From assembly GCA_004335835.1 (NCBI GenBank), contig RWJK01001661.1, positions 62,001-126,000 of the forward strand: a stretch of DNA of 64,000 nucleotides. The letters are read 5' to 3'. Made by a program: the position numbers and the translations under genes. The first letter of the stretch is position 1; each line of letters begins with the position of its first letter. Shown piece after piece: positions 1 to 64,000 of the stretch. A model generated the notes under the pieces. That model worked only from the letters and a program-made list of their open reading frames with translations. It made no database searches and had not been told where the DNA came from. The DNA comes from Scenedesmus sp. ARA3. Lineage: Eukaryota; Chlorophyta; Chlorophyceae; Sphaeropleales; Scenedesmaceae.

Positions 1-1890
1 CACTTACTCAATGCAATGGTGTATGCAACCACACAGTGTTGACGAACACCATGCCACAGCAAACCTTCAGCTTCATGGCCCACCTAGCAGCATCTGCAGC
101 CATGTGCTGGGCCTCCTGCAGCAGCATGTCTGTCTGCTGCTTCCAGGAGTGGCTGTAGGTGCTGCCTGCTGTGCGCGCCGCCCCAGCAGCTGCTGCACGC
201 GCCATTGCCGTGCCGACCTTGATGGCTGTGGGTGCTGCTGCGGTGCTGGCCTCGCCTGGCTTGACTGACAGCACAGCTTCGTCAACCTTCAGCGCGGATT
301 GCTGCAGCCAACCAAGCACAGCACATTGCGGCGGGGAACGAGCACACAAGCAGGGTCCATAAGTACAAAAAGACGATTGATCCTACAAACCTGGTACCCT
401 CTCTTGCTAGCGCTGAGATCAAAGCTTGCTACATCAGCTGTCTGGCTACTGCTGTTGCTGCAGCCACTTTCGAAACACAGCTGCAGCCCGCCCTTGCTTC
501 CCACCACCACACCTACCTTGTCCTTGAGGTCCCTGCTGAGCAGCTGCTTGATTCCTGCAAGCTTGCCGCTGTCCGCTGCCACCAGTGCTACTGCGCGTCC
601 CAGCCGCTCCAGCAGGCCGCACAGCAGCGTCTCCTGGCGAGCCAGGCTGCGGTTGACCTCATCGCACACCAGCTCACGCTGCGGCCTGTCGCTGCGCACC
701 TGCAGGGGTGAGAGCGTGCAGCATGGGGACCGGATTGAGTAAGACAGCAAGGGCTTTGTCCAAAAGTGGAACGCCCTGCCATGCTGCAACGCAGTTATCA
801 ACACCTGAAGAGCAGTGCAGGAGTGATATTCGAGTGACTGCTGGTGTCGGCAAACACTTGCTTGCTGTTGTGGACCTGCCCCATAGCTCCTGACAGCTGC
901 ACGCCTTTCCAAACACAATGTCACACATACTGCCAGCTGCTGTCCTGCAAGTGCTGTAGGTCGAAAAAATGATTGTGGGTGAATGCTGACATCCAAACAA
1001 CAGGTCCGCACCTGCTGCCTGGACTTGTTGACCGCAACCTTTGCCTGCAAGTGCTCCTTCATGGTGGTCAGCCGCTGCTGTGCCCTAGATAGGCCTGCCA
1101 TCTCGCTGTTGACTGCTGCCAGTGCTGCCTCCAGGCCCCGTGCGAGCGCCTGTGTCTGCGCTAGCTTGCCTCGCAGTGCTGCTTCAACGCGGCCCACGCC
1201 AGCTTCCACCTGCAGCTCTGCTGCAACCTGCAGGACACCAGCATGCAGCACAACGGCAGACCGTCAATGTGGGTGGCAGTAGAGCTTGCAGGACGCACTT
1301 TGATTGCATGTTACATTGAGTGCCGGGTATGTGGCTTAGCATGCTGCTAGTTAGCGCTACTGCGGGCGCTGCCAGCCAGGGCAGAACAGCAACACAGCCA
1401 CCTCAGCAGATACAACTCTGCTGGTACCAGCTCCTGCATGCTGGCTGATGTCTGAGTGGCTAAAGGTAGGTCTTGTGCTAACCTGCAGCTGCATGTTGTC
1501 TTCTCTCAGCCTGGACGACAGCTGCCCCCTGTACTCGCCGCTCTTCCTGGAGTCATCAACCTGGGCAGATGAAGCACAACATAAACACCATGCAGACAAA
1601 GGGCAATGGTTCAGGTGCCATGGTCAAAGCACTTGCAAGTTGAGGCATATCCCGTGATGCTATTTGATGCTAGCACGTGCTGCTGGTGTGTCTGTACTGA
1701 CTGCAAGGGCAGCAGCCAGCTTGGCGTTGTGCTTGCTGTTGCTGAGTTGCTCTGGGCCATGCCCTGCAGGCATAGCTCAGCTCCTCACCTCTTTCTTCCA
1801 GTCGCTATCGGTCCTGAAACCCCCAGGCAGCACGACTTTCGGCGATGAAGGGCCAGAAGAGGCCAAACTTTTGATGTTCTGCAGCAACAT
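1..1890 (-). CDS. Tektin, N-terminal two-thirds (3' end beyond the window)
   Basis: Tektins are coiled-coil filament proteins inside ciliary doublet microtubules. Five exons join in phase 0: 1890-1789, 1560-1483, 1227-1012, 699-517 and 301-65, giving 272 residues before the left edge; the family is usually about 400-450. The start ATG at 1890 opens the first block and leads to an early Trp (SDWKKE). Two family landmarks are visible. RPQRELVCDEV at about residues 139-149 corresponds to the conserved R..DLV.DEV segment of tektins. DLKDKQSALKVDEA spans the exon 4/5 splice and matches the tektin pattern D..DK..A..ID. A later SWKQQTDMLLQEA also fits. The joins use GT/AG throughout. The HDAC gene ends 309 bp upstream on the same strand. 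The family call comes from these motifs and the heptad character; which tektin it is cannot be said. Confidence 0.8.
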
Positions 1891-2198
1891 ACATAGCACG
1901 ATGGTGAGACGTTCTTGGACCTGCCGTAGACAGTGCGAGCTTTAAATAGCTGAAAATATTACGTGCAACATGCCTGCACATTGAAGCCGAGCGCATCGTG
2001 ACCGTACGAGCTGGGCATCCCTGTTCTCGTCCTGCCCTCGTTCGAGGAGTGCCCGGGTCACATGAAGGCTTATTGCAATTCAGCGATACACAAACGAATA
2101 CATTTGTTGGCTCAAAGTAACGCGGCGGCCTATTCATGTCTGGCTTCTGAATGCCACGCAGCATGAGCAGAACCCTACCTTGACATGTTACTTGCTCA
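1891..2198. other. Intergenic, tektin upstream / HDAC 3' flank
   Basis: This 308-bp stretch separates the HDAC stop codon from the tektin start; both genes are on the minus strand. It must hold the HDAC 3' untranslated region and the tektin promoter. I see no conserved motif in it. Confidence 0.5.
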
Positions 2199-5100
2199 TC
2201 ACAAGTTGTGCAGAGCCTTTACCTGGGCCAGCAGCTTCTCAACCTGCAAGAGCACCAGAGGCAACATAAGCTGCTGGATGTTCTGCTGTGGTGCTCATTA
2301 ACCTAGACAGGCCTGCTGATCATAGTGCACCTCCCTTGCACAGCATGCCGCGCATGAGGCACAGCACTTGTCTTAGCAAGGGGAGTTACGTTGACAGATT
2401 CACTCAAAAGACGGTTGCTTGGCATGTACTGACTTTCCTGTAATGATCACCGCTAACAGCCAAACAGCACATAGCCATCAATCATGCAAGCCTGAGGCGC
2501 ATGTAGGTCAGCCTGAAATACCTTGTCAAGCGGCTCCTCTGGCAACGCCGTGTTGCTGCTGCTGCTCAGCACTGGCAGGCCCAGTATGCCCGCAAAGGAA
2601 TCCACAACTGCCTCTCCCAGAGACTGCTGGTGGTAGCCTCCTTCCAAGATGAACATGCACCGGCCGCCGCACAGCTCATGTGACAAGCGCACGAGAGCTC
2701 CACACAGCATGTGGTGTGTCTTCGACTCAAACTGGAAGCCAGCTAAAGGATCCATGAAGTGGCTGTCATAGCCTGGCAGGCAGCGCAGCGCGGTAATGCA
2801 ACAGGCAGTGAATGTAAGCCCATACACTCGAGCCTGGACGTGGCTCGCATGCTAGCCAGCACCAGTGCATAAGGAGTGACCGCCATAGCATGATGTTACT
2901 GTGTAGCCCAAGGATGCGCCGATGCTTGCTCGAGTGCGCCGCAGAGGTACTGGTACCAGCCTTGCGAGAAACACGGGCATCACAACCAACATCCAGGGCT
3001 TGCACGGCGTCTCAGGTCGTTGGCAGTCTTTCAGTTGTAATGTCAATTGCAAGCACAATATGTGATGTTTGGTTAGTCTAGGCAGGCAGAGGCAGCAGCT
3101 AGGTCCAATGTTGCAAGCTGGCAAGCAGCAGCTGGATGCTGTTCCAGCAAAAGCGCAATCGGGCTGGCAGGGATTGACAATGTCACGGATGGTCGTTTGT
3201 CAATATTGACGGGAGCCAGCTGTACGTGGTGCCCCAAGAGCCTGCGCTAGTGGGCAAGCGGGAGTATGGCTGGTGCCTCAGGCAGAAGTGCTGCTGTGGT
3301 GCGCACGGCTGAGCAGCAGCAGGCTGGCGTGTTCAGCAGGCGTCTTGAATGTGATTGTCAGTTCTCAACATGTGTAGGACGTCGTCACTGCCGTGATAGG
3401 CACTTTTAAGCTGGTTACCTGGGAACTGTTGCCTTGTAGCCAGCTTTGGCACGGTTCTCAGGCTGCTGTCGGCCGTCGAGTTCCGCATGCCTGCTGGATA
3501 CCACTGCAACGCATTGACGTATGTTAGGTAAACCGATTGGATAAGTCGATGGCGCAAAGCCTTGCTAGGGTTCGGCGCCACCGAGTCACCAGCAACTTGT
3601 TGGGAGAGTTGCACTTCTGTGTTGCCGCACTCGCTGTAGGTGCACAATGCGGAAACCTTGCGGTTGATTTGCGTTGAAAAGGATTGATCATGAAGTACTC
3701 CGCTTCTATGCTGGCAGGTGTAGTCACCTTGCCCCCTCTGCTCGCAGAGCTGGGCCCGACAGGCCTGGCCTGCCTCGCTGCATGCAATAAAGCCTTTCGG
3801 AACAGCGTGGAGACCCTAATTTGCGCTAACAGCCTTGTCATGCTGGACTCTGCTTTAGACACAGCAAGCGACAGCAGCAAAGTACGGAAGCACATGCAGG
3901 CAGTAGGGTGGCTCGGAGCACTGCTGCTACGCAAAGCGCCTGAAACGGCAGGAGATGTAACATCACGGCTGCTCAACCATCCAGCAGTACCCTGTGCAGT
4001 TGCTGTTCAGCTGGTAGCAGCTGGCATGCGCATCACGTATGCGCAGCTGTTGGCTGCGGCCAACAGCATGGTGGCAGGAGTGGAGGTGTGGGTGCAGGCG
4101 CAGAAGCAGCTAGGCATCAAGACCGACATCCCTGCAAGAGCTGTGGCTGTCTGCTGCGACCTTGCAGAGGCAAGTGTTGGTTTTGTGTGTCCAGATTTGC
4201 AGGTGACCAGTCACATAGATGAGCCACAACAGTACTGCGAAGCCTGTATAGATGCATTGCAGCGCCGACATACCTACATGATGCGTGCTGTGCATCAATA
4301 CTCGTGCATCTCGGCTGCCACGCCCAGCACTGCCTGAATTTCAATGCAGTCATGGTTGTGTGAGTGGTTACCTGATCCCTGCAGCTGCTGCTGCTGCTGC
4401 TGTGGTCAGGGCGACTTCAGACTTGCCGATCACGAACGGCCCATGCCTGACCTGCTGCAGCTGGCCATGAACTGCAGCAACCACCAAACAGCGCTCACAG
4501 CCGTTTGGTACCTGCCAGATACAGCGCTGCTGGAGCCTGATGTGGCTCGCAAGCTGCTGCTGACAGCAGCAGCACGGCAGCACACAGGAGCAGTGGCGCA
4601 CCTGCGGGGGCTGCAAGTCATGAAGCAGCACGTGGATGCAGCAACGCTTGAAGCAGTGCTTGCGCAGCTTCTGGCAGCAGGGGACACCTCCCCTGTTAAG
4701 CGGCCGCGGCATGGTCGCACTGCTGCCCCTGTATGGGCTGATCCAGAATAATCTAACGACCCATACGAAGTTGACGACATGTACGGATTCCATGACCCAT
4801 ACGGATTTGATTACGATAACCCATACGGATTCGATGATCCATACGCATTCAATGACACAGACGACAGTGATGACTCAGATGATGATGATGATGAAGATGA
4901 TGATGATGATGATGATGAGGAGATGCATAGCGAGGTCCTAGAGGCTCTGTGCACGCTGCCAGCAGCAAAGCAGCTCAGCAGTGAGGCAGTGACACGCTGC
5001 TGCAGGCAGCAGTGCAGCCAGGCAGGATGCCAGCATGCTTATGCAGCCTGCCAGCAGCAGCAGGCATCGGCAGCAAGGCAGTGCTGCAGCTGCTGCATGC

Positions 5101-6514
5101 AGCAGTGGAGAAAGGCATGGATGTTGACAGGATATGCCAGCTGCCAGCAGCAAGCAGCATCAGCAGTGAGGCATTGCTACAGCTGCTGCAGGGGGCCGTC
5201 GAGCGAGGCTGGGTGCCGAGCCAGCTGCGGGTGCTGCCAGCAGCAGCGGGCATCAGCAGTGAGGGACTGCTACAGCTGCTGCACACAGCAGTTTGTGAGT
5301 GCGACCAGGGACTAGCCTACAGCAGAGCGCAAAGCATAAGACCACTGTGTCGTTTGCCAGCAGTACAGCAACTGACGAGCAAGGAAGTGTTTGCGCTGCT
5401 AAGCGCAGCCATGAAGGCCACCTGTTCTGCCAACAGTTGTGAAGCCACATCAGAGTTGCTATCTGGCCTGCCGCCAGCGCTGCTGGGGCAGCTTAGCAGC
5501 CAGCAGGTGGAGCAGCTACTAGCAGCAGCTGCAGAGCAAAAGGGTTATGCTCGCTGGCCTTGCATGCAGCAGCTGGCCAAGCTGCCAGCAGCAGCAGGCA
5601 TTGGCAGCAAGGCAGTGCTACAGCTGCTGCAGGCAGCTGTGCGCACGGGCATGGAAGTTGACTGGATATGCAAGCTGCCAGCAGCAGCAAGCGTGAGCAG
5701 CGAGGCAGTACTGCAGCTGCTGCAGGCAGCACTTCAGCAAGGCGGAAAGCTGGCACAGCTGTGCAAGCTGCCAGCAGCAGCGGGCATTAGCAGCACTGCA
5801 GTGCTGCAGCTGCTGCACTCAGCAATCGGCGATGTTGGCCACAACCACAAACATCACAGCATAACGTCACTGTGTTCTTTGCCAGCAGTAGAGCAGCTGA
5901 CCAGTGAGGACGTTTGTGCCCTGCTCAGAGCAGCCGTGAAAGTCAGTGCTGCACCCACATTAGAGTTGCTATCCGGCCTGCCCCGTGTGCGGTTTCAACA
6001 GCTCAGCAGCCAGCAGGTGGAGCAGCTACTGGCAGCAGCTGCAAAGCTGAAAGGAGCACCGGGGGCTCGTTGCACGGAGCGGCTCTGCCAGCTGCTGCCA
6101 GCAGCAGCGGGCATCAGTAGCGAGGCAGTGCTGCAGCTGCTGCAGGCAGCAGTGCGCAAGCGCTGCTGCGAAAGCATGGACGCTTTATGTGCAATCCCGG
6201 CAGCAGTGCAGCTAAGCAGCGAGGGCGTGGCTGCGCTGCTGAGTGCAGCTGTGAAGCACGGGTTTGCTTACAACACCATGCGCACGCTGTCAAGTGAGCT
6301 GCCGCCAGTGCTGATCAGCCAACTCAGCAGCCAGCAGGTGGCACAGCTGATAGATGCAGCTGCAGAGCAGGGATGCAGTGACTCGGAGCTGTTCATTGCT
6401 GATATAGTAGGGCTGGGAAGCGATACAGGCATGGACATGAGTATGGGCTGTGGCCAACAACAGCCATGCTGCGTGCCGCAAGTGTGTTCAGGGGGTGTCA
6501 TGGTAGGTGTAGAT

Positions 6515-6546
<32 letters not shown>

Positions 6547-9500
6547 GCCGCCGCAGCAGCAGCAGTGGCGGCCGCCGCCACCGCTGCAGCCATATGGCGT
6601 GCCGGGCGGTTGGCCAGATGTGCCTGGTGGTGTCATGATTGGTGTAGCTCAGCAGCAGCAGTGGCTGCCACCGCCGCCGCCGCCGCCGCAGCCATGTGGC
6701 GTGCCGGGCGGGTAACCAGACGTGCCTGGTGGTGCCATGTACATGTTGGTTGTAGGTCAGCAGCAGCAGCAGCAGCAGCAGCTGCCGCCGCCGCAGCAGC
6801 AGTGGCTGCCGCCACCGCCGCCGCCACCGCAGTTATATGGCGTGCCGGGCGGGTGGCCAGATGTGCCTGGCGGTGCGATGTTGGTTGTAGGTCAGCAGCA
6901 GCAGCACCAGCAGCAGTTGCAGCCGCCGCCGCTGCAGCCATATGGCGTGCAGGGCGTGTGGCCAGCTGTGCCTGGTGGCGCCATGGTTGGTGTAGGCCAG
7001 CAGCAGCAGTTGCAGCAGTATGGCATGCCTGGCATGCCGGGCGGGGGGCTGGTCCTGGCAGTGACACGGCTGTTGACATTGGCATGCAGCAGCAGCAGCT
7101 GCATGAAAACATGACAGATTTGGCGTTCATGGGTGTGCATTCTGTTATATGGTGCTCACTCTCCTATTCTGGTCTCAGGACCGTGTGTTCAGCCTGTTGT
7201 GGCTCATACCATCTAGTGGTGCAGGACCCACATGTAACAAAGGATCATTATGGCAAGTAGCGCTTGACTCTCCTGACTACATGCCAGTGCGCTGGAGTCA
7301 CTGGCCGATTCATCTTGATAGCTGATGGATTTAGTGGTTGCCAAATGAGCCTGTCATTGGCTTGAATGACAGATGCTCCCGTTGTTTGACACACAAATCG
7401 CGACAGCCTTGTCTTGCTGGACGCTGTTGTTGACACAGCACCCAACAGCAGCCTGCTACTCGGAGAATGATCATGGCAGGACAGACATGCAATAGGGTGG
7501 TTTAGCAGCACTGCTGCTGCACAAAGCAGCTGCAACTGCAGGAGACATACGTGGAACTTTCACAACTAGTTAAGATATCAACTAAACAAACGAACTGAAT
7601 GAACAATCAGCGAACTAAATCAACAATCAGAAAGCAACTACACTAATTATGCAGCCGCTGCGCCTCACCTGCGCTGACAAGGATGAGGTCTGGCTGGAAG
7701 CTGCGTGCTGCTGGCTGGATGACCTGCTGCAGCACCTGCTGCATGGCAGCATGCCCGGCACCACCTGGCAGGGGAGGCAGCAGCAGTGTGCAATTGAGGG
7801 AAGACGAACACAGCAGGATAGGAGAGGCAAGTTTAACCTCAACTGCAACACAATACGACTTCTGTCATGCACACTGAGTGAAGCCAATGTGCTCCAGCTG
7901 CACATCCATCTCAGAAAGTGCTCACCAGGCAGCGGTATGTTAATCGTGTAGCCCTTGCCTTCACCACTGCCGGCCTGCTGCACCTTGCCTGGTAGTACAG
8001 CGGCAGCGGCAGCAGCAGCATCAATAGCAGCATCAGCAGTAGCACACTCTTGGTTTTCAGACATCATACGTTGATGAGGACTGCCTTCAACTGACGCGGC
8101 TGTGTGTTGCATGCGTGCAGCGGCAGCAGCAGGCGGCAGCAACAGATGGCTGCTGCAGCACATCGGCTGCAGGCCAACACAACCGCCGGCGGCGCACTAC
8201 CCACCCACCTGTGTATGGCCACAGGCCCTGCTGATGCGTGCTGATGTACAGCACAGAGGGGTCGCTGTACATGATCTCTTCTGTGCCGTTGCCATGGTGA
8301 ACATCAAAGTCCACAATCAGCACCTTCAGCGCAAAAAAGACAAGGATAAACAATGTAAGAGAGACTCACACAATGCTGGTCGCCCCTCAGGCTTCTTCGT
8401 GTGAATAATCTTCAGTTCAGTTGTGAAAGGAAGATAGTTACATGTGGATCCTGGCACAAAAGTTTGGACCTAGGTACAGACAACTGCAGCGGTGCGGCCT
8501 TGTATTGCACTGTCATTTACAAGAGGAAGCATGGTGCATGTGCAACACAGTTCCTTGCGGGCGCCCTGGCCATCCGCAGCTGCACCTACATGCACTTTGC
8601 TCACTGGCACGCGCTGCTGCTGCTGTGCGTGTCGCACTGCAACAGCCACAAAGTTGACTAGGCCAAAGCCCATGGGCCTGCTAGGCAGCACGCGGTGACC
8701 TGGCGGCCGCACCAGCGTTAGGCAGGGAACACCGCAGCGCCGGCGCGCCACAACTTCAACCCATACATTGGAAACATATTCAATGCAGTTTTGCTCTGGT
8801 GCTTTTAACTTCCCGCAGCTGCTTTAGGAATGTGGTATTTCGAGCATTCGCACCCACCTTGCGCACTGGCACGCGCTGGTGCTGCTGCGCGTGCCGCGCT
8901 GCAACAGCCACAAAGTTGACCAGGCCAAAGCCCATGGGCCTGCTGGGCAGCACGTGGTGACCTGGCGGCCGCACCAGGCAGAACCCTGCAGGGCTGCTTG
9001 CAGGAAAGCCTGAAGCTGCTGGTGTGCTGCTGCCGTCCATGACTGTATCCAAGACAGGGAGAACTGCTGCAGCTGTCTACGAGCAGTGAAACAAGCATTC
9101 AGGCAGAAGTCACTCTACTAGTATGTGTGGTGAGTTCTGTATTCTGCAGACGGCATTCAGGCAAGAAAACATGTGCAGTGTGGCTTTATGATGCTGATGC
9201 CTGTCGCCAGGGTGAAGCAGCTGTAGACATAGAGATAACATGAGTTTGCTGTTGTCACGCACCTTCAGACGCAAGACGTGCAGCGACAGACATGCTGACA
9301 CCAGCATAACCAGCTGCCATGCGGCTCTCACCTCGCAGCAGGCTGCAAATGAGCCTGGGCAGATGTAGGTGCTCTCATCCACCATGGCTGGCTCCTGCAA
9401 CAGCAGCCCATACGATTACCACAAACTTAAGCAACGCTACAAGTAGCGTTATCTATCATCACTTTTTGTGTCAAACGTTTGCGAGAATGGGTTGACTGAG

Positions 9501-9850
9501 GCTGCGGGACGCACCTGCAGACTACCGCAGATCTCCTGCACCCGCTGCAAGTAACCAGCTGGGTGCACAAGCTCAAGCGAGCGCATCACGGCCTGCTCAT
9601 CCATGAGATTGTTTGTTACAAGCTGCGTTTGGTGCTGGAAGTCGTGCTGTGCCAGTGCCTGCTCAATGGCTGTGATCCTTGTAGCAGCTTCTGGGTGACC
9701 AGGCTTGTCATGCTGCTCTGCGTGTGATACACTGTACACTAGCCTATGGGCCGCTGCTGTTCGTGCGGTGTAACGTAAGTGATACTGCATTTTTAAGCGT
9801 TGATATACTGCTTTATAGGCTCCATAAGCGGGCTGCATCATAGGCAACAT
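2199..9850 (-). CDS. Histone deacetylase, HDA14-like (class II/RPD3-HDA1 superfamily)
   Basis: This is a zinc-dependent deacetylase of the arginase/deacetylase fold. Eight exons are modelled: about 9850-9515, 9394-9332, 9076-8858, 8323-8209, 7988-7926, 7764-7669, 2772-2522 and 2243-2199, about 395 residues. In order they encode GHPEAATRI, the active-site [16 protein letters not shown] (metal ligands), [21 protein letters not shown] (metal Asp) and LEGGY (catalytic Tyr), ending [20 protein letters not shown] and TGA. Collinearity with plant HDA14 is clear. The splice between 7669 and 2772 divides the Gly codon of SAGYDSH and skips 4,896 bp holding a plus-strand gene. The start is uncertain: the frame is open further upstream, and 9850 and 9790 are both plausible ATGs. 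The basic, hydroxylated N-terminus could be an organelle transit peptide. A degenerate second copy of exon 3 lies in intron 3. Confidence 0.9.
5050..6380 (+). repeat. Tandem repeats coding [18 protein letters not shown] units
   Basis: Roughly a dozen imperfect units encode a short helix pair with the core [20 protein letters not shown]. Spacing alternates between about 35 and 50 residues because some units carry extra segments such as [16 protein letters not shown]. The regular Leu/Ala spacing suggests an alpha-solenoid. Confidence 0.7.
6490..7035 (+). repeat. Poly-Q/poly-P tandem repeat, four units plus a partial
   Basis: Units of about 110-130 bp each carry a run of CAG codons, a run of CCG/CCA codons, and a sequence coding [12 protein letters not shown] and a Met/Val-rich patch. 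Copies begin near 6500, 6640, 6755, 6890 and 6990. The unit starting near 6715 has TAA in place of the TGG Trp codon. Confidence 0.7.
7385..7560 (+). pseudogene. Decayed second copy of the nested gene's N-terminal module
   Basis: The stretch reading GACAGCCTTGTCTTGCTGGA and, further on, CAATAGGGTGGTTTAGCAGC and ACTGCAGGAGACAT parallels 3828-3957 of the nested gene (AACAGCCTTGTCATGCTGGA, GCAGTAGGGTGGCTCGGAGC, ACGGCAGGAGATGT) in the same order and spacing. It has indels and no open frame. It is read as a broken tandem copy downstream of the repeat gene. Confidence 0.6.
8596..8715 (-). pseudogene. Duplicated HDAC exon 3 segment in intron 3
   Basis: Read on the minus strand this encodes [19 protein letters not shown] through VPVSK, nearly identical to the real exon at 9076-8858 ([19 protein letters not shown] through VPVRK). 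The catalytic His pair is changed to His-Arg (CAC CGC for CAC CAC). A GT follows the last codon (AAA/GTGCAT), but no AG acceptor directly precedes the homologous block. It looks like a non-functional exon copy. Confidence 0.75.
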
Positions 9851-10312
9851 GATCACTGTGGTGAGGGCCAGTAGGGTGGTGTGCAGGTACTGCCCTGGCA
9901 GTGTGCCACAGCCGCTGTCAATAAGCGCTGACAAGTAATACCACACAAATCGCGGCATAGTTCGTTGAAGGATTAATGCAGCATCACAGCATCCACGCAA
10001 CGTGAGGTACAATGTTATGTTACGTTTGTTCAAACCCACATCGACTAACAAGCGGTGCTGTGGCGTTTTGCGTGGTACAGTTCTCGATCAATGTTGATTA
10101 ATTTTGAGTTTTCATCTGTGTATCTGCTAGCACCACATGCTGTGCAACAGATACAGCAACAGCATCAGCTAACCATCTGATACACATGTGCATGTTGGTG
10201 CCTTGTGGTGCAACCAATCACAATCGAAAAAAGCGTACAGTAGCAGCTGCTGGGCAGGCAGGCAGCGCTCTGGGTGCTTCAGCCTGACCGACACTGCGGG
10301 GCAGCAGCACAC
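9851..10312. promoter_or_regulatory. Shared upstream region of HDAC and HROB
   Basis: About 460 bp separate the divergent HDAC and HROB starts. The promoters of both must lie here, unless upstream non-coding exons exist. I see no TATA box or known element; the stretch is AT-richer than the flanking exons. Confidence 0.4.
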
Positions 10313-13300
10313 ATGAGTGTCAGGAGCGGGTCTCAGATGTCCGGCTCTCAGCGGGGTGGAGGCTTGAACGTTCCACAGGTTAGACACACGAAAACTGTAG
10401 CTGTGTCCTTCATGAAGCAGCTGGATTTCTGCTTGCAGACCGGCGCATGATGCTCTGCCAGCTGGCCTGCCAGCATGACTTTCCTGCAAGTGCAGACACA
10501 CAGCAATCATGCTTGCTGCATGCAGGTGGCTCGCATCCTGCCTGGTCCTGCAGGCAAGCTGCAGCAGCTGGCTGCAGCTGGCGCGCTGCAGCAAGCCACG
10601 CCAGAGGCACTGGGTTTGCGTGATTGCGGCAGCACCAGCAGCAGCACTGCAGACAACACCTTTTCGCTGGATGTATGCTTCCAGTCGGCAGTGTGGTGCA
10701 GTGCACATGAGTTCACTGTGCAGCAGGAGGCACGAGCTGGTGCGTTGGCTGTTGAGTTTTTAGCCTACTATTCCTTGTGACAGCTAAGGGCCTTCTAACC
10801 TGTGTTGAACCGCAAAGGCAGCATACCCCTGTAGCAGCAGGCATTGCCGAGCAGTTGTGGCATACGCCACTGCTACAGCCGTGGTTATCCTTGTCCTGCA
10901 AGGCCGTGCATCACAGCAGCAGCTCACTGGTTCCACGCGGAATCATGACGTTCACTCCAGTCATGCCACGCACATTGCAACCCTTGCAGGCACGGGCAGC
11001 CAGCTGCACACCATCAAATTGGCAAAGGGTGTGGCGCTGGGCAAGGTGCCACAGGTAGGCTGCAGCTGCTATGAAAGTAAAGAAGTTTTGGGGGCTGCAT
11101 GTGTGGCAGGGCTAAGCTACGCAGTGCAAGCATACACCAAATCAGTCACATCAAACCTCACATGTTGGTTGCTGTGTCTGCTGCTGGCAGTTGTTGGGAC
11201 AGTTGAGGCGATATGCTGCTGAGCTGCACCTATTTTGCTGCTGCTGCTGCTGCTGCTGTGCAGATGCTGGTGATGTTGAGCTCATTTCAGCCTTCAGGGA
11301 CCAACAGTGCCTTTGCCAAAGTCAAGGTGGGGCTGCTCCTAACCAATGCCACCATTGCTGGGCAACAACTGTCAATGCTAGTGTCACAGCAGTGCAAGCA
11401 GCATGCACACACATGACGACCCCTCTGCAGCAACTCTGCACGGTGTTTGTGCCGTATGTATGTGCTGCTACACGCTGTCTTTGCCGTTGGAAACTTCACA
11501 GTACTGCTTTGCTGACCTGTCGTGTTTGATGTCTGCAGGATCCCACTGGCAGTATGGGTGCAGCCCTGCACAGCAGTGTGCTGCAGCAGCAGGCTGCGCT
11601 GGGCCCTGGCTGTGTGCTGCTGCTGCAGCAAGTGTCGGTGTTCACGCCCGCACCAGGCACAACCTACGCAGCTGTCACCGCACGCAACATAGTGCGGGTG
11701 AGCATATGGGACTCCACCGCGTTTGTTGCACTGGCTTACGCTTCCTGCTTAGCCACTGCTGGTGTATGATGCAGGCGATTGATCGCAGCAAATGCCAGCC
11801 TGATGTGCTAGATTACTTGATATGCATGTGCGGCTGACTCCAAGGCGACTGCTGACCTTGCATGGCTGCTGCAGGTGTGGGGCGCTGAGTCACCGCAGGA
11901 CAGAATACGCAACGCGCAGCATGCACAGCAGCAGCAGCCCTGGACTCAGCAGCAGCAGCAGGTGCAGCCACCAGCCGCAACAGGTCAGCTTGGCCAGCAG
12001 CAGGTACACCAGCAGCAGCAGCAGCAGCAGCAGCATGGCACAGCTAGAGGCCCGTCGCAGCAGCAGCAGGGAATATTGCCACCTGCTGCAGGCAGGGCCT
12101 CACTGCTGCCTCCAGCCAGCCCGCATCTGCAAGTGCTGAACAGTCAGCGGCAGCGGCGCACCAGCCTAAGGCAGCAGCCAGGCATGCATGTGCAGGTGCC
12201 TCATGCTAGTCAGCTGCAAGAAGAGCAAAGTGAAGTGAGCCCAGCTGCTAGCTTGGGATTGGGCGCAGCAGCAAGCCGTCAATCTGCTGGTGTTGCTGGT
12301 GCTGGCGGCACGCCTGCTCCTGCTGCTGGCTTTTTTGGTGACGCTCGTAGCAGAGGCGTTGCAGCACAGCAGCAGCAGCAGCAGAGTGCTCCAGGCAGCG
12401 CAGCACGCGGCAGCATGCCACCTCCTCCGCCAAGGATGCAGCCGTCTACTTTCCGGGGACAAGTGCAGCGGCTGCAGCAGCAGCCAGGGCAGCAGCAGCA
12501 GCAGCAAGCAGGCTTGAACACTAGCCAGCAGGGCTCCGCAGCAGGTGGCTTAGCAGAGCTGTTTGCTAGCCAAAAGGCGCCAGGTGGCATGATGGGAGCC
12601 ACCACTACTGGAGCCACTACGCAGCAGCAGCAGCAGTACAATGCCAGCCAGCGGTCACAGCAGGGGGGGGAGAGCCAGCCGCACAGTCAGCAGCCAATCA
12701 CAGGCGGCCCGCAGCAGCCAGCTGCACGCAGCACGCTGCCGTACCAGCTACAGCAGCAGCGGCGGGCGCCTGCAGCTGCAGCAGCAGCTGGCCCAGCAGC
12801 CAGAGCACATGGCTCACTGCAGCATGATAATGGCATGGATATTGATGCTTTGGAAGCTGGTGATGATGATGATGCAATGGATGATGTGGTTGCTGCCATA
12901 TTTGGCAGCCAGATGCCGCCACTAGCAGCAGGTGGCACAGCATCCCAGCAGCAGCAGCAGCAGCCTGGCAGGCACATCCAGACAGCTGCTGCAGGTGCAG
13001 AGCTAGGCCCCAACCAAAAGCGTTTCAAGCCAGCAGCAGCACTTGGCGGTGCTGTAACTGGAGCTGTGTTGCCGGGAAACGGCGCATCAGCAGCTTGGGG
13101 CCTTCAGCAGCAGGGCAAGCCGCCGGGCAGCAGCGCATCTAAGGCTGCCAGCGGTGGTGGCCCTGTGTTTGGTGCTGCGAGTGGGAGCAGCTTCGGCGCA
13201 CAGCAGCAGCAGCAGCAGCGGTTGGTGCCGCCGGCTTCCCCAGCAGTATCAGCTGCAGGCAGTGCAGCAAGCGGTGCTGGCCTAGGAAGCTGCCCGGGGT

Positions 13301-13458
13301 CAGCCAAGGTGCCATTAGCAATAAGGCCATTCGCTGCTACAGCAGCAGCAGCGTCAGGCGGTGGGCTTGGCAGGGGCCAGCCGCTGCTGCATGGCCGGCA
13401 GGCGGTCAACCTTCTGGATGATTTGCTGGGTGAAGATTTGGAGGAGCTCGATGGGTGA
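10313..13458 (+). CDS. HROB/MCM8IP-type homologous recombination OB-fold protein
   Basis: In animals HROB binds MCM8-MCM9 and stimulates helicase-dependent DNA synthesis in homologous recombination. Exons: 10313-10378 (MSVRSGSQMSGSQ...), one from 10526 (VARILPGPAGKL, the PGPAG motif of the family) with an uncertain 3' end, one ending at 11054 (KLAKGVALGKVPQ) with an uncertain 5' end, then 11264-11326 (MLVMLSSFQPSGTNSAFAKVK), 11539-11697 (DPTGSMGAALH... GPGCVLLLQQVSVFTPAPG) and 11875-13458. The core reads K..VP..LV.I.SF..S..D..F..KDPTG.M, then a G..LLL..V.VF.P segment, as in the DUF4539 OB fold. The last exon adds over 500 residues of Gln/Ala/Ser-rich low complexity, with GMDIDALEAGDDDD and a final NLLDDLLGEDLEELDG. 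It is divergent from HDAC, which starts about 460 bp away. Confidence 0.75.
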
Positions 13459-13947
13459 TGCAGCTGAGCACACACGTGATGCAGCATGACAGTATCGTTC
13501 ATGCTCTTGTATTCAGATCAGGCCGGAGTTGGCAACTGTTCCTTGAGCCTGACACTGGCCCCAAAGGGCGAAGTTATGGCACAAGGTTGCACGTGGCTCC
13601 CTTTCATCCCACTTTCGCCCTCCGCAGTGACAGGGTCGTTGGCTCTTTTTACAGGCGTTGTCACCAGCTGAAAACAGCTGGTTAAATGTGCCAGAGGTAA
13701 CTGGCTTTTGGGCGTATCTAGTAGCAGACCTCACCGTTGAGGCGTTAACGCGGTTCATGATGCAGCACATGACCCAATCATAATCAGCTGCTGCCTGGTT
13801 TGCCCACTCCAGCAGCCACTCCATACAAGCGTGACAGCCAGGGCCCTCAGTGCCCAAATGCACACCGTCTGACACCTACAGCGCGGATTATACTGCCACA
13901 GGTGGCAGCAAGCCCACACAGCAACGGTTGGACGTGACACACACCGG

Positions 13948-13977
13948 TGTAACATCCACGGTACCGTGGATGTTACA
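13948..13977. repeat. Perfect 30-bp palindrome
   Basis: The arm TGTAACATCCACGGT is followed immediately by its exact reverse complement, with no loop. It is preceded by the 10-bp palindrome ACACCGGTGT at 13941-13950. Possible roles are a cruciform, a binding site, or the fused ends of a small element; none is demonstrated. Confidence 0.9.
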
Positions 13978-14207
13978 TCCTCAGCTGATGCAAGCACCAC
14001 TGATAGCGTGCATGCGTCAGACATCACGCAAGTGCACGACCTCTTGTCAGATGATGACAGGACACGTTTCGTGAACACGCCAGCCAGCTGGTGCTCAGCT
14101 GAAGCACTACCATGGTGCCTCTGCCGCCGCCTCCATCCCTGCAGGCACCTCCTGCCCCTTCCAATCCTCCCAAACCATCTTCTCCTTCGTCCGCAGCCCC
14201 TCCAGGC

Positions 14208-14330
14208 GTGCACACTCATATTCACGCTTGGAAGGTCCTCGGCTTTTTGCTGCAGCCCCTCAAGGAGCGGCCCCTCATATCCACACTTGGAAGTCGCTTC
14301 TCCTACACACCTTGCGCACCCTCCTCTGCC
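14208..14330 (-). repeat. Two degenerate copies of the AP-2 mu terminal exon end
   Basis: 14271-14330 repeats the true 3' end at 14345-14404: plus-strand CTCATATCC(G/A)CACTTGGAAG is shared, including the stop codon and the preceding VCKSGDFQVRI-like codons. 14208-14240 is a shorter, more diverged third copy. They lie just past the stop codon, in the AP-2 mu 3' flank. Confidence 0.75.
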
Positions 14331-14353
14331 TGCATGCGTGCTTGCTCGCGGCC

Positions 14354-17300
14354 TCATATCCGCACTTGGAAGTCGCCGCTCTTGCACACCTTGCGCACCC
14401 ACTTCTCCACGCTGTAGGCGGGGCCCTGCCGCCGCTCCGTGATCTTCAGGTACATCACGCGCAGCCCGCTGGCGCTGAACATGGGCACCTGCGGGTGATC
14501 GTGACATATATTCGAATGAGTGACACATCTTTGTATTTCGATAAAACTCCAGGTACATCACGCGCAGCCTGCTGGCGGAGAACATGGGCACCTGCGGGTG
14601 AATGAATCCAAGTATACCGACGCCACAGTTCACCGCCAAAAGGTAGCAGCAGCGCCAGCAAGCCACAACACTCATGTTTCTTGAACTCAAACCCACCTGG
14701 AAGCTCATGCTAATGGGCGGGCACATTGCCACGGCCCAAACATATCAGCAGCGCCACTAACCAAGCCTTACAACCCATGGTTTTGAATGATACCCACCTG
14801 GAAGCTCATGCTGATGGGCGGGCGCGGCCAGGGCTTGCGCTCCTTGGTGGTGGACACCATGGACACCTCCGTGCGCAGGTTGTGCTCGCATGCACCGCTG
14901 AAGCGCTTGATCTTCCACACCTGAGAAGCGGCAGCAGCCAGGCAGCAGCCCGGTAGAGCCTATCAGCAGTGGCAAGTGATGACAAGCTGTGTGCATACCT
15001 TCTCCCACGAGATGCCATGCATGCCACCGCTTGCAACAGTGCAAGGCAGTGCAAATGTTCTTGCGCAGATGGCTCGTGTATGGCACCAGCCACGCAGCGA
15101 GCTGCTTGGCTGCCGGACTTGCTGGCGCTTCCCTGTGCTGAACTATGCTGTGCAATCAAAGCTGATTAGGTTGTGTACATTTGCTGCGTGGCACGATATG
15201 GGTCAAGGCAAACCCCACCAAACACCAAGGGCAGTCCAACCCTCTCTCCACCCACTCACAATGGCTTTCTTGGTGGCGTCGTACTTGGCCTTCCCACTCG
15301 TCACCACGATGTTGCACTTTGCGGTGTAGTCGGGCACTGGCACCAGCACCACCGTGTTGAGCGCAAACATCTTGGCCCCAAACAGGCTGCGCACGCTCAC
15401 GTTGGCCTCCAGCCGCGTGCGGCCCAGCTCCTTTACCACTGGGATGACCTTGAAGGGCACGTTGATGCCCTCGCTGGTGCGGTAGCTGCGGGGGTTGGGG
15501 AGAGCGGCACCAAGCAGACGTATAGCAGTGTGAGGACAGCAGGCAGAGATGAAGTGCGTGTTCCGCCTTCAGCACGGAGATGTTGATGCCCTCGCTGGTG
15601 CGGTAGCTGCAGAAAAGGTGAGGCAACAGACACAGCAAGGGAGATGTGAGCGCAGCAGCAAGCAGAGATACAGCCCAGACCCACTGCTTGCAGCCCGCGC
15701 CTATGCCCGTCCGCTGCAGTGGCGGCAGGAGCCAAGAACGTCAAGCAGCATGAGAACAGGCAAGGGTGCGGCCCAGCTCCTTCACCACTGGGATAACCTT
15801 GAAGGGCACGTTGATGCCCTCGCTGGTGCGGTAGCTGCAGAAATGGTGGGGCAGCAGACACGGCAAGGAGCGTGTGAGCGCAGCAGCAAGCAGAGATACA
15901 GATCAGACCAACTGCTTGCAGCCAGCGCCTATGCCCGTCCGGTGCAGTGGCGGCAGCAGCCAAGAAGGTCAATCATTGTGAAGTCAACACAGTGTGCGGC
16001 CCAGCTCCTTGACCACTGGGATGACCTTGAAGGGCACGTTGATGCCCTCGCTGGTGCGGTAGCTGCAGGAAGCAGCAACGCCATGAGGTCAAGTGATTGT
16101 GCATTGAGCAACCGCAGCGCGCCTAAGCGACCAACACATCACACCAGTTCCTCTGCAACCAATCCCTGCAGTCCTGCGGCCAATCGCTCACCGCATGAGC
16201 TCGAACTCGCCGTCTGGCGGGATGAAGGTCGCCACCTGCAAGGCCTCAAGCATGCAGCACCCAAACGCCCCTCACCGATGCTCCCTCAGCGCACACCGGC
16301 GAACACACCCAACACAAACATCATGCGCACAAAATGTACCCATCCGTGCGCTGGCCACCCACCACGCACGCATTTCACCACACAACATGTGAGTGTGTCC
16401 CTATGCGACTGCAGTCCTTTGAGTGAACCCGCTCACCGCATGAGCTCGAACTCGCCGTCTGGCGGGATGAATGTGACCACCTTGCTTTGCTCGTATGCCC
16501 CCAGGTTGACGCACTGGTGGAAGGTCACGTCTTCAAGCGCCTCGTTCAGCCCAAGGCGCAGCTCTGGCATGTCGCTCAGCTTGCACTTCATGAGCACCTT
16601 GCCGGCCACATCGTTGCGCAGCACGGCGCCTGCAAAGCGGCACAATCAGGCAGAGGGGCACAGGCTGTGTCAGCAGGTGCAGCTTGGCGCATGTCGCTCA
16701 CCTTGCACTTCATGAGCACCTTGCCGGCCACATCATTGCGCAGCACAGCGCCTGCACAGGCACATATCAGAACAGATGAAATTATTGGTGATGAAATGCA
16801 AGTGTTTAATGAGAGGAGTTCACGGCACTCCGGATGAGTTGCAGCTGCGGCGCGTCGCTCAGCTTGCACTTCACGCAAGAAGCATGTCACAAAAAAATGT
16901 GACCGCACATCCAGCCATCCTCATTCGTGCTACTCAGCAGCAAGTTGACCTCCTCCACGAAGAGAAAACAACCCACAGGCTGTGGTGCTAGCCAGGTACA
17001 CACCTCAGGCTTATCATAACCTTGTCAGCAGCTGGCAGACACTTGACAGCAGCACAGCGCCATCACCTTCCTAAGCACAACATTCGACTCCCGCTTCGCT
17101 CGCACGCTTACATTTCAATTTGCAAAGTTTCAGTCACCAACAGCAGCATATTGCCCATTCTAACCATCAACCCACCTGTGCTGCTCAGCAGCAGGTTGAC
17201 CTCCTCCACAATGTCCAGGAAGACCTCGTTGCTGCTGTACTTGAGCCCGGGACGCCGCCAGCTCACCGCGCCAGTCACAGTCAGCGTCGCGTTGCGCGCC

Positions 17301-18081
17301 TGCTGCGTGGACGACGCCTGCGGGCACGGCGCAAGGCAGCACAGCACACACAATAGCTTTGAGTTTTGCTACCAGCTGACCGCATGCCTCAAGCATGTAT
17401 GCCATGCTGCTGTAACAGCTGGCCACGCTGCCTCCTGTACCTGCTGAACCCTGCGGTGGCTGCCACCAAGCCATCTTCAACTCTCCCGCCAAAACATGGC
17501 TGCCACCAAACCACTCCAGACTCTCCCGCCAAACAGAAGCCTCTCACCGCGTCCAGCTCGCTGCGCACGCCCTTCTGCAGGATGAAGCTCTTCAGTGCTG
17601 CCGGCTCTGTGAGCTGCGGGAAGCCGTAGTCCATGGTCTCATCAAGCAGCTCGTAGATGAGCACAAAGTTGCGCTTCACGCTGCTCTCGTTCAGCGCGCC
17701 CTCAAAGTAGGAGCGCAGCAGGTCCACGAGCTGCACAGCAGCGTGGGGAGCAGCACGCAGGGGCAAGCGCAAGCGAGCATGGGGTGAGGTGGCTGGGGCG
17801 ACACAGCTCTTTTGCATGGCATGCACTACCAATTTGAAGCATGAAGGGTGCTGTGCCTCTGTCGCGTCGTAAGGTTCCTTCCTTTGCGCATCCAGGCATC
17901 CGCCACAGCTGAGTGCTACCACTGTTGCTGCTTCTGCTGCTGCTGCTGCTGCTGCTGCCAAGTTGTTTCTGCTGTTGCTACACAGCTCTGCATCCGCTGC
18001 TCGCCGACGTCATGAATACCGCTGCTGCTGCCGCTGCTGCTGCTCCTGCTACAAGGGCGCTGCACCCGCTGCTAGTACAGA

Positions 18082-18116
<35 letters not shown>

Positions 18117-18761
18117 GTTGCTGCTATCCGAGGTCATGAACACCACTACTACTGCTGCTGCTACAACAGCGCTGCTGCTGCTGCTCACCGAGGTCATGAA
18201 TTTGAAGGCCATCATCACGTTTGCGTTGTTGCGCGTGACCATGAGGATGTACAGGTCGGCGTGGCGCAGGTACATGAAGGTGCAGCTGCCAAGCGTGCGC
18301 ACAGGCGTCTGCAGGCTGGCTGACTCGCCTTTGCTGTTCAAGATCTGCGTCCTGAAGTTCTCTGCCATGTCGCGCCTGCATGCGGCAGCAGCAGGATGTT
18401 AAAGGGGTTGATGCTGTGTTGGGTGTGGTTGAGGCTGTTGCGGTGTGACGCTGTGTTTTGAGGCTGGCGATGCTGTGTGTGCTTGCAGGGTGTGTTTGCA
18501 GCTGCTGGAGCTCGCAGGACAACAGCATCAAAGCCAGCTGCCTTGAAGTGTCCTGCAAGCTGCTGCGCAATGCAGCTCCCTGCTGCATGCCGCACAGTGT
18601 ATGCCGGGTGCTGCTCGTGTAGCGCCTTGCTCTGCATCAGCAAGCAATGTGTGGGGCACATGCTGCAGGCACACTCACTCCACGTCATCTCTGTATCGCC
18701 GCTCTATTAGGATGTCTCCCCTTAAGTTCATAAAGTAGATGGCCGCACAGCAGTGCGCCAT
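14354..18761 (-). CDS. AP2M: AP-2 complex subunit mu (clathrin adaptor)
   Basis: The mu subunit recognises tyrosine-based cargo signals in clathrin-mediated endocytosis at the plasma membrane. Eight exons: 18761-18679, 18375-18189, 17730-17548, 17317-17176, 16629-16437, 15485-15260, 14920-14798 and 14488-14354, 423 residues, phases closing exactly. The longin part reads AIYFMNLRGDILIERRYRDD, then NFVLIYELLDE. The mu homology domain has VSWRRPGLKYSSNEVFLD, FIPPDGEFELMRYRTSEG, FKVIPVVKELGRTR, SLFGAKMFALN, KAKYDA, VWKIKRFSG, PRPPISMSFQVPMFSASGLR and KWVRKVCKSGDFQVRI. The VKELGRTR and FGAKMFAL segments match AP-2 rather than AP-1 mu. Length is typical. Edges of exons 2, 4, 5, 6, 7 and 8 are repeated in adjacent introns or 3' flank. 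It is divergent from TFIIS. Confidence 0.95.
14546..14594 (-). repeat. Copy of AP-2 mu exon 8 start in intron 7
   Basis: The plus-strand run GTACATCACGCGCAGC followed by GAACATGGGCACCTGCGGGT repeats the true exon 8 beginning at 14451-14495. On the sense strand it includes the CCCGCAG/GTGCCC acceptor junction and codes VPMFS-like residues, with two substitutions. Confidence 0.8.
14690..14728 (-). repeat. Copy of AP-2 mu exon 7 end in intron 7
   Basis: The plus-strand CCCACCTGGAAGCTCATGCT and the following GGGCGGGC repeat 14793-14825, the 3' end of exon 7 with its donor (sense AGCTTCCAG/GTGGGT). One base differs in the shared core. Confidence 0.8.
15577..16068 (-). repeat. Three copies of AP-2 mu exon 6 start in intron 5
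   Basis: The 5' end of exon 6 (real copy 15485 downward) recurs at 15609-15577, 15838-15765 and 16068-15995. Each has its own acceptor CTGCAG/CTACCGC and codes YRTSEGIN; the two longer copies continue to FKVIPVVKELGR. The shortest diverges after GIN. The intervening sequence is itself repeated (tracts such as CTATGCCCGTCC), giving a unit of about 230 bp. Confidence 0.85.
16186..16235 (-). repeat. Copy of AP-2 mu exon 5 end in intron 5
   Basis: Plus-strand GCTCACCGCATGAGCTCGAA and the adjoining CTCGCCGTCTGGCGGGATGA repeat 16431-16470, the exon 5 3' end and donor (sense ATGCG/GTGAGC). The copy codes PPDGEFELMR. Confidence 0.85.
16690..16875 (-). repeat. Two copies of AP-2 mu exon 5 start in intron 4
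   Basis: The copy at 16754-16690 carries acceptor TGTGCAG and codes AVLRNDVAGKVLMKCK. A C-to-G change then turns the exonic AAGCTGAGC into AAG/GTGAGC, a consensus donor. A shorter copy at 16875-16851 shares GTGAAGTGCAAGCTGAGCGA-like sequence. The real exon starts at 16629. Confidence 0.8.
16931..16960 (-). repeat. Copy of AP-2 mu exon 4 end in intron 4
   Basis: Plus-strand CTCAGCAGCAAGTTGACCTC and CTCCACGA repeat 17183-17212 of exon 4 (CTCAGCAGCAGGTTGACCTC), which codes EEVNLLLS. Confidence 0.7.
17459..17536. repeat. Two-copy intronic repeat in AP-2 mu intron 3
   Basis: GGCTGCCACCAA followed by ACTCTCCCGCCAAA occurs twice in tandem, with a unit of about 40 bp, in the intron between exons 3 and 4. 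Confidence 0.6.
17995..18150 (-). repeat. Echoes of the AP-2 mu exon 2 donor in a CTG-rich intron
   Basis: The exon 2 end (sense TTCATGACCTCG/GTGAGC at 18197-18184) is echoed at about 18012 (GACGTCATGAATACC on the plus strand) and 18132 (GAGGTCATGAACACC), each flanked by CTG/CTA runs. These copies are short and weaker than the other echoes. Confidence 0.55.
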
Positions 18762-19484
18762 GGTGTGTTTGTGAGCCCTGCTGGGCTGACCGCTGCTGTT
18801 TGTCCTGCAGTGCTATACCAGTACTGCCCAGGTGCTGCAGTCAGCCTGTGCTGAGTGATCAGTGCCGCCTGCGTGCTACATGTACTTCGATTAACTGCGG
18901 GTACCGATGCTCTGCTGCGTGCACTCCGGGTGTCAACGATACGTCCTGTGCAAAGCACAGTAGAGGCTGGTCAGCAGCTCAGGCAGGTCCTGACTGGTCT
19001 GTCAAGCTATTCAGCGCAGTTGCTTGTTATGTTGTGTGGACGGATCAAAGTGAACTGGCATAGCCTTGCACTCCAAGGGGCGTAAGAGCGAACAAAAGCC
19101 TTGGCTAGGTGACAAAGTCCAACAGAACAACCAACTCCGCACTTACAAGTAATTCAGGGTCTATCATTAGTACTTGGTTGGTTCGACTTAGTGCACTTCC
19201 GTGTCCTATGCTACTGTCTACCCTGCTGTTGTGAACACACTCACGCTGGCGAGCTTCGGTTGCTGCTCTCGTTTGTCGTGCATCAGCTGCCTCAATTGAC
19301 GATTGCAACGTAACTACAGAATAAGCAGTAAAAAACGTGCGAACTTGCATGATCCCCCTGCAATGAGGGTACAGCACTACTTCTGGCAGCAGCAGCAACA
19401 GCAGTAGGACAGCACACCTCAGGCAGCAGCCAGAGCAGAACTCCATTGCTTAGCATCACAAACAGCAATCACCAACAGCCCTTC
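18762..19484. promoter_or_regulatory. Shared upstream region of AP-2 mu and TFIIS
   Basis: This is 723 bp between divergent starts. No coding block, TATA box or repeat was recognised. It is less repeat-rich than most of the window. Confidence 0.4.
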
Positions 19485-22239
19485 ATGAGTGTTAGTAAGC
19501 CTATTGCTGCCACAGAGCTGGCAAAGCTCGTGGCTAGTGCCTCAGAAGCAGCCAAGGCAGCTGACTCCGGTGATGCAGCGCAACAAGGCCGCTGCCTAGA
19601 CATCTTGAAGCTCCTGGCCAAGTCTAATGTGACAGCAGGCCTACTGAAGGAGACAGACGCAGGCAAAAAGGTCAACCGGCTGTCAAAGAGCGCAGACGCC
19701 AAGGTAGCAGCAGCTGCAGCAGCTGCTGTGCAGGCCTGGAAGGACTGTGTCAAGCGCCAGGCACAGGAAGCCGGCAGTAGCCAGCCGGAGCTCAGCAGCC
19801 AGCCCAGCTTCGGCACAACAAACAGCAGCGGCGGCCTCAACGGCAGCAGCCAGCAGCAGCAGCAGCAGCAGCAGCGGGAGCAGCCTGCTGCCAGCAAGCC
19901 TAGCGGCGGCAGCGGCAGCGGCAAGGCGTCAGGACCGGCGCGGCCGCCGCCGAAGACAGGCGACGGCAAGCGAGATAAGATCCGGCTGCTGCTGTGTGAC
20001 GGGCTGTGCCTGGTGCCTGATGAGCAGCGGGGAGGGCAGGACCCTGGGGAGGTGGCAGCGGAGGTGGAGGCGGCAATCTATGCACGCTTTAACCAGCACA
20101 CCGGGCCGGAATATGGAGCCAAGGTGTGCAGCTGCTGCTTTGGTGTGTTGTTGTGCTTCATACCCGGGCTCAAATGAGGAGATGTTTGCTGTATGGCAGC
20201 TGGCGGTGCGCACACGTAGGCGCACGCAGGAGACGGCGCTACAGAGACGTCCAAATGCTGCATGCTGGTCCAGCGGTACAGTTGCTCTTGTTCAGAATGG
20301 CAGCTGAACTTGCGACTCGTGACTGCATTAGTTGGACAGCAAACTCACAACCTTCTGTCGTTGAGAAGACTGCTTGCACAGCTGTCACTGCACCCCATCT
20401 GCTCAGTGTGCGTTGCCTGCTGCGCTGCCGCATGCTGCCGGTTGGTCTCTGTGTTTCCTCAGGTGCGCAGCCTGTCATTCAATTTCAAGGACCCGTCCAA
20501 CCCTGACCTGAGGGCGCGCGTGCTGCAGGGCCAGATAGACCCGCAGGTACGCCGCTTGTACTACTGCATTTGCGTTGTTCTTTAGCTGCTCTGATGGTGG
20601 AAAATGCATGTTTCAAAGCTGCAACCGGCTGTATGCTTTGTTTGGCTGCTCTGCCGCAGCAAGCTTACCCCTTACCCACCCAGCCGCTTGACTTACAAAA
20701 GGTCTAGTACCACCAGTGGTTGTGTTTTGCACGCTCAGCTCCCTTACTATCGCTACCTTCCTTCTTACAAAACAAAATGCTCAAGCGTTGTCTGTGAAAC
20801 TGATCGACCGTCGTCTCACGTGGTGAAAAGCAACGTGTTATGTGACATGTCATGTAACATGTCACGCACACTGCAGGAGCTGGTGGACATGTCACCTGAG
20901 GAGCTGGCGAGTGAAAAGCGCAAAGAGAACGACAAAACGCCCGCTATCCTTATTTAGTATGCAACAATCTGTTCAACATGGTATCTTGCATGTCATTTGA
21001 CATGGCATATGTGCCGCAGGCGCTGGTGGACATGTGGCCGGAGGAGCTGGCGAGTGATGAGAAGCGCAAGGAGAATGACAAGATCAGTTGTTGTCGTATT
21101 CACCTGGCACCACTTTGTGTAACCTGTTACTGTGTGTGTTATGTGACGTGTTATATGCCTTGCAGGAGCTGGTGGACATGTCACCTGAGGAGCTGGCCAG
21201 TGATGAGAAGCGCAAGGAGAATGACAAGATCCGCCAGGAGGCGGCTGCAGAGGCGGTGCGGGGCCAGAGCCAGCAGGCCTCCACAGACATGTTCAAGTGA
21301 GTAAGGCCAGCAGCAGGGTTGATGTAGCACTTAACGGCAAGTGCTCAATTGAAAGCGGTTTGGGGTTACAGATGCCTGCGGCATGCTGGTGCGCTTGGAG
21401 AGCATGTGTGCAGCAGCGAATGATCCTGCTTGCGTGCTGATGGCTGCACTCGGATTGCAATGGATGCTCAGGCTTTGAGCGCTGCCGGGTGGTGGCATAT
21501 TGTGTGTCTATCGGCATGCTCAGTTGCCTCGCTCTTAACTGACCGTGGCTGTCTGTCGTTTGCTGTGCAGATGTGCCCGCTGCAAGCAGAACAAGTGCAC
21601 ATATTACGTGAGTGGTGGCTGATTGCAGTTGGGCTTTCAAGCGATACTTAGTGCTTTTTTCAGCTGTTGAATAGTACAGGCATAAGAGATGCACAAGCAG
21701 TAGAGCTATATTGGCCAGAACCCTGCTGTTGTATCGGCTGCCGGAAGCCATGCGGTTTCACACATGTTGCTGCAAGTGTCACTGAGAAGGTCATGGAGAG
21801 GTTTGCAGGCATGTTTGCAGTTATGCTTCTCACACAGTTCAGCTCGTCTGTCCACCTTCTGTTCTGCTTGTTGCTGCTTGCATGTTCACTGCTTGCAGCA
21901 AATGCAAACCCGCTCTGCTGACGAGCCCATGACCACCTTTGTCACCTGCGTCAACTGCCAGAACAAATGGAAGTGTGAGTGCCAACGCAGCAGCTCGCAG
22001 CATCAGCAAGTTTTATGGCAGCAGGTCCAGCAGTTGCTGTACACGCTGTTTCTGCTGCGCCTCCGTGTGTGAGCTGAACTCATCAGCAATTCAGCCCGTC
22101 TGCTAAACACGCTATGGCACCCTGCACTGCGCCTCTGTGGCAGCAGGTGATCTGATTGCAATACAGAGCATAACCTGCAGCTGCATGTGGAACTAACACC
22201 CTGCTGCATCCTCTGCTGTGCTGCCCTGCAGTCTGCTGA
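19485..22239 (+). CDS. Transcription elongation factor TFIIS
   Basis: TFIIS rescues backtracked RNA polymerase II by stimulating transcript cleavage. Exons: 19485-20123, 20463-20546, 21166-21296, 21571-21607, 21899-21974 and an 8-nt 22232-22239; 324 residues. Domain I (LW) reads LKLLAKSNVTAGLLKET through VQAWKDCVKRQ. A Ser/Gln-rich linker follows, then the polymerase-binding domain: RDKIRLLLCDGLCLVPDE, IYARFNQHTGPEYGAK, VRSLSFNFKDPSNPDLR, ELVDMSPEELASDEKRKEND. The zinc ribbon has CARCKQNKC, the catalytic Asp-Glu in QTRSADEPMTTFVTC, and ends VNCQNKWKFC. The last exon supplies only part of Phe, Cys and TGA, yet restores the canonical KWKFC terminus. The ATG at 19485 begins MSVSKPIAATELAKLV. Two partial copies of the 21166 exon precede it. 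Confidence 0.95.
20877..21085 (+). repeat. Two partial copies of TFIIS exon 3 in intron 2
   Basis: 20877-20938 (after CTGCAG) codes ELVDMSPEELASEKRKENDK, and 21020-21085 (after CCGCAG) codes ALVDMWPEELASDEKRKEND. Both repeat the real exon start at 21166. Upstream tracts such as ATGTGACATGTCATG and TATGTGACGTG are also shared, so the duplicated unit of about 145 bp spans intron plus exon start. Confidence 0.85.
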
Positions 22240-22744
22240 CGTGGCACCAGACCCACGGGCAGGAAACACGCTTGCTGCTGGGCAACCCGTGAGCTGGCTG
22301 TTCAGCAGTGCCAGCAGCAATCACAAGGCAGCAGCCAGACAGCACACTGCCTCGTGCAGGGCAGGTGCCATTTACTCAGTGGTGATCGCGGCACCATAAG
22401 TGCAGTTCGCTGCATAAGTTCAGCGCAGTGTGGCTGTGGCCAATGCTTGGGTCAACAAAGCAGCAGCTGATGGATATGCTTGGTCAAGCCAACAACATCT
22501 TGGCTTTGCTGTTGCGTTGGTATTGTTGCGGGTCGTTGCAGCAGCTGCAACGTGCAGCTGCAGTTTGACCGTCACAGTTGCGGTTGAGGTCTTGGGCTGA
22601 GCTGTGGTAGAAGTTGGCCAGGCTCAGCCTTTGCTGTGGATCCCAGGTGTGCAAGCACCGCATTGCTGTGCCATGTACATACACCATGCCATTTATGTTT
22701 GGGTAACTATGATCGTGTCTTGCATGTTCCTCTGACGTGCCAGT
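22240..22744. other. Intergenic, TFIIS to J-domain gene
   Basis: 505 bp with no recognised feature. An upstream non-coding or short first exon of the J-domain gene could lie here, because a pyrimidine-rich tract and AG directly precede its first ATG. Confidence 0.4.
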
Positions 22745-24353
22745 ATGCACACCATCCAGCAGCAACTGGCCCCTCACACCGCACGCACTCGGATCCCGGC
22801 ACAGCAACAATGTCGGTTCAGCAGGACCCCTAGGTTTCGTCTAAAGTCTGTCAACTACTACGATGTACTAGAGGTTGATGCTGAAGCAGACCTGCAAGAG
22901 ATCAAGACAGCATTTCGGCAGAAAGCCAAACAGCTGCATCCTGACGTGAACCAGGCGCCAGGTAAGCCACTCGCCGACGAGAAGGACTGTTTCGGATGGA
23001 TTGTTCGCTTGTCTACTGATGCAGCTGTTGAACAGCATACAAGGCCAGCCTGCAGACAATAGTGCCTGCTGGTACTGGGCCAACTTCGGTGCTGCTGTCC
23101 AGTCAGCTTGTCAATGCTCAGTGGTTGCTGCGCTGGCCCGCAGATGCTGATCAAGTATTCAGGCAGCTGAGAAAAGCGCATGACGTGCTGTCGGACAAGA
23201 TGCTGCGCATGGAGCATGACAGCCAGCTGGGCCTGCCATCAGCAAGAGCTGCTGACCCAAGGTGCGCATGTTGTCATCAGTGTGATGTGCTGCCGCAACT
23301 TTGGCACAGCGTCGCACCTGTTTCTTGCGGCTGGCCATGACAGCGAGCAGCAGTTTTACCAGTTGCTGCTGCAGCTGACCGCCTACAACATGCTGGGCAG
23401 AGCCGGATCAACAATGGCATTTAGGGAAACTGTCTCGCTACTGCATTTTACAAATCTAGTCTCCAGCTCCATGCACTGCCAGGGGCGCCGCTACGTCTGT
23501 CACTTTACAAAATGACTGTCACAAAATGTCACAAACCATCACATGCAGCCACATGACTGCTGTGCCGATGACAGGTTTGCTCGCTTTGAGCGCTGGCGGC
23601 GGGAAGTGGTGCCAGACTTGCGCATGGCAATGGATGTGTGGGGCGCAGAGGTGTTTGGCATCATCACTGCAGCAGACCAGGCACTGTGGGTGCAGGAGCA
23701 GCAGCTGCTGCAGCTGCAGCAGCAGCCAGCCCGCAGCAGCAGCAGCAGCAGCAGCAATGGCAGTAGCAGCGATGGCGTCTTGTGTGTGAGTGATGCCAGC
23801 AGGGATCGCCAAGAGGCAGCTGAAACAGCAGCTGCACTGGTGGCCAGCATGCAAGGCATCCTGCAGGATGCTATTGCAAACGTACAGCGGCTGTATGATA
23901 AGCGCTATCAGCAAGTGGAGGTGAGCACAGTGGACAATGCACAACAGGGCGCACCACGTATGTTGAGTCTGCTCATCTTTGTCCTCTCAGACTGCTGTTT
24001 GCTGTGCAGAGAAAGTAACCATGAGAGCTGCATTGCTGCAAGCGCCTGTTGCAGCTGCATGTGCAGGCCCTCTGCTTTGCATGCTACTTGTTGCCTTGTG
24101 TCACGTTTGCAGTTGTGGTGCAACAGCGGCCGGCGCGGCCACTTCCAGCATGTTGGGCTGTGCTTTTCCTGTGCAGGTGCGCTACCCAGCCTACCCCTCC
24201 CTGGTGTGGTATGATGTGTGGGAGGACATGTCTGGGGAGTGGCTCGCTGCTTCAAGCAAGCTGCAGCAGAACTGGAAGCGGCGAATGAAAGCAGCTGGGG
24301 AGGTGGCTGCAGCTGTACAGGCCACCGCAGCAGCTGCAGATGTTGGTGGATGA
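22745..24353 (+). CDS. J-domain co-chaperone, probably organellar
   Basis: J-domain proteins stimulate the ATPase of Hsp70 partners. Exons 22745-22961, 23144-23261, 23575-23920 and 24177-24353 join with consistent phases to 285 residues. The J domain is near the N-terminus: NYYDVLEVDAEADLQEIKTA, the HPD motif in KQLHPDVNQAPG, and VFRQLRKAHDVLSD. It follows about 36 residues rich in Gln, Arg and Ser (TARTRIPAQQQCRFSRTPRF) that would suit a plastid or mitochondrial transit peptide. The rest (FERWRREVVPDLRMAMDVWG; a Ser run; RYPAYPSLVWYDVWEDMSGE) is not a family I recognise, and there is no zinc-finger or C-terminal DnaJ domain. The first ATG is preceded by a splice-acceptor-like tract, so a short upstream exon is possible. 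Confidence 0.75.
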
Positions 24354-24747
24354 TACTTGACTAGCAATCGCAGCCTGTTTCTGGGGCCGTGTAGCGTAGC
24401 AGTGTAGCAGTGTCAAAAGCAGCGAGCATCTGCCAATGTTTCAACACTGGTCGTCCTGCCCTTGCTGACCAGCCGCAAAACATGGTCCATTGCTCTACTT
24501 TGTGTGAATTGCCATTTCGTCCAGCAAGCCCTCGAAACAGCGGAAAAGTTTTGCTCTGAATCTCATGACTGCCTCCCTGACTTCCTGCTCGACAAGTCTT
24601 TTTGGGCTGCCCTTGGTCGAGCACGACTTGCAGCCACGGGACCCTCGTAAACTTGCTACCATTAACAAGATATTCTTGGTCGTATCAATGTGATCACCAG
24701 TGCACCGGGTGAAGCCCTTGTTCCCAGGAGGATTTGTTGAGGGTGAC
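24354..24747. other. Intergenic, J-domain gene to MFS gene
   Basis: 394 bp between two plus-strand genes, holding the 3' end of one and the promoter of the other. No motif was recognised. Confidence 0.4.
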
Positions 24748-27700
24748 ATGGCTTCGTTCTCCGATTCCAAAGCACACCTTCGCTCCAGCTCCATCACAAG
24801 GGTGTCAGCAGCCCAGAGCTACACGTTGGTGCTGCAGCAAGATGCCTCAACGGGGGAAGCAGTGGGCAGCAGCAGTGCTGCAGCAGATGCAGCAGCAACA
24901 GCTGCTGTCTACATGAAAGTCAGCATACGCCTGCTGCCACTGTTCATGACGATGCTGGTACTCAACTGGCTGGATAGGAGCTGCCTGGCTTTTGCCAGCA
25001 TTCAGATGACACAGGAGCTCCACTTCACTCCTGAGGTGTGCATGTATAAGAACGAATTTGCATGTACACGTGTTTCGCCAGGGCTGTGGCACGCTGCAGT
25101 GACTCAACCAACATCTGCATGCCAGTGTGCAGTATATCAACAAACCGGAGGTACACCTAGCACTGCCTGTCTCATCATCCATACATTCAGTTTGCAGGTG
25201 GCCATAGAAACTGGCATTCCCTGGCATGGATGCCAGTGCAATCCTCTCCCTTTGGACTCCAAGCACAACCATTGACACCTTGCGTTCGTGCTGCTGCTGT
25301 GCAGGTGTATGGCTTGGCCTCTGGCTTCTTCTTCCTGCCTTACTGCTTGTTACAAGTGAGGAAACCAGACGGCAGCACAGCGGCAGGGCGTCCCAGCTGC
25401 CAGCACACCAGCTGCGTATGTTTTGAGCTGTCAAATTCATGGAACATCATGCATCACACACACAAAAACAGAGTGTTGTTCTGCACTCACAGCTTCCTAG
25501 AGTGATCAGCACAAGCCATCGGGCGTCTACGATGTAACAGTGCATGTGCTAAATTTTGCAGGAGCAAGACCAGGTTGCTGCCTAGTCCCAGCAGGTAGCA
25601 AGTTTAACAGCAGCCACCCACGACATACAGCACTGTACAAGTCCTCCTCAGCTGTCTGTACCGGTGCTTCCTGAGCAATAGTGCTGCTGGCAACCTCGTT
25701 GCTGTGGGCAGGTGCCGGCAAACTACGTGTGTATGGCGCTGGGTGTGCAGCGGTGGTTCACATGCATCCAGATCATGTTTGGCCTGACAGCAGCGTCCTT
25801 TGCTGCTGTGCGGCACCCGTGGCAGCTGTTTCTACTGCGGCTGCTGCTGGGGGTAGCAGAGGCGGGCTCCTTCCCTGGAGTGTGAGTGACACTGCAACTG
25901 CAGCTACAGCAAAAGCAGCAGCAAAGGCAGCCGCGCTGGCATTGCAAATGTAGCTACAGCAAAAGCAGTAGCCAAGGCAGTAGAGGCAGCCGCACTGGCA
26001 TTGCAACTGCAGCTACAGCAAAAGCAGCAGCTAAGGCAGCAGAGTGGACGGCGCTGTTTGTGGGGTGTGATCACACCTGCACTGCTACCATGTCGAGAGG
26101 GGCACCAGCAGCTGTTGTGTGCGTGCGTGTGTAGTCAGAGGGTCGCTGTTCGGTGTAAGCACTGGCAGTGCTACTGCGTGATCTAATGGGCCGCATATCA
26201 CCATTGCAATGGCCTGACACACTCCGTTTTGTTTGCCATTGCTGCTGCAGCTGGTATGCCATTTCTTTGTGGTTCCCTCCAGACAGGTGAGCTGCGGCTG
26301 TGATGACACCAGATCGATGCAATGTGCTTTTGACAACCGTTCCCGGGTGCTGCCACACATGGTTTCATCAGCAGCTGCCTTGCCTGAACAATTGGGGAGC
26401 AACAGGAAGGTGGCTACCACGGTACAAGCGCCCGACTTCGAGGTTGCTTGCTCACAACGTGCTGTGTTGTGTTGCGTTGTGTTGTGTTTGCAGGATCGCC
26501 TTCCCCTACTCCCTCATGGCTACATCTGTGGCTGTCAGCCAGACGATCGCTGCTCCAATTGCTGCTGCTCTGTTGCAGATGGATGGGCTGCTGGGCCTGT
26601 CAGGCTGGCAGGTGGGGCATGAGCTGGGTGCATACGATTTCAGTCAAACCCCACACTCAGCTGGTGCATACGATTTCAGTCAAACCCCACACTCAGCTGG
26701 GTGCATACGATGTCAGTCAAACCCCACACTCAGCTGGGTGCATACGATTTCAGTCAAACCCCACACTCAGCTGGGTGCATACGATTTCAGTCAAACCCCA
26801 CACTCAGCTGGGTGCATACGATTTCAGTCAAACCCCACACTCAGCTGGGTGCATACGATTTCAGTCAAACCCCACACTCAGCTGGGTGCATACGATTTCA
26901 GTCAAACCCCACACTCAGCTGGGTGCATACGATTTCAGTCTAACCCCACACCCAGCTGGGTGCGTACAATTTCAGTCAAACCCCACACCCAGCTGGGTGC
27001 GTACAATTTCAGTCAAACCCCACACCCAGCTGGGTGCATACGATGTCAGCCAAAGCACCCTGTTCATGGGCTGGTGCCTCGCCATCTGATAGGAACCAAT
27101 GCTGTGAGTGCCTGTGGCCAATGCAGCGGGCGTAGCACGCCGCTTAGTGCTGCTTGTGGTGTAGCATCTGCATGCCTGCGCATCTGCCTGTGCAAGCACC
27201 AGTGATCGCTTCAAGCAGCACTGCTTTGTCGATTTGATCTGATGTGGCTGCCGCATGCCCTGCAGTGGGTGTTCATAGGCGAGGGCATCCCCTCAGTGCT
27301 GCTGGGGATGTGCCTGCCGTGGCTGCTGCCTGATGGGCCACACGCGCTGGACGCAACTGTCTCCAGCTGGCTGGCCCCACATGAGGTGCAGCTGCTGCAG
27401 GCAGATGTGAGTAGCTTGTACTTGCTTGAAGAGCTTTGCACTGCTTTTGCTTGCAGTTCTGCATGATCTGAGCTGTATGGAATGTGCATCACTGCAGTGT
27501 GATCTCGCCTTTGTGTGCATGCACGATGTATATTTGTGCTTGTGTTTGACCAGGCCTACTGCTGCTTCCATTCCCCGCTGCTGCACTATATGCACTTTGC
27601 AGCATGCCGCCAAGGTGCCAGACTTCAGGAGCCCCAGCAGCCATGACACGTCATGCCACGCAGCAAAGGAAGGTGCCGGGCACCCTGATTCAGCCATGCC

Positions 27701-28974
27701 GCACAAGCTGCAGCTGCTGATCCATGTGGTCAGGGTGTGGCAGGTGTGGTACCTTGCCTTCTGCAACATACTAAAAGGTGAGCACAGGCCTCGCCGGGTT
27801 TGTCTGTTGCAGCACCCAGCAGACGTAAGTGAGCCTACAAAGGCCTGTGTGCATCACACACGTTCATGGCGTGGTAGGTTGATGACCTGCGTCCTGAATA
27901 TACCTGATGTGTGCAAACTGGTTGTCAGCAGACGCATCCATTGACACATCAACTTAGGTATGGCTCACCTCCTGATCACCAGCACCAGCAGAGCACCTGC
28001 TGTCAAGGAACATTCAGGAACTGGAACTGGAAGCACATCCTGCTGCTGCCGTGCTGTGTGTTGCTGCAGATGTGGGCAACCTTGGACTCATGATGTGGCT
28101 GCCTGTGATGGTGCAGTCGCTGCTGTCAGGAGCAGACCCAATGCAGCTGGCTGGCAGCAGCAGCAGCAGCAGCAGCAGTGAAGGCGGTGCATCTCCTAGC
28201 AGTACGGGTGTCAGTGCGGTGCTGCTGTCAGCCATACCTTTCACATCTGCCGCGCTTGCTGTCACATTTTTTGGCCACCATGCACAGCGAACAGGCACGC
28301 CACCACTGTGGTATTTCATCAGCTTCTGTTGGATCGGTGGTGTTGCTTTGGTGGCATTCCATTGGGTTGTGGAGTGGAGCCGAGTGCTGGGATTCTGCTG
28401 CCTGATCCTCACCCTCAGCTGTGCATTTGCAGCATCGCCGCACCCTCCCACAGTTGTTGCAAAGCTGACAACAGGCCCGGCAGCCGCTATTGCACTGCCT
28501 TTGTACAACAGTGTGGCTATGTTGGGTGGCTTCTTTGGACCTGCTTTGATGGGCTGGTTTGTGCAGCACCTAGGTGGCTTTGGTGCAGCCACAGCTGTCC
28601 TGGGGGCATCTATGGTTGCCTCTGGTTGCTTTGCTTGGCTGCTGCAGCATATCATGCTGCGAGATGTCCACACCAGGGCGATTGCTGCCGGCAGAGCTCA
28701 TGGGATTGGTGCAGCAGGGTCTGGCTGTTCAACAGCTGGTGCTGCTGTTGATGACAGCTGCACTGGCAAGGCTGCTGGAGGATTGGCAGCTGTAGCTGTG
28801 GGCAGTGGCGAGGTTGCTGATGGTTATGAGGTGGTGTACAGGCGCAGCAGCAGCTCAATCAAGCGGAAAGGGGCGCCACGTGGCACAGCAGCAGCGGCTG
28901 ATTGTGAGCTGGCACGCTTGGTGCAGCAGCAGCAGCATCAGGCGAGTGAAGCAGCTGCCGCGGCGGAACTGTGA
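24748..28974 (+). CDS. Major facilitator transporter, anion:cation symporter-like
   Basis: Members of this MFS branch carry organic anions such as tartrate, allantoate, phthalate or vitamins with protons; the substrate here is unknown. Exons: 24748-25035, 25305-25355, 25712-25881, 26251-26286, 26494-26611, 27266-27406, 27603-27777 and 28070-28974; 627 residues. Hallmarks in order: LNWLDRSCLAFASIQM at the end of TM1; YGLASGFFFLPYCLLQVPAN in TM2; FLLRLLLGVAEAGSFPGVWY (TM4 RxxLGxxEAGxxPG); SLWFPPDRIAFPYSLMATSV; LSGWQWVFIGEGIPSVLLG; then in the C-terminal half SVAMLGGFFGPALMGWFVQH. A Ser run and an Ala/Gly/Ser-rich tail are additions. Intron 5 holds a 37-bp minisatellite and intron 3 a degenerate repeat of about 60 bp. 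Confidence 0.85.
25886..26045 (+). repeat. Intronic tandem repeat of about 60 bp in the MFS gene
   Basis: The motif CAACTGCAGCTACAGCAAAA plus GCAGCAGC(A/T)AAGGCAG recurs about three times right after the donor at 25882, with GCAGCCGC(G/A)CTGGCATTGCAA between copies. Confidence 0.75.
26625..27045 (+). repeat. 37-bp minisatellite, 11 copies, in MFS intron 5
   Basis: The unit is GTGCATACGATTTCAGTCAA followed by ACCCCACACTCAGCTGG, repeated head-to-tail. The central copies are essentially identical. The first unit lacks one G, and the last four carry CCCAGC or GCGTACAA variants. Since 37 is not a multiple of three, all frames cycle through it. It begins 13 nt after the donor at 26612. Confidence 0.95.
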
Positions 28975-29671
28975 GGGGAAGGGTAGGATGCTGCAGCGGG
29001 CAGCACGCTTGTGTGAGATTTTGTTGTGTTACACAAGAGGAACACTGCCATCACATGGGCCCTGTTACAGGGCTCAGCATACATGCTATACATAGCTGGA
29101 CCAGCTGTGGCAGTCATTCGCCACATTGTATAAACCAGCTGCAATAGGCTGCCGACTCTTTTTGACAAGTTGTGATGCTACCACATCTACATGTCAGCGC
29201 TACAGTTAGGCCAGGCTAGAGTCAAGGCCAATCAGTCAGAATGCAGGCATGCCTGTGCACACTGATTTCAAGATCACGAAGGCCCAAAGTATGGTATGTA
29301 TCCCAAGTAAACCCTAGTCAGTGGCACACCATCCAAACATAACCATGCAGCCAGGCTGCAAGGGAGTGCTAGTCAAATAATCTTCAACGTGTCAACCCAA
29401 CAAGCATACGTCAGCGCCAATCACATCTCGTCAACAGCCAGCTGCAGCATTCGGCAGCATGTGCGCACATATGCCTGCTGTTCCACCAGTCAAACAGGGT
29501 CACAATACACACAAGCTTGTGTGCTCAAGCACCACCCCCAAACCCCACAGCTGATCAGCTTACAAGGGCTTGCAAGCTGCCAACCCAGCGTCAGCACCGT
29601 CAACAGCAACACGTGCATGTCACATGCAAGTTGCGCGACAACAGCAAGCAGGCCTCACATCTGCAGCAGCA
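28975..29671. other. Convergent intergenic region
   Basis: 697 bp between the stop codons of the MFS gene (plus) and the coiled-coil gene (minus). No coding block or repeat array was recognised; both 3' untranslated regions must lie here. Confidence 0.4.
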
Positions 29672-30287
29672 TCACCTGCTGCCAAACGGTGCGAGCCCAG
29701 GCGACAGACTGCGGCCGCCATTATCAGCAGCAGCAGCAGCACCTGCAGAAGGCTGCGGCGAAGCACTTGACAGCCTGCTGCTGCGTACAGCTGCCGCCCT
29801 GTCCAACGCATCCTGTGCATTCTGTGCGTGCTGCTTCGCGCGCGCCTCCTGCTGCTTTGACCGCTCCCTGTGGTACTGAGAGAGGCTCAATGCACCCATG
29901 ACATCATTACCCAGAGCAACCAGGCTAGCGCCCGCAGGTGTGCTGCCGCCGCTGCTGTTGTTGTTAGCTGCCGCCTGGCTGCTGCTGCTGCTGTTGCTGC
30001 TGCTGCCAGCCCTGCTCGCTGCAGAGCCTGCTGCTGCCCCCGGCACCTCCCTCGAGTTGCTGTCAAGCCTGTCAAGCAGCCAATCGCTCTTCATGGCAGC
30101 TGGTGACGGCGCTGATCCTGCATAGCCAGCTCCCGGGGCCGCCCAGCTGCTGCCTGCATCATATCGACCATCAGCTACCCCAAGTGCAGCACTCTGCTGC
30201 TGCTGCTGCTGCTGTTGGTCCAGCTTGCTGACAGTGCGGGTGTGGCCCCAGGGCTCAGCATCTGCTGCTGCAGCGCGCGCAGCAGGC

Positions 30288-30321
<34 letters not shown>

Positions 30322-31335
30322 GCCGCTGCTGCAGCGTCAACGGGCTGCTGCCGCCAGCAGCGGGCACCAGCAGGGAGTCCTGCAGCTGCCACGCTGCTGC
30401 GGCAGCGTTGCCAGCACCATTAGCAGCTGCGGCCAGTGCCGCGCCGCCCCTGCTGCCGCCACCTGCTGCAGCGCTGCTCACCCCGCTGGCTGCCGCACCT
30501 GCCCCTGTCACCTCAAAACCCAGGTTGCTGCGCCCAGCTAGCACGCTGCTGTTGCCGCTTGGCACCGGCGACTGCTGCTGCCTGCCGCTGCCTATGCCGC
30601 TGCCGAGGTTGTGCAGGCGCGTCTGCCGCTGCTGCTGACTCAGCCGCAGCTTGAGCAGGTCCAGCTGGGCCTGCTGCTGCAGCAGCTCAACATGCCAGTC
30701 ACTCATCTGCGCTGCATTTGAGTCCTGACGGCCAGGCTCCTGCAGCTGCTGCTGCTGTGCTGCGGCTGCTGCACCGACACCCTGCTGCTGCTGCTGCTGC
30801 TCGGGTGTGTTTGATAACAACCGCGCATGCCTGAGCTGCTGCTGCTGCAGCCGAGTGCCAGGCGCAATTGGGCTAGCAGCAGTAGTGAGCTCTGGCAGAC
30901 CTGCAGTTGTGCAAGCACTGTCAGGGCGTGGCACACTGCTAGGCCCCTCATCGCTGGCAGATGTGCTGCCACAGTCGCCGTACTCTGTTGCTGCTGTGCT
31001 AGCGCTACCAGGCGAGGTGGCAGCAGCAGCAGCACCAGCAGCATGGTGCGGCAGACCGTGCAGCATCCTGCTGCTGTTGCTGTGCGCCCTGCCGCCGACA
31101 GACGCTGGCGTGTCACTTGCGGATGACATGCGGCACATGTCGTCATCATCACCAGCGGCCGCTGCCTGCCAGCTGTGGATGAAGGCACGTGCGGGAGTAG
31201 CAGCAGCAGGCTCGGTATCTGCTGTTGCTGCAGCAGCTGCGGCAGCATCTTGCTCTGCTGCTGCATCTGCTGATGCAGCAGGTGCAGAGGGCGCAGGCTG
31301 GGGTGTGCTGGGCCTCTCAGCTGTGGCAGAGCAGC

Positions 31336-31367
<32 letters not shown>

Positions 31368-34300
31368 GAAGCTGTTTGACTACTCGTGTCCGACGCAAAA
31401 GCATCAGGGTCTGCTGCTGCCACTGCTGCAGCTGTTACGCGCTGATGACCCCCAGGAGCACTGTGTTGCTCCTGCTGCTGCTGCTGCTGCTCAGTCTGCA
31501 CTGCAGCGTCCTGCAGCTGCGGCTGCACCTCTGCCTGCACCTCCTGGTGCCGCTGCCGCTGCCGCTGCTCCCGCTCCTGCTGCATGCTCTTGCGTGCTGC
31601 TGCTGCGCCAGCATCCAGCATGGCAGCAGCCGCATCTGCCTCAGCATCCATGCGCACCTACAGCAGCACAAGCATGTCAACCATAAAGACAAGAGACAGA
31701 AGTGCAGCCAGAAGTGTGCTTGCGGGCATGTGTGCTGGCAGCAGGGTTAGCGGAGGTGATTTAAGATTCGCCGTCTTAACCTGCTGCTACTGTGTTGCTC
31801 GCCACAGGTGTTGGGCAGACTACAGGCACCACACAATCAAGCGCACACGCAAGCCAATGACAGCAGCAAACACATGCAGCTGCGCAACCCCCCAGCTGCC
31901 TTCGAACTACATTATCAGACTGCAGCATTTTTTGCCGCATTTGCCAAATCACACGCACCTGTTCCAGCTCCTGCGCGTGGCTATTCATCAGGCTTGCCAG
32001 CTGCTGCTCCAGTTGCTGGCAGCGCTGCTGCGCAGCCGCCAGCTGCAGCCGCAGGTCAGACACAGCTGTGTGGTAGTGCTGGCAGTCAGCAGACACCTGC
32101 AACAGACAAACGCAACAGCGCAAGTGTGTCGGTGCTGTGCTTGAGCAAGCCGGGCACTGCGTACAGCTTCCAGAATACAGACATTAAGTGCCAGACATGG
32201 AGTCTGCAGTCTTTCTTTTTTAAATCCATAATCCTTTCTAATCAGACAAACGTAGAGATGCAGATGGAGCCTCACCTGCTGGTGCTGCTGCTGCAGATGC
32301 TCCAGCTGCGCCTGTAGTGCTGCCCTGTCAGCCTTTGCAGCGCTGAGCTTGTCAGCCCAGCCGGCGCTGCTGGCCTGCAGCAGTGCCGCTGCCTTGGCCT
32401 TGGTGTGGGCCTTCGCCTCGCTGACTGCCCGCCTGGCTGCATCCAGGCTCACAGAGGACTTCAGCTCTGTTGTCTCGCACATGCAAGGACAAGACAGGTA
32501 GAGGCGGGTCAGTGTGCTGTGTATGTTATAGCCATACCGGATGATCCTGCTTGCACGTTCCGATACAAGCAACGTGCTCAACAATCAACCGGAGGATTGA
32601 AACATGTGCCTTGCCTTGCCATGAATGTGCAGGCAGATGCACACGCACTGCTGCCGCATGACCCCTCTCTGTGACCGCACTTGAAATTACAAAGCACCTC
32701 CCCTGTCAACCCCAGCTGCATGAGGCGCACATAAAACAAATACATATCCCCTGTATCTCATCCCACCTTGAGCATGCGACTGCAGCAGCTGCTGGTTCAG
32801 CTCTTGCAGCCTCATGATCTCCTGCCGAGCAGCAGACAGCAGCGCGCTGCCAGCAGCACCCTCACACCACGAGCCAGCACCAGCCAGCCCCTGCCGGCTG
32901 CTGCGCAGCTGCTGCGCCTGCGGGGACAGCGCATCATCCTCATCACCAGCTGCAGCGCTTGCACCTGCTGCAGCAGCTGCTGCTGCGGTGGAGCCTGCAG
33001 ACTCTGTTGGCTGGCCGTCTGTCTGCACTGCAGCATCCGTGCAGCCGTCTGCTAACGGCACACCTGCAGCAGGGCCTGCCGCAGCCCACTGATGCTGCTG
33101 CTGCTGCTGCTGCTGCTGCTGTGGCTCCTCATCCAGGTCGAGCATGTGCACCCAGCCAGACCTGCTGGCAGCACTGTCATGCACCTGCGGGGGCACCAAG
33201 CACAACACACACGTGAACGTTGAGTAATAGCTCTGACGCGCAAACGAAGGGCATATTGACGCTTGTCAAGGAGAGTCTTGGAAGGCGACGACACTACGCA
33301 GCAGCTACGACACTGCTACCCAGCTGATCTGCTGATACGCAGGAACCTGCAAACACCCTGCAAGCACCCTACATGCGCCGGCACTCACCCGCCGCTCATT
33401 AGCCGTTGGCCGCTGCAGCGCCGCCAGCAGCTGCTGCTGCTGCTTCAGCTGCTGCTGGAGGCTCAGTATGGTGTCAGCCTGGTCCTGAAGCCTCGCCTCA
33501 TACTGCAGCACATCAGCGCTGCGCGCCTTGCGGTTATCAGCACCAGCAGCAGCAAGGCCCTCAGCTGCACAGCTGCCGTACCCACCAGCATCACCCTCAG
33601 CAACAGCTGCTGCTGCTGCTGCAGCGCTGGCCTGGACACCCCGCTGCTGCTCAAAGGCCGGATTGTCATGTACGGAGCGCCAGCTGATGCCGCTGCTGTC
33701 CCCGCCCTGCAGGCAGCGTGAGGTAACCTCCGGCTCGCCAGCAGCAGCAGCAGCCGCTGCTGCAGAGCCTCCACTCGCACCGCCATACGCTGATGCAGCT
33801 GCCTCAGCAGCATCTGACAGCTCACATTGCAGCCGCATGATCTCCTGGCCAGTGAGCTGCCTCTCCTGCCGCACAGACACCAACGCTACGTCCAGCTCAT
33901 GCCGCAGGCGAGCGACCTCAGCATTTGCGATGCCCAGCTCCGCACGCAGCGCATGCTCAGCTGCTGCAGCAGCATCGCTTGCTGCTTCGCTGGGAGCTGC
34001 GTCATCATCATCACTGGCTGGCCCGTCGCCTGCTGCTGCAGCAGCACTGCCAGCAGCAGCAGCAGCAGCAGCAGCAGCATCCTCAGCGGCAGCCATCCCG
34101 GCTGCTGCAGATGCTGACTCTGCCTCAAACTGCTCAAGCTGCTGCTGCTGCAGCTGCAGGTCAGCAGCCTCAAGCTCTGCCTGCAGCTGCTGCACCTCAG
34201 CGTCAGCCTGCTCCAGCTGCTGCTGCAGCTCCTGCAGCCGCGCCTCGGCTTCAGTTTGCTGCTCTTCCAGCTGCTGCTGCAGCTGTGCGCGGGTCTCTGC

Positions 34301-36676
34301 CAGCTGCTCCAGCTGCCGCTGTCGCTCGCCTTCAGCCTGCTGCAGCTGCCGCAGCTGCCGCTGCGCTGCAGCCAGCTGCTGCTCCAGAGCTTGGCGCTCG
34401 GATGCTGCAGCAGCTTGGATGCGTGACACCTCCGCAGAGTGGCGCTTCATCTGCAAACGCACAGCAGCAGCAGCCAGTGGCCTCGCTGTATGAGCACAAA
34501 TCAAACATAACAATGCCACAGAGCCATATGGCAAACCCACCACGCCGTTCCTGCAAGCAGCTGATGCAAAGTGTGCTTCTGCATTATGCTATTGTTGCAA
34601 GCAGTGATCCTCTGTCGGCTTATCTCCCCCGACCTGGTGGCTGATGTCGTTGTCCTCCAAGTCAGACTGTGTACAGACTGTATCACACTAAACAACGTCT
34701 GCAAGTCCAATCCCGTACACATAAAATTTGATCCCCACATCAATCCCCAATCCAAAACCCCACCTGGTGGCTGATGTCGCTGTCCTCCAGGTCAGCCACC
34801 TTGCCCTCCAGCCACTCCACCTGCAGCTGACGCTCAGCCAGCACCCCGTTCAGCTCCTCAACCTGCTGCCGCAGCCCCTCTTTGCCGCCCTCCGCAGCAG
34901 CAGCCTGCTGCACAGCCTCCGCAGCAGCGCGCTGCGCAGCCGCCAGCTGCTGCTGCGCGTCCTGCAAGCGCCCCTGCAGCGACTCCAGCTGCTGCTGCTG
35001 CACGCCCGCCGCAGCCGCCGTGCTGGACTGCTGCTGCGACGCGGCGGCCTGCGCGGCCGCCAGCTCCTGCTGCAGCTGCCCCAGCTGCCGGCCCCGCGCC
35101 ATACACAGTAGCCGCGCCTGCGCAGCTTCAGCGCCTAGCCGCTGCCGCTCTGCCTGCTCAGCTGCCAGCTTGGCCTCAAAGCCAGCACTCAGCCGCTCCA
35201 GCTGCGCCTGAATGGCCCCAAGCTGCCCCTGGCCGGCCGCTAGCGCAGCATCTTTGTCGCTGAGCTGCTGCTGCATCTGCGACAGCACCGCGCCCTGCAC
35301 CAGCGACAGGCGGCCCTGCAGGTTGCCTCCCAGCAGGTGTATGTTCTGCTGCAGGGATGCCAGCTGTCCTCGCAGGGTGAGGCTGTCCTGCTGCGACTCT
35401 GACGCTGCCTGCTGCAGCGTCACTGCCTGCATGTGCAGAGTGAGTGGTGGCAGGGTCAGGAGACAAAACACATGGACGTAGATGCAGTGGTTCGCTTGGC
35501 TGGATTGCTTTGCAGTACGTGTTGGCAGAGTTGATATGAGAATTCTCTCATCCTGCCATAGCAGCTTCAACCAGAGCCAGTGCAGAAGCAGGCGCCAGAC
35601 AACTGGCACCAGCAACACAGAGCACGTGGCTGCCATGCACCTCCTGCCAAATGCGTGCTCGGCAACATACAGCTGCCAAGCATCACAGGAACTTGCTGTT
35701 CTCACAGCCCTGCGTAGCATACTGTGTATGTCCAAGACACAACTTGTGTACAAGCAAACCGCTTCACCTGCTGCTCCCAGCTGGCTGCCAGGCGCTGCTG
35801 CTCATCCAGTGCCACCCGCAGCTGGCTGAGCCTCTCCAGCAGCTTTGACTCGTCAGCAGACGGCAGCAGCGGCGACAGCAGCACATCCTTCGGCACACGC
35901 TGCACGCCACCCTGCTGAGGCGGTGCTGCTCTGTCATCTGCGCCGCTGGTGCTTGCAGGCCGATATGGCTGCTGCTGCTGGTGCTGCTGGTCCTGCAGCT
36001 GCACGTGCTTTGTTTCCCAGGAACTGCTGGCATGCTGATGCTGTTGCTGTTGCTGTGGGTGCAGCTGCAGGCACTGCTGCTGCCTGTCGGCAGGTGGGAA
36101 CAGCGGCATTGATGACGACAGCTGCTGTTGCTGCTGTTGCTGACTGGTGTAACTGCTGGCACTCTGGTCACGCGACTGCCTGCAGTCTGCTGGGTGCTGC
36201 ACCATGCCAGCTGGCTGGTGAGGTGCCAGCGAGCCCTGCCATAGTTCAGGCATGCTGTGTGTGCTGCTGGTGAGTGTGTTTGTACCTGGCTGCCATGACA
36301 TGGGAGAAGCAGCAGGCTGCTGCGGGTGCTGCTGCTGACCCTGCTTATAGCTAGGGCTTGCCGCTGCTAGCCGATGCTGTTGCAGCTGCTGCAGCGGCCC
36401 GGTCCTGACAGAGGAGCTGCCAGTCCATTGCCGTCCAAAGCCTGCGCTGCTGGGCTGGGAGCTGCTTGCAGGCACAGGGCTGTTGGGCTGGTGGTTGCCT
36501 GCAGCGCTGGAACAAAGGCCACTGACTGGTGACCCATAGGGGCAGGAGCCCAGCTGCGCGCCTTCCAAATAGCTCCTGTTTTGTTTGACAGGAGTATATG
36601 TAGCTGACGGGTGGTACTGCGCGTGCTCAGCAGCACAACCTGAGTTTGCTGCTGCTGGCTGATTGTTGCTGTTCAT
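29672..36676 (-). CDS. Large poly-Q coiled-coil protein of unknown function
   Basis: Seven exons: 36676-35768, 35426-34764, 34450-33389, 33184-32767, 32466-32276, 32096-31959 and 31657-29672. Phases are consistent and they give about 1,788 residues. The N-terminal 300 residues are Ser/Gln/Pro-rich and disordered. Residues about 280-880 are dense heptad repeats, for example LERLSQLRVALDEQQRLA, LEWLEGK-like runs and QLEQLAETRAQLQQQLEEQ, broken by an Ala-rich stretch with SDDDDAAPSEA. Shorter coiled coils follow, one with HMLDLDEEP then poly-Q. The last exon (661 residues) is low complexity with many Gln runs and ends ALSLSQYHRERSKQQEARAK then a Ser/Ala tail. No enzyme domain is visible. Golgin-, centrosome- or basal-body-type scaffolds look like this, but composition alone cannot decide. 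Confidence 0.75.
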
Positions 36677-37347
36677 ACCCTCTTTCGACTCCGCACGTCA
36701 GCAAAACATGCTTTTATCATTAACATCATTGCATCGTCGTGTGAAGACAGCCATTCGCAAGAGCATTGTGCCGAGATGCAACCTATGGTTGACAACAGCG
36801 TGGCAGATAGCCTGTCGCATCTTGAAATAGTACACTGATGTCAACGCCTTGCCATCACAAGCTTGACATGGCACTTGAGGGATTGAAAGGGTGCAGCATT
36901 GTTACCCCGATTATTATTGTTGCTCAGAACGGCGCGGAAGCTGCTAACGACCGCAATGGACATTTAAAAGCTTGAAATGTAACATGTGGCCGGATTAAAC
37001 GTCACCGGCAACGCTGGCAGCATCGACCTCCTGCGCAAGTACATTCAAATAGCCATTGACAGAAATCAGCTGCTGCCTTGTCCGTGTGGACCAGAAGTGC
37101 TCACAGACTACATATGAAGCCACAGCCAGAGCATGAGCAAAATTCCAAAGCACAACAACTGCTGCTGCTGCCGCTGCCGCCGCCCAACTTTCACCTGGTT
37201 GGTCCAACCCCCGGGGGCCACCCATCATGACATGATGCCACCATGGCAAATTAGACCCTCCCACCCCTGAGGCACGCACTACTTGTTGAACATGTTGTGA
37301 TACAAGCATATACAATGTACTATACACAGGCAGCCGCCATTGTCATT
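36677..37347. other. Intergenic, coiled-coil gene upstream / J-protein 3' flank
   Basis: 671 bp between two minus-strand genes. It is relatively AT-rich near 36700-36980, with no recognised motif. It should contain the promoter of the coiled-coil gene. Confidence 0.4.
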
Positions 37348-38574
37348 CTAGTCATCGTCATCACTGTCAAACTCCACCCAGTACGCTGCATCAGCACGCT
37401 CAATCAGGTCATCCAAGTCTATCCATCCCCCCACCTCTTCCAGCACGCCAGGCCCATCACTGCTGTCTTCGTCATCACTGTCGTCGTCGTCTACGCTGCT
37501 GCTATATGTCACATAGTCCCCAGCTGACCCTACCTTTGCACGGTACTTGCGCCGCTCAGCATCTGCAGCAATGCGAGCATTTGCTTCCTCTACATCTGTC
37601 CAGCCCTTCGCTGCTCCCCTCCTACTGCTGCTGCTCTTGCTGCTACTACTGGCGCCACCGCAATATGCTGGGCCGCTACCCCACTCCTCTCCTGCATCTG
37701 CACCAATGCCCATGGCAGAGCCCCAATCTTCAGCTAGGAAGTCCAGAGTGAGTAACGCCTCCAGATCAGCAGCTAGCAGGGGGTTGGCACCAGGCATGGC
37801 TGCATAGCTGGCGGCCCACGCCCGCGCTGCTGCTGCTGTTGCAGGGTGCGCTGCATCCTCCATTGCTGCCAGCAGCTCAGCAAAGCTCATCTCATCAAAC
37901 GGCGGCAGCTTGCTGCTGCTGCTGCGGCTGCGGCTGCGGCTGCTGCTCCTGCTGTTGCTGCTGCTGGCGGTTGCACGCCTGCGGCTGCCGGTGGTGCTCC
38001 GACCACTACTACCGCTGCCGGCTTGGGTTTGCCTGCAGGGAAGAAGGAGACACGGTTATCAGCACAGCGTAACATTGTCTGTGCCTGTGTCGACTGCTGC
38101 ATTCGCGGCAGCATGTGACAGCTGCAGCACAAACGAGCGCGCATGCTGTGCACGTGTGCACTTGTGCTGCATGTCGCAGCTTTTCAGCACAGCAAGTGCT
38201 GCATGTCGCAGCTTTTCAGCACAGCAAGTGCTGCATGTGCCAGGCGCACATGCCCAGCTGCAGCCACCATATGCAGCATCCAAAGCACAGATGCTGTATG
38301 CGATTACAGTGGCATTTCAACTAGGCACAAGTGTCAACAAGCAGCTCATCGGCTCCTAAACAGCTGATTGTCGCACCTTGCCTGCTTCCTGGCGTTGCCT
38401 GCCTGGCTGCCTGTTTGTTGGCTTGCTTGCCTGCTTCTGCTGCTGCCAGTAGAAGCAGTGCTTCTGCCTGCTGTACTGCTGCTGCCACTGCTGCTGCTGC
38501 TGCTGCTGCTATTTCTGAATGTGTCTCTGCTCCAGCTGCTGGTGCTGCTGCTTGCAGTGGTTCTGCCTCTGCTC

Positions 38575-38620
<46 letters not shown>

Positions 38621-39194
38621 TTGTGGCTGCCGCTCCCTTTGCAAACATGTGTGGGTCAGGCCTTATGCCTTGAGCCCGCAGCACCTCTAGCGCCGCAATC
38701 AGCTCCATCAGCTCCTGATGCATACAAGAAAAGCCACACAGAGTGTTACTGCTTGCGCATTTTGTTGGGGAAATGGCACAAGCACATCTCACTACCAGGC
38801 TGGACCCCAAGGTGCTTGCACGCTGGCTGTTTGCCAAAGAAATGCAGTGCCAACAGCAGTGCTTGTGTGGCAGGGACCTGCTTGTGTGCAGCGTAGCACA
38901 GCCTGTCACAGGTGGAGGTCCAAGGTAACGTTCCACTCAGTCGGCGCTCGATGCTGCAGCTGCTGATGTTGACATAGCCGTTGCATCTGCATGTAAGCAT
39001 TCTCCTAGTGTTGACATAGTGGCGTGACCGGCAGGCGCAGCTCCCAGCACCATCACCCAGCCAGCTGCTGCTCACCTCTAGGCTGTCCATGCGCTCCAGT
39101 TGCTGGCCCAGCACCTGAGCAATGATGCCCCTCGTCTCACGGTCAAGCTGAGACATCAGTGCCTCAACAGCGGCTGCATCTTGCTGCCGCCGCC

Positions 39195-39230
<36 letters not shown>

Positions 39231-40532
39231 CTTGCCGTGCACGCTGCTTCTTTCTGTTGGCTTGCTCGCTGCTTTGCCACGAGCCCGACTTGCTGTACCA
39301 GCCGTAAAAGCCTGGCATGTCTGCAGGGTCCGCTTCATTTTCACTGAACACTTCCTCAGCAGACATGTACTCGTAAATGACGTCATCGTAAGCGGGGCGG
39401 TAGCGCCCTCTGCCGCTGCTGGTGCCCTGGCTGCTGCTGGCACTGCTGCTGGCACTGTACGAGCTGTGCATGCGGCTGCGGGCCTGCACAAACACAAGCA
39501 AGTCACAATGCTTCGTGGCGTCACTGACGATGCTCAGCAGTACTAAACGCCCTTGCTAAGCATGTGCCGACCACTGCATGACATGCACTGTGTAGGATAT
39601 GCAGCATAGACAGTGACGTTGTGCCTTACATCCCACTGCAAGCATATGCATGCGCCGCTGGATACAAGGTTGCCCCTGCAAGCTGCTGCTGCTGCTGCTG
39701 CTACTGCACAGGGAGACAGTCACCTGGCGTGTGCGCTGCTGGTTGTACTGCTGCCGCTGCTGTGGGTCGCTCAGCACCTCATATGCCTCCTTGGCTGTCT
39801 TGAAGGCATCTGCAGCATCAGGCTGCAGGCGAGGGCGCAGCAGGCACAGCAGGCAGGCACAGCACAGCAGGAAAACATGCAAGTCGATGTGTGTGCTGTG
39901 TGTGCTGCTATTAAAGGCCTGTGTTCTGTCACACTATTACACGGCTGCTGCTCATGCCTGCATCATTGCAAATGTGCACCTGACAGAACATGACATGCAC
40001 ATTCAGGTCACGCAGCACATGTTGCTGCAGCTTCATCTGCACTTGCTGCCACTGCTTTGTGCGCGATCTCACTTACCGCAGGATTTACGTCAGGGTGCAG
40101 CCTGAGGGCCAGCTTGCGGTAGGCTACCTTGATTTCATCTGCTGATGCTGTGGCCTCCACTCCCAGCAATGTGTACAGGCACTCTGTGTTTGCAGGAATG
40201 GCACGTGCAACGCAGTTGTTAGGCGCATTGCAAGATGGTAAACAGAATACACGCGCTCAGCATGACGTAGGTAAACCTATCTGCGCGGTGTCAGTACGTG
40301 GCAGCAATGTGTCTAGGAGGCATCCTGCGGCAACTGCTGATTGGGGTTCAGTGTCCAGTTGCGCTGATGCATAGCTTGCTGGGGCGGTGGTGCAGACGAA
40401 GCCAGCAGCACAACTGCGACCGTCATACCCACTTGCTGCTGCCTGACACTTGACTGCTGTTCTGCTTGAAGCCCTGGCACCGTGCTGCAGAATCAAACAA
40501 GGCCGCAACAGCCTGCTGCAGCAGCTGCTGCA

Positions 40533-40567
<35 letters not shown>

Positions 40568-40604
40568 TCAACACCCTGAGTGGATGGCTGCGCCAGCCCA
40601 ACAT
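37348..40604 (-). CDS. J-domain protein with Ser-rich middle and acidic C-terminus
   Basis: Six exons: 40604-40277, 40183-40077, 39822-39724, 39483-39076, 38714-38377 and 38032-37348; 654 residues, phases closing. Residues 1 to about 109 resemble a chloroplast transit peptide: [14 protein letters not shown], a Ser run, then [20 protein letters not shown]. The J domain spans exons 1-3: [35 protein letters not shown] with the HPD motif, then [20 protein letters not shown]. Next come [18 protein letters not shown] and [12 protein letters not shown], a Gln run, a coiled segment ending [20 protein letters not shown], a long Ser/Arg-rich stretch, and a tail with [31 protein letters not shown] and Asp-rich [12 protein letters not shown]. 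It has no zinc finger. It is divergent from PP2A-A. Confidence 0.8.
38161..38242 (-). repeat. Short tandem repeat in J-protein intron 5
   Basis: CAGCTTTTCAGCACAGCAAG plus TGCTGCATGTCG is repeated twice, with a partial third copy, in the intron between exons 5 and 6. Confidence 0.85.
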
Positions 40605-41119
40605 CACTGCAGGGCTCCAACACTTGCTGTTGTATTTGTGTAAGGGTCCATGTACATGACATCAATGACACTTGCGCTTGCTACAGCTGACAGAGTAATA
40701 AACAGCAGTGGCTGTTGGCTGGCAGTGCTTGCATGGTGCTGATGCCCAGGAAATTACAGGCTTGCAGGCTATGGGTTTGAGTGGCTCAGCTGTCCCTGCC
40801 CTAGAGATCTTTGAATGTTTCAAAGTGATAACGAAACACATGGCGTGCTATTAATGCCTGACTTGAAGCTCCAGGAGACCACCTAGCCCTGGACCCTGCA
40901 CTGCTGCACCCCAGGTAACAAGGTCAATTCAAGAAAGTGCCCGACACACGACTTTGAATAGCTTGCCTTTGTGCAGTAGTTATTGTTTGACTAACGTTAA
41001 CCTGTCGAGGCTGGCAGCCAGGGGTCGTTTTCTGCTTGTTGAACTGGTGTTGCTCTGCACGATCGGCCTGCTGGTTTTCTGCAGAGTGAAGAAATAGCTT
41101 GAAAACATATTTAGGCCTA
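40605..41119. promoter_or_regulatory. Shared upstream region of J-protein and PP2A-A genes
   Basis: 515 bp between divergent starts. No TATA element or other motif was recognised immediately upstream of either ATG. Confidence 0.4.
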
Positions 41120-44100
41120 ATGGCCAACAACGCTGGTGACGACCAGTACTTACCTATAGCCATACTCATGTAAGGGCGACACAGCAGCGGCAGTTGTCAT
41201 TCAGAAATGTGGATCTATATAAGAGCGTGCTTGTGATGGCAGCACACGGAGGAACGGTTGCGCTGGTGCGCTGGACGCCCCTGTCAGGTGCACTGAAAGC
41301 AACTGTATCGGTTCTTGCAGAGATGAGCTGAAGAATGATGACGCTCTACGCCGTCTGAACTCAATCCAGCGCCTGGGCACGATTGCTTTGGCGTTGGGCG
41401 AGGAGCGGACGAGAAGCGAGCTGCTGCCTTTCCTCATTGAAAACAACGACGATGAGGACGAAGTGCTGCTGGCCATGTCAGAGGAGCTGGGCAAGTTTGT
41501 GCCCTACGTGGGTGGTCCTTCATTTGGCCACACGCTGCTGCAGCCACTTGAGCAGCTGTCCCAGGTGGAGGAGACAGTAGTCAGGGACAAGGCAGTAGAG
41601 TCCCTCTGCAAAGTGGCTGAGCAGCTGCCCAACAGCAGCATAGGGGAGCATTTCCTTCCACTGATCAAGGTAAGACTTGCAGCAAGCACCGACAGTCGCA
41701 CACGCCAGCTGATCTGGGAATGGCGGCGCAGCAGCAGGCGGTTGCGCATTGCTGCGCTGTTTGGCACATGTGCACTTCAGCACATGAGATGCTCAGTTTG
41801 TTATTGTATGCTGTGGAGCACAGCAGATGCAGCGGTGATGTTGCAGCTTTCCTGCAGGTTGTATGTATGCAGTGTGTACATCAGTTTACAGTCAGCATTA
41901 GTGTCAGCTTCTCACCCAGCATTGCTGAATGGCCCCCACCGTGATCGACCCAACCGCAGTGTTTTTCATGTAACCAAAACATTGCCTACTCATACACGTG
42001 CTTTGCACTCTTTGTCTGCAGCGGCTGTCCCAAGGCGAGTGGTTCACCTCCCGCGTGTCAGCATGTGGTCTCTTTGCAGTTGCGTACACGCGTTCGACAG
42101 CAGCACAGCAGACAGAGCTGCGGCAGCTTTACACGCAGCTCTGCCATGACGAGACGCCCATGGTGCGGCGCGCAGCAGCACAGAAGCTGGGGCCGTTTGC
42201 TGCAGTGCTGGATCGCGACGCAGTCAGCAGGGACCTGCTGCCGCTATTCACAGACCTGACATCAGACGGTGCGTAGGTTGCAATGATGTGGTGTGCAGCA
42301 GTTTCCAGCGCTGCGTGGCGGAGCACACTGTACAACATAGTTGTTTGGTGTGCTGTGCAGCGCATGCAGATGGTGCTCGTGCAGCAGCATCTGAGTGGTC
42401 GGGAATGTAGCTGATTGCCAGCTGTATGCAGCAGGATGCGGCTGTTGTGCAGCCGAACATCGCAAGCTCTTTGTACGTTATAGCACTCTCATGGGCGGCT
42501 CACCACGCTTCAATACTGCAATTGAGTCGCTCAACGTGTGTTGTTGGTTCTTATGCAGACCAAGACTCTGTGCGGCTGCTGGCTGTGGAGAGCTGCGGCG
42601 CGTTTGCAGCAGCACTGAGCAAGGACGACTGCAGCGCGAGCCTGCTGCCTGTCGTGCAGAAGTTTGCACAGGTGAGCCAGCCACATTGACATATCTGAGG
42701 GCTGTGCTTCGCTACCCTGCAGTCATGAATGACTCAGCAAATGCATGAGTAGTTGTGCAGCACCGGACCTTCAGCTGCCACTTGTTGTGCAGATGCTTCA
42801 GACAGCAGTCGTCTGCTGTTTGCCCATTGTGTTGTATGTTTCACCACGGTGTTGCTTGCAGGATAAGTCGTGGCGTGTACGCTACAACGTAGCAGCGCAG
42901 ATGGTGCCGCTGTGCGAGGCGCTGGGCCCAGAAATGACCCGCGCTGAGCTGGTGCCTGCATACATCAGGCTGCTGGAGGACAGCGAGGCAGAAGTGCGCA
43001 TCGCAGCAGCCGGCAAGGTCTCCGCGTTCAGCAGAATGCTGACGCCGCCGCTGATAGTGTCACAGGTAGGCACCTGCCAGCTGTTCCGGAGCTTGTAAAG
43101 GATCTTCAGCGGGTGTGTTCAGCAGCAGCTTCTGTGGCCTCAGCACCTGGATGCGGCTGCTTGCAGGAATCATGCTTTTGATACGCAGCTCCTGCATCTG
43201 TCGTCCTCAAAGAGTGCTGGGTACAGAGCAGCATCGTTGGTCTTGCTTGCTCGTAAGAATAGCCTGCACTATGGGCCTGCTGGCCGCAAACACATATGTG
43301 TTGCCGGTGTTGTTGCCGCTGCCATCAGGTGGTGCCGCGTGTGAAGGAGCTGGCCAACGACAGCAGCCAGTTTGTGCGCGCGGCGCTGGCAGGCGTGGTC
43401 ATGGAGCTGGCGCCGCAGCTGGGCAAGCAGCCGACCATCGAGCACCTGGTGCCTGTGTTCCTCAACCTGCTGCGCGACCCCTACCCTGATGTGCGGCTCA
43501 ACGTCATCAGCAAGCTGGACCAGGTGCGGCGCAGCAGCAGCAGCAGCAGTGGCAGCAGGGTGGCCGTACATACAATCGTGGGCTTGATAGACGCGACAGT
43601 CAGCAGAGCCGACGTTGCCGGGTTCCAGCAGGGCGGGGCAGGGGTGTGTGCAGCCCATGCTTCAGCAGCAACTGGTGCATCAGCTGTGGCAGTGCATGCG
43701 CAGCATGTTGGACTGCAGGGACAGAGTAATTGTAACACTGGCTCAAATGTGGGTTCTGTCATGGCATGTGTCCTTGCCCCCCGCAGGTGAACCAGGTGAT
43801 TGGCATCGAGCTGCTGGCGCAGAGCCTGCTGCCTGCCATCGAGGAGCTGGCTGAGGACAAGCACTGGCGCGTGCGGCTGGCCATCCTGGAGCACATCCCG
43901 CTGCTGGCCAACCAGCTGGGCGCAGAGTTCTTCCAGGTGCGCGCGTGTTTGGTTCTTGCAGGAAAATTCATAACGATATCGAGTAGTGCTATTGTCCACC
44001 TGCAGTGTCAGATGACGACTTGCCGGCTGTGCATGGGTGGTGGGTGTGGTACAGCGTTGCAAACCTTGCTGCCTTGCAAGCATGTGAGCACCTGCTGTAT

Positions 44101-44848
44101 TCCAATGTTCTGATGTTGACTTTGGACGCTGCGGCTTGCAGGAGAAGCTGGGCCCGCAGTGCATGCGCTGGCTGGAGGACCAGGTGGCCAGCATCAGGGA
44201 GGCAGCCACCAAGACGCTGCAGAAAATCGCACAGGTACGGCGGCGCAGCAGCTTGCCAGCACAGCAGGGGGCCAGCTTCATCTGGCAGTCGCTGCACAGA
44301 TTCCTCGGCAGCAGAGTATAGCAGGCTCGCCTGGCACCTGTACAACAACAGCCATGATTGCACTGCACAGCATCTGCGCAGAGCTCTTGCTTCTCCTGTA
44401 TAGCGTAAACATTCACATGATCACGCTAACATACCTCCCCATGCTGTGTTGCCTCTGTGCTGCTGCTGCTGGTGTATCGCAGGAGTTTGGCCCCGAGTGG
44501 GCCAAGGAGCACCTGGTGCCGCAGGTGCTGGGCATGATCAAGAACCCGCACTACCTATACCGCATGACGGTGCTGGTCGCCATCAGCAGCCTGGCCAGCT
44601 TTGTCTCTCAGGAGGTCTTCGTGTCCAGCATGCTGCCAGTGCTGGTGTCATGTGCCAAGGACCGCGTGCCGAATGTGAAGTTCAATGTGGCCAAGGTGCT
44701 GGAGCGCGTGGCGCCGCTGGTGGATGCCAGTGTGGTGAGTCAGACAATCAAGCCATGCCTGGCAGAGCTCAGTGAGGATGGAGATGCGGATGTGCAGTTC
44801 TATGCGCGCCAGGCGCTGTACGCGTGCGACAACATCCAGATGCAGTAG
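41120..44848 (+). CDS. PP2A 65-kDa scaffold subunit A
   Basis: This HEAT-repeat scaffold bridges the catalytic and regulatory B subunits of protein phosphatase 2A. Nine exons: 41120-41169, 41321-41669, 42022-42268, 42559-42671, 42862-43065, 43329-43523, 43787-43936, 44142-44234 and 44483-44848; 588 residues, the canonical length. Signature HEAT motifs are intact from end to end: [209 protein letters not shown] and [20 protein letters not shown]. The tiny first exon (50 nt) is assigned from the split Ile codon in ILIDEL. A TGTAA motif, the usual algal poly(A) signal, occurs at 45243. Confidence 0.97.
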
Positions 44849-46506
44849 CGGCGGGCTGCGGCGGCGGGCGGTGGATGGTTCGAGGGTTGAGGGTTCCAAG
44901 GCTTTCCTGCATGGGCAGGTTGGGGCTGCTGGCTGGCGTTTGGATTGACCTGCTGGTAGGTTTCAGCCATCTCTCTGCAGATCGTGCGCTTTGTTTGGCG
45001 GTTGCAGCGCTAGCAGCTGCTCTGCCTGTGTGTAATGGAGGCAGCAGCAGGCATCTGTATGTGGTGGCTGGCAATGTGATGGCAGGGGTGGAGCACTATG
45101 TTGGTGGCAAGGTGGATGGTTTGCATGCGCAGTAGGTTCTGCCCAAGCATGGGGCAGCTGGGGGGGGCGGTTACACAGCACACAACAAACCATTTGGGGA
45201 GCATTGAGTGCTGAAGAAGTGTGCACGGCAAGTGTTTGTGTCTGTAACAATATTCGTGTTTAGGCTCCGTGGCATAGCGTGTGTACCGGCCAGCTGCAGG
45301 CCCATGCATACGTACTGGGCTCTGACTGGTGGATTGCAGGGCAGTTGTGGCACTGCCTGCGCGCTGTCATCTGGTATGCAGGTTGTGCCAGTGTCAGCAT
45401 GGTCAGCTGTTGACAGGGAGTTTGCAGAGCTGTGTGGGGCACGTTTGATGTGCATCCTCAGGTGGGCTACTTTTGGAGGCGCTCTGCTCTGCATGCGCGG
45501 CTGGCAGTTGCATGCTGACGGCAGCATACACGCATGCGGCCCCTCTGTTGCCGCCTTAGACGTCTTGTGTGGTGGTGACGGCTGTTTGGGGCTGCTGATG
45601 CGTCCTGCGCCTAACATGTTCCCTGTGCGCACAGCGTGCTGTCCTGCGAGTGTAACTGCTACCTGCATGGTACTGCGCCCATGTAAAGGTTCCAGCTGGT
45701 TGCCGCTGTGTCATATCTCTGAGCGCCGCCGGCGGCGCAGGGCTAGCCTGAGTGCCGTCGACAGCCTGTCGATACTGAGTATCATGTTCAAAGCGCGTGC
45801 ACACCAAGCAGGTCGGTTGGACGGAAGTAGTTGGTGTTAACATGGATCGGCAACTTTCTTTATATGGAGTTTTCAGAGTGTTTTAGCATGTAAAGCAGAT
45901 GTCAGCAACACATGCTTGTGCAGAATGTGCTCTTGCAACTCCTTATGCACATGCCTAAAACTCTATATTAACATGCTGCCAGCAGTGCATGCATGACTCA
46001 TGCGCTGTCCACCTGTCGCGTGTCCCGCAGCTACACACCAGCCAGCAGGACCCCTGCATGCCAGCACAGCTTGAGCTGGGTCCAACAGAAACGTTCACGC
46101 ACAGATTCATCGCAGCTGGGCAACAGAAAGTTGCATAGCAGTCGCTGGCCGGGGATCGGCTCCAGGTCATCCCCTGTCAGAGGGGGGTGACCTGGATGGT
46201 CAAGCCCTGCCAGGCTGGTGACAAATCCATGTGGCATTAGGCAGCTGCGCCAACGACGGCATCTATCGCTTACCGAAGTAAAGCTTATAATCTGTCAATC
46301 TACAGTTGGATTTTTGCTCCGTCACGGCACCGCTCCGTTGTGAACAGCACAGGAGACGTGCAGCATTCCGCGCAGCAGCATAGCAGAAAACGCCATCAAC
46401 TGCTTAAGTACATCATTAAAAACATGATCGGGGGCCATTGAGCGCTGACAGCCAGCAAATATGACGATGCAGCCTGCTGCCGAGTGCTGCACTCCCGGAT
46501 AAACCA
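44849..46506. other. Intergenic, PP2A-A to receptor cyclase
   Basis: About 1.66 kb. The first 400 bp probably hold the PP2A-A 3' untranslated region, ending near the TGTAA at 45243-45247. The rest has only open frames without recognisable protein features, and no RNA gene was seen. Confidence 0.4.
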
Positions 46507-49337
46507 ATGGCGCAGCAGCTGTGGGTCTTGCTGCTTGTGTTTGCGGTTCTCCGGTCCAATGAAGCCGCGGGACTACAACAGTTGTACGACTGCCCGGACT
46601 CAGGAGTGCAAAGCAGCAGCAAGTGCAACCAGACATGCTTCAAGACCCTAGGCAATGCCCTGATAGGCCTCTATGGTGATCTGTCGGGGTCCCCAGAGCC
46701 ACCACCATGGTCCGGGGTGAAGCCTGGCAGCATGTGTCAGACATGCATCAACCACAGCACCAAGTCAGGCGCCCCGGTGAGCATGGTGCAAGGCAGCGTC
46801 AGCACTGCACGCAGTCATTGCTGCTGCAGTTGACACAGCCAAGACCCAACAAATTTGAGCTGGTTCTTGTTCGTTTGTGACCTCAACAGCAGCAGCCGCA
46901 GCAGCAGCAGCAGCGCATCCAACGCTGGCACAGCAAGAGTGTCAGCACACGCATCCAGTTGGTTGCCGACAACAGCTGCTGGTTGCCCGTGTCATACAGC
47001 CCGCGCAGCAGCCGTGGCAATTCTCACAGCAGCAGGAGCAAATGCACTTGAACCATCAGCCATCAATGGTTCGGCACTTGTAGCAGCGTGACTGGCAGTG
47101 CAACACTTGCGTCACCACCTCGCCAACTGTCTGCTGTTGCCCCCTTGTGCCGCCCTGCACAGGTGAGCCTGCCGTCCTACTGCTGCTGGCCAGGCGTGTA
47201 CTGCTGCTCAGAGGACAGTGGCAGCTTCCTGGAACATGACGACCCTTTCGGCTGCTCGGATGGCATGCCAGCAGCAGTGCACCACCTCGCTATGCGAGGC
47301 TGGAACTTGTCTGGCAGCTTGAGCAAGCCAGTAATTGATGCTTGGGAGCAGCTGTCAGACTACGGCCTGCGCTCTATCGACCTGAGCAGCAATGCGATCA
47401 CTGGCAGCATCCCCAGGAGCATTGGGAAGTTGACGCACATGCGCAGCCTGAACTTCAACCTGAACCGTGAGTGCTGCGGGCCGTGTGGTTGCCTTTGCAA
47501 CTGCGGGTGGTGCTGGCCATCGCGTATGATTGACCGACATGTTGCAGAGATCTGCAGCCGCACACGCATATACAATGGAGTCGCAGAACGCAGGAAAACA
47601 AAGCGCATGATGTGCCGTGCCAGTCTTACTGCGGTGTGCATTATGTTACGCCATCGCAGGCTTGACGGGCTCTATCCCAAAGGAGATCTCAGAGCTTGCA
47701 AAATTGGAGCACTTCTATGCCAGCTTCAACAGCCTCTCAAACCCAGCAGGCTCCACACAGCCGCTGGCAGGGCTGTTCTGCATGAAAGAGCCGGAGCGGC
47801 TGTACAGCTTGATCCTGCGGGCCAACAACTTCACAGGCACAGTGAACATGTCGCACTGCGAAGGCCTGGGGCTGCTTGATGTGCAGGTAGGCCTGCTGCT
47901 GTTATTTTTTTGCATGCAGCGCAGTTGTTTTGGCAGCTGTGGTGGCAGGCAAGCGTAGGATTGTGTATGTGTGCAGGTGCGTGTGGTTGTGATGGTAAGT
48001 GTGGTGTGGTGCAGGAATTGGCGTTGATGGCCCTGCTGGCCTTTGCAGGCCCCCGCCGCGGATACTGCATGTTGCGCCTGATAACTGGAGGGCATTCAAC
48101 CATACAGTGTGTGCCTTTGGATCATATTGCCATTCATGACTGCTTGTGTTGGGTTGCCGCGTTCAGCTAAGGTCCTGCTGCTGCAAACTGGGGTCATGCT
48201 TGCAGGACAACCGCTTCTATGGAGCGCTGCCTATTGGCATCACCAACCAGAACCTGATCAGCTTGCGAGCCGCCAACAACATGTTCAACAGCAGCATACC
48301 TGAAGCTCTCTGGAGGCTGCCGCAGCTCGCAACACTAGAGCTGCCCAACAATGAGTGAGTTTGTACTCTTTGCAAGCACGGCAGCAGCTGCAGGTGCTGT
48401 TGCTGCTATAGCTAACGAAATGCAGGTTGTGCTTGCATGTTTGTAGCAGCCGTACAACCGTTTGAAAGCCAGCAGCACTGCAATGCCTGTGGCCTGATCA
48501 CGCCGTGGTTGCGAGTTGAATCACTGCAGTATGAACCTATATTGCTGGTGCGTGGTAGTATCTTCAACCAGGTTATGGTGGTCAACTGTAGTCAACATCA
48601 GTCTGCACTAGCTCTGGCTAAGCAGGCATGCCATGCTTACACATTGCATATCCGCCTGTTGGCTGCTGCTTGCAGCTTGAGTGGCACGCTGTCTCCCTAC
48701 ATGGGCACGGTCAACAACCTGGTCAACATTCGGCTTGGAAATAACAGCCTGCGTGGCACTATACCCGGCAACGTGACAACCAACAGCCAGATGCTGCTTT
48801 TGGAGCTTCAGGATAACCCGCTGCTCTACGGCACGCTACCTGATGTGTCGTGAGTGTGCCGGAAAAAGTCGTGGCTGTGATAACTACATACAGCACCGCA
48901 GTGTGCAGATAACAGCTGCGTAGACGTTGCACAGGTCGCAGTCGCGTTCTACCCACAGCTAGATGCTGATGCAAGGTATACTGTACGGTGTGCACAGCGA
49001 GCAGCACACTGAGGCGAAACAGTGCATGGTGTGCATATTTCCGCCATACTGAAACGGCCGCGCTGCATGCTTGCAGGAGGATGGTGGGCATCAGGACGCT
49101 GGACCTGCACAACACCTCCATCAGCGGTGAGCAGCATGCGAGGACGTGAAGCCCAGCGCCTGTTCATGGCCATCTCTGTGTCGTATAACAGACTTGCATA
49201 TGAGTGTGACCTACAACAGACTTGCATGTGTCTCCTGTACCCGCAAAGCAATGCGGGTCATGCGGCCTTCCCCGTGCCAAGGCATAGCTGCACAGCTTCC
49301 TGACCAAAGCTCTGCTGCTGCCGCAGCTTGTTGTTAG

Positions 49338-49397
<60 letters not shown>

Positions 49398-49447
49398 NNN
49401 NNNNNNNNNNNNNNNNNNNNNNNNNNNNNNNNNNNNNNNNNNNNNNN

Positions 49448-49504
<57 letters not shown>

Positions 49505-49596
49505 TGCAGGCACCATCCCAGAGGCATTCGGGAGCCTGCCCTACCTGGAGCGCGTCGACATCAGCCTCACGCACATGCTGTGCTGATGCTGCTGTC

Positions 49597-49635
<39 letters not shown>

Positions 49636-52600
49636 GCAGGCACCATCCCTGAAGCACTGGGCTCCCTGCCCTACCTGGAGCGAGTCGACATCAGCCTCAC
49701 GCACATGCTGTGCTGCGAGAACCAGTCCCATGCAGACGCGCTGGCTGCGCAGGGCATCGACAAGCTGCTGCCCAGCTTCCTGCGCTTCAACAACCGCATC
49801 GTGCAGTTTGACACCACGCGCAACGTGCCTATGAGTGACCTGGACCCTGACCAGCCCACAGACGTGCTGTGAGTGATGCACTTGTGATGCTGTGTGCCGG
49901 CAAACATGCGAGGTGGCACTGGGCTGGTGTCCTGGCATGCTAGCAACTCAGCAGTGTGGCAGTGGTTTCTGCAGTTGGCGCGCATGTACAGAAGCCAGAT
50001 CCTGGTCCATGGTTTGTGTGCATTGCGGAAGCAGCTGGGCTGACTGTGAGACTCCTTGCGGGGGAGGTAGATGTTGTGGACACAGCTAACTGCAGACAAT
50101 TTCTGTCAGCATTGAGGCCGCCAGCCTTCATGCATACACTTGCCTAGCCCAGCTCACCTGCTGTTACGCGCTGCAACTGCAGGTGTGGATCTGTAGAACG
50201 CCGCAGGCAGCCGTCCTCTGTTTGGAATGTGCTGGATCTGCCGATCACCAACAGCGCAGTCACCAGGCAGAAGTGGAGTATAGGACCGCTGTACTCCTTC
50301 TACAAGAACTGCACCTGCACTCCGGTACGTGGGTGCACTGCCACCTGCCAGCTGCGTCCAAGCACTGTCGTTATACGTGATATTCATTGGTTGATATTCA
50401 CACAGCATGCAACACTTGCAGGACCCTATCACATGCATGCCCACACAGGACAGCTGGGCTGAATTGCATTAGTCATAGAAGCTGCAGAAGCCTCGACATC
50501 AAGGAAAATCATCACTGGCATCTTTGGTTGGTGTCCAAGTCAATGGCTGCTTGTCTGCTGTGCTGCCGCATTCATTCAGCATGGCTCAGCCACCCTCAAA
50601 CTGAGCCGCTGTACACATGCGCTGCTGCATCTGCAGGCGTACGTGCAAGACACGCAGTCCCGCGTGCCAGTCAACATCACACAGGCCTGGTGCGACAACC
50701 CAGCCATCCCAGACAACAGCTGCCCCGAAGCATTCATCTTCCGCTGCTCCCTAAAGCATCCGCCGCAGCTAACCCTAGCGCAGCAAGTCGCGCTGGGTGT
50801 GGCTGGTGCTTTCTGCGTGGTGCTGCTTGCGGTGCTGGCGAATACCTGCATGGCGCATGCCAGCAAGATGCGGCGCTACTACATCCGAGCCAAGACGCGG
50901 CTGCAGGGCACGCCGAAGCACGGCAGAATGAGCTTGGTGGTCACAGATATTGAGGGCTACTCAGGTGGGGTCGGTTGGCTGGTGTCGTGGCTAGCGTAGT
51001 TGCACAGGTTGTGCTGCTTGCGTGAACGAAGACCAGCGCACGCATGGTCAAGCAGTTGGCAGTCACTGGCAGCTATATCTGGCGCAGCAGCACTGACATT
51101 GGGGCCGTGCAGCTTGCGTGGTGTCCTTAGGCGCTGATGTTTCTGGCTACTCTGCTTGTCCTTGCTTGCATACCAAAACAGCGCGCTGTGCGCGGCTGCA
51201 CTCCGGCAGTCGGTCCTTCCTCCACATACCCCACTGCTACTCCACATCCTCATCGTCACCACCCACACAATGTGCTGCCGCCGCTGCTGCTGCTGATGCT
51301 GCACTTCTTCCACACCACAGAGATCTTCAAGCGCGCCCCTGAGGTCATGTTCCGCGCGCTGGTCATGCACAACGGCGCCATCCGCGCCGCCAAGTACGCC
51401 AACTGCGGCTTTGTGCTGGAGCAGGAGGGCGACAGCTTCACGCTGGCCTTCCACAACGCGTTTGACGCGGTGGCCTTCTGCCTGCAGGTGAGGTTTGACC
51501 AGGTTTGACTGGGGTTGACCGGCTTTGACCAGGTGGCAACTTTGGTGTTAGGAGATCGACAGCTTCGCGCTGGCCTTCTACAACGCCGTCGACTGCCGTG
51601 GCCTGCAGGTGAGGTTTGACCAGGTTTGACCGGGGTTGACCGGAATTGACTGGGGTTGACCTCTGCCTGGGTATGGTTGAGGTGGATTCTTGCTGGAGCA
51701 GGAGGGCGACAGCTTCACGCTGGCCTTCTACAACACCTTCGATGCGGTGGCCTTCTGCCTGCAGGTAAGGTTGGACCGGGGTTGACCGGGGCTGACCGGG
51801 GTTGACCGGGGTTGACTGGTTAACCATCTGCCTGAATTGTGTTGAAGGTGGCTTTGTGCTGGAGCAGGAGGGTGGCAGCTTCATGCTGGCCTTCTACAAC
51901 GCGTTTGATGCAGTGGCCTTCTGCCTGCAGGTGAGGTGACCAGGGTTGACCGTGTTTTGTTCTGAATCAAAGGTGGCGGTTTTGTTCGTTGGAGGGCGAC
52001 AGCTTCACACTGGCCTTCTACAATGCATTCGATGCGGTGGCCTTCTGCCTGCAGGTGAGGTTTGGCCAGGTTTGACCGTGGTTGACCTCCTCTCTGAGCA
52101 GTATCGAAGCTGTTGGCGTTCTGCTGATAGGAGGCCACGTGACTATGCTGCTGACTGGCAACTCTACTGCGTGCTTGTTTTTGTGCTGCAGGCTCAGCAG
52201 GCGCTGCTGTCGCTGCAGTGGCCGGAAGGCCTGGGCATGGATGAGTCAGCGCTGCCCTCCGCTGACTCCATCTCGGCACGCAGGCCCAGCAGTGAGTGCG
52301 CAGCGGACTTGCATTATCTTTCAACATTGAAATGTTCTCATGGCGATCTGACTTGTGCCAGTGAAGGAGTGAGCATACTAGCACCAAGCCCTGCAGCATC
52401 AGTAAACCAGGCTGCTGGCCAAATATTGCTGCTATCAGCATGATTACCTCTCTCCCAGTGCAGCAGCCACATTAGCTGTGGAGGGCAGGGGCATGCGGTC
52501 TGAGCTGTGTTGTGCAACGTGTTGCGAACTGTCAGACCAATGCAGTGTTTGTGCAGAGCCGAGGTAGCTTCATGCGGTACGCTGTGCATAGCCGGCTTGC

Positions 52601-53563
52601 ATTGCATGCAGCGACACATGTAAGTATCCCTGGACACTGCTGCAGAGGTTGCTGCAGCTGCTGCTGTTCTGCATGCTGAGCAAGTGGCGTACTGCATGCG
52701 GTGTCGTGATCGCAGGGTTGCAGCAGCGGCTGTCGCAGCTGCTCACATCAGGCACGCGCCGCAGGGCGCAGCAGCTCAACAAGTCAGCGGGTGAGCCGAG
52801 AAGTTGCAGCCACTGTCAGCCCAACCTGATATTGGCGCAGCTGCAAGCGTTGCTGACAAATACTACGTTGTGGCACATACGCCTGCTGTCTGTGTCCCAC
52901 ACTGCGGTGTTGCAGCAAAACAGAGGGGATGCTTCTCCAATGTGCGGCCTGTGTCAAGCCAGCACTGCTCAGCAGCCACATGTAGGCAGCAAAAAATTTA
53001 AGTGCGGCATGCACTGCCTGTGCTCCTTGCCAAGATTTTGATGCATGTCATGCTGACAACTTTCTGGTGTGTATCCTCTGCGCTGCAGCCGGCAACACGG
53101 TGTCTGAGGGCGAGAGCATCAGCCTGCACGTCAGCCCCAGCAGGCAGCTCAGCCAGGTGGGTCATTTTTGCAGTGCATTTTGCATTGCATTTTGCATTTT
53201 GCATTGCATTGCATTGCATTGCGTCTTGCTTTTGCGCGCATGGGCTTTAGGAACCACCGATTGCATTGCATTTTGCATTTTGCATTTTGCATTTTGCATT
53301 TTGCATTTTGCATTGCATTGAAATGCATTGCATATGAGGCACATGGCGTACGCTGTCCACGCCTCATTACTGTTTCCACAGATGCATTTGCACTTCATGC
53401 ATCATGCCAGCTGCTGCTGTTCAGCCGGCGTTTGACACACAGACGCCTTCAAGACACGTGGGGGGATGGCGTGACGCACATTGCGGCTGCCATTCTTTGA
53501 ATACGCCGCATGCATGACGGAGCACAGCATCTGCACACTCGGACCCGCACGCTTGACACCCGC

Positions 53564-53609
<46 letters not shown>

Positions 53610-53774
53610 AGTCTCTGGCGGCGCGCCTGGCGGGCCTGAAGACCCCTCCAACCGACCCTGCACTGTTTGCTGGGCTGCGTGTGCGCATGGGCATCTGCAC
53701 TGGCGACGTGCCCAGCGGCACTCCAATCAAGAGCAGCGCGCTGTTTCAGCTGGCCAAGGGTGAGACGTGGTTGC

Positions 53775-53819
<45 letters not shown>

Positions 53820-56800
53820 GCTGTGTTTTGTATGCGGGCCGGGGATGAGATGCCAGCATGGTGCTGTACACTGAGCAGCAATCAGTCAGGATTGCCTTGG
53901 CTGTTGCAAGGCAGGTGCCGTGCCGGATATATCGCCCAGACTCCTTACAGTGCACAGCTATTCACTCTTGACCTCCAGCCTGCTGCATTGTTATGACATT
54001 GTTACATTGTTACATTGCCCTGCAGTGGTGTCTGATTTTGGCAACGGCGGCCAGGTTGTGATGGACCATGTTACATTTGCGGCAGTGAAAGAGAGCCTCA
54101 CAGTGCTGGGTGCTGTGGAGGCAGGCGGCATCAACTACACACGCCTGGCAACACACAGGTCGCTGTGGACAAGCCTCAAGGTGGCGCTGGGCTGCACTAG
54201 GTGAGGTTATTAACATTGACAACAACGTTAGTAACAGATGAGCTGCTGCGGCGGCGGCAGCAGCAGCGGCTGTTTGTGCAGGGGTTGCTTCAACTGCCAG
54301 CTCTACAGTTGGTCAACAGGTAGAGCGTGGCAGATGCTACAGGGTAGCTCACGGCCTGCTGAAGTAATGCCATGGATGTGTGACAAATCCCCCTGCTCCT
54401 CCTGCTGTTACTGCTGCTGCTGCTCTGCTGCTGCTGCTGTTTTCCTGCAGCCCGCTCGATCCTGCAGAGGAGGCTGTCGTGCTGGACATGGGTGCATACT
54501 ACCAGCCTATTCAGGGCGCCAACAGCAGCGCAGATCGGCCAGATACCTTGGACCTAGCTGGCTACCCAGCGCCGGGCAACATGCAAGACGCCGATGATGG
54601 CGAGCAGCAGCAGCAGCAGCAATCTGGCGGCTGTTGCAGAGGCTGGATCGGCTGTCTGCAGCAGCTGCGCAGCAACTCGAGTGCGGCAAGTGCCCTGACA
54701 TCAGCCAGCAGCAGCAGGCGAGGCTTCAGCGCATCACCGAGCCTTGCAGGAACAGCTTCAGGGGCTTCTAGTAGGCAGCCATGGGGCAGCCGCATTTCGC
54801 AGCTCTCTGCATTGTTCAGGCGGCAAGCGAGCAGCGCTGGCGGCAGCGGCGCGCAGCCACCACAACCTGTAAGCCAACAGCAGCAGCAGCGGCACGGCAG
54901 GATGAGTCACACCACCGCAAGCAGCACCAGCAGCGCCGTCCCTGCTGCAGCAGCAGCATCAGCAGCAGGAGGCGGAGAGGCATCAAGTCCTCACTCGGTG
55001 TTTGAGCGCGTGCGCAGCTTCAGGCGCATGCTGTCCAACACGTATGGTGCAGAAGGTAATGCGGCCGGCAGCAGCAGCGGCAGGCGGCAGCGCGACTGGA
55101 GCAGTTTGCGGCTGTTTCAGGTGCTGCCGGCGGCGCTGACTGGGCGCGCACATGTTTGGCACAACCAGCTCAACTTGAAGGATGGCTGGAGGCCGTATGA
55201 CATGCCATACTTTGACGCGGTAAGTGCTTGAGCACTTGGTTCATGTTTGTTTGTTCAGTCCTGGCAGTGCATCATCTCGCATAGATATGCATTTGTGTCA
55301 AAGCTTCTGCTGTTGGAAATTCCCGTAAAAAAGCAGGTTTGATTCAATGTATCGCCCACTGGCTGAGCGCCACTTGCAGGAAACTTCCCTGAGTGTCCTG
55401 TCGGACACTCTGCCCTTACCTTGTGCGCGCATCTGCCCCTTTTCCGCCTGTTGCTGCAGCCCGGAAGTACAGTCGTGCCGCTGTCAGGTGGAGGCGTCAG
55501 CTTCCAGCATCATCAAGCCAGCAACCACACCGGCTGCTGTAACTGGAGTACTGCACCTTCATCACGCACCGCATCTGGCTCTGTCCATGTCAACAACAGC
55601 AGCGCTGTTGTCAACAGCGCAAGCGTGAAGGCAGGCAGCATAGGAAGCAACGGGTCTGGGGCTGTGCAGGGCCTCAGCAACAGTAGCATGGCGCTGCAGC
55701 AGCTGCCGGCTGTCACGATGGTCTTCATGTCGGCAGAGAACCCGGAGCAGTTGGTGCGGCGCAGGTGAGGTTTGCAGCGCTGCCCGAGGCTGGAAACAGA
55801 GGATGCATGCTGCTGCTGCTGCTGCTGCTGCGTCACACAGGCTGCCTCCGCTCTCTGCTTGCTGCACCCTGCTGTTGCGCCTGCTCCTGTGCGCCCACTC
55901 TCACCTCACTCGTCATTCTTCCTGCTGCTTCTCACTGTTGTGCTTGACTGTTGCTGCCTTCTTCTTCGTTAGCATCACATCGTGCTGTATACATGCTGCA
56001 GCCTGCCCTGCTCTTCCTCCTGTATCTCTGCTCTCAACTCAAACCCCTTCTCACTGCTCCTTTGCACTGCTGCACCTGACTGCTGCTGCCATCTTCCTCG
56101 TTATCATCACAACAGGCGGAGCTTCACACCAAAGGTTCAAGCGCTGCTGCACCAGGCAGTGCGCGACGGCCTGCGCCGCTGCGGCGGCTACCTCTGCAGG
56201 GTTCAAGAAGGCGACCTGCGCTTTATGGTGGCCTTTGCAAGCCCTGTGGCAGCACTGGAGTGGTGCCTGGTGGTGCAGGAGGCAGCAATGTATTTGCCCT
56301 GGCCCACAGAGCCGGTGCTGCTGTATGAGGGGTGCACTGTGGAGCGGGATGCGCAGGGGCACATTGTGTTCCGGGGGCCGCGCATTAAGATGGGTGTCTG
56401 TGAGTATCTTCAGGCCAGCAGCCAGTAGTTGTGTGTTGCAGTGTATGACTCGTTTATGCGTTGCATTAAATGCAGTTCATGGATGCTGCGCACTGTGCAC
56501 CTATGGCGGTACAAGCTGTGCGGCTGTTGCTTGCTCCTGCTGCATCTTGCGCTCACAACCGACGCTGTTGCTGATGCTGTTGCTGCTGCTACTGCAGGCG
56601 AGGGCGTGCCCTCCTCCATCTTCCCGGACCATGAGGGCCGCGCCGACTACCACGGCCCAGCAGTCAACATGGCGGCCCGCTACGCTGACAAAGGCGCCAA
56701 AGGCGGCCAGATCGCTTGCTCGTTGGAGCTGGCTCAAAAGGTGCTGGCGGCCTGGGGCAGCAGCAGCAGCAGCGGCGGCGGCTGCGGCAGCAGGGATCAA

Positions 56801-58723
56801 GAGGGCAGCACACACAATGGCGGCTGGCAGGCTGCTGCAGCAGCAGCAGCAGCAGCAGCTGGTGGCGGCAGCATGGGGTGTTGCTCGCCTGGCAGTGCAG
56901 CTGGCAGGAGGAGCAGCGGGGGTGGGAGTGGCAGCGGGCCAGCAGCTGGGGAGGGGCTGCAGCAGCTGCAGCTGGAGCTCCAAAGCATGTCAGCAGTGCA
57001 TCAGCCGAGTGCTGCTGCTGCTGCTGGGTTCAGCAGCCAATCAGGTTCCTTTGACAGCAGCAGCTGCAGGGCTCCTGCTGCTGATGCTGATGCGGCTGGT
57101 AGCAGCCAGCAGCTGCTGCGGCTAGGTACGCCATTGCACAGCATCAGCAGCGGCATTGAGATGAGCGATGTGCAGCTGGCGCAGCTTGAGCTGCAACAGG
57201 AGGCACTGCAAACTCAGCTGCAGCAGCAGCAGCAGCAGCAGCAGCTGGGGTCTTCCTGGCCTGGCTCGCCTCTCTCTGGCAGGCTTAGTAATGCAGCAGC
57301 AGCAGCAGCAGCACCACCAGCCTCACATGCTGCCAGCTTCAAAGGCAACCCTTCTGGCTCAGGGGGACACCTAATATGGCCTCAGCAGCAGCAGCAGCAG
57401 CAGTTGGTTAGGCTGCCGCCGCTGCGCACTGGCCTACATGCCTCTTCAGCGTCTGGCGCTGCAGCAGCAGCAGCAGCAGCTGGCGAGGCAGGCGTACAGC
57501 ATCAAGCTACCTTTGTAGTGCCGAATGCACCACGCAGTGCGGTGGCAGTTGAGGTGCACCGGCTGGGCCTGTTTGCTTTCAAGGGCGGACCCCCGCAGCA
57601 GGAGATGGTGCAGATCCTGGCCAGCCATCTTGTAGGCAGGCTGGACGTCACTAGCCGCGCTGCTGTGGTGCCGTCGCGCAAAGGGCAGCTGCTGCAGCAG
57701 CAGCAGGGCAGCATTGGCGAGGCAGTGACAGTGCAGCTACCGAGCCTTGCGGCTGAGTATAGGGACAAGCTTCCTGAGAGGCTGCTAGCAAGCCCAACTC
57801 GCTTCCCAACGAGCCGAGGGCGTGCGTGTGTTGTGAAGGATAGGTATGGTGCTGGAGGTGTCCTGCAGTCAAGTGATGAAGGCTTCACTCTGCCGACAAC
57901 AAACAGCGCTCCTGTAGATGGCGCAGAGCAGCAGAAGCAGCAGCAGCACCATGTGAGGTGGGATACCAGCCTTGGTGGTGCGCCAGGAGCTGATGGGAGC
58001 GATGCGTCAGCAGCTGCTGGCCGCCGCAGCAGTAGCGGCACCAGCGCTGCTGATAGCCGGGTGTCGCATCACCTGACAAAGCTGCGGGTAATGAGTGATA
58101 TCACCTCCAGAGCTAGCACTGCTGCAGTAGATGACAGCAGCAGCGACGCTGCTTGCAGGACCGGCAGCAGCAACGACGTCGGTGTGGCAGCGGCAGTGAG
58201 TGCACCCCTGCCAAATGCCACAGAACCCTGGGCGGTCAACTGCAACAGGAGCGGCCGCAACAGCAGCAGTGGTGGCGCAGCAGGAGTGGAAGCAGCCAGG
58301 CAGCTCACCAAGAGCAGCAGCAGCAAAGCCAGCAGCAACAGTGGTGGTCACCTAGCCCTCACAGTGAACAACAGCAGCAGCGATGCTGCTGCTGTCAGCG
58401 ATGCCAGCCTGTGTGGCATCACCCAGCAGGAGGACTCCGGCCTGGCGCAGCCGCCAGCAGCAGCAGCAGCAGCAGTGAGCAGCGGTGCGGGCGGCGCACA
58501 CAGCAGCAGCATATTGTCCAGGCATGATAGCTTTGGGTCGGTTGCGTCTGCCGATGCGGCTACAGATGAAGCAGCGGGTGGTGCATCTGATGCTGCTGCC
58601 TGCCGCAGCAGCAAGTCTGGATCCAGTGGGGTGGCTTCCCCTGGCAGGCTGAGTGAGGCTCAGCAGCTGGTGGCAGCGGGGTGTGGTGCAGCGCTGCAGC
58701 AGGACCAGCAGCAGCAGCAGTGA
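46507..58723 (+). CDS. LRR receptor-type adenylate/guanylate cyclase with tandem C1-C2 domains
   Basis: Nineteen exons total 6,090 coding nt (2,029 residues): 46507-46776, 47163-47466, 47660-47886, 48206-48354, 48676-48849, 49077-49126, 49640-49868, 50183-50324, 50637-50964, 51321-51487, 52192-52291, 52716-52790, 53089-53156, 53612-53759, 54026-54200, 54451-55219, 55460-55764, 56116-56399 and 56598-58723. A signal peptide (QQLWVLLLVFAVLRSNEAAG) is followed by Cys-rich and leucine-rich repeats (LRSIDLSSNAITGSIPRSIG, LTGSIPKEI, LVNIRLGNNSLRGTIPG) to about residue 420. One membrane helix is near 566-588 (VALGVAGAFCVVLLAVLANT). Domain C1 has VVTDIEGYS (~617) and EQEGDSFTLAF (~660). A long Gln/Ser linker (811-1125) precedes C2 (~1209-1360), which has VQEGDLRFMVAF and DYHGPAVNMAARYADKGAKG. 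The tail is low complexity, interrupted by HRLGLFAFKGG. It should make cyclic nucleotide in the cytosol in response to an external ligand; ATP is favoured by the Asp of DYHG. Confidence 0.85.
49338..49500 (+). repeat. CTG microsatellite with 50-N assembly gap
   Basis: A CTG run of about 20 units precedes, and another of about 17 units follows, a block of N at 49398-49447. The repeat lies in the cyclase gene's intron 6. True length is unknown, and the N count is probably a placeholder. Confidence 0.98.
49509..49586 (+). repeat. Copy of receptor-cyclase exon 7 start
   Basis: After CTCCTGCAG it codes TIPEAFGSLPYLERVDISLT, matching the real exon at 49640 (TIPEALGSLPYLERVDISLT), and then meets an in-frame TGA right after HMLC. 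The two copies are separated by a second CTG run (49597-49633). Confidence 0.85.
51405..52054 (+). repeat. Five copies of the cyclase C1 exon 10 end
   Basis: The exon 10 3' end (51405-51487, GFVLEQEGDSFTLAF to FDAVAFCLQ) recurs at 51552-51608, 51690-51764, 51849-51930 and 51975-52054. Each ends CTGCAG followed by GTGAGG or GTAAGG and GTTTGACC-type intron sequence. Copy 4 changes GDSF to GGSF. The unit is about 90-170 bp. Confidence 0.9.
53163..53330 (+). repeat. GCATT/GCATTTT satellite in cyclase intron 13
   Basis: Two blocks of GCATTTT and GCATT units (about 53163-53222 and 53261-53330) flank a unique segment of about 38 bp, starting a few bases after the donor at 53157. Confidence 0.95.
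53567..53610 (+). repeat. CTG run forming the exon 14 acceptor tract
   Basis: About 14 CTG units end in CTGCAG, which is the 3' splice site of exon 14 (53612). The CTG run stands in place of an ordinary pyrimidine tract. Confidence 0.9.
53778..53818 (+). repeat. CAG microsatellite in cyclase intron 14
   Basis: About 13 CAG units begin 18 nt after the donor of exon 14 (53759/53760). Confidence 0.95.
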
Positions 58724-60395
58724 GGGTGCAAGGCAGGGCTCCTGCCTACTGTGCACTGACAGGTGTTGCTGCTGCTCCTGCAGCTGGTTGCAGCCATGCG
58801 TCTCAGGTTTACAAAGTGTTGATGCGGCTGCAGCAGCAGCAGTGTCCCGGCAATCCTTGGTGCATGGCTCTGCTGCTGCCTTTGGAAGGGATGTATCCTG
58901 GAAGGAGGCCTATAGGTGGACTGTTTTGGCATAACTGAACTTGCTTGGTTGTTTGGCGCTTGCTTACTGTGAATGGCAGGTAGCCATGCGCCTAAGCACT
59001 GTCTGGGATTACAATTCATGGTCTGTGGGCATGAGTGGCTGTGCTTGTGCATCCTGCTGTGGTGCACCACATGGCGTGCAGAACGTATCGGCTTATGTGC
59101 TGTGGCCTTTAAGCTGGCATGCTTTTTTTCAGATTGATGCAGCCCTCAACAGCTGCATCTGATACATTACAGTGTCCTGTTTGCGGTGGGATCTGCAAGA
59201 GTATGGAACCATCAGGTCGCAGCTGTCACAGCAGCACTGCACAATCAAGCCTTTCTTCGAAATAGCAGCTGATCAGTGCCCCATGCTCTGAAGCAGCATA
59301 GTACAGGCTGCCCTCTTCAGCTGTGCAGGTTGTGTTTTATCCTGTGGGTATGAAGTGCATCGAAAGGTGCAAGGGCGGCATGCGGCGGCAAGCTAGGCAT
59401 GCGTCATTTGATATTCATGTATATGCATGCAGTGCTGCATGCTGTCCCTAGGTTGTGACATAATATACCACAACTGATGGCAGCAAGTACTCCAATGTTA
59501 TCTTTTTACACGCCGCATGCTCTGTACGCGTATGCATGGTGTGTGACTCTTGATCCATGTGGTCTGTGATGCACGGGAGTGTGCACAAACTTGTACAGCA
59601 TTTGGCTGATGTTTTGTTTGGCTGATGTTGTGTTTTGTTTGTGCCTCCTAGTAGGATGTGCTGCTGGTCATGTGTGTTGGACATTTGTGATGCTTTTTCA
59701 CACGTTTCCTCTTACATTGTGCGTGCATTGCTGGCAAGCTAGTGCCGTGCCAATTACTAACAGTGTTACCGCTCATTCGTGTAAGCGCTGCAGCATATTG
59801 CACGTTGCAAGCACACTCAGCCGATGCAGCAATGACAGCTGGTACCATCTGAGGTTCAAGCAGACATGGTGGACCGGGGGGCCCTTCTGGCAATGTGGGT
59901 ACGCATTACGTTGCATTGTGCTTGTAGTGTGCGACTCTTTACAAAGCTGGCCTGATGGCATGGTGTTGCACAGGTGCTTGTGGACATGTTACCTACCGCC
60001 AGTCCCACTGTCGATGCCCTGCATCTAACAGTGTTTTACACACTTTTGCAGTCAAAGTTCTAATGTAGAGGGCTGCCGTCGCCCGCAGTGGAAGAAGACC
60101 AATGGCTGTGCAGGCTGCCCGCAGCGGCGTCAACAGGATCCGGCAGGGCTAAGCCCTACTACCCCTGACTTTCAAAGGTTGCGCCGGAGGAGCGCCAAAG
60201 CATAGATGGTATATTATAGCCAGCACATACCCAGCTCATCTTCTATCTATGAATCGCTTACCTCCCCGCTCACAGTTGGCACCCGTACGACCCGTTGCCG
60301 GGATGTTGTTTTGTCTCGCACATCCTATCCGCGCCCAATTCTCTGTCTGAGTATCTTGTTCTCGCAAACAGCCCGGCTTTGGCTCATTCTTCACC
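58724..60395. other. Intergenic, receptor cyclase to ketoacyl-CoA synthase
   Basis: About 1.67 kb between two plus-strand genes. A T/G-rich stretch with repeated TTTGGCTGATGTT lies at 59600-59640. A TATA-like TATATTATAG lies at about 60209, some 185 bp before the next ATG. No gene or RNA was recognised. Confidence 0.4.
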
Positions 60396-63300
60396 ATGGC
60401 GAACATTGGCGGGATGCAGATTGATTGGCCGGAGCCGGTGTGGTGTTATGCTGCTGCTCTGCTGGCAGCATGCCTGCTCGCAGTTTACTGCTGGGCGAAG
60501 GCAAAGCCAACAGTGTATGTTGTGGACTTCTCCGTGTTCGACCCTCCAGTCAGGTGAGTGCTGCTCTGCTGTGGTGCACTGGGTGAGCCTGGATGGTGTG
60601 TCAGGGTGCGGCAAATCTGACTCTCCGGGGGCATGTCATGCCTCACTTACAGCAGTATGCTTGCACCAGCCAAGTCAGCACGTGCATGGCAGCTGAGATT
60701 CACTCAGTCTCCTGAGCAACGGTCGCTGTGCACACTGTGCTGTTTGTGACAAACAGCGGACAGCCAGGGAAAGCAGAGCTTTGGTCGCTGCCACCATAAT
60801 GCTTGCAGTTCACAAGTTGCACTAAGGTGTGATGCATTGTCTGCTGCTGCCTTGCTCCGCAGCTGGAAGTTCCCCAAGGCCATGATCCGCAAGGTGGCAG
60901 AGGCCAACAACAGCAACCCCCACGCTGAGCGCCACGTGGCCCCAGAGCACATCGACTTCATGTGCAGGCTGGCTGAGAGGTGAGCACACAGTTTGAATAC
61001 TTGTAGGATTTGCAAACTGCCTTTTCAAAGCACAAATCAGAACAATGCTCACTCAGATGTCTAGATGCAGCTCAGCTCCCCTTGAGGGTTACAGCTGTGC
61101 GTGACAGCAGCTGTGGAAAGGCTGGCCCTAATCTGGCATGTAGCAGCTGAGCGGACAGCTCCGAGCTGCCGCCAGCCGGCTGTTGTGGGCTTGCAAGTCA
61201 GCCCGGTAGATGCAGCGGCAGCGCATCAGCTGCTCGCTCACTCAGCAATCCAGCCAGCGCTTTGCCGCACTCGCTCAACAAGCCAGCTGTGGCTTTTGTC
61301 GCACAGAAACGAGGTGCCACACATTGTGGTTTGCGCGTGTGCGTGGCCTGATGACTGGCTTTCATCATCTTTACTGAACAATGCCGCCAGTGTCAGCAGC
61401 GTGGCTTCACTGCTCCTGTTCCTGATCATGTGTGTTGTGCCCTGCAGGACTGGCCTGGGTGATGAGACGCCGGTGCTGCCAGAAACACACCTGGGAGACA
61501 TCACCATGGCAGGTGTGAATGTGCATGGAATCCATCATGGTTGTGGCAGCATATGACAGCTGCATTACCGCAGCGCTGCATGTGTCATCCTAGGCAATGC
61601 AGCTGCTGCTGCAGCAGCAGGCTGCCCAGAATGACACATGCAGCGCTGTGGCAATGCAGCTGCAGCTGCAGCAGCAGGCAGCCTGCTCCGAGCCAGTGCA
61701 CTGCATCAACTGAAAGTGGCTCACATGGACTGCGTCGTAAGGTGCAGATCTAGGCAGTTGCTGTGCGCTGATTATGCATGCAAGGCAGCAGGTGCTGCGG
61801 GGTCCACCATGTTTAGTGTCAGCACTTACATGTGTTCTAGGCCTGCAGTCACTACTACAGTACATGCCACCTTGCAGTGACAGACTTTGAGCTGCAGCGA
61901 CAGCCTGCCACCAGCAGGCACGTCTTGAGTGCCGCTCAGCAACACTCCTTGTCGTATTTGGTGTTCTTTGCTGGTCCGCAGGCACAGCCCTAGCACGATC
62001 AGAGTTCTCCCGAACCTGCATCACCACAGCAGAGGCGCTCTTCAACAAGACAGGTGCGAGCCCAGCAGCCTGCAAACAACTTCTTTAGTAGGCGAATGTT
62101 TTTGTTGTACGCTCGCTGGTGTTACCACACAAAGCACTGAACTCCGATTGGTGCCACATTGTGCACATATGACAAAACGGTTCATTCCTGGCAAAGCCGC
62201 TAACCGTTACGAGACAACCTGCCTCACTCTTTTGCTGGTTGTGCAGGCATCAGGCCGCAGGAGGTCAACTTTGTCATCACCAACTGCAGCCTGTTCAACC
62301 CAGTGCCCAGCCTCAGCGCAGCAGTGATCAACCACTTCAAAATGGGCCACCGCACGCGAGGCTTTGCCCTGGTGAGATCGCTGCACAGCGCTGTAGAGTG
62401 CTGCTTTGGCGGCCTGGCAGGTGCAGGAGTGCGCTAGGCATGCCAGGCCTGCCGTTGTGAAGAGAACAGCCCACTGCTAGGCTTATGTTTCAATGACAGC
62501 ATCGCTCGCAGCTGCTTGCTCCTCAAGACACGGGCGCAGCCACCGAGCAGGACACCAGCTGTGGCCAGCCAGCAATCAAACCGTTGCGTGCTTGGCCGCA
62601 GACGACACACGTCCTCGCTTATGCTGTATGCAAATGCCAACCCCTTGCACACTTCATTTTCACCTGTGTTGTGTGAGCAGGGAGGCATGGGCTGCTCAGC
62701 TGGTGTGATTGCGCTGGGCCTTGCTCAAGACCTGCTGCAGGCCCACCCAGGGTCCCTGGCTCTGGTCATCAGCCACGAAAACATCTGCAACGCCACATAC
62801 ACAGGTGAGGGGATTGACGTTGGTTGTGGTATTACGCGGTGCAGTGTGATTCAAGTGTAACTGCCGTAGCTGCACTGCTCACCCCGGCTCGCTGGCTCTG
62901 GTCATCAGCCACGAAAACATCTGCAACACCACGTACACAGGTGAGGCGGCTGACCTTGAGCTGCCTGCAGCAACATGTGACAAAACGAAGCTTGTTGCAG
63001 GCTGCTGACAGTTTCCACCTGTGTAGCAGCTGCTCTACCCGTCAACTTTTGTACAATACTCCCAATAGCCGGGTGACGTGCTGGCCGCAACACTACATGG
63101 TGCGGTTGCACATCATGACAACTTCTCCTGAGCTCCCGTGGCTGCACTGCTATCACGCTCTGGGCGCACAGGAGTCCTTTTGCTCCTGCTGATGTGACGG
63201 CTGGCCAAAACTGCATGACGCCTGTGCTTGCCTCTTGCTGCTGTGCAGGCTGTGACCCCAGCATGCTCATCTCCAACGTGCTCTTCAGGTGGGCCCCGGA

Positions 63301-64000
63301 ACATCTGACAGCCATGGCTGTACTGCTATAGCCATAGCTATGGCTTGGTTGTATAATGGTGATGATGAGACAGCCATGTACAGGCTAGCCACTGTGCAAT
63401 TCAGCGTGCCACACTGTGCCCCATGCTGTGACGCATCACCTGGTCGGCACTCTGTGCATGTAACATGCCCTGCATAGTGCAATCCCAGCAGCAGCAGTCA
63501 GCTCAACGCCAAACTACCTGCAGCTACCCTGGTGCATCAAATCAAGCTGCAGGGTGAGCAGGCGCCACAGCCTGTCTGCCCAGGCACCCAGCGCCCCACT
63601 GCCTGCTGCCTGCCGCAGGTGCAACGGCGCAGCCGTGCTGCTCAGCAGCAAGCGCCACCACGCGCGCAGCGCCAAGTATCGCATCCAGCACATCGTCTGC
63701 ACGCACATGGCCGCCGATGACGAGGCGTACGGCTGCGTGCAACTGACCGAAGATGACGCCAGAATAACAGGCATCAAGCTCAAGCAGGAGCTAGTGCCTG
63801 TTGCGGAGCGCGCACTGCGGCAGAACATGCAGGTATGTCTGCTGCTTGTTGAGGTGCTGCCGGACTGCTGTGCCAGCATGACAGCCCACTCGGAGCATCA
63901 CAAACGTTTAGCGGGTGTTTCGGGGTCCACAATTGCTTGCAGATGCGCAGCTGTGCATTTACTTTGGACATTTGTCGTTTCACACATGCAGGACCTGGGG
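60396..64000 (+). CDS. 3-ketoacyl-CoA synthase (FAE1/KCS type), N-terminal part
   Basis: Plant-type KCS condenses malonyl-CoA with long-chain acyl-CoA in fatty acid elongation at the ER. Exons: 60396-60553, 60863-60979, 61448-61512, 61982-62053, 62247-62371, 62681-62804, 63249-63288, 63619-63832 and 63992 to the edge; 308 residues so far, of about 500 expected. One membrane helix is near residues 15-35 ([20 protein letters not shown]). FAE1-type motifs follow: [33 protein letters not shown], the active-site Cys at about 184 in [49 protein letters not shown], and [15 protein letters not shown]. The catalytic His and Asn would lie beyond the window. The N-terminus is about 40 residues shorter than in land plants, which usually have two helices. 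A copy of the exon 6 end lies in intron 6. Confidence 0.92.
62869..62946 (+). repeat. Copy of ketoacyl-CoA synthase exon 6 end
   Basis: CTGGCTCTGGTCATCAGCCA, then CGAAAACATCTGCAAC and TACACAG/GTGAGG repeat 62757-62810 with two substitutions (Ala to Thr in NATYTG). The copy includes the donor and lies 60-140 nt downstream in intron 6. Confidence 0.9.

Follow-up and report, generated by a model that had tools for sequence, protein, structure and literature searches.

In the animal adenylyl cyclases (tmACs), whose residue roles we take partly from general knowledge, the purine base is contacted by a Lys-Asp pair, and this pair marks a cyclase as adenylyl rather than guanylyl. The receptor cyclases of trypanosomatids carry an ectodomain different from an LRR, and fungal Cyr1 is an intracellular enzyme. 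To our knowledge, little is known about green-algal receptors that signal through cyclic nucleotides. Among the matches listed for the open-licence PMC literature (titles and abstract openings), we found no description of an algal LRR receptor with two cyclase domains; PMC12223298 describes voltage-sensor cyclases of an oomycete. The catalytic roles of class III residues used below follow PMC2576301.

Here we describe a gene of Scenedesmus sp. ARA3, found in a window of 64,000 nucleotides (the whole stretch of DNA that was analysed), which quite probably encodes a single-pass receptor nucleotide cyclase. It would belong to a core-chlorophyte LRR-TM-C1-C2 family, in which the cyclase domains C1 and C2 are expected to associate head to tail around one ligand-gated site. 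The gene and its part up to the membrane helix are laid out as follows.

46507–58723, plus strand: entire gene model of 19 exons, coding for 2029 aa
46507–46776, plus strand: exon 1 of the gene model, likely signal peptide and Cys-rich N-cap
47163–49868, plus strand: exons 2–7, LRR ectodomain, aa about 91–467
50769–50843, plus strand: single transmembrane helix by Kyte-Doolittle, aa about 560–584, continuing towards C1

All 18 of the 18 introns are bounded by GT-AG, the phases are continuous and the frame closes with a stop at 58723; the motifs that the original prediction had assigned to a single gene are all found within this one spliceable 19-exon model. The order in the protein is a likely signal peptide, a plant-type LRR, the transmembrane helix, C1, C2 and a low-complexity tail, whereby the signal peptide was called from a hydrophobic start judged by eye that falls under the 1.6 cut of our hydrophobicity scan. 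The anticipated LRR ectodomain and one membrane helix thus lie ahead of the cyclase pair, and the window protein combines the LRR, the one helix and the split C1/C2 that characterize the family. The Kyte-Doolittle maximum of 2.43 falls at aa 565–583, its counterpart in the AlphaFold model of the relative P0001 being one helix at 488–530, and the sole further peak (1.65, aa 1263–1281) lies inside the C2 fold. With one strong hydrophobic peak in the window protein, the two six-helix membrane blocks typical of animal tmACs are absent. A scan of 26 out of 27 hand-picked proteins gave one hydrophobic peak within 110 residues ahead of C1 in all 26, and a weaker peak (1.61–1.85) between the start of C1 and the end of C2 in seven of them.

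The closest named protein is P0001 of Tetradesmus obliquus (1192 aa), a gene prediction on a 7.6-Mb contig of another assembly of that species, which shows 97% identity in its best local alignment and combines LRR, C1 and C2 within one protein. It begins at Met76 of the window model and therefore lacks the likely signal peptide; it omits part of the C1-C2 linker and differs after C2, so that the long tail of the window model is without support from P0001. These differences in linker and tail, together with the long low-complexity exons separating C1 from C2, would suit two adjacent cyclase genes fused by the prediction. Such a fusion is nevertheless highly improbable, as identical order and joining recur in predictions from many genera and the phases are open across all 19 exons. 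P0005, too, carries LRR, C1 and C2 in one polypeptide, and its name has the form of an MMETSP entry, which we take to derive from RNA. Within the window's own genome, both domains were matched on 18 contigs.

Intron 10 contains four partial copies (83–91% identity) of a segment made up of the final ~65–80 bp of exon 10 and the adjoining ~20–40 bp of the intron, and one of them reads EGGSF where the exon has EGDSF. A paralogue on contig C56 shows another unit, 251 bp long and present in 3.5 copies, that contains the same part of exon 10. Alternative exons were considered for the intron-10 copies and rejected in favour of probable tandem duplication debris.

C1 and C2 each match the trypanosomatid cyclase GRESAG 4.3 by sequence, and both domains of the relative P0013 match class III cyclases by fold in an AlphaFold model. 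Pfam Guanylate_cyc matched neither C1 nor C2, nor anything else across the window's contig; since it was found in many relatives, we regard the Pfam model as too narrow rather than the domain as missing. The features of C1 are given below.

50925–54200, plus strand: C1 cyclase core, exons 9–15, with an insert of about 80 aa
50946–50948, plus strand: first metal Asp D619 (in VVTDIEG), Asp in 50/52 readable homologues
51431–51433, plus strand: second metal Asp D662 (in EQEGDSF), Asp in 51/52 readable homologues
53747–54027, plus strand: degenerate NxxxR position QLAKV, Q807–V811, spanning the exon 14/15 intron
54476–55129, plus strand: closing strands LDMGAYY ... LRLFQVLP, interrupted by a low-complexity insert

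C1 had been proposed to keep both metal Asps while lacking the Asn and Arg, and D619 and D662 are indeed present, with QLAKV at 807–811. Q807 occupies the Asn column and V811 the Arg column as anticipated, a register obtained alike from MAFFT and from the C1 domains of Myrmecia, which retain the whole loop (VEYSGVVMDLAKA, VEYDGPVVTLLHA) and thereby fix it. The suggested alignment of this column, made across 57 homologues, revealed no intact C1 motif, with Asn in 0/52 and Arg in 0/53 readable ones. Reading FQLAK as the NxxxR motif in a shifted register was rejected, as the family is without Asn there too and has F, M, L and others instead. The last strands of C1 (LDMG at 878, LRLFQVLP at 1088) match strands 803–811 and 888–895 of the P0001 model and are kept in the family consensus; the limits first given for the domains (about 600–870 and 1126–1400) were too short, as both C1 and C2 extend further. 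C2 comprises the following features.

55703–56758, plus strand: C2 cyclase core, exons 17–19, aa 1207–1375
55730–55732, plus strand: lost first metal Asp, S1216 (in MVFMSAEN), Asp in 0/54 readable homologues
56198–56200, plus strand: Arg1255 at the purine-binding Lys position, Arg in 49/55 readable close homologues
56645–56680, plus strand: Asp1338, Asn1345 and Arg1349 (ADYHGPAVNMAAR)
57542–57700, plus strand: FKG segment (K1650) conserved in the consensus, beyond a long low-complexity stretch

C2 is the reverse of C1, as foreseen: S1216 replaces the first Asp, whereas the base-selecting D1338 as well as N1345 and R1349 are retained, these three columns holding Asp in 49/53, Asn in 50/53 and Arg in 52/53 readable homologues. 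The second metal Asp of C2 is present in the window gene (D1260) and drifts in relatives, with Asp in 27/54. An adenylyl-type Lys-Asp purine pair is not found in C2, which has Asp1338 and, at the Lys position, Arg1255; in the wider two-domain set (n=127) this column reads Gln in 73, Arg in 41 and Lys in one. The FKG segment, for which an alignment of 47 proteins gives the consensus FxFKG and which is missing from P0001, was matched in the window's own genome on C56 (two places), C1435, C3 and C903, and probably represents the last strands of C2 placed far downstream, a fold assignment that we infer. Complementary catalytic residues are thus found in one chain, and the class III set is complete across the two domains, D619 and D662 coming from C1, N1345 and R1349 from C2.

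Homologues were collected in three protein searches with ~8000 candidates scored each, the third giving the best 120 of 553 matches. A close set of 57 remained after 14 of 71 proteins (P0038–P0041, P0062–P0071) had been dropped as fungal, bacterial or distant, and P0001 was removed as a near-copy ahead of the 127-protein counts and the conservation ranks. In the two-domain set, which includes the window protein, 101 of 127 are exactly complementary with the metals in C1 and Asn/Arg in C2, and neither a reversed split nor a complete site within one domain occurs among the 127. An alignment-free search for an N...R motif ahead of the GG turn agrees, with 0/127 hits in domain 1 and 100/127 in domain 2. 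At the level of sequence, the architecture, the residue split and the conservation of this split can be regarded as shown. Chance matches to the motifs were ruled out, because the retained residues are conserved across the family.

The counts also bear on whether the protein might be a pseudocyclase receptor, with two inactive domains that act in scaffolding or dimerisation. Each domain by itself is without part of the site, the purine-binding Lys is replaced by Arg1255, and losses on the working side were scored in 14 of 127 proteins (Asn or Arg in domain 2) and in 12 of 127 (a metal Asp in domain 1), at least one of which, P0047 among the 14, is an alignment slip with an intact motif in the close-set alignment. 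When the columns of the close family are ordered by conservation, however, the two C1 Asps stand at 17 and 12 of 146 and the C2 Asp, Asn and Arg at 23, 19 and 9 of 161, and the lost positions at 115 and 125 of 146 in C1 and at 156 of 161 in C2. A single composite site predicts retained columns among the most conserved and unconstrained change at the other site; general decay would not sort them in this way, which renders a pseudocyclase improbable. Losses in some relatives (the C1 metals of P0042, the C2 Asn of P0025 and P0056) indicate that not every family member need be active. The composite-site mechanism of the original prediction therefore appears well supported by these alignments.

AlphaFold monomer models were obtained for the full-length relatives P0013 (928 aa, no LRR) and P0001. 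The P0013 model (pTM 0.70) has well-defined class III domains in a C1/C2 placement unlike that of animal cyclases, and so lends head-to-tail pairing no support, with an rmsd of 15.1–15.9 Å over 302–320 residues against both domains of AC9 or AC5 and a TM of 0.21–0.26 of target against soluble adenylyl cyclase (sAC); for P0001 (pTM 0.54), LRR chains filled the list of structure matches. As the animal orientation of C1 and C2 was missing from the P0013 monomer and single-pass receptors commonly signal as dimers, C1 of one receptor might pair with C2 of its partner, giving two sites per dimer with dimerisation as the switch. In length, the linker appears to permit both arrangements, cis and trans, and we view the trans form as a possible, rather doubtful sub-case of the composite-site receptor that does not exclude it.

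For this composite-site receptor, we propose that the plant-type LRR solenoid would bind a ligand outside the cell, and that the membrane helix would continue towards C1. C1 and C2 of the same chain, or of the two partners in a receptor dimer, are predicted to associate head to tail. The two metal Asps would then come from C1, and C2 would contribute the Asp that contacts the base, the Asn at the ribose and the Arg of the transition state. Each C1:C2 pair would hold one working and one dead site, and ligand binding would move the helix and thereby switch the working site. The putative product is cAMP, with cGMP less likely. Pairing, catalysis, substrate and ligand gating all have the rank of predictions here.

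The original prediction further held that the pair evolved on the receptor scaffold. This part found no support, as the same split occurs also in LRR-free proteins of algae and within a group to which the dinoflagellate protein P0142 (Effrenium voratum) belongs. Clustering at 75% identity left 248 rows, of which 126, 124 and 68 were picked by hand for the trees, with tmAC rows taken in and sAC absent. C1 domains group with C1 and C2 with C2 across the algae and the dinoflagellate-type group, so that the split looks old and seems not to have arisen on the LRR scaffold. Six tmAC rows fall outside algal C1 and C2 (SH-aLRT 99), across a long branch and with rows lacking the first strand. When the catalytic columns are removed, two oomycete rows (one long-branched) being left out here and in the p-AU test, the C2 grouping stays (98, 99) and the C1 group is less firm, needing two changes versus one. 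The latter, and the finding that the C1 domains of Chlorophyceae cluster tightly on a long branch, as do their C2 domains, could speak for a division that arose inside the chlorophycean LRR receptors. This is very unlikely given the grouping across algae and dinoflagellate-type proteins, the robustness of the C2 group and the rejection of chlorophycean C1+C2 as one clade (p-AU 0.025; dinoflagellate-type 0.036), even though these clades were defined only after inspecting a first tree.

An old split leads to a broader proposal, for and against which we see even chances: green algae and dinoflagellates may share a second, separately evolved C1/C2 pseudo-heterodimer lineage apart from the tmACs, with a non-canonical Arg/Gln-Asp base pocket, to which green algae added a plant-type LRR, giving rise to a large receptor family. 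If so, the LRR-cyclase family would be the cyclic-nucleotide counterpart of the land-plant receptor kinases. The LRR-TM-C1-C2 family is in any case testable, its catalytic residues being predicted and its exterior resembling that of plant receptors, and its split cyclase would be another natural case of a symmetric two-site enzyme turned into an asymmetric one-site enzyme. Possible intermediates are the Myrmecia C1 domains, still with an Asp/Glu loop, and the multi-domain proteins P0092 and P0111, each of which has two cyclase domains intact.

Compared with known systems, the window protein resembles in its cyclase layout the animal tmACs, which likewise combine a pair of class III domains within a single chain in the same C1-C2 order, with the metal Asps on C1 and Asp, Asn and Arg on C2. 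The analogy drawn at the outset is apt in that the residues for one composite site are divided between C1 and C2 in the same manner; tmACs, however, have twelve membrane helices and no LRR in place of one helix plus LRR, and a Lys-Asp instead of an Arg-Asp base pair. sAC also joins a C1-C2 pair in one chain, and Foldseek alignments span both domains, but it is soluble and without a receptor part. The trypanosomatid receptor adenylate cyclases (GRESAG 4) share the receptor type and are the best sequence match of both window domains and the best fold match of P0013 C1, yet they have one cyclase domain with intact Asn/Arg where the window protein has two split domains. Fungal Cyr1 (P0038, P0039) resembles it in combining LRR and a class III domain in one protein and differs in its single intact cyclase domain and an additional PP2C (PF00481); that fungal relatives are single-domain was borne out by one intact domain each in P0171, P0173, P0175, P0180 and P0181. 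The plant LRR receptor-like kinases (RGFR1, HAESA, ERL), finally, have a kinase as output, whereas the window protein carries a cyclase pair.

The LRR receptor gene at 46507-58723 is modelled with 19 exons, whose 18 introns are all GT-AG and compatible in phase, and its product of 2029 residues has a single stop, at the end. The genome holding it comprises 87.3 Mb in 1567 contigs, and the window spans C1265:62001-126000. Behind the ectodomain, which carries the LRRs, lies one strong hydrophobic stretch (residues 565-583), followed by the two cyclase domains C1 and C2. The nearest named protein, P0001 (OEZ85_010869) of Tetradesmus obliquus, shows 97% identity over its best local alignment and confirms LRR, TM, C1 and C2 as parts of a single protein, although compared with our model it starts at Met76, partly skips the linker and ends differently past C2. 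The features are as follows.

44120-44848, forward strand: contains the end of an upstream gene whose product is the scaffold subunit A (65 kDa) of PP2A (E 4.7e-61 to its best PDB match)
46507-58723, forward strand: receptor gene, with C1 from residue 612 and C2 from residue 1207
49398-49447: 50-base N gap, adjoining the next repeat together with CTG runs
49451-49715: 130-bp direct repeat (2.0 copies) doubling LRR exon 7 at its start
51550-52087: four partial tandem copies (97-109 bp, 83-91% identity) of the exon 10 end and intron 10 start
57542-57700: conserved FxFKG segment, far 3' of C2
60351-60557, forward strand: possible start of another gene

The repeated end of exon 10 codes for the second metal Asp, and one of the four copies reads EGGSF for EGDSF; a paralogue on another contig (C56, L049) carries the same part within a 251-bp unit in 3.5 copies. 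The FxFKG segment has five further matches in this genome and none in a Pfam search. By eye, we take the product of 60351-60557 to resemble a ketoacyl-CoA synthase; 53 residues of it gave no Pfam match. The C1 and C2 queries each matched 19 contigs of the genome, and the 18 common to both estimate the paralogue number rather than count genes, because the queries cross-match.

C1 retains the metal Asps D619 and D662, with Q807 and V811 in the Asn and Arg columns; C2 retains D1338, N1345 and R1349, and S1216 fills its first Asp column. The register originally predicted at the NxxxR position of C1 is correct: a MAFFT alignment recovers it, and it is also backed by C1 domains of Myrmecia whose loop has its full length (VDYSGPVMDLAKA in P0079, VEYDGPVVTLLHA in P0059), loops which may be steps on the way to the degenerate one. 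Two protein searches gave 71 proteins, 57 of which were retained, their named sources being Tetradesmus, Scenedesmus, Monoraphidium, Raphidocelis, Chlamydomonas eustigma, Chlamydomonas sp. UWO 241, Volvox, Gonium and the trebouxiophyte Myrmecia bisecta, besides one entry coded Chrzof1. Among these, C1 keeps the first metal Asp in 50/52 and the second in 51/52, with Asn in 0/52 and Arg in 0/53; C2 has the first Asp in 0/54, and keeps Asp in 49/53, Asn in 50/53 and Arg in 52/53. Exceptions include P0042, lacking both C1 metals, and P0050. Ranked by conservation, the kept residues lie close to the top and those lost close to the bottom, an asymmetry that, with the counts, is the strongest evidence for one working composite site.

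A third search, with Myrmecia P0059, was taken to the best 120 of 553 matches. Those listed include Trebouxia, Symbiochloris, Apatococcus, Pedinophyceae, oomycetes, fungi, the dinoflagellate Effrenium voratum (P0142) and entries coded Astpho2 and Mesvir1, presumably Asterochloris and Mesostigma. Exactly two domains were found in 127 proteins, the receptor itself counted, and 101 of them show the complementary split in the same sense; neither a reversed split nor a complete site within a single domain occurs among the 127. Domain 2 was scored without Asn or Arg in 14 (P0047 through an alignment slip) and domain 1 lacking a metal Asp in 12 (eight oomycete; P0035 and P0087 through gaps). An alignment-free check found the N...R motif in 0/127 first and 100/127 second domains.

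Four trebouxiophyte proteins from Myrmecia and Trebouxia (P0061, P0079, P0083, P0084) keep the C1 metals and have lost the C2 Asn, Arg or both, and are possibly pseudocyclase receptors. Eight oomycete two-domain proteins (P0165-P0170, P0174, P0176) were scored without C1 metal Asps and keep the C2 Asp, Asn and Arg. P0092, P0093 and P0111 have at least three domains each, all residues being intact in domains 2 + 3 of the former two and 1 + 3 of the latter; P0139, P0143 (Micractinium tetrahymenae), P0149 and P0151 combine LRR with three cyclase-like domains.

The predicted base-selecting Asp of C2 is indeed present, and is kept in 109/127 of the wide set; this Asp would make ATP the likelier substrate. 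Its partner Lys is not kept, being Arg in 49/55 close homologues, and Gln (73) or Arg (41) among the 127.

In a 126-row tree, with one oomycete row in each set, 51 first-domain and 51 second-domain rows form separate groups (SH-aLRT 94 and 99), which recur in a 124-row tree (96 and 96). Removal of 7 catalytic or 37 motif-flanking columns keeps the C2 group (98 and 99), while the C1 group then requires two changes in either case. Uniting chlorophycean C1 and C2 as one clade costs 45.6 log units (p-AU 0.025); uniting those of three of the four dinoflagellate-type proteins (P0132, P0134, P0135, P0144; labelled by 40-55% identity to P0142) costs 40.9 (p-AU 0.036). As the trees are quick, span about 150 columns and test groups named after a first look, this evidence is moderate. 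The separate grouping argues for a single old duplication and split rather than for the proposed origin on an LRR receptor scaffold, the C1/C2 pairs occurring with LRR, Apple-type (PF14295 in P0009 and P0025) or other partners. Gene transfer between lineages may have contributed.

Titles and opening abstract lines of the open-licence papers listed yielded no description of an algal LRR receptor with two cyclase domains. From the original prediction, the split stands as real and family-wide, and its evolutionary claim is revised; that one composite C1/C2 site works is strongly suggested by sequence rather than proven. In the class III scheme, as set out in PMC2576301, monomer A gives the two metal Asps and monomer B the ribose Asn and transition-state Arg.
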